Virus record (IMG/VR): IMGVR_UViG_3300036398_001339
Span: 1-42,822 of that record
Reading direction: 5' to 3' (one strand)
Length of the DNA: 42,822 nucleotides
From: a virus
Under the pieces are notes generated by a model. That model did not search any database, was not told where the DNA came from, and worked only from the letters and a program-made list of their open reading frames with translations. Shown piece after piece: positions 1 to 42,822 of this stretch. The position numbers were made by a program, and so were the translations under genes. The first letter of the stretch is position 1. Each line of letters opens with the position of its first letter.

Positions 1-127
1 AAGGACTTGCTACCTATTAGCATGATAAAGACTAACTCACAGCCTGAGGCCGGGACTCAGGAGGCAGCAAATATCCCCGTTGCAAATAACCTCGGAGCGA
101 TTGATGGAGACAGTTTAACTGATTTCA
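1..127. repeat. Terminal direct repeat, left copy (assembly overlap)
   Basis: These 127 bases are identical to 42696-42822. They contain the start of the scaffold gene, so the reading frame that opens here is the same one that opens at the right end. The exact length suggests the k-mer overlap of a closed circular contig rather than biological terminal repeats. Joined, the genome is a 42,695-bp circle. Confidence 0.95.
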
Positions 128-1020
128 TTAAATCAAATTTCCTTGACGAGGAAGGGGCGGCTCCAGCCAAAGAGGAGCAGCAGGCTGAACCTGAAGCGGA
201 GACTGAGGAGCCAATTGTGGACTCGGAAGTGGAAGCTGAAGAAGAAGCCGATCAACCCGCCGAAGAAGAAAGCGAAGTTGAAGAAAGTCCGTTAAGCAAG
301 GGTGTCCAGAAGCGTATCAACAAATTAGTTGCGGCGAAGAAGGCGGCCCAAGCAGAACTGGAAGCGCAGAAGGCCGAGTTGTCTAAACTACAGCAGGAAC
401 TTGAGACTGCAAAGTCTTACGCTCCTGAACCTAGAGTAGACGTTTCCGATGCAGTCCAGCGTCTAACCTCGATTGAACAAATCAGGAAGGAACACAAGAA
501 TGCGGTGGATATGATCTTGTGGTGCGAAAATCATCCAAATGGTGGCACTTTAAAGACATCAGATGGCGTTGAGCATGAGCTTAACGATGTTGAAGTTCGC
601 AACATAAAGCACTTGGCAATCACGCGAAAAGAAGTCGAATTACCTGCACGGGCTGAATATATTCAGCACCATGCACAAGCTAGAGCTAACGCAATTAAGG
701 AAATGCCATTTTTGGCAGATCCAAAAAGCGAAAAGTATCAAGTTGTGCAGCAGGTCTTAAAAGACTTCCCAGAAATTAAACGTAGGCCAGATTTTGAGTG
801 GCTTGCTGGGATATTTGCACTTGGAGCCGAAGCAATGGCTGCCAAGCAATCGGCAAAAAAGACAGCAGCGCCAATCAAACGCGCCCCAGCGCAACCTGCG
901 GTTAAAGCTGCCCCGGTGACGGTGTCTAAAACGGATCTTCAGAAAGCCAAGCAATCCTTTGCGAAGGATTCTTCGATACGCGGAGTTGAAGACCTCATTA
1001 AAGCAATGGACTTAGTTTAG
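22..1020 (+). CDS. Putative capsid scaffolding protein
   Basis: A 332-aa protein just upstream of the major capsid gene and downstream of terminase and portal, the usual place for a scaffold. Seen: a very acidic N-terminal third (runs of Glu from about residue 40 to 85), a Lys/Glu/Gln-rich predicted coiled coil at about 95-135, and a basic, Ala/Pro/Lys-rich tail before a short helical C-terminus. Acidic, coiled-coil scaffolds with a basic C-terminus that contacts the coat are common in short-tailed phages. I chose the ATG at 22; a TTG at 7 in frame is too close to AAGGA (1-5). No enzyme motif is visible. Function is inferred from position and composition. Confidence 0.7.
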   Translation: MIKTNSQPEAGTQEAANIPVANNLGAIDGDSLTDFIKSNFLDEEGAAPAKEEQQAEPEAETEEPIVDSEVEAEEEADQPAEEESEVEESPLSKGVQKRINKLVAAKKAAQAELEAQKAELSKLQQELETAKSYAPEPRVDVSDAVQRLTSIEQIRKEHKNAVDMILWCENHPNGGTLKTSDGVEHELNDVEVRNIKHLAITRKEVELPARAEYIQHHAQARANAIKEMPFLADPKSEKYQVVQQVLKDFPEIKRRPDFEWLAGIFALGAEAMAAKQSAKKTAAPIKRAPAQPAVKAAPVTVSKTDLQKAKQSFAKDSSIRGVEDLIKAMDLV

Positions 1021-1049
1021 TCCTTAACAACTCAAACCTTATTTAGTTT

Positions 1050-2099
1050 ATGGCAATTCTTACTGAACCGAATCTTAGTGGCCGTGGTAAACGCGAAGAC
1101 TTGGCTGACATGATCAGCATGGTTGACGCAAAAGACACGCCTTTTACGTCTATGGCCCGTAAGGGCAGTAAGCCCGGAAATATGTATTTCCGCTGGCAGG
1201 CAGACAGCAATCCTGCACCTAAAGTTGGTGGTACTGTTGACGGCACCGATGTGACATCAAACCAGTATGTCAACTGGGATGTGGGCTATCGTGCGGAACT
1301 TGCGAACTACGCGCAGGTCTTCCGTATGGATCCTGTCCGTGTGTCTAAGTTGTCTACCGACATTGCCCAAGTGGCAGGTGTCCGTGATGAACTGGCATAC
1401 AACGTCAGCAAATCCATCCTGCAATGCAAGCGTTCGATTGAGACGACTCTCTGCTCGAACCAGACTGCACAGCAGGACAACGGGACTGTTCCTTACCTCA
1501 CGGCAGGGATTCAGACTTGGATCAGCACGACTGGAACTGGAACGCCAACCCCCGGCGACATTCCTGCCATCTTCCGCACTCCTACGGATTCGATCCTGAC
1601 TGGCGCATCCAGCGCAATGACGGACGTTGCCGTGCAGGGGCTGCTCAAGAGCATCTATAACCAGACTGGCCAGTATCGCTCTTATGATGCGATTGTTGGC
1701 ACGGATCTGAAGCGTGCGTTCACGGGTCTCCTCGGGACGACTGCACTTACGACCACTACGGAAACTGCCGCTGGTGCAACTAAGGTGCAAACCTTTCAGC
1801 GTGATGCTTCTGCAGAAGCTTACATCCAGTCGGTCGATGTCTTTCAAGGTGACTTTGGCACCGTAAAATTACACCCCACGGTGTTTCTCGGGACTATTAC
1901 TGGCGGTGCATGGACAGTTACTCCGTACAAAGGCCTTGTGCTGAACATGGACTTGATCGAAGTCCGTTACGGTGGAAATGTCGCTGCTGTACAGGCATTG
2001 CCTGACTTCGGCGCAGGTGCTGCTCGCCTCGTTGAAGCGGTTTGCGGTCTTGTTGTCGGAAACCCATTGGGTCTTGGCAAGTTTGACTTCAGCTCGTAG
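1050..2099 (+). CDS. Major capsid protein, DUF5309 / SU10-like family
   Basis: A 349-aa protein with the hallmark N-terminus of DUF5309 capsid proteins: GRGKREDLADMI, then a DTPF motif (about residues 30-33), a stretch ending in W-Q-A-D-S, and YRAELANYAQVF near residue 80, followed by a helix containing DELAYNVSKS. DUF5309 proteins are HK97-fold major coat proteins. Gene order (terminase, portal, scaffold, coat) agrees. The gene starts 30 bases after the scaffold stop. The leader just before ATG (ACCTTATTTAGTTT) has no Shine-Dalgarno sequence, surprising for what should be the most abundant virion protein. It is followed by the triple RNA element at 2105-2390. Confidence 0.9.
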   Translation: MAILTEPNLSGRGKREDLADMISMVDAKDTPFTSMARKGSKPGNMYFRWQADSNPAPKVGGTVDGTDVTSNQYVNWDVGYRAELANYAQVFRMDPVRVSKLSTDIAQVAGVRDELAYNVSKSILQCKRSIETTLCSNQTAQQDNGTVPYLTAGIQTWISTTGTGTPTPGDIPAIFRTPTDSILTGASSAMTDVAVQGLLKSIYNQTGQYRSYDAIVGTDLKRAFTGLLGTTALTTTTETAAGATKVQTFQRDASAEAYIQSVDVFQGDFGTVKLHPTVFLGTITGGAWTVTPYKGLVLNMDLIEVRYGGNVAAVQALPDFGAGAARLVEAVCGLVVGNPLGLGKFDFSS

Positions 2100-2104
2100 G
2101 CTTG

Positions 2105-2390
2105 ATCGGTGACACCTACCCCGACGCGAAAGCGTTTCTAGAAGTGGTGTGACACTCTGGAGAGACAGAGATTATAGACCTGTCAAGGCTAGTGCAAAAG
2201 CATCCTCAAACCGACGGGTCACTTTTTGCGACACCTGCTAGTGGCTCCATGCCGCTAAGGCTTGATTAAGCGAAAGCTAGTTGAGTTAGTGGTGTGACTA
2301 GCTGGAGAGACAGGTGTCGGCAGCGGCCATGAATCGCTGTGGTGAACGCACACCGGAAGTGGCGTGACAGCCGGAGAGACGGCACACTTT
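2105..2390 (+). ncRNA. Three tandem copies of an undescribed structured RNA element
   Basis: A 292-base gene-free gap contains three elements with the same two boxes: AGTGGYGTGAC, then GGAGAGAC 4-5 nt later. Box positions are 2143-2153/2159-2166, 2288-2298/2304-2311 and 2358-2368/2373-2380. Copy 2 closes with a perfect 9-bp stem (CGACACCTG 2229-2237 with CAGGTGTCG 2311-2319) plus CTAG/CTAG (2238-2241/2298-2301), leaving GGAGAGA as a one-sided bulge. Hairpins precede the first box in each copy: ACGC-GAAA-GCGT in copy 1, AGC-GAAA-GCT in a longer hairpin in copy 2, and CAGCG/CGCTG plus GGTG/CACC in copy 3. Copy 3 can close with GTGTCG (2314-2319) and CGGCAC (2380-2385), which uses the same strand as the copy 2 stem. 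It ends a few bases before the ATG at 2392. The strand is inferred from flanking genes. No known family was recognised. Confidence 0.7.
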
Positions 2391-2391
2391 T

Positions 2392-2739
2392 ATGATCAAC
2401 ATTGACCCTAGCCTAGCTACTGCAATGGAAGCCGAGTTTCGGCGTGGATGGCAAATGAGACGAGTGCGTGCTGAAGTGCAGGCCAAGCAGGCTGCCAAGT
2501 TCACGCAGATGCGCCACAAATCCATTGAAGGACTAGGGCAAAAGATGGGCAGCATTCCCGGCGATGCTTATCACTTCTGGGGACACAAGCTTGGTTATCA
2601 ATGTTGGGATGATCCAAAGTTCTTAAAAGAATTTTGGCGCGATAACCCTCAATGCAAAGTAAACTCTGGCGGCACGAAAGAGATTAGTGTAGGCTGGGTT
2701 CCGTCTGCCAGTTTCAGATCTCGTACTGTCTATAAATGA
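2392..2739 (+). CDS. Hypothetical virion-region protein
   Basis: A 115-aa protein with an N-terminal amphipathic, Arg/Gln/Lys-rich helical half (about residues 8-45) and a C-terminal half rich in aromatics (HFWGHK, YQCWDD, KEFWRD). No known domain recognised. It starts 5-6 bases after the last structured RNA copy and overlaps the next gene by four bases, so it is likely translated with the connector-like protein. Position right after the coat gene fits a small head or head-tail completion protein, but that is inference. Confidence 0.65.
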   Translation: MINIDPSLATAMEAEFRRGWQMRRVRAEVQAKQAAKFTQMRHKSIEGLGQKMGSIPGDAYHFWGHKLGYQCWDDPKFLKEFWRDNPQCKVNSGGTKEISVGWVPSASFRSRTVYK

Positions 2740-3995
2740 AGACCGTTCCATTCAGCAGCATTTTGTCTGGGGTTTGCCAACTTGTTGGACTGGATCGCGC
2801 AACGCTGAATGACAAAAGTTTCTACGCAATTCGTGATTTTACCAGTAAGCGCATCAACACCATCTGGGATCGCGAGGAGTGGCCTGACATAGACAGGTAC
2901 TTTGACACGCATCCGGGCAGTCCAATATCTTTGTTTGAGATACCAGATGATTTCTTGGCAACAGAATCAGATTCTCCTCTTTCTACGGAGTCATTAGTTG
3001 ATATTGTCATTACTTCTGAAACTACTCCGCTTAGGATGGAGTTGGACTTGTATTTTCCAAGAATATACTTGGAAGACTTTTCTTCTGATGCGTTTGCAAA
3101 AGATACAATCGACCAAACTTACGTTAAGTTTTTAAACGCATTGTACCTTACGAATGCCGATGGCGAGAAAGTAAGCCTTGCAGACAAGCAGTATAACTTT
3201 ACTTACGAAACGCTAAGGGATGAAATTGGCGAGTTTATAAGTGCAATCACTATACGAATTGACTTTCCGTTTACGGTTTCTCCATACACCTATCGCGGTG
3301 TAAATGACCTAACAACCATGAAGGTTGTGTTCATGGACAACCCGCAGTACATGGTGCAAGTTCCAGATGACGGGCTTCATGTGATCGATGCCTACAACAC
3401 GGACGTCAGAAGATCAACGCGAGCTATTCAGGAAGATTTTTTGGTGGAAGATAATTCAGTTATTCCATTGATAATCAACTATCCCACGCAGACCTACAGC
3501 GGCCCGAACAACACGGAGTTTTCTTATGTTAGGTTTAAAAATTCCGAAAGGAAGTACTTGAGGTATCGGCTTAAGAGTTTTGAGCTTACTGGCAAAGGGT
3601 ACTCTGTTTCTGAGGTGTACAGGTACAATTCTCAAATCTACTTTGATTGGGAGCAGCAAAACGGTGCGTATAACCCTACAAACTTTGCATACGGGTCTTC
3701 TGGAGACTTCTGGAGGATGAGCCTGTCTAATGGCTCCACATTCCCTGCCGGGACTTCAACTCCTCGAACTCCAACTGAGTACGGACTTACCGTTTGGCAG
3801 AAATACAGTATTCCAAACAGGTTTAGGGACTACTTGATTAATGGCGCGGCATCTGACTTTTTGCGGTCTGAAGGCCGGGCTGAAGAAGCAGTCGTGTGCG
3901 AACAGCTTGCAGAGGCTGCTATACAGCAGCAGATTGATGTGTTAATTAGACAGCAAGGTCAGACACAGAAGATGAACATGGTCTACACTTACTAG
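2736..3995 (+). CDS. Putative head-tail connector / tail tubular protein A-like
   Basis: A 419-aa protein. The N-terminus (about residues 1-50: KTVPFSSILSGVCQLVGLD, then helices with REEWPDI) resembles the start of tail-tubular or adaptor proteins of short-tailed phages, which begin with a similar helical unit and an aromatic-Pro motif. The rest is beta-rich, with many Tyr/Phe and acidic residues, ending in a helical Gln-rich tail. It sits between the coat region and the fibre genes, where a ring that joins portal to tail nozzle would be encoded. The assignment is by order and weak N-terminal likeness. Confidence 0.5.
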   Translation: MKTVPFSSILSGVCQLVGLDRATLNDKSFYAIRDFTSKRINTIWDREEWPDIDRYFDTHPGSPISLFEIPDDFLATESDSPLSTESLVDIVITSETTPLRMELDLYFPRIYLEDFSSDAFAKDTIDQTYVKFLNALYLTNADGEKVSLADKQYNFTYETLRDEIGEFISAITIRIDFPFTVSPYTYRGVNDLTTMKVVFMDNPQYMVQVPDDGLHVIDAYNTDVRRSTRAIQEDFLVEDNSVIPLIINYPTQTYSGPNNTEFSYVRFKNSERKYLRYRLKSFELTGKGYSVSEVYRYNSQIYFDWEQQNGAYNPTNFAYGSSGDFWRMSLSNGSTFPAGTSTPRTPTEYGLTVWQKYSIPNRFRDYLINGAASDFLRSEGRAEEAVVCEQLAEAAIQQQIDVLIRQQGQTQKMNMVYTY

Positions 3996-3996
3996 C

Positions 3997-4206
3997 ATGA
4001 TCACCAAGTTTATTCGCAAAAGGAATCCAAATCCTGCTTTGCCTTTTAATAAGAATTTTGCCAGAGTGCAAGTGTCTGGATCTACACTTACCTTTAACTT
4101 CAAAAAAAAGGCAACATCAACTCCGCCAGTTACGACAGATCGCATTCTGACTGAACTTGGCGATTTCCTTAATACCGAATCCAGCGACCGTTTAAATATA
4201 GGCTAA
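3997..4206 (+). CDS. Small basic hypothetical protein
   Basis: A 69-aa protein with a Lys/Arg-rich N-terminal half and an acidic C-terminal helix (ILTELGDFLNTE). It begins one base after the previous stop and ends one base before the fibre gene. Not recognised. Tight packing within the structural operon supports a real gene. It may be a virion decoration or a fibre adaptor. Confidence 0.6.
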   Translation: MITKFIRKRNPNPALPFNKNFARVQVSGSTLTFNFKKKATSTPPVTTDRILTELGDFLNTESSDRLNIG

Positions 4207-4207
4207 C

Positions 4208-5923
4208 ATGAGCACACGCATTTCCGATCTTCCAGCAGCACCAACAGTTAACTCTGTTGACTTGGTTCCCATTGTTCAGGGAGGTATAACTAAAAAAGCC
4301 ACCGCTGGAACAGTTGTTAGCAACTTGCTGCCAGTAGCATCAACCTCTCAACAGGGGATTGTTCAGTTGGGTACAGGCGCAGGAAATGCCTGCCAAGGCA
4401 ATGACGCTCGTCTTTCAGACAGCCGCACCCCTAGTGGAAGTGCAGGCGGAGATTTGACTGGAACGTATCCTAATCCAGAGCTTACTGCGCTTGGAACGGC
4501 TGGAACTTACGGATCGAGTTCGGCAATTCCAGTTCTTACTGTAGACGCAAAGGGGCGAGTAGCTTCAATTTCTACAGAGCAAATTTTTGTCAATGCAGAC
4601 AACATTACAAGTGGCACACTAAGCCCAACTAGACTTGCAAATAGCGGTGCGTCTGGCGGGACATACGGAAGCTCAACTCAAATTCCAGTCCTTACAATTG
4701 ACGCGAAAGGACGGATTATTTCTGCGGCTACAGCCGCTCCATTGCCCGGAAACAATGCAAGTGATTTAACTACTGGTACGCTTAATCCTAACCTGCTTGC
4801 AACTAGCGGAGTTAGTGCTGGAACATTTGGATCTTCGGTAAGCGTGGGGCAGTTTACGGTTGATTCTAAAGGAAGAATTACGAGCGCAACAGAAATCGGT
4901 ATTTCGGGGTCTGCTGGAGGAACAGTTGTAGCCGTAGGTGCAACGTCTAACACACTTGCGGTTTCTAGCAGCCCTGTTATTTATTCTGGCGCACTACAGA
5001 TCGACCTTGCCACAACTGGAGTTCCGGCGCTTACAGCAGGATCTAGCACTCAATCTGCAGTTATTACTGTAGACACATATGGCCGAATCACGGCTCTTGA
5101 AACTCAGGCAATTGCTGCCCTTTCTCCAACTGGAGTTACGGCTGGAACATATGGCGCATCGGGTAGCGTTGGCGTGCTTGCAGTAAATGCTAATGGCGTA
5201 ATTACCGGAGCAACGCAGCAGGTAATTTCAATTGGAGCCAGCCAAGTATTGGCAGGACTTACATCCGCTCAAGTTACTGGCATTTCCGCATCTCAGGTAT
5301 CTCCCGGTATTACTACTTCACAAATTAGCGGACTTGCTCCATCTGCCACTACCGACACTACAAACGCATCAAATATTACGTCTGGACTGTTAAGTGCATC
5401 AAGGCTTCCTAATAGTGGAGTTGTTGCTTCAACTTACGGATCTAGTGCTGCCATTCCTGTGTTGTCGATTGATTTAAGTGGAAGAATTACTTCAGCATCA
5501 ATTGCTCCAATTACGTCAATTCCCACTACTGTTGGGTACTTAAAAGAAATCACAAGCTTAGTAGCTACGGCTGCCGCTGGCGTAATTAACCTTGACATTC
5601 TTACCCAGCCAACACTTTTTTACACGGCAAGTTCTACTGCTGCATTTACGTTAAATATCAGAGCAAGTTCTCTAGAGACATTTAATAATGTAGTGTCAAC
5701 TGGACAATCTGTTACGGTTACATTTTTAAACACCAACGGATCATTTGCGGCACCATTGTCTGCTCTTACAATTGATGGTGTTACCCAGTCAGTAAAATGG
5801 CAAAATGGAACAGGGTCTATTCCAACGCCGAGTTCAAACTCAATTGACGCTTGGACAATTACAGCAATTAAGACAGCCGAAAATACATATATTGTAATTG
5901 GATCTTTAACTAAATTTGCATAA
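4208..5923 (+). CDS. Tail fibre protein with repeated GTYGSS...GRI units
   Basis: A 571-aa protein. The N-terminus (ISDLPAAPTVNSVDLVPIV, then QGGITKKA) matches the pattern of the second fibre at 8461 (ISALPTASVVNNADIAVI, QGGTTKTA), so both probably share a virion-attachment domain. The shaft has about six related units of the type GTYGSS-x-x-IPVL-x-x-D-x-x-GRI near residues 96, 147, 199, 270, 310 and 404, a repeat type common in phage fibres. The C-terminal part (about 440-571) is a separate non-repetitive beta-rich domain, possibly for trimerisation or receptor contact. It abuts its neighbours, sharing the A of TAATG with the LamG gene. Confidence 0.8.
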   Translation: MSTRISDLPAAPTVNSVDLVPIVQGGITKKATAGTVVSNLLPVASTSQQGIVQLGTGAGNACQGNDARLSDSRTPSGSAGGDLTGTYPNPELTALGTAGTYGSSSAIPVLTVDAKGRVASISTEQIFVNADNITSGTLSPTRLANSGASGGTYGSSTQIPVLTIDAKGRIISAATAAPLPGNNASDLTTGTLNPNLLATSGVSAGTFGSSVSVGQFTVDSKGRITSATEIGISGSAGGTVVAVGATSNTLAVSSSPVIYSGALQIDLATTGVPALTAGSSTQSAVITVDTYGRITALETQAIAALSPTGVTAGTYGASGSVGVLAVNANGVITGATQQVISIGASQVLAGLTSAQVTGISASQVSPGITTSQISGLAPSATTDTTNASNITSGLLSASRLPNSGVVASTYGSSAAIPVLSIDLSGRITSASIAPITSIPTTVGYLKEITSLVATAAAGVINLDILTQPTLFYTASSTAAFTLNIRASSLETFNNVVSTGQSVTVTFLNTNGSFAAPLSALTIDGVTQSVKWQNGTGSIPTPSSNSIDAWTITAIKTAENTYIVIGSLTKFA

Positions 5924-8004
5924 TGCCAATACTTAACACACTTTCGCCTGTATCAGCTAGGGCTTACAGGCTTTCAGGAGCCACAGGTGAAGTTGACCCA
6001 CACTTTTCCAGTACAACCATTTTACTGCACGCAAATCAATTTGGGACAAGTACAAAAAATGATGTTGTATTGGACAGTAGTATTTATGGAAATTCAGTAG
6101 TTAAATCATCAATAGGAACTTCCGGCCAAAGTTCTGTTTCTCCGTATTCAAATGGATATTCAACTGGTTCTTGGTCTGCACTTTTAATTGGATCAACAAC
6201 TAATGCTTTTGCCTTTTCTTCAAGTGCTGGATTTTTATTTGGAACAGGAGATTTTACCGTAGAGTTTTGGATTAATTCATTATCTGGAGGCTCACCAACT
6301 ACTGCATTTCCTACAATTTTAGATTTTAGAAGCACAGATACGACAACAACACAGTTTGCGTTAGCTGTTAATTCCGCAAGTCAACTTTTAAGTTACGGAC
6401 TTCCATCTGGAACTGGAATAACAGTTATAGGCCAACTTCGACGAGGAAGATGGGATCATGTTGCGATTGTCAAAAATGGCGCAAACTTCATAGTTTACAT
6501 TAATGGCATACTTTCAGTTACGCTTGCTGCTGGAGCAACAAATTATACTGACCAAATTTTAAAAATTGGAAATTCTACAGTTAACGCCGTTGCCGCAGGC
6601 GGTTATAGTTATCTTTCAAATTTAAGGGTAACAAAAGGGCAAGTTTTGTACACGGGAACATTTACGCCGAGCACTATCCCATTAACAATTTCTACAAATG
6701 GAAATGCATCCGGCAATGTTGTTTCTCCAATTTCAACAAACGTAAGTCTTTTAACGCTTCAAAATTTTACTGTAAAAGATAATAGTTTAAATTCTATTAC
6801 TATATCTGGGACTTCTCCACAAAGAGGAAGGATGTCTCAATTTAATCCATTTGCTCCACTTGAGCCGTATAGTCCAATTCGTCACGGAGGATCATATAGT
6901 GGCCCATCTTTGATTGTAAATCCAAATGGAAATTTTGCATTAGGAACAGGAGATTTTACTATAGAGTTTTGGCATCTTCCAAATAGTATTAGTGTAGCAA
7001 ATTACGATTTATTATCATGGGAATCAACAGGCGGCCCTAGAATTAATTTCTCCTGCGGTTCAACCGCAATAATTTATGGCTTAGGTAGCGCAACAGCAGA
7101 TGTGAAATCGGTTGCTTCTGCTTATTCGTGGCACCACGTTGCGTTTGTAAGATCTAACTCTGTTGTAAATTTGTATGTAAACGGAAAATTATTATCCTCT
7201 GCTGCAAGTACAGCCGATTATATACGAGTGCAGCCAACTATTATTCCATCTGCGTTAGCATCTATTTCAGATTTTAGAATAGTAAAAGGAACAGCAGTTT
7301 ACACCTCAGATTTTTCACCACCAACTGCTCCATTGGAAGCAATTCCAAATACCGTATTGCTACTTCGGTTTAACAATGCTGGTATATATGATTCAGCAAG
7401 GCTGGCAAATTTTATGTTTCCAGCAAGTGATCTTCCGGTTGTAGACACTACACAAAAATTATTTGGAAGTGGAAGTTTGAAGTTTTCAAGGTCTTCTACA
7501 AGAAACTTTCTCGCATTATCAAATAGGTATGCTTCTTCTTCATTTGGTAGTATGTATTCTTTGGGGGAAGAGTTTACAATTGAAATGTGGGTTAGAAAAT
7601 TAACATCTGGAGCCTTGCAGCATTTATATGGAGACACTAGTTCTACTGGCGTTAGTTTGCTTTTGTTAGCAAATGATACAATTCAATTTAATATTGGAAG
7701 CATTTCTGGTTTGGTTTCACTTACTACATCTGCGACAATTCAAAACTTGCAATGGACTCATATTGCAGTCACAAGGCAGACTGGATTTTTGCTTAAAATA
7801 TGGATAAACGGAGTAATGTCTGCTTCTGCAACTCAAACAACTAATTTTAATTACCCAAGTCTTTTGAATAATTTATTAATTGGAAACGAAAGCGGTACAC
7901 CGCTAGATTATCAATTTGATGGAAATATAGACGAAATTAGGGTTTCAAATGTCTGTAGATACACTACAGATTTCACACCAAGCGGGCCTTTCCCAAATCA
8001 ATAA
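5923..8004 (+). CDS. Triple LamG/concanavalin-A-like tail protein
   Basis: A 693-aa protein made of three laminin-G-like jelly rolls in a row (roughly residues 30-253, 258-487 and 488-693). Each has a GTGDFTVEFW-type strand (FGTGDFTVEFW, LGTGDFTIEFW, LGEEFTIEMWV), a Trp-His or Trp-Asp motif followed by a VNG/ING turn, and ends in a similar strand (NLRVTKGQ, DFRIVKGT, EIRVSNVC) with a Phe-(T/S)-Pro tail. LamG folds bind carbohydrate, so host-surface polysaccharide recognition is likely. It has no enzyme motif. It lies between two fibre genes. Codon use here is noticeably more A/T-rich than in neighbours, suggesting recent acquisition. Confidence 0.85.
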   Translation: MPILNTLSPVSARAYRLSGATGEVDPHFSSTTILLHANQFGTSTKNDVVLDSSIYGNSVVKSSIGTSGQSSVSPYSNGYSTGSWSALLIGSTTNAFAFSSSAGFLFGTGDFTVEFWINSLSGGSPTTAFPTILDFRSTDTTTTQFALAVNSASQLLSYGLPSGTGITVIGQLRRGRWDHVAIVKNGANFIVYINGILSVTLAAGATNYTDQILKIGNSTVNAVAAGGYSYLSNLRVTKGQVLYTGTFTPSTIPLTISTNGNASGNVVSPISTNVSLLTLQNFTVKDNSLNSITISGTSPQRGRMSQFNPFAPLEPYSPIRHGGSYSGPSLIVNPNGNFALGTGDFTIEFWHLPNSISVANYDLLSWESTGGPRINFSCGSTAIIYGLGSATADVKSVASAYSWHHVAFVRSNSVVNLYVNGKLLSSAASTADYIRVQPTIIPSALASISDFRIVKGTAVYTSDFSPPTAPLEAIPNTVLLLRFNNAGIYDSARLANFMFPASDLPVVDTTQKLFGSGSLKFSRSSTRNFLALSNRYASSSFGSMYSLGEEFTIEMWVRKLTSGALQHLYGDTSSTGVSLLLLANDTIQFNIGSISGLVSLTTSATIQNLQWTHIAVTRQTGFLLKIWINGVMSASATQTTNFNYPSLLNNLLIGNESGTPLDYQFDGNIDEIRVSNVCRYTTDFTPSGPFPNQ

Positions 8005-8005
8005 T

Positions 8006-8449
8006 ATGCTACTAGCTGAAATTAAAAACGGATCTGTTGTTTCTTGTAAAGACTCTGCCGAATACGGCAGTTTTTGTTCTCCTCCACTTCAGGAACAACT
8101 TGATGCCAGAGGATTTATGATTGTCAAAACGGACATTCCCTACAACATGCAGACTCACAAACTTGAGTCGTGTAAACCATTCATTGAAAATGGTTATGTC
8201 CGGGTGTCTAATGTGGTTCCAAAAACAATCAAAGACATCGAGCTTGAAAAAATTGGAGCAATGCAGGAGATTAGAAATCAGCGCAATCAGCTTTTGTCGG
8301 AATCTGACTGGACTCAAATTCCAGATGCTCCATCTGCAAAAAAGGCTGAATGGGCGGCATATCGACAAGCTCTCCGTGATTTCCCATCAACAATCGTAGA
8401 CCCTAGAGACTCTGTGGTTTGGCCGAGTGCTCCAAGTGCTTCTGTTTAA
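8006..8449 (+). CDS. Phage tail assembly chaperone-like protein (APC domain)
   Basis: A 147-aa protein whose C-terminal third has the classic chaperone signature: IRNQRNQLLSESDWTQIPD, then a WAAYRQALRDFPS segment, ending with VVWPSAP. This pattern belongs to the small fibre-assembly/APC family encoded next to fibre genes. The N-terminal half (residues 1-90) is a different small domain with NGYVRVSNVV. The start at 8006 follows the LamG stop by one base; longer in-frame readings would overlap that gene. It likely folds or caps one of the flanking fibres. Confidence 0.75.
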   Translation: MLLAEIKNGSVVSCKDSAEYGSFCSPPLQEQLDARGFMIVKTDIPYNMQTHKLESCKPFIENGYVRVSNVVPKTIKDIELEKIGAMQEIRNQRNQLLSESDWTQIPDAPSAKKAEWAAYRQALRDFPSTIVDPRDSVVWPSAPSASV

Positions 8450-8460
8450 CCGTTAATTAT

Positions 8461-10722
8461 ATGGCTGACGTAAAAATCTCTGCACTTCCAACGGCATCAG
8501 TTGTCAACAACGCCGACATTGCCGTCATCAACCAAGGTGGAACCACCAAGACGGCTTCCAAGTCGCTTATCGTTGCTGGCCTTGCCCCACTAGCTTCCCC
8601 TGCGCTTACTGGCGTGCCAACTGCGCCTACCGCTGCTGCTGGGACTGATACAACTCAGATTGCCACTACGGCATTCGTGCGGTCAAACTCTGGTGACAGG
8701 TACTTAACCACCTCCACCACTTCAAACTCAATCACCAACGGCACAAAGACGTTTACCGTAGCGGCTGGGCTTTCGTACACGGCAACTCAAGACATTACCA
8801 TTGTCTATGATGCCAACAACCACATGCACGGTAGAGTAACCAGTTATTCTGGAACTACGCTTGTGGTGGATATTGTCCAGCACAGCCAGACTAGCCCCGG
8901 CCCGTACACGCAATGGACGATCAATGTTGGCGGCCTTACAGATACGGCTGGCGCTCTTCTTTCGGCAAATAACCTGTCTGATGTTGCAAGTACCTCGACT
9001 TCGCTAACCAACCTTGGCGGTGTGCCAACATCCAGAACAATCTCTGCTGGAACAGGGCTTACTGGCGGGGGCGACTTGACGGCAAACAGGACGTTGTCGC
9101 TAAACAATACTACCGTAGTTGCTGGAAATTATGGCTCACCATCTCAGGTAGCTTCGTTTATCGTAGACGCGCAAGGCAGGTTGACTACTGTAGTAAGTCA
9201 AACCATCACTCCTTCAGCAATTGGGGCACAAACTGCACTTACAAGTGCTTCTCCGTTGTCTATTGACAAAGGCGGGACTGGAGCATTTACAAGCCAAGGA
9301 GCAATTGCTGCAATGGGCGGAGTTCAATCTGCCGTTGTCAGGTCTAACTCTTCGTTGACCTTGGCATTTTATGGCAACTTAACTGGAACCAGTATTGCGG
9401 CTGGGTTGGCGGACTTTACATACGTCACATCAAGTTTGCCTCTTGTTCCCGGCATGGCTATTAGTGCGCCCGGCTTTCAAGCTGCTGTTGTTAGCAGCGT
9501 TGATTTAGTAAACAAGGTGGTCACAATGACATCACCTGCTACTACGAGTAGTAGCGGCACGATCACCGCCTACAACACCACGACCACAACTCTTAACACA
9601 AGCGGCACAACCATTATAGATGGACGGACACTTGTCTTAAACGATGTAGTTTTCCTAAATCAGACAATCCCTGCCCAATCTGGGCCTTGGGTTGTGACTG
9701 GCGGGGCTGGATCGGCAGTATCTCTTACTCGTCCAAGTTGGTTTACTGGAACGGCCCCAAACACGGTTCTTGTTCAGATTACAGATGGATCTAGTGGAAG
9801 TGCGCTACTTGCGGCATATATCAACACAACCACAAAGAGTGTTGGACTTGACCCTGTAACCGTAAGCAACCTTATTGGCTCTCAGGAAGTTCAAACATTT
9901 CAAAATACAGTAACTCCTACAGCTTGGGTAAAGCCAGCGGGAGCAAAGCGAGTTCGAGTTCAGCTTTGGAGTGGCGGCGGAGGAGGCGCATCTGGAAGAA
10001 AAGGGGCTGCTGGATCAATCAGATGTGGGGGCGGCGGAGGCGGTTCAGGAGCTTACTACGAAACTTTTCTTGATGCATCGATTTTAGGTGCAACCGAAAC
10101 GGTTACTATTGGTGCAGGCGGAACTGCTGGCGGGTCAATGGCCACAAACAGCACAAATGGGCTAGCTGGAGGCCAAGGTGGAACTACGTCATTTGGCGCT
10201 CATGTATCGCTTTTTGGCGGGAATGGTGGATCTGGCGGAACCAATGCAGCAGGAAATGCAGGCGGCGGCGGTGTTGGTGGAAATACTGGAGGTGGAGCAA
10301 GCAGTACTGGGTCAAATGGGGTTAACGGGACTCCATCCACGACAGGAACAACTTGCACACAAGCAAGTGGAGGTGGCGCAGCAGGCGCTGGAATTACTAG
10401 TGCCAACGCAGCAAGTGCTGGAGCGGCAGGCGGAAGATTTTCATTGTTGAACTATACAGGCGGCGCAGGTGGAGGTATTAGCGTAAGCGGAGGAAATGGA
10501 ACTTCAATGACTGCATTACCCACAACTGGCACACCATGTGGCGCGTCTGGAGGTGGATCCGGCGGATCTTCGATAACTGGAAATGCAGGCGCAGGCGGCA
10601 ATGGAGGATTTCCCGGAGGTGGCGGAGCAGGTGGCGGAGCAGCAGTAGACGATGTTGGAAACTCAGGCGCAGGCGGGACTGGCGGTCAAGGAGCAGCAAT
10701 CATCACAACATATTTTTCCTAA
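8461..10722 (+). CDS. Tail fibre with glycine-rich receptor-binding tip
   Basis: A 753-aa protein. The N-terminus (ADVKISALPTASVVNNADI) is homologous in pattern to the other fibre. Next come a TAPTAAAGTDTTQIATTAF-type segment, a shaft with one NYGSPSQ...DAQGRL repeat, and a central beta domain. The last ~250 residues start with TPTAWVKPAGAKRVRVQLWSG and become extremely Gly-rich (GGGGG, GGAGG, GGNGG strings), the glycine-rich domain known from fibre tips, where polyglycine-II sandwiches expose variable loops to the host receptor. The DNA of this part is repetitive. The ATG at 8461 is preferred to upstream in-frame codons inside the chaperone gene. Confidence 0.8.
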   Translation: MADVKISALPTASVVNNADIAVINQGGTTKTASKSLIVAGLAPLASPALTGVPTAPTAAAGTDTTQIATTAFVRSNSGDRYLTTSTTSNSITNGTKTFTVAAGLSYTATQDITIVYDANNHMHGRVTSYSGTTLVVDIVQHSQTSPGPYTQWTINVGGLTDTAGALLSANNLSDVASTSTSLTNLGGVPTSRTISAGTGLTGGGDLTANRTLSLNNTTVVAGNYGSPSQVASFIVDAQGRLTTVVSQTITPSAIGAQTALTSASPLSIDKGGTGAFTSQGAIAAMGGVQSAVVRSNSSLTLAFYGNLTGTSIAAGLADFTYVTSSLPLVPGMAISAPGFQAAVVSSVDLVNKVVTMTSPATTSSSGTITAYNTTTTTLNTSGTTIIDGRTLVLNDVVFLNQTIPAQSGPWVVTGGAGSAVSLTRPSWFTGTAPNTVLVQITDGSSGSALLAAYINTTTKSVGLDPVTVSNLIGSQEVQTFQNTVTPTAWVKPAGAKRVRVQLWSGGGGGASGRKGAAGSIRCGGGGGGSGAYYETFLDASILGATETVTIGAGGTAGGSMATNSTNGLAGGQGGTTSFGAHVSLFGGNGGSGGTNAAGNAGGGGVGGNTGGGASSTGSNGVNGTPSTTGTTCTQASGGGAAGAGITSANAASAGAAGGRFSLLNYTGGAGGGISVSGGNGTSMTALPTTGTPCGASGGGSGGSSITGNAGAGGNGGFPGGGGAGGGAAVDDVGNSGAGGTGGQGAAIITTYFS

Positions 10723-10982
10723 TGCCTAGAAAATCCGTATCCCTAGCAGTTGGCCGAGGCGAGAAGCTTCCTGTGTCTAAAGGCGCAGGACTTACAGCCA
10801 AAGGTCGAGCCAAGTACAACAGGGCCACAGGCAGCAACCTGAAGGCTCCTGCACCCAATCCCAAGACAAAGGCTGACGCTGGCAGAAAGAAGTCATTTTG
10901 TGCCCGCATGGCTGGAGTTGTCCGCAACGCCAAAGGCCCGGCAGAACGAGCCAAGGCAAGCCTTAAACGCTGGAAATGTTAA
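10722..10982 (+). CDS. Small basic virion-region protein, DUF6321-like
   Basis: An 86-aa, very basic protein with the segments LAVGRGEKLPVSKGAGLTAK, GRAKYNRATGSNLKAP and KKSFCARMAGVV, ending in AKASLKRWKC. This pattern is widespread in phages and environmental contigs (DUF6321-type) and has no known function. It may bind nucleic acid or the virion. It shares one base with the fibre stop (TAATG). The ATG at 10722 is used; anything upstream would run in another frame through the glycine-rich fibre. Confidence 0.8.
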   Translation: MPRKSVSLAVGRGEKLPVSKGAGLTAKGRAKYNRATGSNLKAPAPNPKTKADAGRKKSFCARMAGVVRNAKGPAERAKASLKRWKC

Positions 10983-10984
10983 TT

Positions 10985-11200
10985 ATGAAGTACCTACTAG
11001 AACGACTCAAGGAACCCTCCACATGGCGCGGCTTGTTTGCTGTACTTACGGCAGTTGGCCTGAAGTTGCACCCAGAGATGCAGGAAGCCATCTTAACAAC
11101 TGGACTGGCACTAATCGGCATGATCAACGTCTTCCGAAAGGAATCAAATGATACCAAGCCTGCTGCAAATAGTACGCCTGTGGTTGGAGATCAAGGCTAA
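10985..11200 (+). CDS. Holin-like small membrane protein
   Basis: A 71-aa protein (or 74 aa from the ATG at 10976). It has the LLERLKEPSTWRGLFAVLTA pattern seen in many small phage holins, followed by a second hydrophobic segment (ILTTGLALIGMINVF) and a charged tail. That makes two predicted membrane helices around residues 14-28 and 38-53. It is the first gene of a lysis cassette with a lipoprotein, more small membrane proteins and a lysozyme. It probably permeabilises the inner membrane at lysis. Confidence 0.65.
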   Translation: MKYLLERLKEPSTWRGLFAVLTAVGLKLHPEMQEAILTTGLALIGMINVFRKESNDTKPAANSTPVVGDQG

Positions 11201-11369
11201 AAGGGCATCTTGGGAACTTGAGCGCGACATAGCGAACTACTGTGATGATATCGAGAATCAAATATTGGCAGCTAGGGCCGCTGGCAACGATGCTGTTGCT
11301 GACAGGTTGCGCGAAAGATTCATGCGTTCCAGTAAGATCCTTGTATCCTCCCAGCAAGGAAATTCTTGA
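11148..11369 (+). CDS. Possible inner-membrane spanin-like partner
   Basis: A 73-aa protein with a short hydrophobic start (MIPSLLQIVRLWLEI) and a long charged helix (residues 18-60). It is preceded by AAAGGA six bases before ATG, one of the few good ribosome-binding sites in this half. It overlaps the holin-like gene at its start and the out-of-frame lipoprotein gene over its second half. That architecture is typical of Rz/Rz1 pairs, but the N-terminal segment is short for a membrane anchor, so the spanin role is tentative. Confidence 0.5.
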   Translation: MIPSLLQIVRLWLEIKAKRASWELERDIANYCDDIENQILAARAAGNDAVADRLRERFMRSSKILVSSQQGNS

Positions 11370-11496
11370 GCTTCAAGCAGGGCAAACATATACTGCGCCA
11401 ACGGCACAGAAATGGCATTCAGATGCTCGATACCAACGTCTTGAGCTTGACCTATTGAATGCTGTATCTACCGCAAAGCAGGCTCAACATAGATGA
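11245..11496 (+). CDS. Outer-membrane lipoprotein, o-spanin-like
   Basis: An 83-aa protein with a complete lipoprotein signal: basic MISRIK, hydrophobic LGPLATMLLL, then lipobox LTGC with the cysteine at about residue 22. The mature part is about 60 aa with a Pro-Pro turn and Trp/Tyr-rich strand. It starts inside, and in a different frame from, the 11148 gene. The ATG at 11245 or GTG at 11242 could be used. Small phage lipoproteins in lysis cassettes are usually outer-membrane spanins, which implies a diderm host. Ends four bases into the next gene. Confidence 0.65.
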   Translation: MISRIKYWQLGPLATMLLLTGCAKDSCVPVRSLYPPSKEILELQAGQTYTAPTAQKWHSDARYQRLELDLLNAVSTAKQAQHR

Positions 11497-11810
11497 ATCT
11501 AAAAGATGCTGGTATTGATATTGGTCTTGCTGTTGCTGGCCTCTTCGGGGCGATCTTAATGTCGTCTAAGCAGGCTGGACAGAACATTGGACGTACCATT
11601 GCATCGTTGATCGGCGGGGCTGCTAGTGCAAACTATGTGACTCCACTTATTTTGAAGATCGCACACTTGGATGGCGAGCCTCAGTATGGGTACGCCGCCG
11701 GGTTCCTTCTTGGGTTTTGTGGCTTGCGAGCCGTAGAAAACTTGTCTGAAAAACTTTTAGCTAGCCATGACGTTAAGTCCATTAGTCTTACTAAACGCAC
11801 TCGCAAATAG
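11493..11810 (+). CDS. Small membrane protein, lysis cassette
   Basis: A 105-aa protein with hydrophobic stretches at about residues 8-24 (IGLAVAGLFGAILM), 35-55 (IASLIGGAASANYVTPLIL) and 66-80 (YGYAAGFLLGFCGL), separated by short charged loops, and a basic tail. Three predicted membrane helices fit a class I holin or a related phage membrane protein. It overlaps the lipoprotein stop by four bases and the next gene by 44 bases. Confidence 0.6.
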   Translation: MNLKDAGIDIGLAVAGLFGAILMSSKQAGQNIGRTIASLIGGAASANYVTPLILKIAHLDGEPQYGYAAGFLLGFCGLRAVENLSEKLLASHDVKSISLTKRTRK

Positions 11811-12123
11811 CGTTCTGGCTATAAGCGCGATCCATTTGTGGCTGAAAGTTTTTGGTCACGAAGATAGTGCTATTTACAAGCATAAGTACGCTGCTCACCT
11901 TTGTAAGTTAGCAACAACTGTAACAATTTGCGGATCAGTCGCTAACATTTTTAACCACCAAGAACCTCCAGTTACCGAGTTTGTTCTTAACATAGGAGTA
12001 GCCTGCAACTATGTGTGGCTATCTTGGTTCTCAACAGTTTCCGACCCAGTTAAGCCTGAGCCAAAGAAACCATTAACTCCCAAATCCAATGGAAAGCCCA
12101 AGCGAAATGTTCGACGATCTTAA
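11767..12123 (+). CDS. Small membrane protein, lysis cassette
   Basis: A 118-aa protein with predicted membrane helices at about residues 7-28, 46-62 and 70-88, then a Pro/Lys/Arg-rich cytoplasmic tail (KPEPKKPL, KPKRNVRRS). The N-terminal 44 bases overlap the previous gene and the 3' end overlaps the next small gene by 17 bases. No family recognised. It may be a holin or antiholin. Confidence 0.6.
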   Translation: MTLSPLVLLNALANSVLAISAIHLWLKVFGHEDSAIYKHKYAAHLCKLATTVTICGSVANIFNHQEPPVTEFVLNIGVACNYVWLSWFSTVSDPVKPEPKKPLTPKSNGKPKRNVRRS

Positions 12124-12265
12124 GGAGGTTGCATCGGTTTTAGGTGTAAACGTAGCCGCAATTGCGTTGTCTTTGTCTGAAGTTGAGCAGACAGTTCGCG
12201 TGATTAGCGGGGTACTGGCAATCATCTACACAACTGCAAAGCTGTATAAGACACTATGGAAATGA
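12107..12265 (+). CDS. 52-aa membrane protein upstream of the endolysin
   Basis: A 52-aa reading frame with an amphipathic N-terminus (MFDDLKEVASVLGVN), a hydrophobic segment around residues 15-23 and a second at 33-42 (VISGVLAIIYTTAK), and a basic end. It overlaps the preceding gene by 17 bases and the lysozyme gene by 10 (or ATGA if the lysozyme starts at 12262). Size, topology and position just before the lysozyme match a compact holin. It is easily missed because it is so short. Confidence 0.55.
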   Translation: MFDDLKEVASVLGVNVAAIALSLSEVEQTVRVISGVLAIIYTTAKLYKTLWK

Positions 12266-12861
12266 ACCTTTCCGAGAAGGGACTTAAGTTTATCGTCGAT
12301 CAGGAGACTGGTGGACGCGCCTACTATGAAAAGATGCTCAAATATCCCACATGGCCCGGAGTTGAGTCAGGGGTCACTATTGGTGTTGGCTGGGACTGCG
12401 GCTACAATACTGTTAGTCAGCTCTGTAGCGATTGGGGTGCATTGCTTGATGAGGAAGCTATTGAACCGCTAAAGGGGTGCTGCGGACTCAAGGGGCGTGC
12501 GGCTATGGCCTTGTTGCCAACCGTCAAAGACATCGAGATCCCTTGGGAAGCTGCTGTTGAGGTGTTCAATAAACATACAGTTCCTCGGTTCTACCTGATG
12601 ATGCTTCGCACTTACCCACAAGCTGAGTATTTGCATCCAGATGCTGCTTCCGCACTTTTGAGCCTTATCTTCAACCGAGGTGGGTCACTTAACGGTGAGC
12701 GCAGGATCGAGATGTCAGACATCAAGGCATGTTTGATAAACAAGGAGTACTCTGATATACCTGACTTGCTCCGCAAAATGAAACGTCTGTGGCCCGACAC
12801 GGCAGGGCTACGGAAACGCAGAGACGCAGAAGCCGCACTATTTGAACAAGCATATGCTTAA
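12256..12861 (+). CDS. Endolysin, GH24-like lysozyme
   Basis: A 201-aa muramidase-like protein that would cut the glycan of peptidoglycan. Seen: the catalytic Glu in VDQETGG (E17) and, about 24 residues later, the GVTIGVGWDCGYN motif (T41, D47), matching the E...T...D arrangement of T4-type lysozymes in a phage family with a PTWPG insertion. There is no signal peptide, so export needs a holin, several of which lie just upstream. The start may be 12256 or 12262; the second forms an ATGA overlap with the 52-aa gene. Confidence 0.85.
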   Translation: MEMNLSEKGLKFIVDQETGGRAYYEKMLKYPTWPGVESGVTIGVGWDCGYNTVSQLCSDWGALLDEEAIEPLKGCCGLKGRAAMALLPTVKDIEIPWEAAVEVFNKHTVPRFYLMMLRTYPQAEYLHPDAASALLSLIFNRGGSLNGERRIEMSDIKACLINKEYSDIPDLLRKMKRLWPDTAGLRKRRDAEAALFEQAYA

Positions 12862-13102
12862 ATCGACCAAATCCCTAATGATGATCCTCAACGGGCCAAG
12901 TAATGGCCGTGAGCGTTATTGCCCTGAATGCACTTCCCCAATGGAAGAAGATGGCTGCTGTTCTGAGTGCGGATATGGCGAGGAGGAGGAAGATGAGGAG
13001 GAAGAAGGCGAGGAAGAGGAAGGGATGGACTCTGAGCGTGTAACGGAACTTCGTGATGACCTTCAGCGAGTTGTAGACAAGTTCAGCAAACTTATTTCTT
13101 AA
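12854..13102 (+). CDS. Acidic zinc-ribbon protein
   Basis: An 82-aa protein with a CPEC...CCSEC knuckle (about residues 22-39) followed by a long Glu run (EEEEDEEEEGEEEEG) and a C-terminal helix (ELRDDLQRVVDKFSKLI). The four-cysteine ribbon should bind one zinc. Similar short ribbon/acidic proteins occur between lysis and tail genes in related phages; function is unknown. The ATG at 12854 overlaps the lysozyme end by eight bases. Confidence 0.65.
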   Translation: MLKSTKSLMMILNGPSNGRERYCPECTSPMEEDGCCSECGYGEEEEDEEEEGEEEEGMDSERVTELRDDLQRVVDKFSKLIS

Positions 13103-15351
13103 TGCCTCAAGAACTTCAAGCCGAAGGTGATGACATGTTTACTGGCTTTGCCAGTAGGCTTGACCCTGCAAACTTGAAGCCAAGCATGCTTCAGGCCTCA
13201 AACAACATGAGGCTTGGTAGGGGCATTGCACAGCCCAGAAGGGGCACTAAGCGGCTTACCCCAATAGGCATGGTTAACTTGTCTATGGTTGGGTCTGGCT
13301 TGTTTGTGGACTCGCTAGGCCGCGATAACATCGTGATGGTGTTTTCGGACAGGATGTACCTGTATCGACCAGAACAAGGTGGAGCAGCCTCATACACTTC
13401 CCCGGCTTACCTATTTCCTGTTGGAAGAATAATTGCCCAAGGCGGGATTTGTGATGTAGTTCAAGCTCTAGACAAGCTGTACATCTTTCGGGGCATGGAA
13501 CGGGATACGAGGTACGGCACGGGATCTAGCTCGACAACATCCGCCTTATCCTTCACGCACGCAGCAGTAAATCCTGGGGCAACAGTCACAGTTACAGCAA
13601 CTTGGAGAAATGCATTTTCCACCCAATACGCAGTTGATGATGAAATTACCATCTTCAATCTTACCGCTCCAAGCACCTATCTCCTAAACAGCTTTTTAGT
13701 CAAAACAGTTAACGGCACGACATCCTTTACGTTCGACTACCAAAACACTACTGGAACTGCCATTCCTGCTGCTACAGGCACAATTTACGGCTGTGTCGTA
13801 AAGGCAAAGCCACCATTTGTCTGGGATGGGGCAACAGTAGCAATTGTTCCACAAACGTCTATTCCCAACAACACGCAAACTCAGAGTGGCTTTACTACTC
13901 TGTTTGGCTCAATGCCTCCTGCGGACTTTGGGATGTACTTTCAGAACAGAGTTGTCTGCAATGTGCATCCGCAACGTGTGTCTGCCAGCGACATCCTGAG
14001 CGCAAACTTTGACTTTGTCACAAACACCTTTGTGGTCAATCAAGGTGGGAACGACTCAATTGTAGGGGTGCTTCCTTGGGTGCAGAACCAGTTTCTTGTG
14101 TTCATGGAGAAGTCCATCTTTGTGGCCTTCATCGACACCAAGGTTGATCCGTCTATTCCAGACAAGAGTGAGGTTACCGTAGTCACAACTGAGATTGGAT
14201 GTCTGTCTAGGAGGTCGATAGTGTCAGCCGGACAGTTTGTCTATTTCCTGTCTGCAAATGGAGTTCAGCTAATAACCCCGCAACTTGACCTCAAGTTAAT
14301 TGGCAACACGCTACCACTTAGCGAGCCAATCTCTGATTTCTTCCTTAACTTAAACTACTCTGCCGCAAGCAAGTCAACTTCGGTATACCACGACAACAGG
14401 TTTTACATTGCGGTTCCGTGGAATATTCCAGCCAAATGTACGCTTGCGATTACATACGACTCCACGGTAGGTGGACAAAACATTTATCAAGTTGTTGCAG
14501 TTGGAATAACGGGCCTACAGCTTCAAGAGGGAGAAACATACACATTTAATATCTCTAGTGATGGAATTTACATTCCAGCGGCTTACTTGAATGTTTTTGG
14601 GCAAGCTACGGTTGTTGGCCTTAGTTTAAATTCGTTTGGTTACTTTGTCGCTATTGGTGGATCAATTCTTCCAGACACGCAAGTTGGTGGAGTAAACATC
14701 TTTAGGGTGTTTGATAGAAACAATAGGACGCTGATTTTTAACACATTAAACCAAGCATGGGAGTCAGTAGATTCGTACCCAGAAGGGTTGTATAGCGACA
14801 ACTTGATTCAATGCGCTTACATCAATCAAAGAAGGTTGATGATAATGACCAACTTCACGGGCACCTCTGTGCCAGTTGACTACGGTGGTGTCTTTTTGTC
14901 TGAGAACCAAGATACAGGCGATGAGCTTCGATCTGAGTCTGGCGGCTTGCCAACCCTGCCGTTTGATCTTCTTCCTCCTGCTAGTGGGGTGGTTGCCAAC
15001 ACAATTATCTCTGGAGTAGTTCCATTTGAGCGCATAAATGCCTCTATTCGTACCCGCGAGTATGCGATGGCTAACATGTTTGAGAAGCGGTACAGCCGAG
15101 GAGAGTATCAATTCAGTAATGTGGGCAACGATTCCGTTTCCATCTCAACATCCACGCACGATCCAGACGTTACCGAAACAGTTCTAGACTACACGTTCAG
15201 CGGCCAGTCAGACGGAACGCTTCGGCCAAGGATTGCGGCAAGGGGGGTGTCTATAGACACAACGGTAACTTTTGTGAACGGAAGACCATCCTTGAAGTCC
15301 GTAGCTGTCCATGCGATAGTTGCTAATAGGCCAATGATTAGCCAAGAATAA
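13102..15351 (+). CDS. Large tail protein, tail tubular protein B / nozzle-like
   Basis: A 749-aa, beta-rich protein. N-terminal segment (residues 1-50) has ASRLDPANLKPSMLQASNN and MRLGRGIAQPRRGTKRL, the start typical of nozzle proteins of short-tailed phages, where Gly/Arg-rich loops follow a DP motif. Further in are Tyr/Phe-rich strands and the stretch SIVGVLPWVQNQFLVFMEKS, common in proteins with a propeller-like fold. Length is close to tail tubular protein B (about 790 aa in T7). It overlaps the zinc-ribbon stop by one base and precedes the collar protein. Confidence 0.65.
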   Translation: MPQELQAEGDDMFTGFASRLDPANLKPSMLQASNNMRLGRGIAQPRRGTKRLTPIGMVNLSMVGSGLFVDSLGRDNIVMVFSDRMYLYRPEQGGAASYTSPAYLFPVGRIIAQGGICDVVQALDKLYIFRGMERDTRYGTGSSSTTSALSFTHAAVNPGATVTVTATWRNAFSTQYAVDDEITIFNLTAPSTYLLNSFLVKTVNGTTSFTFDYQNTTGTAIPAATGTIYGCVVKAKPPFVWDGATVAIVPQTSIPNNTQTQSGFTTLFGSMPPADFGMYFQNRVVCNVHPQRVSASDILSANFDFVTNTFVVNQGGNDSIVGVLPWVQNQFLVFMEKSIFVAFIDTKVDPSIPDKSEVTVVTTEIGCLSRRSIVSAGQFVYFLSANGVQLITPQLDLKLIGNTLPLSEPISDFFLNLNYSAASKSTSVYHDNRFYIAVPWNIPAKCTLAITYDSTVGGQNIYQVVAVGITGLQLQEGETYTFNISSDGIYIPAAYLNVFGQATVVGLSLNSFGYFVAIGGSILPDTQVGGVNIFRVFDRNNRTLIFNTLNQAWESVDSYPEGLYSDNLIQCAYINQRRLMIMTNFTGTSVPVDYGGVFLSENQDTGDELRSESGGLPTLPFDLLPPASGVVANTIISGVVPFERINASIRTREYAMANMFEKRYSRGEYQFSNVGNDSVSISTSTHDPDVTETVLDYTFSGQSDGTLRPRIAARGVSIDTTVTFVNGRPSLKSVAVHAIVANRPMISQE

Positions 15352-15354
15352 CTT

Positions 15355-16017
15355 ATGCCATCCCAACTTTCAAAAGGCACTCCAGCCTTCAATAATTATC
15401 CGGGAACAAATTCTCAAGTTACAGCAGACTTGCTGAATAACCTTGTAGACAATGGGACAATCTTGCCGGGGGCAATCTCAGAACAAAGTTTAGTTGCAGC
15501 AGCAACCTCTGATGAAGTTTTAATTAGAAGGCCCGGAACAAACCTACTTCACAAGACAACCGTTGACAGCATTGTATCTAACACCGTAATCCCAATAGCT
15601 ACCAACATTCCAATTGGCGGCATTCTTATTTGGGGATCTACATCAGTTCCAACAAACTGGCTTGAGTGTAATGGGGCGGCAATTAATCAGGCTACTTATC
15701 CTGCCTTATATGCAATTTACGGTACAAACTTGCCAGACTTGCGAGGCGTTTTTATTCGGGGCGCTAACCGTGGAAGAGCAAATATGGATCCTGACGTCAA
15801 CCGTCAGCCATTAACCTTTCAAGATGACGACTATCAACAGCACTCCCATACAGTTCCTGAAGGCGGGTTTCAAACAAACATTTTTGGCCAGTACTACACT
15901 AGCAATAACGCAACTCCTGCAAATCAACGTGCCGCTCAAACGACATCAACTTCTGGCGGAAGCACAGAAACTCGACCAGTTAACGTAGCTATGTTGTATA
16001 TTGTCAGGGCACTATGA
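15355..16017 (+). CDS. Tail collar-domain receptor-binding protein
   Basis: A 220-aa protein. Residues ~85-135 form a phage tail collar domain: PIGGILIWGSTSVPTNWLEC, then NGAAINQATYPALYAIYGT, and NLPDLRGVFIRG. The C-terminus has the HSHTV motif and ends in RPVNVAMLYIVRAL, both typical of short tail fibres that bind the host surface, often through metal held by HxH motifs. Residues 1-85 are a probable attachment stem. It starts four bases after the nozzle-like gene and shares ATGA with the next gene. Confidence 0.8.
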   Translation: MPSQLSKGTPAFNNYPGTNSQVTADLLNNLVDNGTILPGAISEQSLVAAATSDEVLIRRPGTNLLHKTTVDSIVSNTVIPIATNIPIGGILIWGSTSVPTNWLECNGAAINQATYPALYAIYGTNLPDLRGVFIRGANRGRANMDPDVNRQPLTFQDDDYQQHSHTVPEGGFQTNIFGQYYTSNNATPANQRAAQTTSTSGGSTETRPVNVAMLYIVRAL

Positions 16018-16412
16018 CGATTCCCGAATGGGAGCAACTTGTAGACACACTTTATGACGCTTGCCTCAACAACATTAAACTTCTTGGACAGTTGTCCAGA
16101 GATGATGTTGATGGGTACCTTAGTTTTTATGGTGTCCATGACGCAATCTATGTGTCTAAACAAGGGCAAGACATCGTTGGCATCGCAACCACGCACCCCG
16201 GAGTTGGAGACTTCAACTGGAAGTGGCGCAGGACTGACGGAACATGGACGATCCATCTTGCTTGGTCTAAGCAGGAGTATGCCGTTCCTGACATGTTTAA
16301 CCAGTTCTTCGAGCGTAAGTCGCCAATCAAACAAGTTTGGGCATGGAGGCAAGATCATGCCGTGCAAATCACTCCTAGAAAACTAGAAAGACTCCTATAT
16401 GGGCGGAAGTAA
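16014..16412 (+). CDS. Hypothetical protein coupled to the collar protein
   Basis: A 132-aa protein with an N-terminal helical part (EWEQLVDTLYDACL) and a beta-rich centre (DAIYVSKQGQDIVGIATTH, then FNWKWRRTDGTW), ending in a basic helix. No domain recognised. The ATGA overlap with the collar gene and 14-base overlap with the next gene put it in the tail operon. It could be a fibre accessory or chaperone. Confidence 0.6.
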   Translation: MTIPEWEQLVDTLYDACLNNIKLLGQLSRDDVDGYLSFYGVHDAIYVSKQGQDIVGIATTHPGVGDFNWKWRRTDGTWTIHLAWSKQEYAVPDMFNQFFERKSPIKQVWAWRQDHAVQITPRKLERLLYGRK

Positions 16413-17454
16413 AACTCAAGTTGTACAAGCTCCAGCGGCTCCGAATTACCAGCAGAGTATGCGAGACATCCTGCAGGCTCAGATTGACTTGGCTCCGCAG
16501 ATTTACGCCAGAGAGGCAGAGTATCAACCAAGATATCAGGCCTTGCAGGATCAGATGCAGGCTCAATCTGCAAAGAGTCAGCTTGCTCTTTATCAGCAAC
16601 TTCAACCTTCTTACTCAAACTTAGAAGAGCAGTACAACGCCGCCACACAGGCAGCGCAGACTCGCGCATTGCAACAGAGAGCACCTGCGTATGTTCAGGC
16701 ATTTCAACAGGCTCAAGGAACTGCTGGAATCAATCAAGCCCTCCAAGACTATGCTCAACAGAAACTTGCTGGCCTTGAGGCTAACGGGACATACTTGTCT
16801 CCAGAAGAGCAGAGGGCAGTAGACCAAGAAAGCAGGGCGGCTTTTGCTGCCAGAGGCACAGCACTTGGGGGGCAGTCTAGCTTGGCAGAGGTTCTTAATA
16901 GGTACAACTATCGGCAGGCTCGCGAGCAGCAATTGCTTCAGACAGGCACGGCGCTTGGCGGATATTTCCAGCAACAATCGGCTCCTGCTATGGCTTCCTT
17001 TTATCAGCAGCCAATGTATGCAGGCACAGCCGCAGGGAACACCGCTCAAAATGCAATAATGAGCCAACAGCAGGCTGGGCCTCAGTACTTTAATCCAGAG
17101 TCGCCTACTGGCATAGGGTCGATTTACGGGGCGTATAACTCCCAGATGCAGTATGCCGCTGGCATGGCTCAGGCTAATGCCGCAAGGAGTGCTGGCAAAA
17201 ACTCTATGTTGGGGTCAATTGGCGGAGGTTTGCTGATGGGCGCTGGACTGGCATTTTGCTGGGTAGCCAGAGAGGTGTACGGAGAAACCAATCCTAAGTG
17301 GCTATCGTTCCGAAGCTGGATGCTGAAGGATTCCCCAAGTTGGTTCTTCAATGCTTACGTCAAGTACGGCAAGCAGATTGCTTCTTTCATTAAGGATAAG
17401 CCCAAGTTAAAGTGGTTCATCAAGTTGTGGATGGACACAAAAATTAAATACTAA
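16399..17454 (+). CDS. Putative internal (ejection) virion protein
   Basis: A 351-aa protein. Residues 15-240 are Gln/Ala/Tyr-rich and helical, with many QAQ, QQQ and YQ repeats. A Gly-rich hydrophobic segment follows (MLGSIGGGLLMGAGLAFCW, about 265-285), then a conserved-looking tail CWVAREVYG...NPKWL...FRSWML that occurs at the end of many phage structural proteins. Such Gln/Ala-rich proteins with one hydrophobic stretch are typical of ejected core proteins. It is the first of four consecutive genes of this kind. Confidence 0.6.
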   Translation: MGGSKTQVVQAPAAPNYQQSMRDILQAQIDLAPQIYAREAEYQPRYQALQDQMQAQSAKSQLALYQQLQPSYSNLEEQYNAATQAAQTRALQQRAPAYVQAFQQAQGTAGINQALQDYAQQKLAGLEANGTYLSPEEQRAVDQESRAAFAARGTALGGQSSLAEVLNRYNYRQAREQQLLQTGTALGGYFQQQSAPAMASFYQQPMYAGTAAGNTAQNAIMSQQQAGPQYFNPESPTGIGSIYGAYNSQMQYAAGMAQANAARSAGKNSMLGSIGGGLLMGAGLAFCWVAREVYGETNPKWLSFRSWMLKDSPSWFFNAYVKYGKQIASFIKDKPKLKWFIKLWMDTKIKY

Positions 17455-17455
17455 T

Positions 17456-18187
17456 ATGGCAAGACCACGCGAACTTTACAGCGGCGCAGCTCCACAGGCG
17501 ATGAGCATGATGGGGCAGGGCATAGCAGACGCTTATGCTAGAGTTGGACAAATTCAAGGGCAAGGGTATGCCGCGCTTGGAGAAAGCATCGGCAAGGGAC
17601 TGATGTCTATTGGCGACTATGTCAAAAAAGTAAAAGACATCGAAGCCGAAAATAAGTCGTCAGAAAATTTGATTAAAAACAAGCAAGCTCAAAAGTTTTT
17701 GGGCATTACTCCTGAGGCTGCCGATGAGTACCTTGCTAGCATTAAAGATGAGAAGCCTTCTGTAAAAAAGAAGATGCTTGGCATGTTTATGGATCAAAGC
17801 CTTAAAAGCGCAATGATGCAGAAAGAGAACGACCTTAAGGATGCTCTTCTTACTAAAGAACTTGAAGCGCGAGATGCCATTAGCCAGCGTCAAATTGAAG
17901 CGCAAGACATCATTAGCCAACGTCAGGTTGGAGCAATGCTTGATTTGCCAATGCAACAAGAAATTGCAAAGTCTATTTACGGCAAAAAAGACACCGTTCC
18001 AGTCCTTAACGCAGATCCGTTTGCTGCCTTGCGCGGAGGAGGTTCACCTACTCCAATGCCACACGCGGTCTCTCAGGCACCTGCTGCTCCAGCCATGCCG
18101 CAACAAACCATTCCTAGACGTCCAATTTTTAGGGACGTACCCAATCCATTTGATACTGAGCAGCGCCTTAGGTTAGGAATACGATAA
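17456..18187 (+). CDS. Putative internal virion protein
   Basis: A 243-aa protein with an N-terminal segment rich in Gly/Met/Ala (YSGAAPQAMSMMGQGIADAY), a long charged coiled coil (about residues 55-150) and a Pro/Ala-rich disordered tail. Residues ~140-160 contain an internal duplication (ISQRQIEAQD, then ISQRQVGAML). It starts one base after the previous stop and is followed by the next gene after one base. No known enzyme motif. Role inferred from neighbours. Confidence 0.55.
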   Translation: MARPRELYSGAAPQAMSMMGQGIADAYARVGQIQGQGYAALGESIGKGLMSIGDYVKKVKDIEAENKSSENLIKNKQAQKFLGITPEAADEYLASIKDEKPSVKKKMLGMFMDQSLKSAMMQKENDLKDALLTKELEARDAISQRQIEAQDIISQRQVGAMLDLPMQQEIAKSIYGKKDTVPVLNADPFAALRGGGSPTPMPHAVSQAPAAPAMPQQTIPRRPIFRDVPNPFDTEQRLRLGIR

Positions 18188-18188
18188 T

Positions 18189-19319
18189 ATGGACGAAGAT
18201 ATTCTTCTAAACTACTACAACCAAACTCGTCGTCCTTGGGAAGGCCCACAGATTGACCCTGAGTTAGTTGCAGCAGCAAGCAGAATGCAACAGGCGCAGC
18301 AGCCCATGCAGCAGCCTGTCCAGCAGCCGTCTACTGTTGTCTTTTCCAGCCAGAATCAACCGGGAGCCGTGCAGGACGTTAAAGCCGTCATGTTCCCAGA
18401 GACTGCGCATGAACTTGCCAAAAAAGACAGGGACGCAAAGAGGGCGCAGGCAAATGTTCTGAAAAATCAAGAGTTGGTAAAGCTTGTTGGCGCAAAAAAG
18501 GAAGATTACGACAGGTACGACAATTACTATAAGTCAATGATAGACGCTGACTTTCCCGAGATAAAGTCGTTTATCACAGACAATCCGCAGGTCTACAAGC
18601 TTGGCAATGACATTTCTTCGCAGGTTGTAAAGCGAAATGAATACCTGTCAAAGTTGTCGTCTTATGTTGCCCAAGCCAATCAAGAGCAAAGTCAGTTGCC
18701 AAACGAAAGCTTTGATAGCTGGCTGGAAAGAATAGTTCCGCAATTGAACTCTGAGTTAAAGCTGTACAATACTGCGCTTGTTGGAAGCCCGGATGCGTTG
18801 TCTAACGAAGAACGCTCGATTCTTGGCCGACAATTGCCAACCGAGTATTTTGACATCAAGAAACTAAAACAAATAGGTGCGGCGCGATTTAAGACAAAGC
18901 TTGATAACTTTAAGTTTCAGATTGCCGAGTTGCATGACATTCTTTTAAACGAAGTAAACGACGGATTTAATACGTTAGCCGTTCAGTCTAGCCCTGCATA
19001 TGCAACAAAACAACTTGGCACATCGCAGTTTTATCCGTTGATGCCAAATCCAGCAGGCAAACGCAGGATTGTTGAGCGCATTACAGACAACGCCCCGCCG
19101 GAAGTCATTAGCGGCGCAATGACGATGGCTCAAGCTGTCTTCAACAAGCAGGCACAAGTGGATGCTGAAAAGCAAAAGCAATCCAGCGGTAAATCTGCTT
19201 CCATGCAGGCTGACATAGATGCCGCGTACAAGGCTATTTCTGAAGGCAGAAATGCAGATGCAGTTAGAAAAATGTTTTTCCAAGAACATGGAGTAATGCT
19301 GCCAGATCGCAAAAATTAA
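18189..19319 (+). CDS. Putative internal virion protein
   Basis: A 376-aa protein, mostly helical, with a Gln/Pro/Met-rich stretch near residues 30-55 (QQAQQPMQQPVQQPS), charged coiled-coil segments, and a C-terminal helix. It abuts its neighbours. No domain recognised. It is likely part of the ejected core with the 351-, 243- and 1149-aa proteins. Confidence 0.55.
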   Translation: MDEDILLNYYNQTRRPWEGPQIDPELVAAASRMQQAQQPMQQPVQQPSTVVFSSQNQPGAVQDVKAVMFPETAHELAKKDRDAKRAQANVLKNQELVKLVGAKKEDYDRYDNYYKSMIDADFPEIKSFITDNPQVYKLGNDISSQVVKRNEYLSKLSSYVAQANQEQSQLPNESFDSWLERIVPQLNSELKLYNTALVGSPDALSNEERSILGRQLPTEYFDIKKLKQIGAARFKTKLDNFKFQIAELHDILLNEVNDGFNTLAVQSSPAYATKQLGTSQFYPLMPNPAGKRRIVERITDNAPPEVISGAMTMAQAVFNKQAQVDAEKQKQSSGKSASMQADIDAAYKAISEGRNADAVRKMFFQEHGVMLPDRKN

Positions 19320-19322
19320 ATT

Positions 19323-22300
19323 ATGCCACTAGACTTCTCCAGCGTTCCGTTTGACAGGGATCTGTCTACAGTTGCAACACCAGAGGCACTTGCTGCTGGC
19401 GGCCCTGAGACTAGCGAGGTTCCGTTTAAGCCAATTGATTCGACCACGTTCAAGCGTGAGCCTACCAGACCAGACGTTGACTTGTATTTAGACAACAGAA
19501 ATGTGTCTATGCCGTTTGTAGACGACGTTGCTTCCGCAATAGTCATGTCTTCAAACAAGTACGTTAGTCCAAATGTAGTGAAGTCACTTGGGCAGACTCC
19601 TCGTGAAGTATTAAACTCTGCAGTTGCCACCGGGCTTGTGTCTCCAGACTTTGAGCCGTCTGAAGACATGGGGGCGTTTAAGCCGTACTGGGATCAGTAC
19701 AAGGCTGAAATGAAGGGTGACGACATGGGCGCTTTTTGGCGTGGGGCTAAAGAAGCAATTGGCCCTACTCTGGGAGCAATTGGTGGCGCTACTATGGGCA
19801 GCCTTGCTGATCCGTTTGGGATTGCTGCTGGGGCAGGAACAGGCATTGCTTGGGGCGACACGGTGCCCGAAAAGTTTGTTGGTTTAGCGATTGGCGCAGG
19901 AGTTGGACTTATCTCGTCTCCGCTTGCTGGTGCTATTGCTGGTTCAGCATTGGGGGCTGAAGCTCAACAGGCAATGTTTCCGCCTACCACTCAAGACAAG
20001 GCTCAAGCAGTTTTTGACTTGGCCAGAACGGACACAAGAATAGCTAAGGCACTTGGAAGTATTGTCCCTTCTCTTGCTACTGGCAGGCCCGGATCTACTG
20101 AAACGCAAGAAAAGATACTTGGCGCGTTGATTCAGACAGGCATTACAGCCGGAGAAATAATCAGCAAGGTTTACAAAGGAGAAAAGGTTGATCCGCAGCA
20201 GGCTCTTGAGCGTTACGCTATTGACCTTGCCGCTGCGATGTACATCAAACCTTGGAAGTACACCAGATACCTGTTTGATAAAAAATACAGGCAAGAAGTC
20301 ATTGCTCAAAACCGACGCGAGAAGATCTTTGAAGGGGTTGCCGGAAGTCCAGAGATGGCTGAAAAGCTGGCTCAGGACATTCAGGAGTCTATTCCGTATA
20401 TCCGAAGCAACGTCAATTTAGGCGCAGGCAACATGTCTTCTGGTGAAGTGTCTCAAAGCGTGGCTTTGATTGGCATGCAGGCGGCACTTGAAAGAAAGGT
20501 GCCCGAGTTGATGGACAAGCGCATCCAAGCCAAGGCCGGGATTACGTCTAATCTGTCTAAAGTTTTAGGCGAACAGACTGTTGATCCTGAAATAACGCAA
20601 CAAAAGTTTGCGGAATTAAACAAGCAGTCGCTTGAACAACTTGAGCGCACTCGTCAAACCATTGTTAGATATGGCGATCTTGAAGGCGCGCAAATTTGGT
20701 CTGAAGCAAAAGCTCAAATTCAAAAAATTGGAGACGAAGCGGCTCAAGGCGTAATTGACGCAGAGCTTGCACATGCGCAGGCAACCAGCGTGATGAACGA
20801 CGCAATGAGCAGATACCAAGTGTTCAACGGTTCGCTCAACAAGGAAAGCGCATCAAGAGCAGCGTATGTTCAGTATGCCGCCAACAAAAAGATAAGCGGC
20901 AAAATAGCAGGAAAGGCCTACAGTAGACTGAAAAAAGAAAGCGAAAACATAATGACTGATTTGGACAACGCGTACAGAACTGCGTTGCAGTTGTCTAAGC
21001 CAGTTTCAAGAACCAATAGCAAGGGTAGGCCGTTATCCGAGGTTAAACAGAACATTCCGCTAGAGGCTGAGATTGAAGGCATTTTGCTGTTGGGTAGACC
21101 GTTTCAAAAAGGAACACGCAGAAAGTACACCGTTTTTACGCTTCAAAAAGAACTGGCTAGGGTCAATAGCGCAATCCGCGACGCTACGCCGGGGTCTGAA
21201 TCTTTGCGCAGGCTTAATGAGTTGAAGACATCCTTGATGGATGACTTGGATGACATGGGCAAAAACTCGGAGCTAGTGCGGCAGGCAAACGAACTTTACA
21301 AACAGCACGCAGAAATATTTCTCAACGGCAAATCTTCCAATGCCTCTAGAGTTGCGCCATCAGAATTTGCCGACCACTTTCTCAACGGCACAGTAGAAGA
21401 CATGCGCCAATTTAGGGCTGCCATGTCTGATCCTGTAACTGGAGAACTTCCGGCAGCAATGATAGAGGAGATGGAAGTTTGGATGCTTAACCACGTTAAC
21501 TCCAAGCTTGGCATGGAAGCTAATCCAAAAACGCTTGGCCTGTGGTTTAGACAAAACGAGAAGGGGCCGATATTTGATGCGTTCCCGGAGTTGCGCGGCA
21601 AGGTTGGGGAAATTCTACGAGACATTGAAGCTACTGCTGAAATTGTAGACGAAAAAGTTTTTGCCAAAAACTCTGCTGTAACCAACCAAGAAAAAGCCCA
21701 GCAGTTTTTAGCTAGGTATCAAGCCGAACAAGAAAGATTGGTTGCCCAGACTAAAGAAGCCGCCATAAAAGCAGGAGACGAATACTTTGCGGCGGCCAGC
21801 AAAGAGCTTCAAGACACAGCGGTTACTCGGTTTATCGGGCCTGAACCTGATGTTGCTATTCAAAAGATTTTTGATAACGACGAAATCAAGCGGTTGCCTC
21901 AGTTTAGACAACTAGTTGATGCTGCCATGCAGGATCAAAGCGGCATGGCAATGGAAGGACTTCGTTCCGCATTCCGCAAGTACTTGCAGGATAGATTTGC
22001 AAAGTACGGGACAATTACCTCAAAGAAAAACAAGATTGCCGCTGAAGTGTCTTTTGAAGATTTAGACACATCGATCAGAGAGCTGAACATCGAGCTAAAT
22101 CCAAATAGCATCTACAGAAAAGCAATGGACATGATTCTCGACCCCAGAGAGGTTGAGGCAGTAAGGCTTGCTCGCAAACAACTGGAAATTCTCAACCGCA
22201 AATCATCTTTGACTCAAGGCGAGTCTTCTACGCAGTACAACACTACGCAGGATACTATTCTTGAAAACGCCTTGAGCGGCAATTTGCTGGACTTGGTATC

Positions 22301-22772
22301 TACCGTTGCCAGAGGCATTGACCCCAGCAAGCGTTCTGCTACTGCTCGAACTGGAGAAGCTCTTGCCAGAGTCTTCAAGCAACTATGGCAGGGTGACGTA
22401 AAAATGCGCACTCAACAGTTGATGGTAGAGGCAATGGCAAACCCTCAAATTTCGATTGAAGTACTGCGCAAGGTTAGCCCTGAAACGATGCCGCAGGTAA
22501 ACGCTTTTCTGCGTGCATGGACGGTTTCCAAGCAGCGCGATCAAGAGTACATGCCTGTTCCGTTTGGAACAATTGATGTTACTGAAGAGTTTTTGCAGAA
22601 CGGCACCATCACCACGGACACTAAGTATGGGTACAAAATTATCCAAACAAAGAGTGGCAACTTTCAGTTGATGTCTCCTAGCGGTCAACCACTTGGAGTC
22701 TTTCAAAGCAAGCAGGAAGCTGAAGCACGCTCCGGCACACACTTTAGTCAAAATCTTTTAAAGAAACTATGA
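19323..22772 (+). CDS. Giant internal virion / DNA-ejection protein
   Basis: A 1149-aa protein, the largest in the genome. Residues ~146-212 form a Gly/Ala-rich hydrophobic region (IGPTLGAIGGATMGSL, FVGLAIGAGVGLISS, LAGAIAGSALGAEA) flanked by soluble parts, as expected for a protein that inserts into host membrane during ejection. The rest (about 320-1080) is a long helical rod rich in Lys/Glu/Gln. No lytic transglycosylase motif was found. By order and size it resembles the large internal proteins (gp16-like) of podoviruses. Its stop overlaps the next ATG (ATGA). Confidence 0.65.
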   Translation: MPLDFSSVPFDRDLSTVATPEALAAGGPETSEVPFKPIDSTTFKREPTRPDVDLYLDNRNVSMPFVDDVASAIVMSSNKYVSPNVVKSLGQTPREVLNSAVATGLVSPDFEPSEDMGAFKPYWDQYKAEMKGDDMGAFWRGAKEAIGPTLGAIGGATMGSLADPFGIAAGAGTGIAWGDTVPEKFVGLAIGAGVGLISSPLAGAIAGSALGAEAQQAMFPPTTQDKAQAVFDLARTDTRIAKALGSIVPSLATGRPGSTETQEKILGALIQTGITAGEIISKVYKGEKVDPQQALERYAIDLAAAMYIKPWKYTRYLFDKKYRQEVIAQNRREKIFEGVAGSPEMAEKLAQDIQESIPYIRSNVNLGAGNMSSGEVSQSVALIGMQAALERKVPELMDKRIQAKAGITSNLSKVLGEQTVDPEITQQKFAELNKQSLEQLERTRQTIVRYGDLEGAQIWSEAKAQIQKIGDEAAQGVIDAELAHAQATSVMNDAMSRYQVFNGSLNKESASRAAYVQYAANKKISGKIAGKAYSRLKKESENIMTDLDNAYRTALQLSKPVSRTNSKGRPLSEVKQNIPLEAEIEGILLLGRPFQKGTRRKYTVFTLQKELARVNSAIRDATPGSESLRRLNELKTSLMDDLDDMGKNSELVRQANELYKQHAEIFLNGKSSNASRVAPSEFADHFLNGTVEDMRQFRAAMSDPVTGELPAAMIEEMEVWMLNHVNSKLGMEANPKTLGLWFRQNEKGPIFDAFPELRGKVGEILRDIEATAEIVDEKVFAKNSAVTNQEKAQQFLARYQAEQERLVAQTKEAAIKAGDEYFAAASKELQDTAVTRFIGPEPDVAIQKIFDNDEIKRLPQFRQLVDAAMQDQSGMAMEGLRSAFRKYLQDRFAKYGTITSKKNKIAAEVSFEDLDTSIRELNIELNPNSIYRKAMDMILDPREVEAVRLARKQLEILNRKSSLTQGESSTQYNTTQDTILENALSGNLLDLVSTVARGIDPSKRSATARTGEALARVFKQLWQGDVKMRTQQLMVEAMANPQISIEVLRKVSPETMPQVNAFLRAWTVSKQRDQEYMPVPFGTIDVTEEFLQNGTITTDTKYGYKIIQTKSGNFQLMSPSGQPLGVFQSKQEAEARSGTHFSQNLLKKL

Positions 22773-22918
22773 AACGCAATACAAGCCAGTCACTTACAAC
22801 AGCACTAAGACAGGAACTCGGAGTTGCAAGACCGCAACCTCGACCTCAGAATACGCACGCTTATGCCTCGCAAAAACAAGCAATAAGGCAACAGGCTGCA
22901 CCTCGCCGCAAGAGGTAA
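22769..22918 (+). CDS. 49-aa basic protein at the end of the structural operon
   Basis: A 49-aa reading frame that starts in the ATGA overlap with the giant internal protein. It is Arg/Gln/Pro-rich (ARPQPRPQ, AAPRRKR at the end) and strongly basic with no hydrophobic segment. Its coupling to the preceding gene argues that it is translated. It could bind nucleic acid or be a virion peptide. It is the last gene before the intergenic switch to replication genes. Confidence 0.5.
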   Translation: MKRNTSQSLTTALRQELGVARPQPRPQNTHAYASQKQAIRQQAAPRRKR

Positions 22919-23017
22919 TTTACTCTGTAGATAAAAAAAGTTGTTGCGCGTCACTTGCTGGCGTGTACGGTTCCGTCGTCGTTACAAAACGACGCAAGCA
23001 AATCAGAAACAAAAACA
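22919..23017 (+). promoter_or_regulatory. Intergenic leader of the replication block, with a 7-bp hairpin
   Basis: About 100 bases separate the structural and replication genes. A perfect stem-loop (CGTCGTT-ACAA-AACGACG, 22977-22994) lies 23 bases before the OB-fold start. There is no T run, so it is not a terminator. Upstream, TTGTTG and TGTACG separated by 17 bases (from about 22942) give a weak promoter-like pair. The hairpin may be an operator or an mRNA structure. Confidence 0.35.
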
Positions 23018-23680
23018 ATGAAACTAGCAAAAATTAATCAGATTCAAGATCTTGCTGACGGCACGACGATTGGCGAGATGCGCGTAACGGTAAAGAAGGT
23101 TTTTCCCGAAAAGACTGGCGCAGGGAAGTTTGGGCCTTGGCGCGTTCAGTCCTGCATCTTGCAGGATAGTACTGGGGAGATTCGCGGCTCATTCTGGATT
23201 CCGTCACCGATGGACGACCTGCAGGGTCAGATGATTACCATCAAGTCTCGCTCGACGCCAAAAGGCCTGCAGGGACTTAGCGTGGCGCACAGCAGCCACA
23301 GCGACAGCAACGAACTTAAGATTACGGACAAGGCGGCCATTCTCACGGACGCTGAACTTGCTGCCGAGAACGGAGGCGCACCAGCACCACAGCGTGCAGT
23401 CACAAGCAAGTCTCCGATTGGCGGCGCAATCACTCCTGCTGAAGCTCGCAAGGCGTTATTCCAAGCCGCTCAACTGATGGCAGAGGCCATCAAGGCGGCA
23501 GCTTGGGTTGGGGAGCAGGTCAAGGTGACTCCAGAACAACTTCAAGCGATTGCAACGTCGCTATTCATTTCTGCTGATAGGGCCGGATTTGCTAAGGCAT
23601 TTCCAGCTTCAGCAGCAAAACCAAAACAAGAAGAACCTGAACCCGAAACAGAAAAAGACGAAGACGACTTAGGATGGTAA
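23018..23680 (+). CDS. OB-fold single-stranded DNA-binding-like protein
   Basis: A 220-aa protein. Residues 1-100 have an OB-fold pattern: KINQIQDLADGTTIGEMRV, a KKVFPEKTGAGKFGPW turn, SCILQDSTGEIRGSFW, and strand DLQGQMITIKS. The middle is flexible and Ala/Pro-rich, followed by a helical segment, and the end is very acidic (EEPEPETEKDEDDLGW), like the acidic tip of SSB proteins that recruits partners. I chose the ATG at 23018, where the OB-fold starts; a TTG upstream would run through the hairpin. It opens the replication/recombination genes. Confidence 0.65.
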   Translation: MKLAKINQIQDLADGTTIGEMRVTVKKVFPEKTGAGKFGPWRVQSCILQDSTGEIRGSFWIPSPMDDLQGQMITIKSRSTPKGLQGLSVAHSSHSDSNELKITDKAAILTDAELAAENGGAPAPQRAVTSKSPIGGAITPAEARKALFQAAQLMAEAIKAAAWVGEQVKVTPEQLQAIATSLFISADRAGFAKAFPASAAKPKQEEPEPETEKDEDDLGW

Positions 23681-23682
23681 TT

Positions 23683-23880
23683 ATGACCAACTTCACATTA
23701 CTAACGGCAAAGCAGCTTGGCGAAAAGCTGGGCTTCCCATATCAAGCAATCTTGAGACTTACTCGGGACGGCAAAATTCCTGCCATTCAGTTTGGCAAGC
23801 GTGTCTACCGCTACGACCCCGAGAAAGTAAAAGCAGCATTTGACAAGCTGTCTACCGATGCCAATCAACTCGCGAGCTAA
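23683..23880 (+). CDS. Small HTH protein, excisionase/MerR-like
   Basis: A 65-aa protein with LLTAKQLGEKLGFPYQAIL, then RLTRDGKIPAIQFGKRVYRY, the standard helix-turn-helix plus wing of excisionase-family (HTH_17) DNA-binding proteins. No integrase is encoded, so a transcriptional or replication-accessory role is more likely than excision. AGGA lies 8 bases before ATG. It overlaps the resolvase-like gene by 23 bases in another frame. Confidence 0.7.
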   Translation: MTNFTLLTAKQLGEKLGFPYQAILRLTRDGKIPAIQFGKRVYRYDPEKVKAAFDKLSTDANQLAS

Positions 23881-24211
23881 GGGTTGCCGAGGAGAGCGCA
23901 TGTGGCGCGACGAACTTCGGGCTGCTGGTTTTACCGCAAGACGGGGCCAGCAGTTTGCCGGAGGCACGGACAGTCCAGATGTTATCTGTTCTGAGTTGAG
24001 GAATCTCCACATGGAAGTCAAATTCGTGGAGAGACTCAACTTGGAGCAGGCTTGCGAGCAGGCTGACCGTGACCGTAAAGGCAAGCCATATATTGTTGCC
24101 CACAAGAAAAGCCGCTCCAACTGGAAAGTCACGATGGATGCATCGCTCTTCTTTGCACTCCTGCGTGATGGCATGCATGTCTTGAGGGACGGATACTTAA
24201 CCGAGCTGTAG
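23858..24211 (+). CDS. Hjc-like Holliday junction resolvase (PD-(D/E)xK)
   Basis: A 117-aa protein with the PD-(D/E)xK pattern in resolvase spacing: E13 in GERMWRDEL, then GG-x-DSPDV (D41), HMEVKFVE (E53, K55) and Q68 in ACEQADRD. The order E...PD...ExK...Q matches archaeal Hjc and phage resolvases that resolve branched DNA before packaging. It starts at ATG 23858 inside the HTH gene. It would work with the exonuclease at 26809 and OB-fold protein in recombination-linked replication. Confidence 0.65.
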   Translation: MPINSRAKGCRGERMWRDELRAAGFTARRGQQFAGGTDSPDVICSELRNLHMEVKFVERLNLEQACEQADRDRKGKPYIVAHKKSRSNWKVTMDASLFFALLRDGMHVLRDGYLTEL

Positions 24212-24451
24212 GTTCCGAGGACTGCTGTCAAAGGTGTCCCTTGAAGAAATCGGAAAGCAGACAGGGGCGCGACTGTAACGCGCAATAAATGACTAGGGGA
24301 GGCGTTGCTTACGGAACGTGGAGGGCATTCTTGATGTGCTGCTTATGTATAGCCCGTGAACTCGTGTCCACTACTAAGGAGTTCCCCCTAGTCACCGTTT
24401 TACATTTTAGCAGGGGCGCGACTGTGGCAACGCGCACAACCAAAATAACAT
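24212..24451 (+). ncRNA. Structured intergenic region with a duplicated hairpin and long inverted repeat
   Basis: 240 bases without a convincing gene. The hairpin core GGGGCGCGACTGT...AACGCGCA occurs twice, just after 24262 and just after 24411. Each folds as GCGCG/CGCGC with a 7- or 10-base loop. Between the two copies TGACTAGGGG (24290-24299) is the exact inverse of CCCCTAGTCA (24385-24394), closing an 85-base loop. Together they look like two small hairpins flanking a large stem. The second hairpin ends about 24 bases before the next gene. A leader RNA or transcription-control element is plausible. Confidence 0.45.
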
Positions 24452-24751
24452 ATGAAACAAAAACATTTATTTGAAATTCCTGAAGACATAGTAACCGCAT
24501 TGGCAATTACTCGCCATGAGGACGGCAAGATTGGCCTCGTAGTTCCGAAGGGAGAGCCGGGGATGATGGAGGTGATGGCTCTCACGTTCGGCGTGTTTGT
24601 CAGCATCCTGCAAGGTGGCGAGCAAGACGGTATTGTTGAACTGCAGCGATTGCGCGATTACATCCAATCTCATTCGCTTGAGCAGGCTCGCGGAAAACTG
24701 GTGCAGATGGCAGTCAAAGTGAAGCTCATGGAGGACGAGGACAATGAGTAA
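24452..24751 (+). CDS. Hypothetical protein
   Basis: A 99-aa protein with a short beta part (ALAITRHEDGKIGLVVPKG), then helices (MMEVMALTFGVFVSILQGG, LEQARGKLVQMAVKVKLM) and an acidic end. No domain recognised. It lies downstream of the structured region and overlaps the next gene by eight bases. Position in the replication block hints at an accessory role only. Confidence 0.55.
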   Translation: MKQKHLFEIPEDIVTALAITRHEDGKIGLVVPKGEPGMMEVMALTFGVFVSILQGGEQDGIVELQRLRDYIQSHSLEQARGKLVQMAVKVKLMEDEDNE

Positions 24752-25370
24752 AATCACGTTTACATTTTCACCTGCAGTTGGCGAACCGATCCATTTGTCG
24801 ATTCCTGTGGGGTATTGCGGTGGGAGAGCTATCCTCACCTTGCCGGACTATCTTACAGCCCAAGACGGGGCGCGCAGGCCGCTTCCCGTGGAAGTTAGCA
24901 ATCAATGGACGGTCATTGATTTGGTTCCAAAACAAGAGGCTCGCATAGATTTAAAGAAGGCGGAGGAGGGAGTAAATGAGGGGTTAGGTAGGATAGGGGG
25001 TGTGGGGGAAAGGAAGGATAGGGGAGAAATGAGGGAGGAACCCACGCTATTTCCCGATCCGAATCCCGTGCAGAAAACCGAGAGCATTTACACGATGCAG
25101 TTCAGGCGAGACGATGGCTACGGCACTTGCTCCGCAAAAGTCATCGACAAAAACATCAAAAAGTACGGACACAAAATTGTTGAGGAAGAAATGTTCAAGG
25201 CTTCACTTTGGTGTGAGGCAGGGAAGAGCAAGCGCAAAACCACGGTAAAGGGCATCGACGCATTCATCCACAAGTGGCTTGAGAGTGCGGCTGAATATCG
25301 GCAAGAGAAACGACTGAAGAAGACTGGCAGTTTGATTGAAGAATATGAAGAAGACCAAATTGGATTCTGA
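24744..25370 (+). CDS. Possible helicase loader / replication accessory protein
   Basis: A 208-aa protein in two parts. Residues 1-70 are beta-rich. A linker follows (about 72-100, DNA 24957-25041) encoded by an extremely purine- and G-rich stretch. The C-terminal part (about 115-190) has DKNIKKYGHKIVEEEMFKA, then KTTVKGIDAFIHKWLESAAE, similar to the C-terminal domain of phage proteins next to DnaB (KxxPxx-x-x-x-x-W-L pattern) that load helicase or organise the replisome. It ends inside the helicase N-terminal gene (25345 start) or just before it (25372). Assignment is tentative. Confidence 0.45.
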   Translation: MSKITFTFSPAVGEPIHLSIPVGYCGGRAILTLPDYLTAQDGARRPLPVEVSNQWTVIDLVPKQEARIDLKKAEEGVNEGLGRIGGVGERKDRGEMREEPTLFPDPNPVQKTESIYTMQFRRDDGYGTCSAKVIDKNIKKYGHKIVEEEMFKASLWCEAGKSKRKTTVKGIDAFIHKWLESAAEYRQEKRLKKTGSLIEEYEEDQIGF

Positions 25371-26022
25371 CATGATTGTCCCTACCGCAACCGAAGCGGA
25401 GCGCGGCATTGCCAGCGTTGCGCTCAACCATCCGAAGACTGTTCTCAACTACATTGCTGAGAAGCGGTTTCAGACAAGCGACATCTTTGAGCCGACATCC
25501 CGTGCGGTTGTGGAGATTGTCATCGACCAGAACAGCAGGGGCGCAAGCTGTGATGCTCGCGTCATCTTCGAGAAACTGCGCGAGCGGTTGCCCGAGACGA
25601 CGTTTGCGCAACTCACGGACTTGTACACGCTGATGCCTATTGAAGGCGCGTTGCCGGAATTGCTGGAAGCAGTTCGTAGCTGCGCCAAGCGCCGCGCACT
25701 ACAGATTGTTGCACATGAGGCGTTGAGCAAGATCAACAAGCCGGATGTGAAGACAACCGAGATTGTCAATGATGTTGCTTTGCAGGTTGATTCAATTCAG
25801 ACACAACTGTCTCCGCCTGCTGCTGAAGATACTAAGACAATGCTGCTTGCTGCTATCACTCGTTACCAGACTGGTGACGACTCTACACAACGGATTAGGA
25901 CTGGTTACGAGAAGCTCGATAACCTGACCCCGATTCGCTATGGAGATTTTTTGGTGATCGGTGGCGAAACCAAATCCGGCAAAACAATGCTAGCACTCAA
26001 TATCGTCGCAAACCTTTTATGA
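25345..26022 (+). CDS. DnaB-family replicative helicase, N-terminal half (split gene)
   Basis: A 225-aa protein: DnaB N-terminal helical domain (residues ~12-115, TATEAERGIASVALN start), linker helix (about 120-155), then the beginning of the RecA-like ATPase with a Walker A P-loop GETKSGKT (207-214). It stops eleven residues later at ALNIVANLL. A normal DnaB would continue within a few residues into the (V/I)-x-SLEM strand; that strand opens the gene at 27807. The stop codon overlaps the next ATG (ATGA), so ribosomes pass directly into the inserted genes. Alternative start is ATG 25372. No intein N-block (Cys after the break) is present. Alone it lacks Walker B and the arginine finger. Confidence 0.85.
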   Translation: MKKTKLDSDMIVPTATEAERGIASVALNHPKTVLNYIAEKRFQTSDIFEPTSRAVVEIVIDQNSRGASCDARVIFEKLRERLPETTFAQLTDLYTLMPIEGALPELLEAVRSCAKRRALQIVAHEALSKINKPDVKTTEIVNDVALQVDSIQTQLSPPAAEDTKTMLLAAITRYQTGDDSTQRIRTGYEKLDNLTPIRYGDFLVIGGETKSGKTMLALNIVANLL

Positions 26023-26336
26023 AAGTTATCAACCTTACTCCTTACCCGATCAACGTAGCGGGACACAAACCAATCGAGCCAGACGGTGAAGTGGCTCGCG
26101 TCAATGCGCAGACCATTCACACAGGCAGCATCAACGGGATGCCTGTTTTTGAGACAGTCGTCAACGGGGCAACGGGCCTGCCGCAACCCAAGAAAGATAC
26201 TGTCTACATTGTCCCGACAATGGTTAGACAAGCCTATCCCGGCCGCCGGGATTTAGTATCCCCGGCCAAGTTGCTCAGAGACAAAGCGGGAGTTGTCAAC
26301 GGATGTCTAGGACTGGAAATGAACCCAAAAATATGA
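26019..26336 (+). CDS. Hypothetical protein inserted in the split helicase
   Basis: A 105-aa protein of the type MKVINLTPYPINVAG, which recurs in phages and bacteria. It has a small beta-rich fold, a GMPVFETVV strand and the segment YIVPTMVRQAYPGRRDLVSP. Function unknown. It starts within the stop codon of the helicase N-half and ends in the ATGA start of the kinase gene, so it is translationally coupled on both sides. Confidence 0.7.
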   Translation: MKVINLTPYPINVAGHKPIEPDGEVARVNAQTIHTGSINGMPVFETVVNGATGLPQPKKDTVYIVPTMVRQAYPGRRDLVSPAKLLRDKAGVVNGCLGLEMNPKI

Positions 26337-26812
26337 AACCAAAATTAATCGGACTGGTGGGGCTGTCAGGCGCAGGCAAGAATACTGCTGCCGATGTGTT
26401 TATCAGGGCTGGCTATCAAGAAGCGGCGTTTGCCGATGAGATCAAACGAATCGCTCGACAGATGGGCTGGACTGGCGAGAAGACTGGAACGGGGCGCGAG
26501 TTGCTCCAAAACATTGGTATGGCTGGACGGGCTTACGACCCCAACGTGTGGATCAACATCGTCAAATGGTGCACCCCAATTCGTCTTGGCCAGCCAACGG
26601 TCATTACGGATGTCCGCTTCCAGAACGAGGCGGATTGGATCAAGCGAGCAGGCGGCTTGCTGATTCGCATCGTGCGCCCAAACATAGAACAAGGAACTCA
26701 CGCATCGGAAACTGAACAAAACAGTATTCAAGTTGACGGAACCGTGATAAATGATGGAAGTGTAGCTGATCTACACGTTAGCATAAAAAAACTACTAAAC
26801 GAAACAATATGA
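26333..26812 (+). CDS. Deoxynucleoside monophosphate kinase
   Basis: A 159-aa P-loop kinase that would phosphorylate dNMPs for DNA synthesis. P-loop GLSGAGKNT (about residues 10-18), AFADEIKRIA (substrate-side helix), VWINIVKW, then ITDVRFQNEADWI, the DVRFxNE signature of phage dNMP kinases, and a GLLIRIVRP strand near 115. The ATG at 26333 overlaps the previous stop (ATGA) and makes the P-loop begin in the usual place; an upstream ATG at 26303 would add ten residues. Lies inside the helicase split. Confidence 0.85.
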   Translation: MKPKLIGLVGLSGAGKNTAADVFIRAGYQEAAFADEIKRIARQMGWTGEKTGTGRELLQNIGMAGRAYDPNVWINIVKWCTPIRLGQPTVITDVRFQNEADWIKRAGGLLIRIVRPNIEQGTHASETEQNSIQVDGTVINDGSVADLHVSIKKLLNETI

Positions 26813-27591
26813 GCATGATAACGCAAATTATCAACGATATGTCGATGTCACAGTATCGGTCTGAAGCTGGCTTGTCTAAGCATCAGTTCGACAACTTCTT
26901 GCAATCGCCAGCGTACTACAAGTACAAGCTGGAGCAAGAGTGGAAACCCAGCAGGGAGATGGTGTTAGGTACGTTGCTGCATAGCTGGGTACTCGAAGGC
27001 AATACGGAATGGGCAGTTGGGCCACAGGTTGATCGCCGCACGAAAGCAGGAAAAGAGGAATGGCAGGTTTCCTGCGAGATGAACATCAACAAGGAAGTCG
27101 TTACTGTCGATGAAGCGGCGCGGCTTGAGGCTGCCGGAAGTAAGGCCATGAAAATGCTGAAGCATCTAAGCAACCTGACTATCGAGGCGTCGATGTTTTG
27201 GGAGAGAGGCGGCGTGCAATGCAAGGGCAGGCCGGATCTGATCTGGCATGACTATAAGGATGACAAGGTTTGTATTGTTGACTTGAAAACTACGTCAGAC
27301 TTTTTCCGCTTTCCGTCAAAGTTTTGGCAGTTTGGGTACGACTTGCAGGCTGCTTGGTACGCCTACGGTTACGAGAGGATCACAGGCATTGAGGCTGACT
27401 TTCGTTTCTTGGTGGTAGACATGGAAGCTCCGCATTTCTGTCAATGGATGGAGATGGATGAGGCGGCATGGACATATGCCAACCAGCGTATCGATTCACA
27501 ACTGCAGTCATTCAAGTTGCTGCAGGAACTGGACGAGTGGCCTGAGCCTTCGGAGGAAGTGAGATTATTGTCCCGTGTACGTCGCGATTAG
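26809..27591 (+). CDS. RecE/Exo VIII-like PD-(D/E)xK nuclease
   Basis: A 260-aa exonuclease-like protein. It has the N-terminal SKHQFDNFLQSPAYYKYK motif of RecE-type and CRISPR Cas4-like phage nucleases, a GTLLHSWVLE motif with conserved His (H58), then GRPDLIW (D143), IVDLKTT (D158, K160) and YDLQAAWYAYGY (Q180), giving the H...D...DxK...Q core. Likely a 5'-3' exonuclease for recombination with the OB-fold protein; no RecT-type annealase is seen. The ATGA start is coupled to the kinase. It is the last recognisable gene inside the helicase split. Confidence 0.8.
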   Translation: MSMITQIINDMSMSQYRSEAGLSKHQFDNFLQSPAYYKYKLEQEWKPSREMVLGTLLHSWVLEGNTEWAVGPQVDRRTKAGKEEWQVSCEMNINKEVVTVDEAARLEAAGSKAMKMLKHLSNLTIEASMFWERGGVQCKGRPDLIWHDYKDDKVCIVDLKTTSDFFRFPSKFWQFGYDLQAAWYAYGYERITGIEADFRFLVVDMEAPHFCQWMEMDEAAWTYANQRIDSQLQSFKLLQELDEWPEPSEEVRLLSRVRRD

Positions 27592-27838
27592 ACGCACAAC
27601 TGTTGCCGATCATGTGCGGCACCTTCCACGACCAAAGATCGTGCAGGAGGTGCTGCACCGAGGCACGCGAGCCGAGTGTCAGCAACTCATCGATGAGCTT
27701 GCTGTACTTCCGCAGCACCAAAGCACAGAGGACATCGAGGTGCTGTTGACCGTGCAGGAAGATCGGAAGCAGAAAAGCTACAACTCAAAAGAAATACGAA
27801 GAGACAATGGAAAAAGGAATACTTATCGTAAGCCTTGA
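27575..27838 (+). CDS. Possible small protein at the end of the helicase insert
   Basis: An 87-aa frame from a GTG at 27575, overlapping the exonuclease end by 17 bases and the helicase C-half start by 32. Hydrophilic, with helical-looking IVQEVLHRGTRAECQQLIDEL. It has no good ribosome-binding site and its last 15 residues, very basic, come from sequence that also encodes the helicase start. It fills the 215-base gap between exonuclease and helicase C-half. It may be real or a leftover of the rearrangement that split the helicase. Confidence 0.35.
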   Translation: MYVAIRRTTVADHVRHLPRPKIVQEVLHRGTRAECQQLIDELAVLPQHQSTEDIEVLLTVQEDRKQKSYNSKEIRRDNGKRNTYRKP

Positions 27839-28397
27839 GATGCCAGCGAGCCAGATTATTGACAGGCTTGTTGCCTGCATTGGTCAGGTTCCGCTCAGGG
27901 CGCTGGCAGAAGGCGTAAAGCTGGAGCGTGACATGGCCGGAATGCAGAGGGCACTCAATCGATTGCACTCCGCGAAGCTTGTGATTCGCGACGATTTGCA
28001 CGACATTGCGTCGATTGTTGCAACTGCACGGGCTATGGCGAAGTCGCCGGATGGACTGGGCGTGTTGCTGGTGGACTACATTCAGTTGGTCAGGTGCGAC
28101 CTTGGCCGCGAGTCTACCCGTGAGCGTGAGGTTGCAGAGGTCAGCCGTGCGTTACGGTTGATCGGGCTTGAGCTTGGTTGTCTGGTGATTTCCATCACTC
28201 AGCTAAACGAGCAGGGTAAGGCGCGTGAGTCGCGAGCCATCCAGCAGGATGCGACCGTGATCATGGCAATCAAGCACGACGATGAGGAAGGTTCGGAGTT
28301 GCGCAAGATCCTGATACCCTACCAACGCAACGGGCCGTGTGGCGTGATGACAACACTCAGGTTCAACGGACGCACAGCCAGCTTTCACACGCCATGA
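27807..28397 (+). CDS. DnaB-family replicative helicase, C-terminal half (split gene)
   Basis: A 196-aa protein that begins at MEKGILIVSLEMP, exactly where the N-half stops, and carries the rest of the RecA core: catalytic Glu in SLEM (residues 9-12), Walker B GVLLVDYIQL (D90), ITQLN (Q132) with the ARESRAIQQD loop and D148, and the arginine-finger region PYQRNGP (R174). In DnaB this last motif is usually KxR; here the lysine is Tyr172. It has no P-loop, so ATP turnover needs the N-half. In-frame coding extends upstream to 27750 but the first start is ATG 27807. Ends in an ATGA overlap with a micro-ORF. Confidence 0.85.
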   Translation: MEKGILIVSLEMPASQIIDRLVACIGQVPLRALAEGVKLERDMAGMQRALNRLHSAKLVIRDDLHDIASIVATARAMAKSPDGLGVLLVDYIQLVRCDLGRESTREREVAEVSRALRLIGLELGCLVISITQLNEQGKARESRAIQQDATVIMAIKHDDEEGSELRKILIPYQRNGPCGVMTTLRFNGRTASFHTP

Positions 28398-28474
28398 AGA
28401 AGTCCGATTACTCTGAAGAACTTTGGAAAGCAGTTAAACAATTACTTGAATCAATCATTGATATACTTACATGA
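28394..28474 (+). CDS. 26-aa micro-ORF between helicase C-half and next gene
   Basis: A 26-aa frame with ATGA overlaps at both ends: its ATG lies in the helicase stop, and its stop overlaps the ATG at 28471. Sequence is helical and amphipathic (MKKSDYSEELWKAVKQLL, ESIIDILT). The double coupling suggests translation, but it could simply bridge ribosomes to the next gene. Confidence 0.4.
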   Translation: MKKSDYSEELWKAVKQLLESIIDILT

Positions 28475-28683
28475 AAGAACTAGCAGACTTGAAATCGCAA
28501 CTGATCATGCACAAGCACTTTGCTGAGAAGGCTGTGCAGGCAATCCAACAACTTGCAGACAGGCTTAGACAACGCACCCCGGACGACATTTGCTCGTTCC
28601 CCGGTGACCGGGCCGCGCTTTTAGACGCAGATCTTGTCTTGGCTGAAGCATACAAACTAACCGTAATACAGGAGCAGGCTTAA
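28471..28683 (+). CDS. Small hypothetical protein
   Basis: A 70-aa protein, helical, with MKELADLKSQLIMHKHFAEK at the start and a Pro/Asp turn (RTPDDICSF) before a second helix. First of a run of short genes with unknown roles. Starts within the stop of the micro-ORF; ends one base before the next gene. Confidence 0.6.
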   Translation: MKELADLKSQLIMHKHFAEKAVQAIQQLADRLRQRTPDDICSFPGDRAALLDADLVLAEAYKLTVIQEQA

Positions 28684-28684
28684 T

Positions 28685-29236
28685 ATGGGCGCACTATACA
28701 ATCAACTATTAGAGAGACTGGACAGGGTAACAACGGAGCGCGATGCGGCGTTGGCTGACGCGCAATGTCAGAAAACAAAAGCGGAGGAACTGAACTGGGA
28801 ATTTGAACGCCTATCCAAAGCGGCGTCTAAAAAAATAGAGTCTCTTGAAAAGGATTTAGCCCAAGCAATTTCTGAGCGCACGCCGCACGACTACGGCATA
28901 TTGAAAGAGGAAGCGCAAGAAATGCGGAAGCAACGCGACGAAGCTCGCGATGAAGTGGAGCAACTCAAGCAAGCCCTGCACGACGCAAGGCTGGAGAATA
29001 GTGGACAGGCGGCGCAGCTTGAGAAACTTAAGTCTACTCCAGATTACGCAAATAGGGCAGCAGCAGAGTACTGGTTCAAACAATGCCAGCAAATTCGTCC
29101 AGAACCGTCTCGGCTTGAGATTGCGGCGATGTTGCTACAGGGACTTTTGCCGATGCACGTTAACTCAACTGACGTTGATGCGGTTGCTCTAAAGTTAGCA
29201 GACAGGCTCATCGCAGCAGCAAAGGAGGGGAAATGA
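28685..29236 (+). CDS. Coiled-coil hypothetical protein
   Basis: A 183-aa protein. Residues ~5-120 are an almost uninterrupted Glu/Lys/Gln/Arg-rich coiled coil (LERLDRVTTERDAALAD, LKEEAQEMRKQRDEAR). A short C-terminal domain follows (about 125-180) with YWFKQCQQIRPEPSRLE. No enzyme motif. It is coupled by ATGA to the next gene. It could be a scaffold for a protein complex or an anti-host protein. Confidence 0.6.
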   Translation: MGALYNQLLERLDRVTTERDAALADAQCQKTKAEELNWEFERLSKAASKKIESLEKDLAQAISERTPHDYGILKEEAQEMRKQRDEARDEVEQLKQALHDARLENSGQAAQLEKLKSTPDYANRAAAEYWFKQCQQIRPEPSRLEIAAMLLQGLLPMHVNSTDVDAVALKLADRLIAAAKEGK

Positions 29237-29694
29237 CTGAAGAAATGGAACAGAAATTGGTAGCACGACTAAACTCTGCATTGGCAGAAGCCAGATACTG
29301 GAAAGAAGAAGTTGAAGACCTTGAACGGCACAACAAAAAACACCGAAACAAAATCGAAGAATTGCGAGACTGCATACGAGAGCGCAATGGTGATCGCTCA
29401 ATTTTTCGTGGAGTTATTGGAGGAGAGTTGCGGAGCTATGGATACATTAGGGGACTGCACTACGAACACCGAAAAGAAGACGAAGAAGAAGGCAGTCTAA
29501 GGGCCGTATTTGAACACGACGATGGAGTCACGATCTGGGAAATTCCAGACATGGAACTGTTTTGGCTTTTGCACGAACACTTTTACCAAATGGCAGACGA
29601 CCTAAAACAGAGCGGACATTGGGCGTGTGAAAGTCTGTGGATCAAAAAAAAGACAAACGGAGAATGGGAGCTTGATATTCTTGAAGAGGACTAA
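29233..29694 (+). CDS. Hypothetical protein with strong ribosome-binding site
   Basis: A 153-aa protein with an N-terminal coiled coil (about residues 1-55), then an acidic linker with EEEGSLRAVFEHDDG and a C-terminal domain with WEIPDMELFWLLHEHF. Preceded by AAAGGAGGGGAA just before ATG, a textbook Shine-Dalgarno sequence and a contrast to most genes here. Function unknown. Confidence 0.6.
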   Translation: MTEEMEQKLVARLNSALAEARYWKEEVEDLERHNKKHRNKIEELRDCIRERNGDRSIFRGVIGGELRSYGYIRGLHYEHRKEDEEEGSLRAVFEHDDGVTIWEIPDMELFWLLHEHFYQMADDLKQSGHWACESLWIKKKTNGEWELDILEED

Positions 29695-29695
29695 A

Positions 29696-29887
29696 ATGAC
29701 TAACAACATCGAACAACTCAATTCCAACTCTTATATGCTGTCACGCATCGCGGTGTGGGTCGAAGACTTCGCCAAAAGCAAGGAGGACACAACGAGCATC
29801 TGCGTACTGCGCCTGTTGGCCGAATATCATCAGTTAAAAGCCGATCAAATTTGGTATGCGATCAAAGAAGAGGAGGCACTAAAATGA
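29696..29887 (+). CDS. Small hypothetical protein
   Basis: A 63-aa helical protein (YMLSRIAVWVEDFAKSKED, then ICVLRLLAEYHQLKADQI). The ATG at 29696 is preceded by AGAGGACTAAA. Upstream in-frame codons belong to the preceding gene in another frame. No domain recognised. Confidence 0.55.
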   Translation: MTNNIEQLNSNSYMLSRIAVWVEDFAKSKEDTTSICVLRLLAEYHQLKADQIWYAIKEEEALK

Positions 29888-30177
29888 CAGACGATCAAAT
29901 CAACGCGGCCATTGCAGAGGCGTGCGGTCGAAAACGCAGGCCGGACGGAGATTGGTATCCCGACAACGGGTCAGCAGGCACTCAAGCAATCTTAAAATAT
30001 TCCAACTGCTTAAACGCCATGCATGAGGCGGAGTCCATTTTGACAGAAGATCAGCTTTGGATAATGGCCCGAGAGATTGAAAAAAATTGGGAAGACGAAT
30101 GGTACTTCAGAGCAACAGCCCGCCAACGGGCAGAGGCGTTTCTAAAGACGATAGGTAAATGGGAGGATGCGAAATGA
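29884..30177 (+). CDS. Hypothetical protein
   Basis: A 97-aa protein with DDQINAAIAEACGRKRRPDG at the start, then a turn with YPDNGS and a long helix with RATARQRAEAFLKTIGKW. This layout (an aromatic-rich helix ending RxxAFxxxxGxW) recurs in small phage accessory proteins. AGAGGAGGCACT precedes the ATG: a strong Shine-Dalgarno sequence, inside the previous gene. ATGA overlap upstream, four-base overlap downstream. Confidence 0.6.
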   Translation: MTDDQINAAIAEACGRKRRPDGDWYPDNGSAGTQAILKYSNCLNAMHEAESILTEDQLWIMAREIEKNWEDEWYFRATARQRAEAFLKTIGKWEDAK

Positions 30178-30440
30178 CAAGATACATAGAAGAAAACCAG
30201 TCTTCGCCGCAGGATAGTACTACCTGCATTTGGTGTGGTGAAGTTATTCCGGCTCAAGAGGGGCGCTGGCAGATCTCCATTCAAAGAGAAGACTTTGATG
30301 ATGATCACAGGGCGCACCTGCACTACGATTGCCACAGGGCTATGTATAAGTATCGGAAATCAGTCAACTACGAGCGAAATTTCCCGCCACATTTCATGCA
30401 TAGAGGTGAGTGGGAGATAAGAATGGAGGAACAGAAATGA
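30174..30440 (+). CDS. Small zinc-finger-like protein
   Basis: An 88-aa protein with CIWCGEVI (CxxC, about residues 19-22) and HYDCHRAM (C/H, about 50-54), a treble-clef-like four-ligand zinc site. It lacks the HNH catalytic pattern. Preceded by GGAGGATGCGAA. The start at 30174 (ATGACAAG) is favoured by that site. Could be a DNA-binding or host-takeover protein. Confidence 0.6.
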   Translation: MTRYIEENQSSPQDSTTCIWCGEVIPAQEGRWQISIQREDFDDDHRAHLHYDCHRAMYKYRKSVNYERNFPPHFMHRGEWEIRMEEQK

Positions 30441-30568
30441 CTGACAAAACGAAGTACATCATCATTGCAATCTTGTTCCCATTGCTTGCTTATGCAGGAT
30501 TTAAGTTGCGAATTGCAGAGATCCGATACTTCTCCAATTCGTGCCCGTGCAACTGTAGTCACAATTAG
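30437..30568 (+). CDS. 43-aa membrane peptide with Cys-rich tail
   Basis: A 43-aa frame starting in an ATGA overlap, with GGAGGAACAGAA as ribosome-binding site. One hydrophobic segment (YIIIAILFPLLAYAGF, about residues 7-22) and a C-terminal CPCNC motif. Single-pass membrane peptide. Its good start signal and coupling support translation. Possible roles include superinfection exclusion or lysis control; both are guesses. Confidence 0.5.
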   Translation: MTDKTKYIIIAILFPLLAYAGFKLRIAEIRYFSNSCPCNCSHN

Positions 30569-30582
30569 ACACCGAATTAAAC

Positions 30583-30666
30583 ATGACCGATTCCCAAATA
30601 GCTATGTGTTCAATTCTGGTTGCTTTACTTTTGCTGGTGCTAGGAACCAAAATTACATTCAGATGA
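30583..30666 (+). CDS. 27-aa transmembrane micropeptide
   Basis: A 27-aa frame with hydrophobic SILVALLLLVLGT (about residues 10-22) between a short polar start and the basic end KITFR. It ends in an ATGA overlap with the next gene. There is no clear Shine-Dalgarno sequence. With the 43-aa membrane peptide just upstream, it makes a pair of tiny membrane proteins. Confidence 0.4.
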   Translation: MTDSQIAMCSILVALLLLVLGTKITFR

Positions 30667-30941
30667 AGCTGACGGAAGAGTTTTACATTCAAGCAAATAA
30701 GACAGTTCTAAAAGCTTTGATGCTGGGGCAAGTCACGTTTCCCTGCATGGTAAAAGAGCGCGAAATTAAACGCAGAAAAACCACGATTGGGATTTGTCAG
30801 GTGTGCAATTCCAGCTACCGACAAAACAACCTGAGCCAAAAATATTGTAGCGACTGCGCGTTTCAGGTGCAGAGACAACGCTACTTCAAAAGAAAGGAGG
30901 CCGAAATTGAAAAAAGAAAAGCCAAAACCAAAACGCTATAA
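30663..30941 (+). CDS. Zinc-ribbon protein
   Basis: A 92-aa basic protein. Residues ~47-70 hold a CQVCNSSY...YCSDC four-cysteine ribbon, followed by a very basic helix (FKRKEAEIEKRKAKTK). The N-terminal half is helical. Probably binds zinc and nucleic acid. The ATG at 30663 is coupled to the micropeptide; a longer in-frame reading from 30465 would run antiparallel through two small genes and was not used. Confidence 0.6.
   Translation: MKLTEEFYIQANKTVLKALMLGQVTFPCMVKEREIKRRKTTIGICQVCNSSYRQNNLSQKYCSDCAFQVQRQRYFKRKEAEIEKRKAKTKTL
30893..30906 (+). promoter_or_regulatory. Strong Shine-Dalgarno site that fixes a TTG start
   Basis: AAAGGAGG (30893-30900) lies six bases before TTG at 30907. This is the best ribosome-binding site in the window and it selects a TTG start over an internal ATG at 31006. 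Confidence 0.7.
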
Positions 30942-31473
30942 GAGCGCAGAGACACGCGCCAGACAACTCGCCGGACTGGCCAACGTCCGAATCGAGGATC
31001 ATGTGATGGGCGTGTCTATGGAGAAAATCAACGGCAAGGGAAACTGGGCCAGCGTGTCTGAGGATCAACGAAAGGAGATTCTGAAACTGTATACGCAAGG
31101 GCACACAATCGTTGCCATTGCCGAAAAGCTGAAGCTGTCTAAGACGGTTGTAGGAGACGTAAAGTTGCGTGCGCTCGACACCGATACCGAGTTCGCGGAC
31201 GCTATGTTCAAGGTGAACATCCGGCAGAAGCTGCACAAAGCAGCGGAGAGTTCGCTAGACAGAGTTGTGGATCTAATCCCAGAGATGTCCTCACGCGATG
31301 CCACGCTCGCAATGGAGAAAACCTTTGATCTAGTTTTTGCGCTCGACAAAGAAAAGAAACCAGAAGTAAACTCCATCAACCTCCACCTGCATACGGGCGA
31401 CGCGGACTTGCAATCCAAGTTCCTAAGTGCAATGGGAGAAACCAAATCCGAATCCGAAACAATAGATATATGA
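30907..31473 (+). CDS. HTH protein, possible terminase small subunit
   Basis: A 188-aa protein. Basic N-terminus (KKEKPKPKRYKSAETRARQL), then a helix-turn-helix (SEDQRKEILKLYTQGHTIVA, IAEKLKLSKTVVGDVKL, about residues 52-90), helical region (95-150), and an acidic tail. N-terminal HTH plus central oligomerisation helices is the plan of many small terminases, and no other small-terminase candidate is visible, but it lies about 7 kb from the large subunit. A general transcription regulator is the alternative. TTG start is supported by AAAGGAGG. Overlaps the previous gene by 35 bases and the next by ATGA. Confidence 0.45.
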   Translation: MKKEKPKPKRYKSAETRARQLAGLANVRIEDHVMGVSMEKINGKGNWASVSEDQRKEILKLYTQGHTIVAIAEKLKLSKTVVGDVKLRALDTDTEFADAMFKVNIRQKLHKAAESSLDRVVDLIPEMSSRDATLAMEKTFDLVFALDKEKKPEVNSINLHLHTGDADLQSKFLSAMGETKSESETIDI

Positions 31474-31811
31474 CCCAAATTGAAATTGAATTTGATGCGA
31501 ATCTAAATCCGAATCCACTCGGCACGCCTGCGTACATGCTTGCGCGGCGGGAAAGCCCAAGCACCTCCAAGGCGGCGGCAAAAGACGTTGCCAAAAAATC
31601 CGCGCACCTTGAGCAGCTTGTGCTGGATGTGATTCGATCCTACCCGAATGGGTGTATTTCGGACGATGTCCGAAAAGCGTTGTCTGATTTGCCGTATTCA
31701 AGTGTCACGGCGCGGTTCTCGGCGCTGGTCAGGAAGGGGCGCGTACAGGTGACGGGCGAGAAGCGAGCCGGAGAAAGCGGGAAGCATCAACGTGTATTGA
31801 TGGCTGTCTAG
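31470..31811 (+). CDS. Winged-helix DNA-binding protein
   Basis: A 113-aa protein. After a disordered N-terminus (residues 1-40), the C-terminal ~70 residues form a winged helix: VLDVIRSYPNGCISDDVRKA, LPYSSVTARFSALVRKGRV, then QVTGEKRAGESGKHQRVL as the wing. The same type of short winged-helix protein occurs in many phages and is a likely transcription regulator. The last codons overlap a perfect TGTCTAGACA palindrome (31805-31814), a possible autoregulatory site. Confidence 0.65.
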   Translation: MTQIEIEFDANLNPNPLGTPAYMLARRESPSTSKAAAKDVAKKSAHLEQLVLDVIRSYPNGCISDDVRKALSDLPYSSVTARFSALVRKGRVQVTGEKRAGESGKHQRVLMAV

Positions 31812-31865
31812 ACAAGCTGTCTGATGCTCCCGGGAGCCGCCCGGGAGCCGCCCGGCGCACCCCGG
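31805..31865. repeat. TGTCTAGACA palindrome and GC-rich tandem repeats
   Basis: TGTCTAGACA at 31805-31814 spans the stop of the winged-helix gene. Next come GCTCCCGGGAGC (31826-31837, perfect palindrome), an 11-base unit CCCGGGAGCCG twice plus a partial copy (31829-31855), and a third CCCGGG by about 31865. The composition is unlike its surroundings. It sits at the end of the + strand operon, just before the convergent terminator. Confidence 0.6.
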
Positions 31866-31878
31866 GCAGGATTAGACA

Positions 31879-31925
31879 AACAAAAAGGCCACCCCGCCGC
31901 GAGGCAGAGTGGCCTGATTTGTTCT
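31879..31925. terminator. Convergent hairpin terminator, strongest for the minus strand
   Basis: Stem AGGCCAC (31886-31892) with GTGGCCT (31909-31915). On the minus strand the stem is followed by TTTTTGTTTG, a good rho-independent terminator for the 35.9-31.94 kb operon. On the + strand it is followed by GATTTGTT, weaker but usable. Position between converging genes supports dual use. Confidence 0.75.
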
Positions 31926-31940
31926 GGGATTAATTCCCGT

Positions 31941-32108
31941 TTAGATGTCTTCGTCTATCGGTTCGTCGCAATCGTAGCGCGTGAATATGTCCCGCCTGAA
32001 CCGAGACAGCTTTTCTTCCTCACAGTCTGGGCAGGTCATGCACAGATAGATGCCGTACCCATCGTACTGGCGTTCGCCTTCCTTGCCGGATTCGCATGTG
32101 CATTTCAT
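31941..32108 (-). CDS. Cys-rich small protein
   Basis: A 55-aa minus-strand protein: MKCTC at the start, then YDGYGIYLCMTCPDCEEEKL, and an acidic end (DEPIDEDI). The four or more cysteines (KCTC...LCMTC...DC) suggest a zinc site. A protein of this exact plan, with GIYLCMTCxxC and a YxxDEPIDE tail, is common in phages and environmental contigs; function unknown. Last gene before the terminator. Its ATG overlaps the TGA of the upstream gene. Confidence 0.7.
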   Translation of the reverse strand: MKCTCESGKEGERQYDGYGIYLCMTCPDCEEEKLSRFRRDIFTRYDCDEPIDEDI

Positions 32109-32251
32109 AAGTCTTGAGCTTCGTAGTGAAATAGAACGTCTAAAAATTCAATTCGTTCCTGTAGGGTTAATTCGTTGAAGTTGTCTAGTTCTGTAAATTC
32201 TTGCCAAAAGGTCGCGCTTGCGGCGATTTGCTCTATGCTTTCTACCTTCAT
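32105..32251 (-). CDS. 48-aa acidic hypothetical protein
   Basis: A 48-aa minus-strand frame with MKVESIEQIAASATFWQEF and a second helix LTLQERIEFLDVLFHY, acidic overall. It is coupled by overlap at both ends (one base with the upstream stop, ATGA with the downstream gene). No homology recognised. Confidence 0.5.
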   Translation of the reverse strand: MKVESIEQIAASATFWQEFTELDNFNELTLQERIEFLDVLFHYEAQDL

Positions 32252-32574
32252 TAGGCGACCTCCTCTTTTTCTTGGTTAAGCAACGCCTTTTGAAGCAAGT
32301 CGCATTCTGAAAATCGGGCGTGCAGAATGTATTTATCGCAGCCTATACAGCAAAAGGAATCGATCCAAACGCCGCGCTCATTAAGCCAGTTAATGGCCTG
32401 CTGAACCCACGAATGGTCGTTGTCTTCGACTGGCACAAAGACACGGCGTGACCTACTTTGCAGGCGGGTGCATCGAATCCCGACGCGAGGGGCGCTGCGG
32501 CTAGTGAAGCCTTTGTATTCTAGCTCGATGGCCAGAAGGTGGCCGAGGCTGTCTATTGTCTGTCTAGTTTTCAT
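32251..32574 (-). CDS. Hypothetical protein
   Basis: A 107-aa minus-strand protein with a mixed fold: helix IDSLGHLLAIELEY, strand RRVFVPVEDNDH, helix SWVQQAINWLNERGVW, then CCIGCDKYIL (CCxxC, possible metal site) and a helical end. Not recognised. The first codons contain several AGACA units. No Shine-Dalgarno sequence: the leader is AAACCAATAATG. Confidence 0.55.
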   Translation of the reverse strand: MKTRQTIDSLGHLLAIELEYKGFTSRSAPRVGIRCTRLQSRSRRVFVPVEDNDHSWVQQAINWLNERGVWIDSFCCIGCDKYILHARFSECDLLQKALLNQEKEEVA

Positions 32575-32625
32575 TATTGGTTTTCTATTTTGAGTTGCGC
32601 GTTCTCAGGTTGTCTGAGTCGCATG

Positions 32626-32651
32626 CTGCCCCCTGTCTAGACAAGGGGCAG
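32626..32651. promoter_or_regulatory. 26-bp near-perfect palindrome around TGTCTAGACA
   Basis: CTGCCCC-C-TGTCTAGACA-A-GGGGCAG: 12 of 13 pairs match, with the central decamer perfect. It lies in the 96-base gap between two minus-strand genes. Flanking TTGCGCGT direct repeats at about 32595 and 32654. It looks like an operator or a cruciform-forming site; there is no following T run on either strand. Confidence 0.6.
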
Positions 32652-32670
32652 GGTTGCGCGTCAGGCTGGC

Positions 32671-33195
32671 CTAGTACTCATGCGGGAAAAGGAACGTCGT
32701 CATTTTTCGATTCCCCTCGGTAATAATCCAGATTCGCTCGCCCGTGTTGGCGTGCGTGTACGCACTCAGGATGCGCGTGCCGTGTTTTAGGGCGTCTTCG
32801 TTCGCTTGCTTGTCTTCGTCGTCAAGCTCGCCCCAATCGCCTGCCCAATGGCGAGCAAGGCAATGGGACACCCACCCATTGCGATCCGTATGCGTTTCGC
32901 CCCCTGCTTCGTCTTCATCTATACCTTCATCCGTCCAAGCGGCGAATTCAGCGGAGCGAACCAAGCGCCCAACGTCAAAGCGCGCCACCGTGCCGATTAA
33001 GGTTAGCAAGGCGTGCGCCTGAGCGGGATTCTTAGGCTGCGGCAGTTCGGCAATAATGCTAGGCAGTTCCTTAGGGCAAAGAATCTGCAGGCCTAGCAAG
33101 GCCGCGAAGGCTTCTTTCATATTGTCTGAAAGTGTCTTTTCAGATTCTGGTTTATCTCCTGGCTGCTTCGGTTGTTGCGGGTTGTTGTTTCTCAT
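32671..33195 (-). CDS. Hypothetical protein of the minus-strand operon
   Basis: A 174-aa minus-strand protein. N-terminus is disordered (Asn/Gln/Pro-rich), followed by a helical part (KEAFAALLGLQILCPKELPS), an AEFAAWTDEGIDEDEAGGET acidic stretch and a C-terminal beta part (NTGERIWIITEGNRKMTTFL). No domain recognised. ATG at 33195 preferred since the extension upstream runs through the small membrane gene. Two direct TAGACAT copies lie directly before the ATG. Confidence 0.55.
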   Translation of the reverse strand: MRNNNPQQPKQPGDKPESEKTLSDNMKEAFAALLGLQILCPKELPSIIAELPQPKNPAQAHALLTLIGTVARFDVGRLVRSAEFAAWTDEGIDEDEAGGETHTDRNGWVSHCLARHWAGDWGELDDEDKQANEDALKHGTRILSAYTHANTGERIWIITEGNRKMTTFLFPHEY

Positions 33196-33206
33196 ATGTC
33201 TAATGT

Positions 33207-33416
33207 CTAGTTGATGTTGTTGTTTTCGTTGTTGTTGCCGATTCCTTTTTCGATGCCTAAAACCCCTACACAAAACGCCATGCTGGCGAGCGTCAGGAGG
33301 ATTAGACAGCAAGCTGTTCCGAGGCTTGCGCCTTGGAAGCGGATAATGAGGGCGTCTGTCAGGCCTAGCTTTAGGGACAAAAGGCCGATTGCGAGGTTCT
33401 TGTCTTTGGTTGTCAT
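33207..33416 (-). CDS. Small membrane protein
   Basis: A 69-aa minus-strand protein with a polar start (MTTKDKN), a moderately hydrophobic region and a strong transmembrane segment (ACCLILLTLASMAFCVGVLG, about residues 35-54), ending in an Asn-rich tail. One membrane pass is most likely. Function unknown. Confidence 0.55.
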   Translation of the reverse strand: MTTKDKNLAIGLLSLKLGLTDALIIRFQGASLGTACCLILLTLASMAFCVGVLGIEKGIGNNNENNNIN

Positions 33417-33421
33417 GCGGA

Positions 33422-33598
33422 TTAATTGGCTGAGGCTTCGTTGCAGAGAGTTTCGATTTCCTTTTCAAGGCGTTTGACTTCCTCGGTTCGCGCGCCTTCC
33501 GGCAAGGCGTCGATTGATAGAATCTCCAGAATTTTCTCGGCGCGCATATCAATGCGGCGCTGCAATTCTTCTTCGGCAAATAGGTGTCTGATTTTCAT
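33422..33598 (-). CDS. 58-aa coiled-coil protein
   Basis: A 58-aa minus-strand protein, charged and helical (FAEEELQRRIDMRAEKILEI, then TEEVKRLEKEIETL). ATG at 33598 chosen; the upstream reading enters the CCAAA leader repeat. Not recognised. Confidence 0.5.
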   Translation of the reverse strand: MKIRHLFAEEELQRRIDMRAEKILEILSIDALPEGARTEEVKRLEKEIETLCNEASAN

Positions 33599-33636
33599 GT
33601 CTTTGGTTGTTTGGTTGTTTGGTTTGGGTTGTCTGA
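33599..33636 (-). promoter_or_regulatory. CCAAAC-repeat leader without Shine-Dalgarno
   Basis: On the minus strand the start at 33598 is preceded by repeated CAAAC/AACC units ending in AACCAAAGAC-ATG. A near-identical leader precedes the gene at 33810. The sequence is unstructured and has no GGAGG, so ribosome entry probably relies on an open A/C-rich leader. Confidence 0.4.
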
Positions 33637-33810
33637 TTAAGCGGCGAGTTGCTCCGCCCAAGAAAGCGCGCGGCGGCGAGTTGCGTGTTGGCGATCCGCT
33701 TGGCAACGCTTGCAGGATCCGCCTGAGCGGCAAGCTTTGTCCCAAGCTTTGATGCCGTGATACTGCGCGCGCTTTTCTTTCCCGTGTTTGATTGCTTTTT
33801 CTAGGCTCAT
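33637..33810 (-). CDS. Small Cys-rich basic protein
   Basis: A 57-aa minus-strand protein: LEKAIKHGKEKRAQYHGIKA, then WDKACRSGGSCKRCQADRQH. This matches a widespread small phage family (HGKEKRxxYxGxKAxDxxCRxxGxCxxCxxxR), with three conserved cysteines plus a possible fourth ligand and a basic end. Function is unknown; zinc binding likely. ATG at 33810 preceded by AACCAAAGAC. Confidence 0.7.
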   Translation of the reverse strand: MSLEKAIKHGKEKRAQYHGIKAWDKACRSGGSCKRCQADRQHATRRRALSWAEQLAA

Positions 33811-33845
33811 GTCTTTGGTTTGGTTTGGTTTGGTTTGCTGGTTTG
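33811..33845 (-). promoter_or_regulatory. CCAAA tandem repeat leader
   Basis: Four to five copies of the pentamer CCAAA sit directly upstream of the ATG at 33810 on the minus strand, ending AACCAAAGAC. Together with 33599-33636 this is a repeated leader type, possibly slippage-prone. Confidence 0.45.
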
Positions 33846-33907
33846 TCCAGCCTGCAGCGCCCTCCCCCCTCAGGGAAGGCGCTGGATGGCTAGGCAAGGC
33901 CTGCGTT

Positions 33908-34714
33908 TTACTCCACGTTGATACCCTGCGCGCGCATCGTCTTTTTAATCCACTCCTGCGCTTGCTCGTCCGTCCAGTCTACCGCTGAGGATATGGCATG
34001 CACCGCGACATCCGCCTCTGGAACCCAATCGGTGTCAGGATACCCATAGCCAATACCCACTTGGGGCCATATTTGCGGATGCCCCTCGATATATCGAAAG
34101 CACAAGCGGCGGAAGGCGTCAGGACAGACAAGCCAAAAGGCAAGCGTGTCTATGTCTAGTGTCTCACCTTCCCGCTTAAGCGTGACAGACAGCTGCAGCT
34201 TGTCGCCCGTGCGTTCAAAGTTGACGTTCAGGCCCATGCCATAGACAACGCGCACGGACTTGCCTTGCGATTCAAGCAGCTTCACCAGCGCGCAGACTGC
34301 AGCGCCGCGTTTGATAATGACGCGTTTATCTACCGCGCCCGATATGCAAGCGTTGATTGAAACCGTGACAACCTTACTTCCCGTGTCTTCGTCGACTGTC
34401 TGAAGCCAGCATTCAGGCTCCCCCGTCAGGACAAGGCCAACATCGAAGAAAAGGCCCGTAGTTTCAGGCGCGTAAGTCTCGCGGAGAACGCTGGCCCCCA
34501 CGATCCTTTCAATCGCCAGCGTCTGCGCGTTGACTGCATCAACACCTTCCTGCCAGCCTGCGCGCAGGGCTTGCTTGCAAGCCTCCATGTCTTTGAATTC
34601 ATGGAAGCCGTCATTTTTGCACGCCTTGTCTGAGGATCGCGGCGCTGTCTGGACGCTGTCTAGATGCGTCAGGAAGTCGCTGACGCTGTCGAATAATTGC
34701 GAATAGGTTGCCAT
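33908..34714 (-). CDS. Partner protein of the CobS-like ATPase
   Basis: A 268-aa minus-strand protein directly after the AAA+ gene (one base between). N-terminal helices (YSQLFDSVSDFLTHLDSV), then a mixed alpha/beta body with VVTVSINACISGAVDKRVII, AAVCALVKLLESQGKSVRVV and GDKLQLSVTLKREGETLDI. The body's order of strands and helices recalls a von Willebrand A-like fold (a VSINACISG strand where MIDAS would be), but a DxSxS motif is not present. MoxR/CobS ATPases usually pair with a vWA-type protein (CobT), so this is a candidate degenerate partner of that kind. Confidence 0.55.
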   Translation of the reverse strand: MATYSQLFDSVSDFLTHLDSVQTAPRSSDKACKNDGFHEFKDMEACKQALRAGWQEGVDAVNAQTLAIERIVGASVLRETYAPETTGLFFDVGLVLTGEPECWLQTVDEDTGSKVVTVSINACISGAVDKRVIIKRGAAVCALVKLLESQGKSVRVVYGMGLNVNFERTGDKLQLSVTLKREGETLDIDTLAFWLVCPDAFRRLCFRYIEGHPQIWPQVGIGYGYPDTDWVPEADVAVHAISSAVDWTDEQAQEWIKKTMRAQGINVE

Positions 34715-34715
34715 A

Positions 34716-35900
34716 TTAATTGAGGTTAAGTTTGCCTGCGCTGATAGCGTCGAGGCTTTTGACGATGAGGCCTTTGACTAGCCATGCCTTACCAACACCA
34801 AGCGCCGCAAGCTTGGCGCCTGCAATCGTTGCGCGGGGCGAGATTACGGCTTTTATGGCGTTCTTATCGGCGTTCTGGCGCGCGGTCTGAACCAGCCTAA
34901 ACCAGTCCGCCGTTTCTACCTTCCCGCCTTCGCTCAGGTTAAAGGCTGGCGACGGTACGCCTTCAATCCCGATGAAAGAGGCCTCAAGGCCTTCGTCATA
35001 TGGGAGTTGAACGAAAAAGAAGCGATCCAACGTCGCCGGATCCAGCGCGTTGCGCCCGATATACTGCGCCGTTGCGCCGCCGCCGAACGTGTTGGCGCAG
35101 GCGACGACGACAAAGTTTTCGTGTCGCTTCACCGTTGCGTCAGGGAAGGTCATCTCTCCGTTCGCCAGCGCCGAATTTAAGACTGCCAGCGTGTTGGCGT
35201 TGCCAGCGTCTACCTCATCCAACACGAAGACAAGGCCTTGCTCAAAGGCTTCGCGGAAAGCCGTTGAACGGTAAACGCCGTGCGCGTCTATAAAGCCTAA
35301 GAGGTCTGTTTTCGTTGTCTGCGCGCAGACAGACAGGCCACGATACTGCAGGCCAATTGCGGCGGCGGCGGCGGCGACCATCGTTGTTTTCCCGCCGCCT
35401 GCAGGCCCCACTAACCAAACATGCTGGCGCACGCTCAAGCTGGCGACGACAAGCGGGAAAAAGGCATGTTGACGGCTTTTGACCTCGAAAACGCTTTTGC
35501 TTGTCTCAAATTTATAGCCAGCGACATAAGGTTCAGGCCTTGGTGCATGCTCCTGAATCAATTCAACGACACGCGCTTCGTCCAGTTCTGCAGCTCCGCC
35601 TTTGGCGCGCTTGAATATATCCAGAATTGTCTGAGCGTCAGTCAGGCTGATATCAGGCTGGCTAGGTTCTGGCTTGCTGGCTGGCCTTGCTGGCGCGTTG
35701 TTGCTGAGCGCCACATGTCTGTTCAATTCGGCGTCGCTGGTATCCAGCCAGCAACTGTTCAGGGCGCTCATCGTCATGCCAACAGCATATGAAGAACGCA
35801 CGCCGCGCTCCGTGACCCAAGCGCGCAACGCAACGCGCGCTTCGCTTCCTGAGTGACTGACTGTTCTGTCTGTTCCGAGTGAGTAATTTGTTTCTGACAT
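34716..35900 (-). CDS. CobS/MoxR-type AAA+ ATPase
   Basis: A 394-aa minus-strand protein, first gene of its operon. Residues 1-120 are a variable N-terminal part. The AAA+ core holds Walker A GPAGGGKT (165-172), Walker B FVLDEVD (225-231), sensor 1 in VVVACANTFG (N270), and an arginine-finger-like LDPATLDRFF (R293). The QTTKTDLLGF insertion after beta-2 and the small-domain pattern match the CobS/MoxR group, which remodel partner proteins via a vWA subunit. No cobalamin biosynthesis genes are present, so a chelatase role is unlikely. Leader AAAGAAAACACT has no Shine-Dalgarno site. Confidence 0.8.
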   Translation of the reverse strand: MSETNYSLGTDRTVSHSGSEARVALRAWVTERGVRSSYAVGMTMSALNSCWLDTSDAELNRHVALSNNAPARPASKPEPSQPDISLTDAQTILDIFKRAKGGAAELDEARVVELIQEHAPRPEPYVAGYKFETSKSVFEVKSRQHAFFPLVVASLSVRQHVWLVGPAGGGKTTMVAAAAAAIGLQYRGLSVCAQTTKTDLLGFIDAHGVYRSTAFREAFEQGLVFVLDEVDAGNANTLAVLNSALANGEMTFPDATVKRHENFVVVACANTFGGGATAQYIGRNALDPATLDRFFFVQLPYDEGLEASFIGIEGVPSPAFNLSEGGKVETADWFRLVQTARQNADKNAIKAVISPRATIAGAKLAALGVGKAWLVKGLIVKSLDAISAGKLNLN

Positions 35901-35945
35901 AGTGTTTTCTTTCTATTGTTTTTAGTTTGCGAGTTTGTCCCGCCC

Positions 35946-36155
35946 GCAACGCTCCCCGCTTGGCTATTTACCCGCCAAAGGGAAACGCTGACGGCGTTGC
36001 AATCCTGCACCCCTATTGGGGCCGAACCTCGGTTCTTAACGTAGACTCGCAATTGCGCGCCGAACGATTTTCTGGAAAATCGCTAAACCTGAGGCGCACT
36101 AAGCGCGCCTCTGCGCTGACCCTTTAGTCCTGAGTCAGGGATCCCGCCTTCGGGA
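35946..36155. ncRNA. Chain of perfect hairpins in the control region
   Basis: Within 210 bases I see GCAACGC/GCGTTGC (35946-35952/35994-36000) enclosing TTGGC/GCCAA, CCCC-TATT-GGGG (36010-36021), GAACC/GGTTC (36024-36035), CGATTTT-CTGG-AAAATCG (36065-36082), GAGGCGC/GCGCCTC (36091-36111), CCTGAGTCAGG (36129-36139) and TCCCG-CCTT-CGGGA (36142-36155). None has a T run. On the minus strand this would be the 5' leader of the AAA+ operon. It may be a noncoding RNA, a replication origin or a packaging site. No gene is seen here on either strand. Confidence 0.5.
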
Positions 36156-36430
36156 AACCGCTTGTCGCACGGCCCGCGCAGGGAAGACACCCCCTGACCC
36201 CGTCAGCCTCGCCCGAGACTGACCACCAACACCGAGGCGCCAAGGTAACAAAGACCAGCAAGCATGCAAGGCCTTTTTTGATAGATAATCAAAGAAAGAT
36301 AACAAACGAAAAAGGCTGACAAACGCACGCAAAGGCACCTTCCGATGGCCTGTCTAGTCGTCAGCATTAGCCTATCAAACAAAGCCAGACAAAGGCCTTA
36401 AACGACCGTATACGAACACGGCTTGTAAGT

Positions 36431-36465
36431 GGCCTAGCTTCAACATGTTGCAAGGCCTCTTTTTT
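36431..36465 (+). terminator. Possible + strand terminator
   Basis: GGCCT (36431-36435) pairs with AGGCC (36453-36457), followed by TCTTTTTT. The loop contains the perfect palindrome CAACATGTTG (36441-36450). A near copy of the 3' half (TGCAAGGCCTTTTTTG) occurs at 36265-36280 without a clear partner stem. It suggests a + strand transcript from upstream, where no gene is visible. Confidence 0.45.
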
Positions 36466-36666
36466 GCGTGCGCTGGCATCATGCAAGGCAACGCAAGCGT
36501 GCTGGCTGGCGCGCTGGCTAGGCTAGGAAAGTTAGGCGAGGCTAAGATTGATAGGCTGGCTTGCGTTTGTCCCGGAGCGAGCGTGCGCTGGCAAGGCGAG
36601 CCAAAGGGAGAGAATGCATCCCGATAGACGCTCCCCGCTCCCCGCAAGCGCGCCGTGTCTGCGCCG

Positions 36667-36676
36667 TGTCTAGACA
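36667..36676. promoter_or_regulatory. TGTCTAGACA palindrome, third copy
   Basis: Exact match to the decamers at 31805-31814 and 32634-32643. All three lie at gene ends or between genes. Likely binding sites of one dimeric regulator. Confidence 0.5.
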
Positions 36677-36737
36677 GTCAGCCTCGCCCGCCGCCCCTTG
36701 CCAGCGCGTGCATCATGCCAGCCTGCCGTGCACGGTG

Positions 36738-36776
36738 AGACACCGAATGTCTGACGGTCTGTCTGACGATCAGACA
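36738..36776. repeat. Cluster of direct and inverted repeats (iteron-like)
   Basis: AGACA-CCGAA-TGTCT (36738-36752) is a perfect inverted repeat. GTCTGACG occurs at 36749-36756 and 36761-36768, 12 bases apart. TGTCTGA-CGA-TCAGACA (36760-36776) is a perfect 7-bp inverted repeat. All use the same TGTCT/AGACA half-site as the palindromes elsewhere. Suggests an operator array or an origin. Confidence 0.55.
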
Positions 36777-36788
36777 AGACATGTCCGA

Positions 36789-36824
36789 GGGTGCAGGGGG
36801 GGGAGGGGGTTCGGGATTTTTTTT
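36789..36824 (+). promoter_or_regulatory. G-quadruplex motif followed by T8
   Basis: GGG-TGCA-G8-A-G5-TTC-GGG (36789-36815) fits the canonical four-tract G-quadruplex pattern with loops of 1-4 bases, then A and eight Ts (36817-36824). It is the most extreme strand asymmetry in the window and lies 12 bases after the repeat cluster. It could stall polymerases, act in replication start or end transcripts. Confidence 0.6.
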
Positions 36825-36888
36825 CTTCGCCGCCGTCAATGCATACCCCCATCTGGAAAATTTTTGCCCTATTACGCCAATCTTATCC

Positions 36889-36922
36889 TTGTGCCATCGT
36901 TCGTGTTGTGCCATGATGTGCC
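36889..36922. repeat. TTGTGCCAT direct repeats
   Basis: TTGTGCCAT at 36889-36897 and 36906-36914, with a third partial TGTGCC at 36917-36922. The first two are 17 bases apart. Iteron-like arrangement in the gene-free control region. Confidence 0.4.
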
Positions 36923-36974
36923 CTGTTGGCTGGCTGTGTATGCGGTAAGAGGCAGTACGCACGTTGGCTGGGAT

Positions 36975-37009
36975 AAGCCTGCTACATTTAACCGTGTGGC
37001 AGGCTTTTT
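36975..37009 (+). terminator. Strong rho-independent terminator in the right leader
   Basis: AAGCCTGC (36975-36982) pairs perfectly with GCAGGCTT (36999-37006), extended inward by a U-G and three more pairs (ACA/TGT), loop of eight bases, then TTTTT. No + strand gene lies upstream for more than 1 kb. It therefore ends an untranslated RNA or works as an attenuator in the leader of the 37208 gene and perhaps the late operon. Confidence 0.75.
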
Positions 37010-37158
37010 ACTTGCGCGGATAGTGGCCTATGTTAGCGTCGTTTTGGGTATGGTAGAAAAACGGCGTGGGCGCTATTGCCCCTTGGATTGTCTGGATAGC
37101 TTGTGCAGGGGTGTACAGGTGAATCTTGGCAAGATCAGGCCAGTTTCTCTGTGAGAGA

Positions 37159-37189
37159 TTGGGCGCTGGTTCACCCGTAGGAATATACT
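37159..37189 (+). promoter_or_regulatory. Weak promoter candidate before the right operon
   Basis: TATACT (37184-37189) lies 18 bases before the ATG at 37208. TTGGGC at 37159-37164 would be a distant -35 element with a 19-base spacer. TTCGT-GT-ACGAA, an inverted repeat, follows the -10 directly. Only weak support. Confidence 0.25.
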
Positions 37190-37207
37190 TCGTGTACGAA
37201 CTAATTT

Positions 37208-37594
37208 ATGAAACAGTCCAAGGTGAAGTTTACTGTGATGGAGAAAACGGTGAAGGAACGGGATGGCGAGGCGTACAGTTTGGCGAATTATAAGGAGAAC
37301 GAGGATTATGTCAGGCGAGCGATTCGGTACGGAACGAGGGTCGTGTTTCGCGAGGATATATTGGGAGAGGTCAGCCAGCCGATGATAGACCATATTGGTG
37401 AACCTGCCGATATGGTGGCTACACAGAAGCAGATTGATACACTAAGGAAGTGTAAGGTAACGAGGAAGTATCCGAATCCTAGAATTGTGGAGACGGACGG
37501 TGGACGAGTGTTTGTCGGTGGACGCGGCAGCTTGATAAAGCTGGGTCAGACTATCTTGGTGAACGGAGAAACGCTGGTGATAGGCCGAGCGTAA
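37208..37594 (+). CDS. Hypothetical protein, first gene of the right + operon
   Basis: A 128-aa protein. Residues 1-85 are helical and charged (VMEKTVKERDGEAYSLANYK, then DYVRRAIRYGTRVVFRED). The C-terminal 35 residues are a small beta domain (RVFVGGRGSLIKLGQTILVN). Codon use favours AGG/AAG/GAG more than neighbours. No domain recognised. It lies alone between the control region and terminase leader; a regulator role is possible. No Shine-Dalgarno sequence. Confidence 0.6.
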   Translation: MKQSKVKFTVMEKTVKERDGEAYSLANYKENEDYVRRAIRYGTRVVFREDILGEVSQPMIDHIGEPADMVATQKQIDTLRKCKVTRKYPNPRIVETDGGRVFVGGRGSLIKLGQTILVNGETLVIGRA

Positions 37595-37658
37595 AAAGGA
37601 CAGCCTCGTTTTTCTTTTTTGTTTATTTACTCTTCTTTAGCTACTTATTCTTCCTTAT

Positions 37659-37706
37659 CTCTGGTATCTCAGGCCTACTATCGTAGTCTGGCCTACCTAG
37701 CCAGAG
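37659..37706. promoter_or_regulatory. Three-segment hairpin upstream of terminase
   Basis: CTCTGG (37659-37664)/CCAGAG (37701-37706), inside it AGGCC (37671-37675)/GGCCT (37690-37694), and inside that ACTA-TCG-TAGT (37677-37687). Internal loops are symmetrical, 6 and 6 bases. No T run after it; a pyrimidine-rich tract (37607-37660) precedes it. Candidate packaging site or leader RNA. Confidence 0.45.
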
Positions 37707-37735
37707 ATTAACAATCCGGCAAGGAGAAGTTGTGA

Positions 37736-37939
37736 GTGAGCATAGTACCCCCAAGACTCAGCATTACTGCCTATCTTGGGGGAGTACTATACAAAAAAGA
37801 GGTTAACGATCCGTATAAGTGTCGTCGCTCGTTTCGCAATTACAGTCAGAAGCAATGGCTACCCGTTCAGGAAGCTTTTGGCATTCTCGTAGCCGTGACT
37901 GTCAGCACTCTGCAACTTTGGGCCGAAGCAGATGTTTAA
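37736..37939 (+). CDS. Possible 67-aa protein before terminase (GTG start)
   Basis: A 67-aa frame from GTG 37736, with AAGGAG nine bases upstream. Tyr/Arg-rich N-terminal half and a hydrophobic stretch (AFGILVAVTVSTLQLW, about residues 47-62). The first 18 codons coincide with a long hairpin. No homology recognised. It could be a leader peptide or a small membrane protein. The rest of the gap to 38058 shows nothing clear. Confidence 0.4.
   Translation: MSIVPPRLSITAYLGGVLYKKEVNDPYKCRRSFRNYSQKQWLPVQEAFGILVAVTVSTLQLWAEADV
37742..37790. promoter_or_regulatory. 15-bp hairpin with 2-base bulge upstream of terminase
   Basis: ATAGTA + CCCCCAAGA (37742-37756) pair with TCTTGGGGG (37774-37782) and TACTAT (37785-37790), with AG as the only bulge and a 17-base loop. 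It is followed by ACAAAAAAG, not a T run. Very stable. It covers the start of the 67-aa frame, so it could control its translation or be a DNA signal for terminase. Confidence 0.55.
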
Positions 37940-38057
37940 TCCAACTCAAGAGGCATAGTTGGAACCATTTAGTCGCCTGTGCTTCCGTGTTTCAGGTTGA
38001 GCAGAGGGTACACGCAGGCTATTGACCTGTGAGCCAAATCTAGTAATTTCTACTCAA

Positions 38058-39791
38058 ATGTCAATAGAAACGGATACAATTTCACAAGAAAAGTTGATTG
38101 CCAAGATTCTGAAGTTTCCGATGCAGGATCATCCGATTTTTCCCTGCCCGAACGAGGAGCAGCGCAAGAGGATGATTGCCAATGTTGGCGTGGAGGAAGT
38201 CATGCGGATGTTCCTGACTAGGGAGCAGCGCATCAGAGCAGAGCAGGAAGATCCCTACAGGTACGGTTCAGAGCTGGCGCATTGGCCGGATGCAGATGCT
38301 ATGATGTCCAAGTTTAACGAGTTGGTCGTGCTTGGCGGAAACAGGGCAGGCAAGACCGAGTGGGCTGCCAAACGGTGCGTACAGGCCTTTGTTGGGATGG
38401 ATCTGAATGGGACGATGCCAGAGTGGATCAAGGAACGTGGGTCTAAAAGAGGGCTGAATATCTGGTGTTTTCACACCAATAATATGACCAGCATTGCGAT
38501 GCAGCAAAATGTCTTCCACAAGTACCTGCCTAGAGAACTAAAGGAAGCCAAGCGTAGTCATCAGACACAGGTGGCATGGACACAGAAGAACGGCTTTTCA
38601 GACAACACGGCTGTCTACCAAAAGAACCAGATTTGGTTTCTGAACTATCAGCAGGACATTAAGGTTATTGAAGGTGGCGAAGTAGACATTGTCTGGTGCG
38701 ATGAGTTGGTTCCGCAGGATTGGCTAAACACGCTTCGCTACCGCTTGATTACTAGGAATGGAAAGTTGATAGTTACGTTTACTCCAGTTCAGGGATATAC
38801 TCAGGTTGTTAAAGAGTTTATTACTACGGCAAAAATAACCGAGTATAAGGAATCTGAGCTTTTGCCGGAAAACAACGTCATTACCGTGCCGAAAGGACAC
38901 ATGCCGTACAGGGCTGAGAGTGTCTACGGCAAGCATGGGTGTATCTGGTTTCATTCCAAGCTGAATCCTTACAACAACTGGGAGCGGCATAAACAGGAAC
39001 TCAAGGGGCGCAGTACCCATGAAATCAAGATTCGTGCGTATGGCTGGGCCGATCAGACAGCAGGCAGTCAGTTTCCAATGTTTGGTGACCAGAATATCTT
39101 TTCAGACAACGTCCTGACTGCCGCGCCCCAAGGTACCAACTACATGGTTGCAGATCCGGCAGGTGCCCGTAACTGGTTTATGCTTTGGTGCAGGGTAGAT
39201 CAACATGGGATTATCTGGATCTACCGTGAGTGGCCCGACGCAAGTTATGGAGAATGGGCGCTGCCTTCAGACAGACCCGACGGAAAGCCCGGCCCCGCCC
39301 AGCGTAGCGGAGCAGGAAAGGGGATCAACGAGTATACAGACCTGATCTGGCAGCTTGAGACACACAAAGACAAGACAGAAGACATTGCCGAGCGTTACAT
39401 TGACCCTCGTAGCGCAGGTTCAGAAGTGACCAGCAAAGAAGGCGGCATTACTCTGCTAGATCTTATTGCTGACGCTACCAATCCTGTCTATTTTCAACCT
39501 GCTGCTGCTGTTACCGTTGAGGAAAGGGTGTTAATTATCAACGACTTATTGTGTTTTGACAGAGATCATCCAATAGAAGTTGGCAAAAATCATCCAAAAC
39601 TAATGGTTCATACGTCTTGTCAAAACCTTATTTATAGTTTAAGGGAATGGACTGGGGCTGACGGACAGAAAGGTGCCAGCAAAGATCCTGTTGATGCTTT
39701 GGGGTATCTAGTTGTCATGCAACCTAAGCACTACGGCGGCGAACAATGGGAGAAGCAGATGAGAGAGTTCTCAAGATGCGGTTCCTATTGA
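38058..39791 (+). CDS. terL: Terminase large subunit
   Basis: A 577-aa DNA-packaging motor. ATPase domain: Walker A GGNRAGKT (93-100), an ATPase coupling region, and Walker B IVWCDE (211-216) with E216 catalytic. Motif III-like VTFTPVQGYTQ follows (about 239-250). Nuclease domain (RNase H-like): an ADPAG strand near residue 370, YIDPRSAGSE near 455, and KDPVDALGYL near 553 with the last acidic residue. Start ATG 38058 used; GTG 38022 is in frame but unsupported. The small subunit is not adjacent. Confidence 0.9.
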   Translation: MSIETDTISQEKLIAKILKFPMQDHPIFPCPNEEQRKRMIANVGVEEVMRMFLTREQRIRAEQEDPYRYGSELAHWPDADAMMSKFNELVVLGGNRAGKTEWAAKRCVQAFVGMDLNGTMPEWIKERGSKRGLNIWCFHTNNMTSIAMQQNVFHKYLPRELKEAKRSHQTQVAWTQKNGFSDNTAVYQKNQIWFLNYQQDIKVIEGGEVDIVWCDELVPQDWLNTLRYRLITRNGKLIVTFTPVQGYTQVVKEFITTAKITEYKESELLPENNVITVPKGHMPYRAESVYGKHGCIWFHSKLNPYNNWERHKQELKGRSTHEIKIRAYGWADQTAGSQFPMFGDQNIFSDNVLTAAPQGTNYMVADPAGARNWFMLWCRVDQHGIIWIYREWPDASYGEWALPSDRPDGKPGPAQRSGAGKGINEYTDLIWQLETHKDKTEDIAERYIDPRSAGSEVTSKEGGITLLDLIADATNPVYFQPAAAVTVEERVLIINDLLCFDRDHPIEVGKNHPKLMVHTSCQNLIYSLREWTGADGQKGASKDPVDALGYLVVMQPKHYGGEQWEKQMREFSRCGSY

Positions 39792-39804
39792 ACTTCTTTT
39801 ATCT

Positions 39805-41916
39805 ATGTATTCAGCTTCTTCTGATCCTCTGGCTATTGCGACGAATGTCCCTGATGTGGGGGATTTGCTAAGTGAGTATGGACGCGCAATGGTCAACTCC
39901 ACTCAGGGGAACTTGACCACCAAGTTTGACGATATCCGCTTTGCACGCTGGGCTGGACAGAGTGATGACGGGAAAAAGCATAGTAATCTCCGTAACGAAG
40001 GTGATCCAGCTTGGCCGTTTGAAGGTGCTAGTGATGTCCGCAATCGGTTGATTGACTCAACCTGTAACGAGTTGTCTTCACTTCTAGTTACAGCTTTTGA
40101 ACGCTCAAACATTCGGGCCAACGGGGTTGAACTCAACGACACTTCAATAAGTGGAATTGCAACTACTTTGCTTCGCTGGATTCGAGACTCCAAAATGCCG
40201 CTGGAGCTTCGTAGGGAAGCTGAATTGGGCGCACAGTACGCTTTTCAGTACGGTTGGACGGCTTTCTTTATTGGCTGGAGACAGAACATCAGCAAACGTG
40301 AGCAGCCATTTACCATGCAGGAGGTAATTGCCATTGCTCAACAGAGTGGCAGCCCGTCTTTGATGCAGTTGCCTGAGTTGATTATGCGTCAAAGCCCGGA
40401 GGCTGCCGCAATTATTGTTGCTGCTGTGCCGGGGATTACGACTGCAGAAGCGACTCGGATGGTTAGAGAGTTGGCTGAAACTGGCGTAACAACCCGCGAC
40501 GAGGAATATGTCAGCAAAAATTTGCCGGAAATCATTGCGCTCAAGCCTTGGGACGAAATCCTTTTTCCGCCTGAAGCCGCAGATCTGCAGCGTTCTCGCG
40601 TGATTTTTCGCCGGACTTGGATGTCTGAAGTCGAGATTCGCGAAAAGATTACTACCGAAGGCTGGAACAAAGATTGGGTGGAACTTGCAGTCCAAATGGC
40701 AGGTAAGAGCAGCACCGTGTACAACACGAATATCCTGCCAAGTACGGAGATGCTGGTCTATAACGGCCTGAACTACCAGAACATGATCGAGGTGGTTTAC
40801 TGCTATACCAAGAGTCTGGATGGCAAGGCTCCGTGCATCTATTACACCGTCATCTGTCCGCAAGCGGCAGTTGATCATCGCAAGGAAAGGATCTCATATG
40901 CGATTCATGAGAGGTTGGATTACGCTCACGGAGAGTATCCGTTTGTGGAGTTTCGTCGCGAGTGCATTCGTCGCGCCATTACTGATTGCCGTGGTGTCCC
41001 TGAACTTGCTCACACGGATCAGGACGAGATTAAGGCACAGCACGACTCCATCCGAGATCATACTGCCTTCTCAACCCTTCCACCCATCAAGGTCGTTAAG
41101 AGAATTGGAGCAATCAACAAAGTTGGGCCGGGCGTATCTTTGCCAGTTGTAAATCCAACGGACTACACGTTCATGGATCCGCCTGCTCGCGAGCCGAATG
41201 TGGCTTTTGAGCTGATTAAACGAGTCGAATCCAGTCACGCCGCATATTTTGGCACGGTTAACCCGTTTGTTGCTCCTCAAAAAACCCAACTTACTCAGCA
41301 GGCACTCGTAAACACTTGGCTGCTAACTTGGAGAAGCATTTATCGGCAGATGTTTGCGCTTTGCTGCCAGTACATGAGTCCTGAAGAGATTCAGCGCATT
41401 ACAGGTGGACAGTTGCCTCAGAGCTTGTCTGAAATCCACAACGAGTTTGATCTTACGGTCAAATTTGATGTGATGGATTTAGACAAGGAGTATATCGCTC
41501 AAAAGATCGACTTTCTTACGAAGATTGCGCAGATGGATACTGGCGGGGTGCTAAACCGCAACAAGCTCACAGCAATGATGATTCAGGCTGTAGCACCAGA
41601 AATGGCACAAGAGCTTATTCTCAACCCACAGGATGCAGGTCGTCAGATGTTCAAGGATGTCCAATCAGACATTGGCAACATGCTGCTTGGCAATGAGGCG
41701 CTGTATCAGGAAAACGATCCTACTGCGCAGACAAAACTTCAGTACGCGCAGCAGATTATTCAGGCTAACCCGAAGGCCCAACAAGCTCTTGAACAGGACG
41801 AAAACTTCAAGGCGTTGTTTGAGAACTACGTTAAGAGTCTGCAGATGTCTGTGATGCAACAGCAAAATGCGCAGATTGGCCGAATTGGTGTAACTCCAGT
41901 AGCGCAACAACAGTAG
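39805..41916 (+). CDS. Portal protein
   Basis: A 703-aa protein directly after the large terminase, the normal place of the portal. It has FEGASDVRNRLIDSTCNEL near residue 75, a phrase common in large portals of podoviruses, a long helical stem region and wing-type beta segments (YCYTKSLDGKAPCIYYTVI), and a Gln-rich C-terminal barrel/tail (about 600-703, ending VAQQQ). Length agrees with P22-like portals, about 700 aa. It would form the 12-subunit ring through which DNA enters. Confidence 0.8.
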   Translation: MYSASSDPLAIATNVPDVGDLLSEYGRAMVNSTQGNLTTKFDDIRFARWAGQSDDGKKHSNLRNEGDPAWPFEGASDVRNRLIDSTCNELSSLLVTAFERSNIRANGVELNDTSISGIATTLLRWIRDSKMPLELRREAELGAQYAFQYGWTAFFIGWRQNISKREQPFTMQEVIAIAQQSGSPSLMQLPELIMRQSPEAAAIIVAAVPGITTAEATRMVRELAETGVTTRDEEYVSKNLPEIIALKPWDEILFPPEAADLQRSRVIFRRTWMSEVEIREKITTEGWNKDWVELAVQMAGKSSTVYNTNILPSTEMLVYNGLNYQNMIEVVYCYTKSLDGKAPCIYYTVICPQAAVDHRKERISYAIHERLDYAHGEYPFVEFRRECIRRAITDCRGVPELAHTDQDEIKAQHDSIRDHTAFSTLPPIKVVKRIGAINKVGPGVSLPVVNPTDYTFMDPPAREPNVAFELIKRVESSHAAYFGTVNPFVAPQKTQLTQQALVNTWLLTWRSIYRQMFALCCQYMSPEEIQRITGGQLPQSLSEIHNEFDLTVKFDVMDLDKEYIAQKIDFLTKIAQMDTGGVLNRNKLTAMMIQAVAPEMAQELILNPQDAGRQMFKDVQSDIGNMLLGNEALYQENDPTAQTKLQYAQQIIQANPKAQQALEQDENFKALFENYVKSLQMSVMQQQNAQIGRIGVTPVAQQQ

Positions 41917-41920
41917 TTAT

Positions 41921-42406
41921 ATGCCTGAGTTGAACTACAATTTTAATCCTCCAAAAAACTTCGATACGCCTCTTTCAGGGAAAGAGGAAAGGCAGTATCA
42001 AGCGTACAAAAAAGCACTTGGAGATAGAGGTAATGAAGAAGACTACGATCTTCGTGGATACTGGAAGGAAGAAGGCAGGTTTATTCCCGTAAAAGATGCC
42101 GCAGACGAAAGTCATTTTACAGACAAGTGGAAGAAGCCAAATCACCCCGGATTTAGCAACGAGTCCGTGTATCACAACTCAATAAACAAGGATGGAACTT
42201 TAAATGTTGGAGGGCAATGGCTTGTTGGCCCAGACGGGAGAGATACTTACGTTCCCCCAACAAAAAGATACATGGATCCGAAGGAAAGATTTCTTATTGA
42301 CTACTATTTAACCAGAGATGCAGATCCTGCTGTTGGCGCAGGCAGAATGCTAAATCCCTCGTTAATTGATTACTATAAATCAATAGTTCCACAGCCAGAA
42401 CGATGA
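41921..42406 (+). CDS. Hypothetical protein between portal and scaffold
   Basis: A 161-aa protein with EDYDLRGYWKEEGRF, then SHFTDKWKKPNHPGFSNES and VYHNS, a phrase that recurs in phage virion-region proteins. The C-terminal part (about 100-161) is helical. Function unknown. It follows the portal by four bases and overlaps the next gene by four. Confidence 0.7.
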   Translation: MPELNYNFNPPKNFDTPLSGKEERQYQAYKKALGDRGNEEDYDLRGYWKEEGRFIPVKDAADESHFTDKWKKPNHPGFSNESVYHNSINKDGTLNVGGQWLVGPDGRDTYVPPTKRYMDPKERFLIDYYLTRDADPAVGAGRMLNPSLIDYYKSIVPQPER

Positions 42407-42654
42407 CAGAAAACCAAAAACAAGCCTTTGGATTTGCAGGCAAAAACCTTGTCTGGAGTGAGATTGTAAAGCACCTAAATGAAATTCAGACAGCATTAAC
42501 GCTTCAGGCTATCTCGCAATCAGTCAAAGGAGAAGATAGAATACATCTCTGCGGACAAGCTGATGCGGTTAATTACGTTATATCGTCTTTGATAAACATC
42601 AGACAGGAGGCTAGACAATTAAATGGCTTGACTCCTGACGAAGATTTGGCATAA
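42403..42654 (+). CDS. Small helical protein upstream of scaffold
   Basis: An 83-aa protein, predicted all-helical, with WSEIVKHLNEIQTALTLQAI, a HLCGQADAV turn and VISSLINIRQEARQLNGL. Not recognised. Coupled by ATGA with the upstream gene. It may be a minor head protein. Confidence 0.6.
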   Translation: MTENQKQAFGFAGKNLVWSEIVKHLNEIQTALTLQAISQSVKGEDRIHLCGQADAVNYVISSLINIRQEARQLNGLTPDEDLA

Positions 42655-42669
42655 CGCCACTAACGGACT

Positions 42670-42686
42670 TCACAGCGTTACTGTGA
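42670..42686. promoter_or_regulatory. TCACAG/CTGTGA hairpin before scaffold
   Basis: TCACAG-CGTTA-CTGTGA is a perfect 6-bp inverted repeat in the gap between the 83-aa gene and the scaffold. TTCACA with TAAATA 16 bases downstream is a weak promoter-like pair that overlaps it. Confidence 0.3.
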
Positions 42687-42695
42687 TGATTAAAT

Positions 42696-42822
42696 AAGGA
42701 CTTGCTACCTATTAGCATGATAAAGACTAACTCACAGCCTGAGGCCGGGACTCAGGAGGCAGCAAATATCCCCGTTGCAAATAACCTCGGAGCGATTGAT
42801 GGAGACAGTTTAACTGATTTCA
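42696..42822. repeat. Terminal direct repeat, right copy (assembly overlap)
   Basis: Identical to 1-127. It includes the scaffold start at 42717 (same as 22). The scaffold frame is therefore cut by the window end but complete at the left. Confidence 0.95.

Follow-up and report, generated by a model that had tools for sequence, protein, structure and literature searches.

A dnaB helicase gene split between Walker A and the catalytic glutamate in a clade of uncultured phages

Gene content of the split dnaB locus

The window, i.e. the whole stretch of 42,822 nucleotides that was analysed (IMG/VR record IMGVR_UViG_3300036398_001339), contains a single dnaB gene, and this gene is split at one point into two open frames, called here the N-half and the C-half. 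Table 1 gives the positions of both halves, of their motifs and of the neighbouring genes. The N-half starts at the ATG at 25345, a TTG being present upstream at 25336, and its terminus reads GGETKSGKT-MLALNIVANLL-TGA, so that the stop at 26022 comes 11 residues past the GKT of Walker A. The C-half opens with MEKGILIVSLEM, which is the next strand of the RecA core after the break. A preliminary description of this DNA had placed the two ends in just this way, and the sequence reads so. The break is located in the loop joining the P-loop helix to strand 2.

Table 1. Features at the split dnaB locus (window coordinates).
Feature	Position	Strand	Remarks
208-aa gene upstream	24744..25370	+	Conserved N-half neighbour; overlaps N-half start
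DnaB N-half (225 aa)	25345..26022	+	N-terminal domain, linker helix region, first RecA-core strand, Walker A and helix
Walker A GETKSGKT (N-half residues 207-214)	25963..25986	+	Lys213 and Thr214 invariant
g105, 105-aa 'INLTPH' family phage protein	26019..26336	+	PHROG 21731/30542; first gene after the N-half
Deoxynucleoside monophosphate kinase (dNMP kinase)	26303..26812	+	PHROG 139, 1.7e-38; located after the C-half in one clade
RecE/exonuclease VIII-like PD-(D/E)XK nuclease	26809..27591	+	PHROG 412, 1.2e-51; DUF3799
sORF, 87-aa protein without assigned function	27575..27838	+	Conserved in relatives
DnaB C-half (196 aa)	27807..28397	+	Rest of RecA core, strand 2 to end
SLEM, catalytic Glu (C-half E11)	27831..27842	+	Invariant
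Walker B LLVDYIQL	28065..28088	+	C-half D90 invariant
Sensor Gln of ITQLNE (C-half Q132)	28200..28202	+	Invariant
KxR position, here Tyr172-Gln-Arg174 (C-half)	28320..28328	+	Arg finger invariant; Lys replaced

Coverage of the DnaB family models by the two halves agrees with the earlier proposal that, once joined, they line up with an intact DnaB with few if any residues missing. PF03796 (255 positions) is matched from 2 to 43 by the N-half and from 49 to 254 by the C-half, PHROG 19 from 145 to 377 and from 382 to 575, and TIGR00665 (435 positions) from 3 to 219 and from 225 to 431, with 5 positions in between. On the DnaB of Bst (2r6a), the N-half profile aligns end to end with residues 11-229, and the C-half profile with residues 233-436. 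The DnaB N-terminal domain model PF00772 gave weak matches in 15 of 19 N-halves. By all of these models the halves are complementary parts of one DnaB, with nothing essential lost at the junction.

The residues expected at the ATP site are distributed over the two chains. K213 and T214 of the N-half, and E11, D90, Q132 and R174 of the C-half, are invariant across 19 diverged lineages. The KxR motif is the exception. The replacement of its lysine by Tyr172 had been listed as an oddity of this DNA; the change itself is correct, but it is not unique to the window, as the lysine is absent in 73 of 73 C-halves (Ile in 45, Tyr in 17, Phe in 10, Trp in 1), the arginine being invariant. Because this lysine is missing, the motor of the split DnaB may differ from that of canonical DnaB.

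Four genes separate the halves. An ATGA at 26019 couples the stop of the N-half to g105, which is invariably the first gene downstream of the N-half and has homologues in unrelated phages as well. It is followed by the dNMP kinase and the RecE-like nuclease; PHROG matches and the sequence bear out what had been said of these three genes and of the coupling. The cassette had been estimated at 3-4 genes, and the fourth is the sORF, which is a real gene since it is conserved in relatives. Its 3′ end overlaps the start of the C-half by 32 nt, in a different frame. A family search with the 208-aa gene upstream of the N-half gave no match; judging solely by its position, one might guess that its product is an initiator or a loader.

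Distribution of the break and its intact relatives

When IMG/VR was scanned with the C-half, 80 loci were obtained; 73 of them contain both halves, and these 73 further contigs have the same break. In all 73, 'LNIIANL' is closely followed by the end of the N-half, and the C-half opens with a methionine located 8 residues ahead of SLEM. The homologous ATG serves as its start in 72 of the 72 loci checked. An in-frame stop codon immediately precedes this ATG in 16 loci, and in those no longer C-half is therefore possible. Additional loci were obtained in scans with an N-half alignment and with an alignment of divergent C-halves, and the additional N-halves that were inspected end alike. The single close relative obtained from a cellular genome collection, on a 13-kb contig of a Pedosphaera MAG, is likewise split. 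Among isolates, no close relative was found at the DNA level, none was found for the N-half protein, and all matches to the C-half were below 60% identity. We conclude that the split DnaB is a clade-wide arrangement in a widespread group of uncultured phages.

Two further possibilities were considered. Chance or an assembly fault was rejected, given that 73 other contigs, plus the further loci, share the split; the chimera envisaged in the preliminary description is thus set aside. It had also been envisaged that relatives might have an intact, separate dnaB elsewhere in the genome. None was detected, either in the window or in the 26 long contigs tested; each of these 27 records, possibly incomplete, gave two DnaB_C matches only, both of them partial.

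The genes between the halves vary among relatives. The order N-half, g105, RecE, sORF, C-half is common to the loci with both halves, and the dNMP kinase is placed between the halves in some lineages and beyond the C-half in others. Extra gap genes, including a C5 cytosine methylase, have been gained or lost. The distance from the stop of the N-half to the start of the C-half ranges from 1,323 to 3,785 bp in the 73 contigs, with 49 different values.

An intact counterpart was found through the terminase, whose best isolate match is that of phage C75C1 (OQ984151), at ∼31-34% identity. In this phage DnaB is a single intact protein of 442 aa. Eight IMG/VR contigs whose terminases are C75C1-like each give one match to an intact DnaB, in an open frame of 431-450 aa. 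The spacing between GK and SLEM is 26 in the joined halves of the window versus 27-28 in these nine intact relatives. C75C1 and the related contigs thus resemble the split clade in the spacing of the DnaB core, but differ from it in having DnaB as one gene of ∼440 aa and in retaining the lysine of KxR. P-loops of the intact outgroup read APTSCGKS, not GxxxxGK[ST]. In the tree, all split sequences form one branch with a support of 100/100, on a long stem and with a distant sister group; the rows for a Paenibacillus phage and a Vibrio plasmid were badly cut by trimming, and no conclusion is drawn from them. The simplest reading of these sequences is a single ancient fission of an intact dnaB with essentially nothing lost, because in phages with the sister backbone, of the C75C1 type, DnaB is a single intact protein whose spacing is the same. 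No transitional form between intact and split DnaB was seen among these sequences, as the nearest intact DnaBs are merely ∼28-36% identical to the split clade and the stem of the split branch is long.

Splicing, decay and selection on the two halves

If the intervening DNA were an RNA intron (group I, group II or trans-spliced), a single DnaB mRNA would be produced from the locus. The preliminary description had offered an unusually large RNA intron as its alternative, and the joined halves do retain the spacing of intact DnaB. We nevertheless consider an intron very unlikely. Inserts differ freely in length and in the genes they hold, the N-half has its own stop codon (TAA in 56 loci, TGA in 16), and the C-half has its own ATG. 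Some N-halves (those of loci L042 and L075) even continue for ∼15-28 extra residues past the break, as expected for a free, exposed end. No Rfam intron match was found in the region, even at E values up to 5, nor in eight relatives at gathering thresholds.

Ligation at the protein level, by very diverged split intein halves acting in trans, was examined as well. Helicases of the gp41/DnaB type are known to carry split inteins, and gp41-type helicase genes occur fractured, with genes between the parts. Inteins are moreover present in this clade: in several relatives the Walker A motif of the terminase is interrupted (GGNR|C...HN|SGKT) by ∼132 residues recognised as an intein, a mini-intein that also serves as a positive control, as the same tools recognise an intein elsewhere in the clade. 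The dnaB halves look different. The N-half stops no more than a few residues from the break, with no room for an intein N-part, and the C-half begins directly at the extein, with no C-part ending in His-Asn before it; the earlier remark that neither an intein N-block nor a C-terminal His-Asn is visible therefore holds, there being no residues left for either. This makes trans-splicing hardly conceivable. The split DnaB is like the fractured split-intein helicases (gp41-type, from metagenomes) in that a helicase gene is broken and genes lie between its parts, but unlike them its halves lack intein parts, so that ligation by protein splicing is impossible. The gap ORFs of 31 loci were listed and the ten likeliest insert genes scanned, and no HNH or GIY-YIG homing endonuclease was recognised. 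Among these ten genes, a C5 methylase was recognised, along with a weak Tad2-like match; most small gap ORFs were left without assignment.

A dnaB that is broken relative to those of relatives could also be a decayed gene, the phage relying on host DnaB. Both halves are however open, and across 19 diverged lineages usable pairs had a median Nei-Gojobori dN/dS of 0.25 (N-half) and 0.12 (C-half); purifying selection acts on both. The halves also occur together in 26 of 26 long contigs. A pseudogene was rejected, as the dN/dS values contradict it, and decay is thereby rendered extremely improbable.

Pairwise distances of the N-half and of the C-half correlate at 0.945, the highest value among the gene pairs tested, despite the four intervening genes. 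The correlation is suggestive of a partnership between the two products, shared descent accounting for part of it.

A predicted two-chain helicase and known split enzymes

According to the preliminary description, the helicase would consist of two polypeptides, one carrying the P-loop and its partner the catalytic Glu, Walker B and Arg finger. This proposal is well supported, because the break is conserved, purifying selection acts on both halves, neither another DnaB nor an intein was found, and the sister DnaB is intact. We consider that these phages very probably have a heteromeric DnaB, whose RecA core would be rebuilt non-covalently from two chains and which would stem from a single fission.

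The assembly, stoichiometry and activity that we infer for the split DnaB would be as follows. Two genes, lying apart on one strand of a single gene block, would each encode one of the two DnaB polypeptides. The N-half would supply the N-terminal collar domain, the linker, and the P-loop strand with its helix, and the C-half the remaining RecA fold, including the catalytic Glu, Walker B, the sensor Gln and the Arg finger. The P-loop strand of RecA-type folds is an internal strand of the sheet, and neither half alone would be expected to form the ATP site. The halves would bind each other without peptide ligation, the P-loop strand of the N-half completing the sheet of the C-half. The ATPase protomer would then be a heterodimer, and the ring would consist of six such pairs. 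This state would go back to a single event in which an intact dnaB broke in the loop that connects the P-loop helix with strand 2, and replication and recombination genes would now sit between the halves.

AlphaFold2 models of the halves as single chains were of moderate confidence (77.5 and 75.4). In the N-half model, the N-domain had a pLDDT of ∼90, and the RecA piece, taken alone, of 46-57; the C-half model was weakest at residues 133-151. Foldseek matched both models to DnaB structures, and the N-half also to the N-domain of M. tuberculosis DnaB (2r5u). In outline, these predictions are in accord with an ATP site made of two chains.

The two halves might instead have been repurposed separately, for example with the N-half binding host primase or joining host DnaB rings, and the C-half partnering or inhibiting host DnaB. 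The replication-region genes that were scanned included no recognisable primase or polymerase, and the phage therefore probably leans on the host replisome; the clade-wide loss of the KxR lysine would also fit separate roles. However, all other nucleotide-binding and catalytic residues are invariant on both halves, which is unexpected unless they act jointly, and N-half and C-half distances track each other more closely than those of any other gene pair. Separate roles are thus unlikely. As to a jointly acting DnaB, it is probable, if somewhat less so than the two-chain core itself, that its protomer is an obligate, unligated heterodimer, with the P-loop and the catalytic Glu of one site on different chains and a hydrophobic residue in place of the KxR lysine, fixed in the clade and possibly controlling the timing of motor assembly.

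Phage enzymes encoded in pieces are known. In Aeromonas phage Aeh1, nrdA is split by mobE and the split gene encodes a fully functional NrdA; the gp43A and gp43B halves of the phage 25 DNA polymerase co-purify and are active; in phage 44RR, what lies between gp43A and gp43B is untranslated sequence and no intein; and T4 topoisomerase is among the phage enzymes that are split into two genes and whose products reassemble (PMC2988022). By analogy, the split DnaB appears akin in kind to the NrdA of Aeh1 and to the gp43 enzymes, DnaB being encoded by two conserved genes here while relatives have one. Like the NrdA of Aeh1, it is a phage DNA-metabolism enzyme split in a functionally critical region, with coding DNA in between. 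It differs in being another enzyme, in the fixation of its split across a diverse clade, and in that a free-standing homing endonuclease accounts for the Aeh1 break, whereas none was recognised in the dnaB gap. With split gp43 (44RR, 25) it has in common a core replication enzyme made from two separate genes; gp43, however, is a polymerase and not a ring ATPase, and the DnaB break parts the P-loop from the catalytic residues of one site. A literature search, which covered few subscription papers or preprints and is weak evidence of absence, found no DnaB split without an intein.

Replicative ring helicases are usually regarded as single-chain RecA motors, and the single-polypeptide protomer of the DnaB family is replaced here by two genes in 73 of 73 loci. 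If the two-chain reading is true, a natural and stable fission of the ATPase core, with Walker A on one side and the catalytic Glu on the other, would mean that the RecA fold tolerates two-chain assembly, and would provide a ready-made split helicase for mechanistic studies. It would also raise the question of how the ring is built and loaded when every protomer must pair first. The missing KxR lysine leads to a testable prediction on the coupling of ATP hydrolysis between subunits. Annotation pipelines would label either half as a partial or hypothetical gene.

Intact DnaB and possible lone DnaB fragments

In the sister-backbone phages and contigs of the C75C1 group, where DnaB is encoded by one intact gene, the P-loop reads APTSCGKS, an unusual form from which the first Gly of Walker A is absent. 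The family phrog_11530 (184 positions, unknown function) matched the C-half of the split helicase over residues 66-191 only. This hints at further DnaB fragments that phages encode on their own.

Genes between the two helicase halves

The 87-aa family matched nothing in Pfam or PHROG. Relatives also carry this gene in the gap between the halves, and in some lineages its 3′ end lies inside the start of the C-half. The 105-aa INLTPH family has further members in phages of Paenibacillus, Microcystis and Pararheinheimera, and another in a virus record from Altiarchaeum. Paenibacillus phage Unity carries its member ~3 kb from an intact dnaB.

Features of the window and of related contigs (L-numbers)
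Feature	Contig	Position	Strand	Remark
Intact DnaB, C75C1 group	L155	13072-14397	(-)	P-loop APTSCGKS
C-half compared with phrog_11530	window	27807-28394		
87-aa gene	window	27575-27838		conserved family, LPRPKIVQ motif
105-aa gene	window	26019-26336		INLTPH family
Terminase large subunit	L165	832-2946		mini-intein, junctions GGNR/CLAGET...HHN/SGKT
Terminase	window	38022-39791		without intein
C5 cytosine DNA methylase	L024	5365-6780		similar in L017, L025, L035, L049
Tad2-like match	L063	6378-6725		also L067

Other features of relatives

A mini-intein of ~132 aa interrupts Walker A of the terminase large subunit in some relatives (L165, L305, L312, L325, L334). One sub-clade has the methylase gene as an insert that separates the 87-aa gene from the C-half. 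Four gaps (L017, L020, L022, L044) hold, between RecE and the 87-aa gene, a second piece resembling residues 113-186 of the 208-aa gene found upstream of the N-half. Many gap ORFs carry no assignment; in one gap gene a Tad2-like (Thoeris anti-defence 2-like) match, a weak one, lies at the end.
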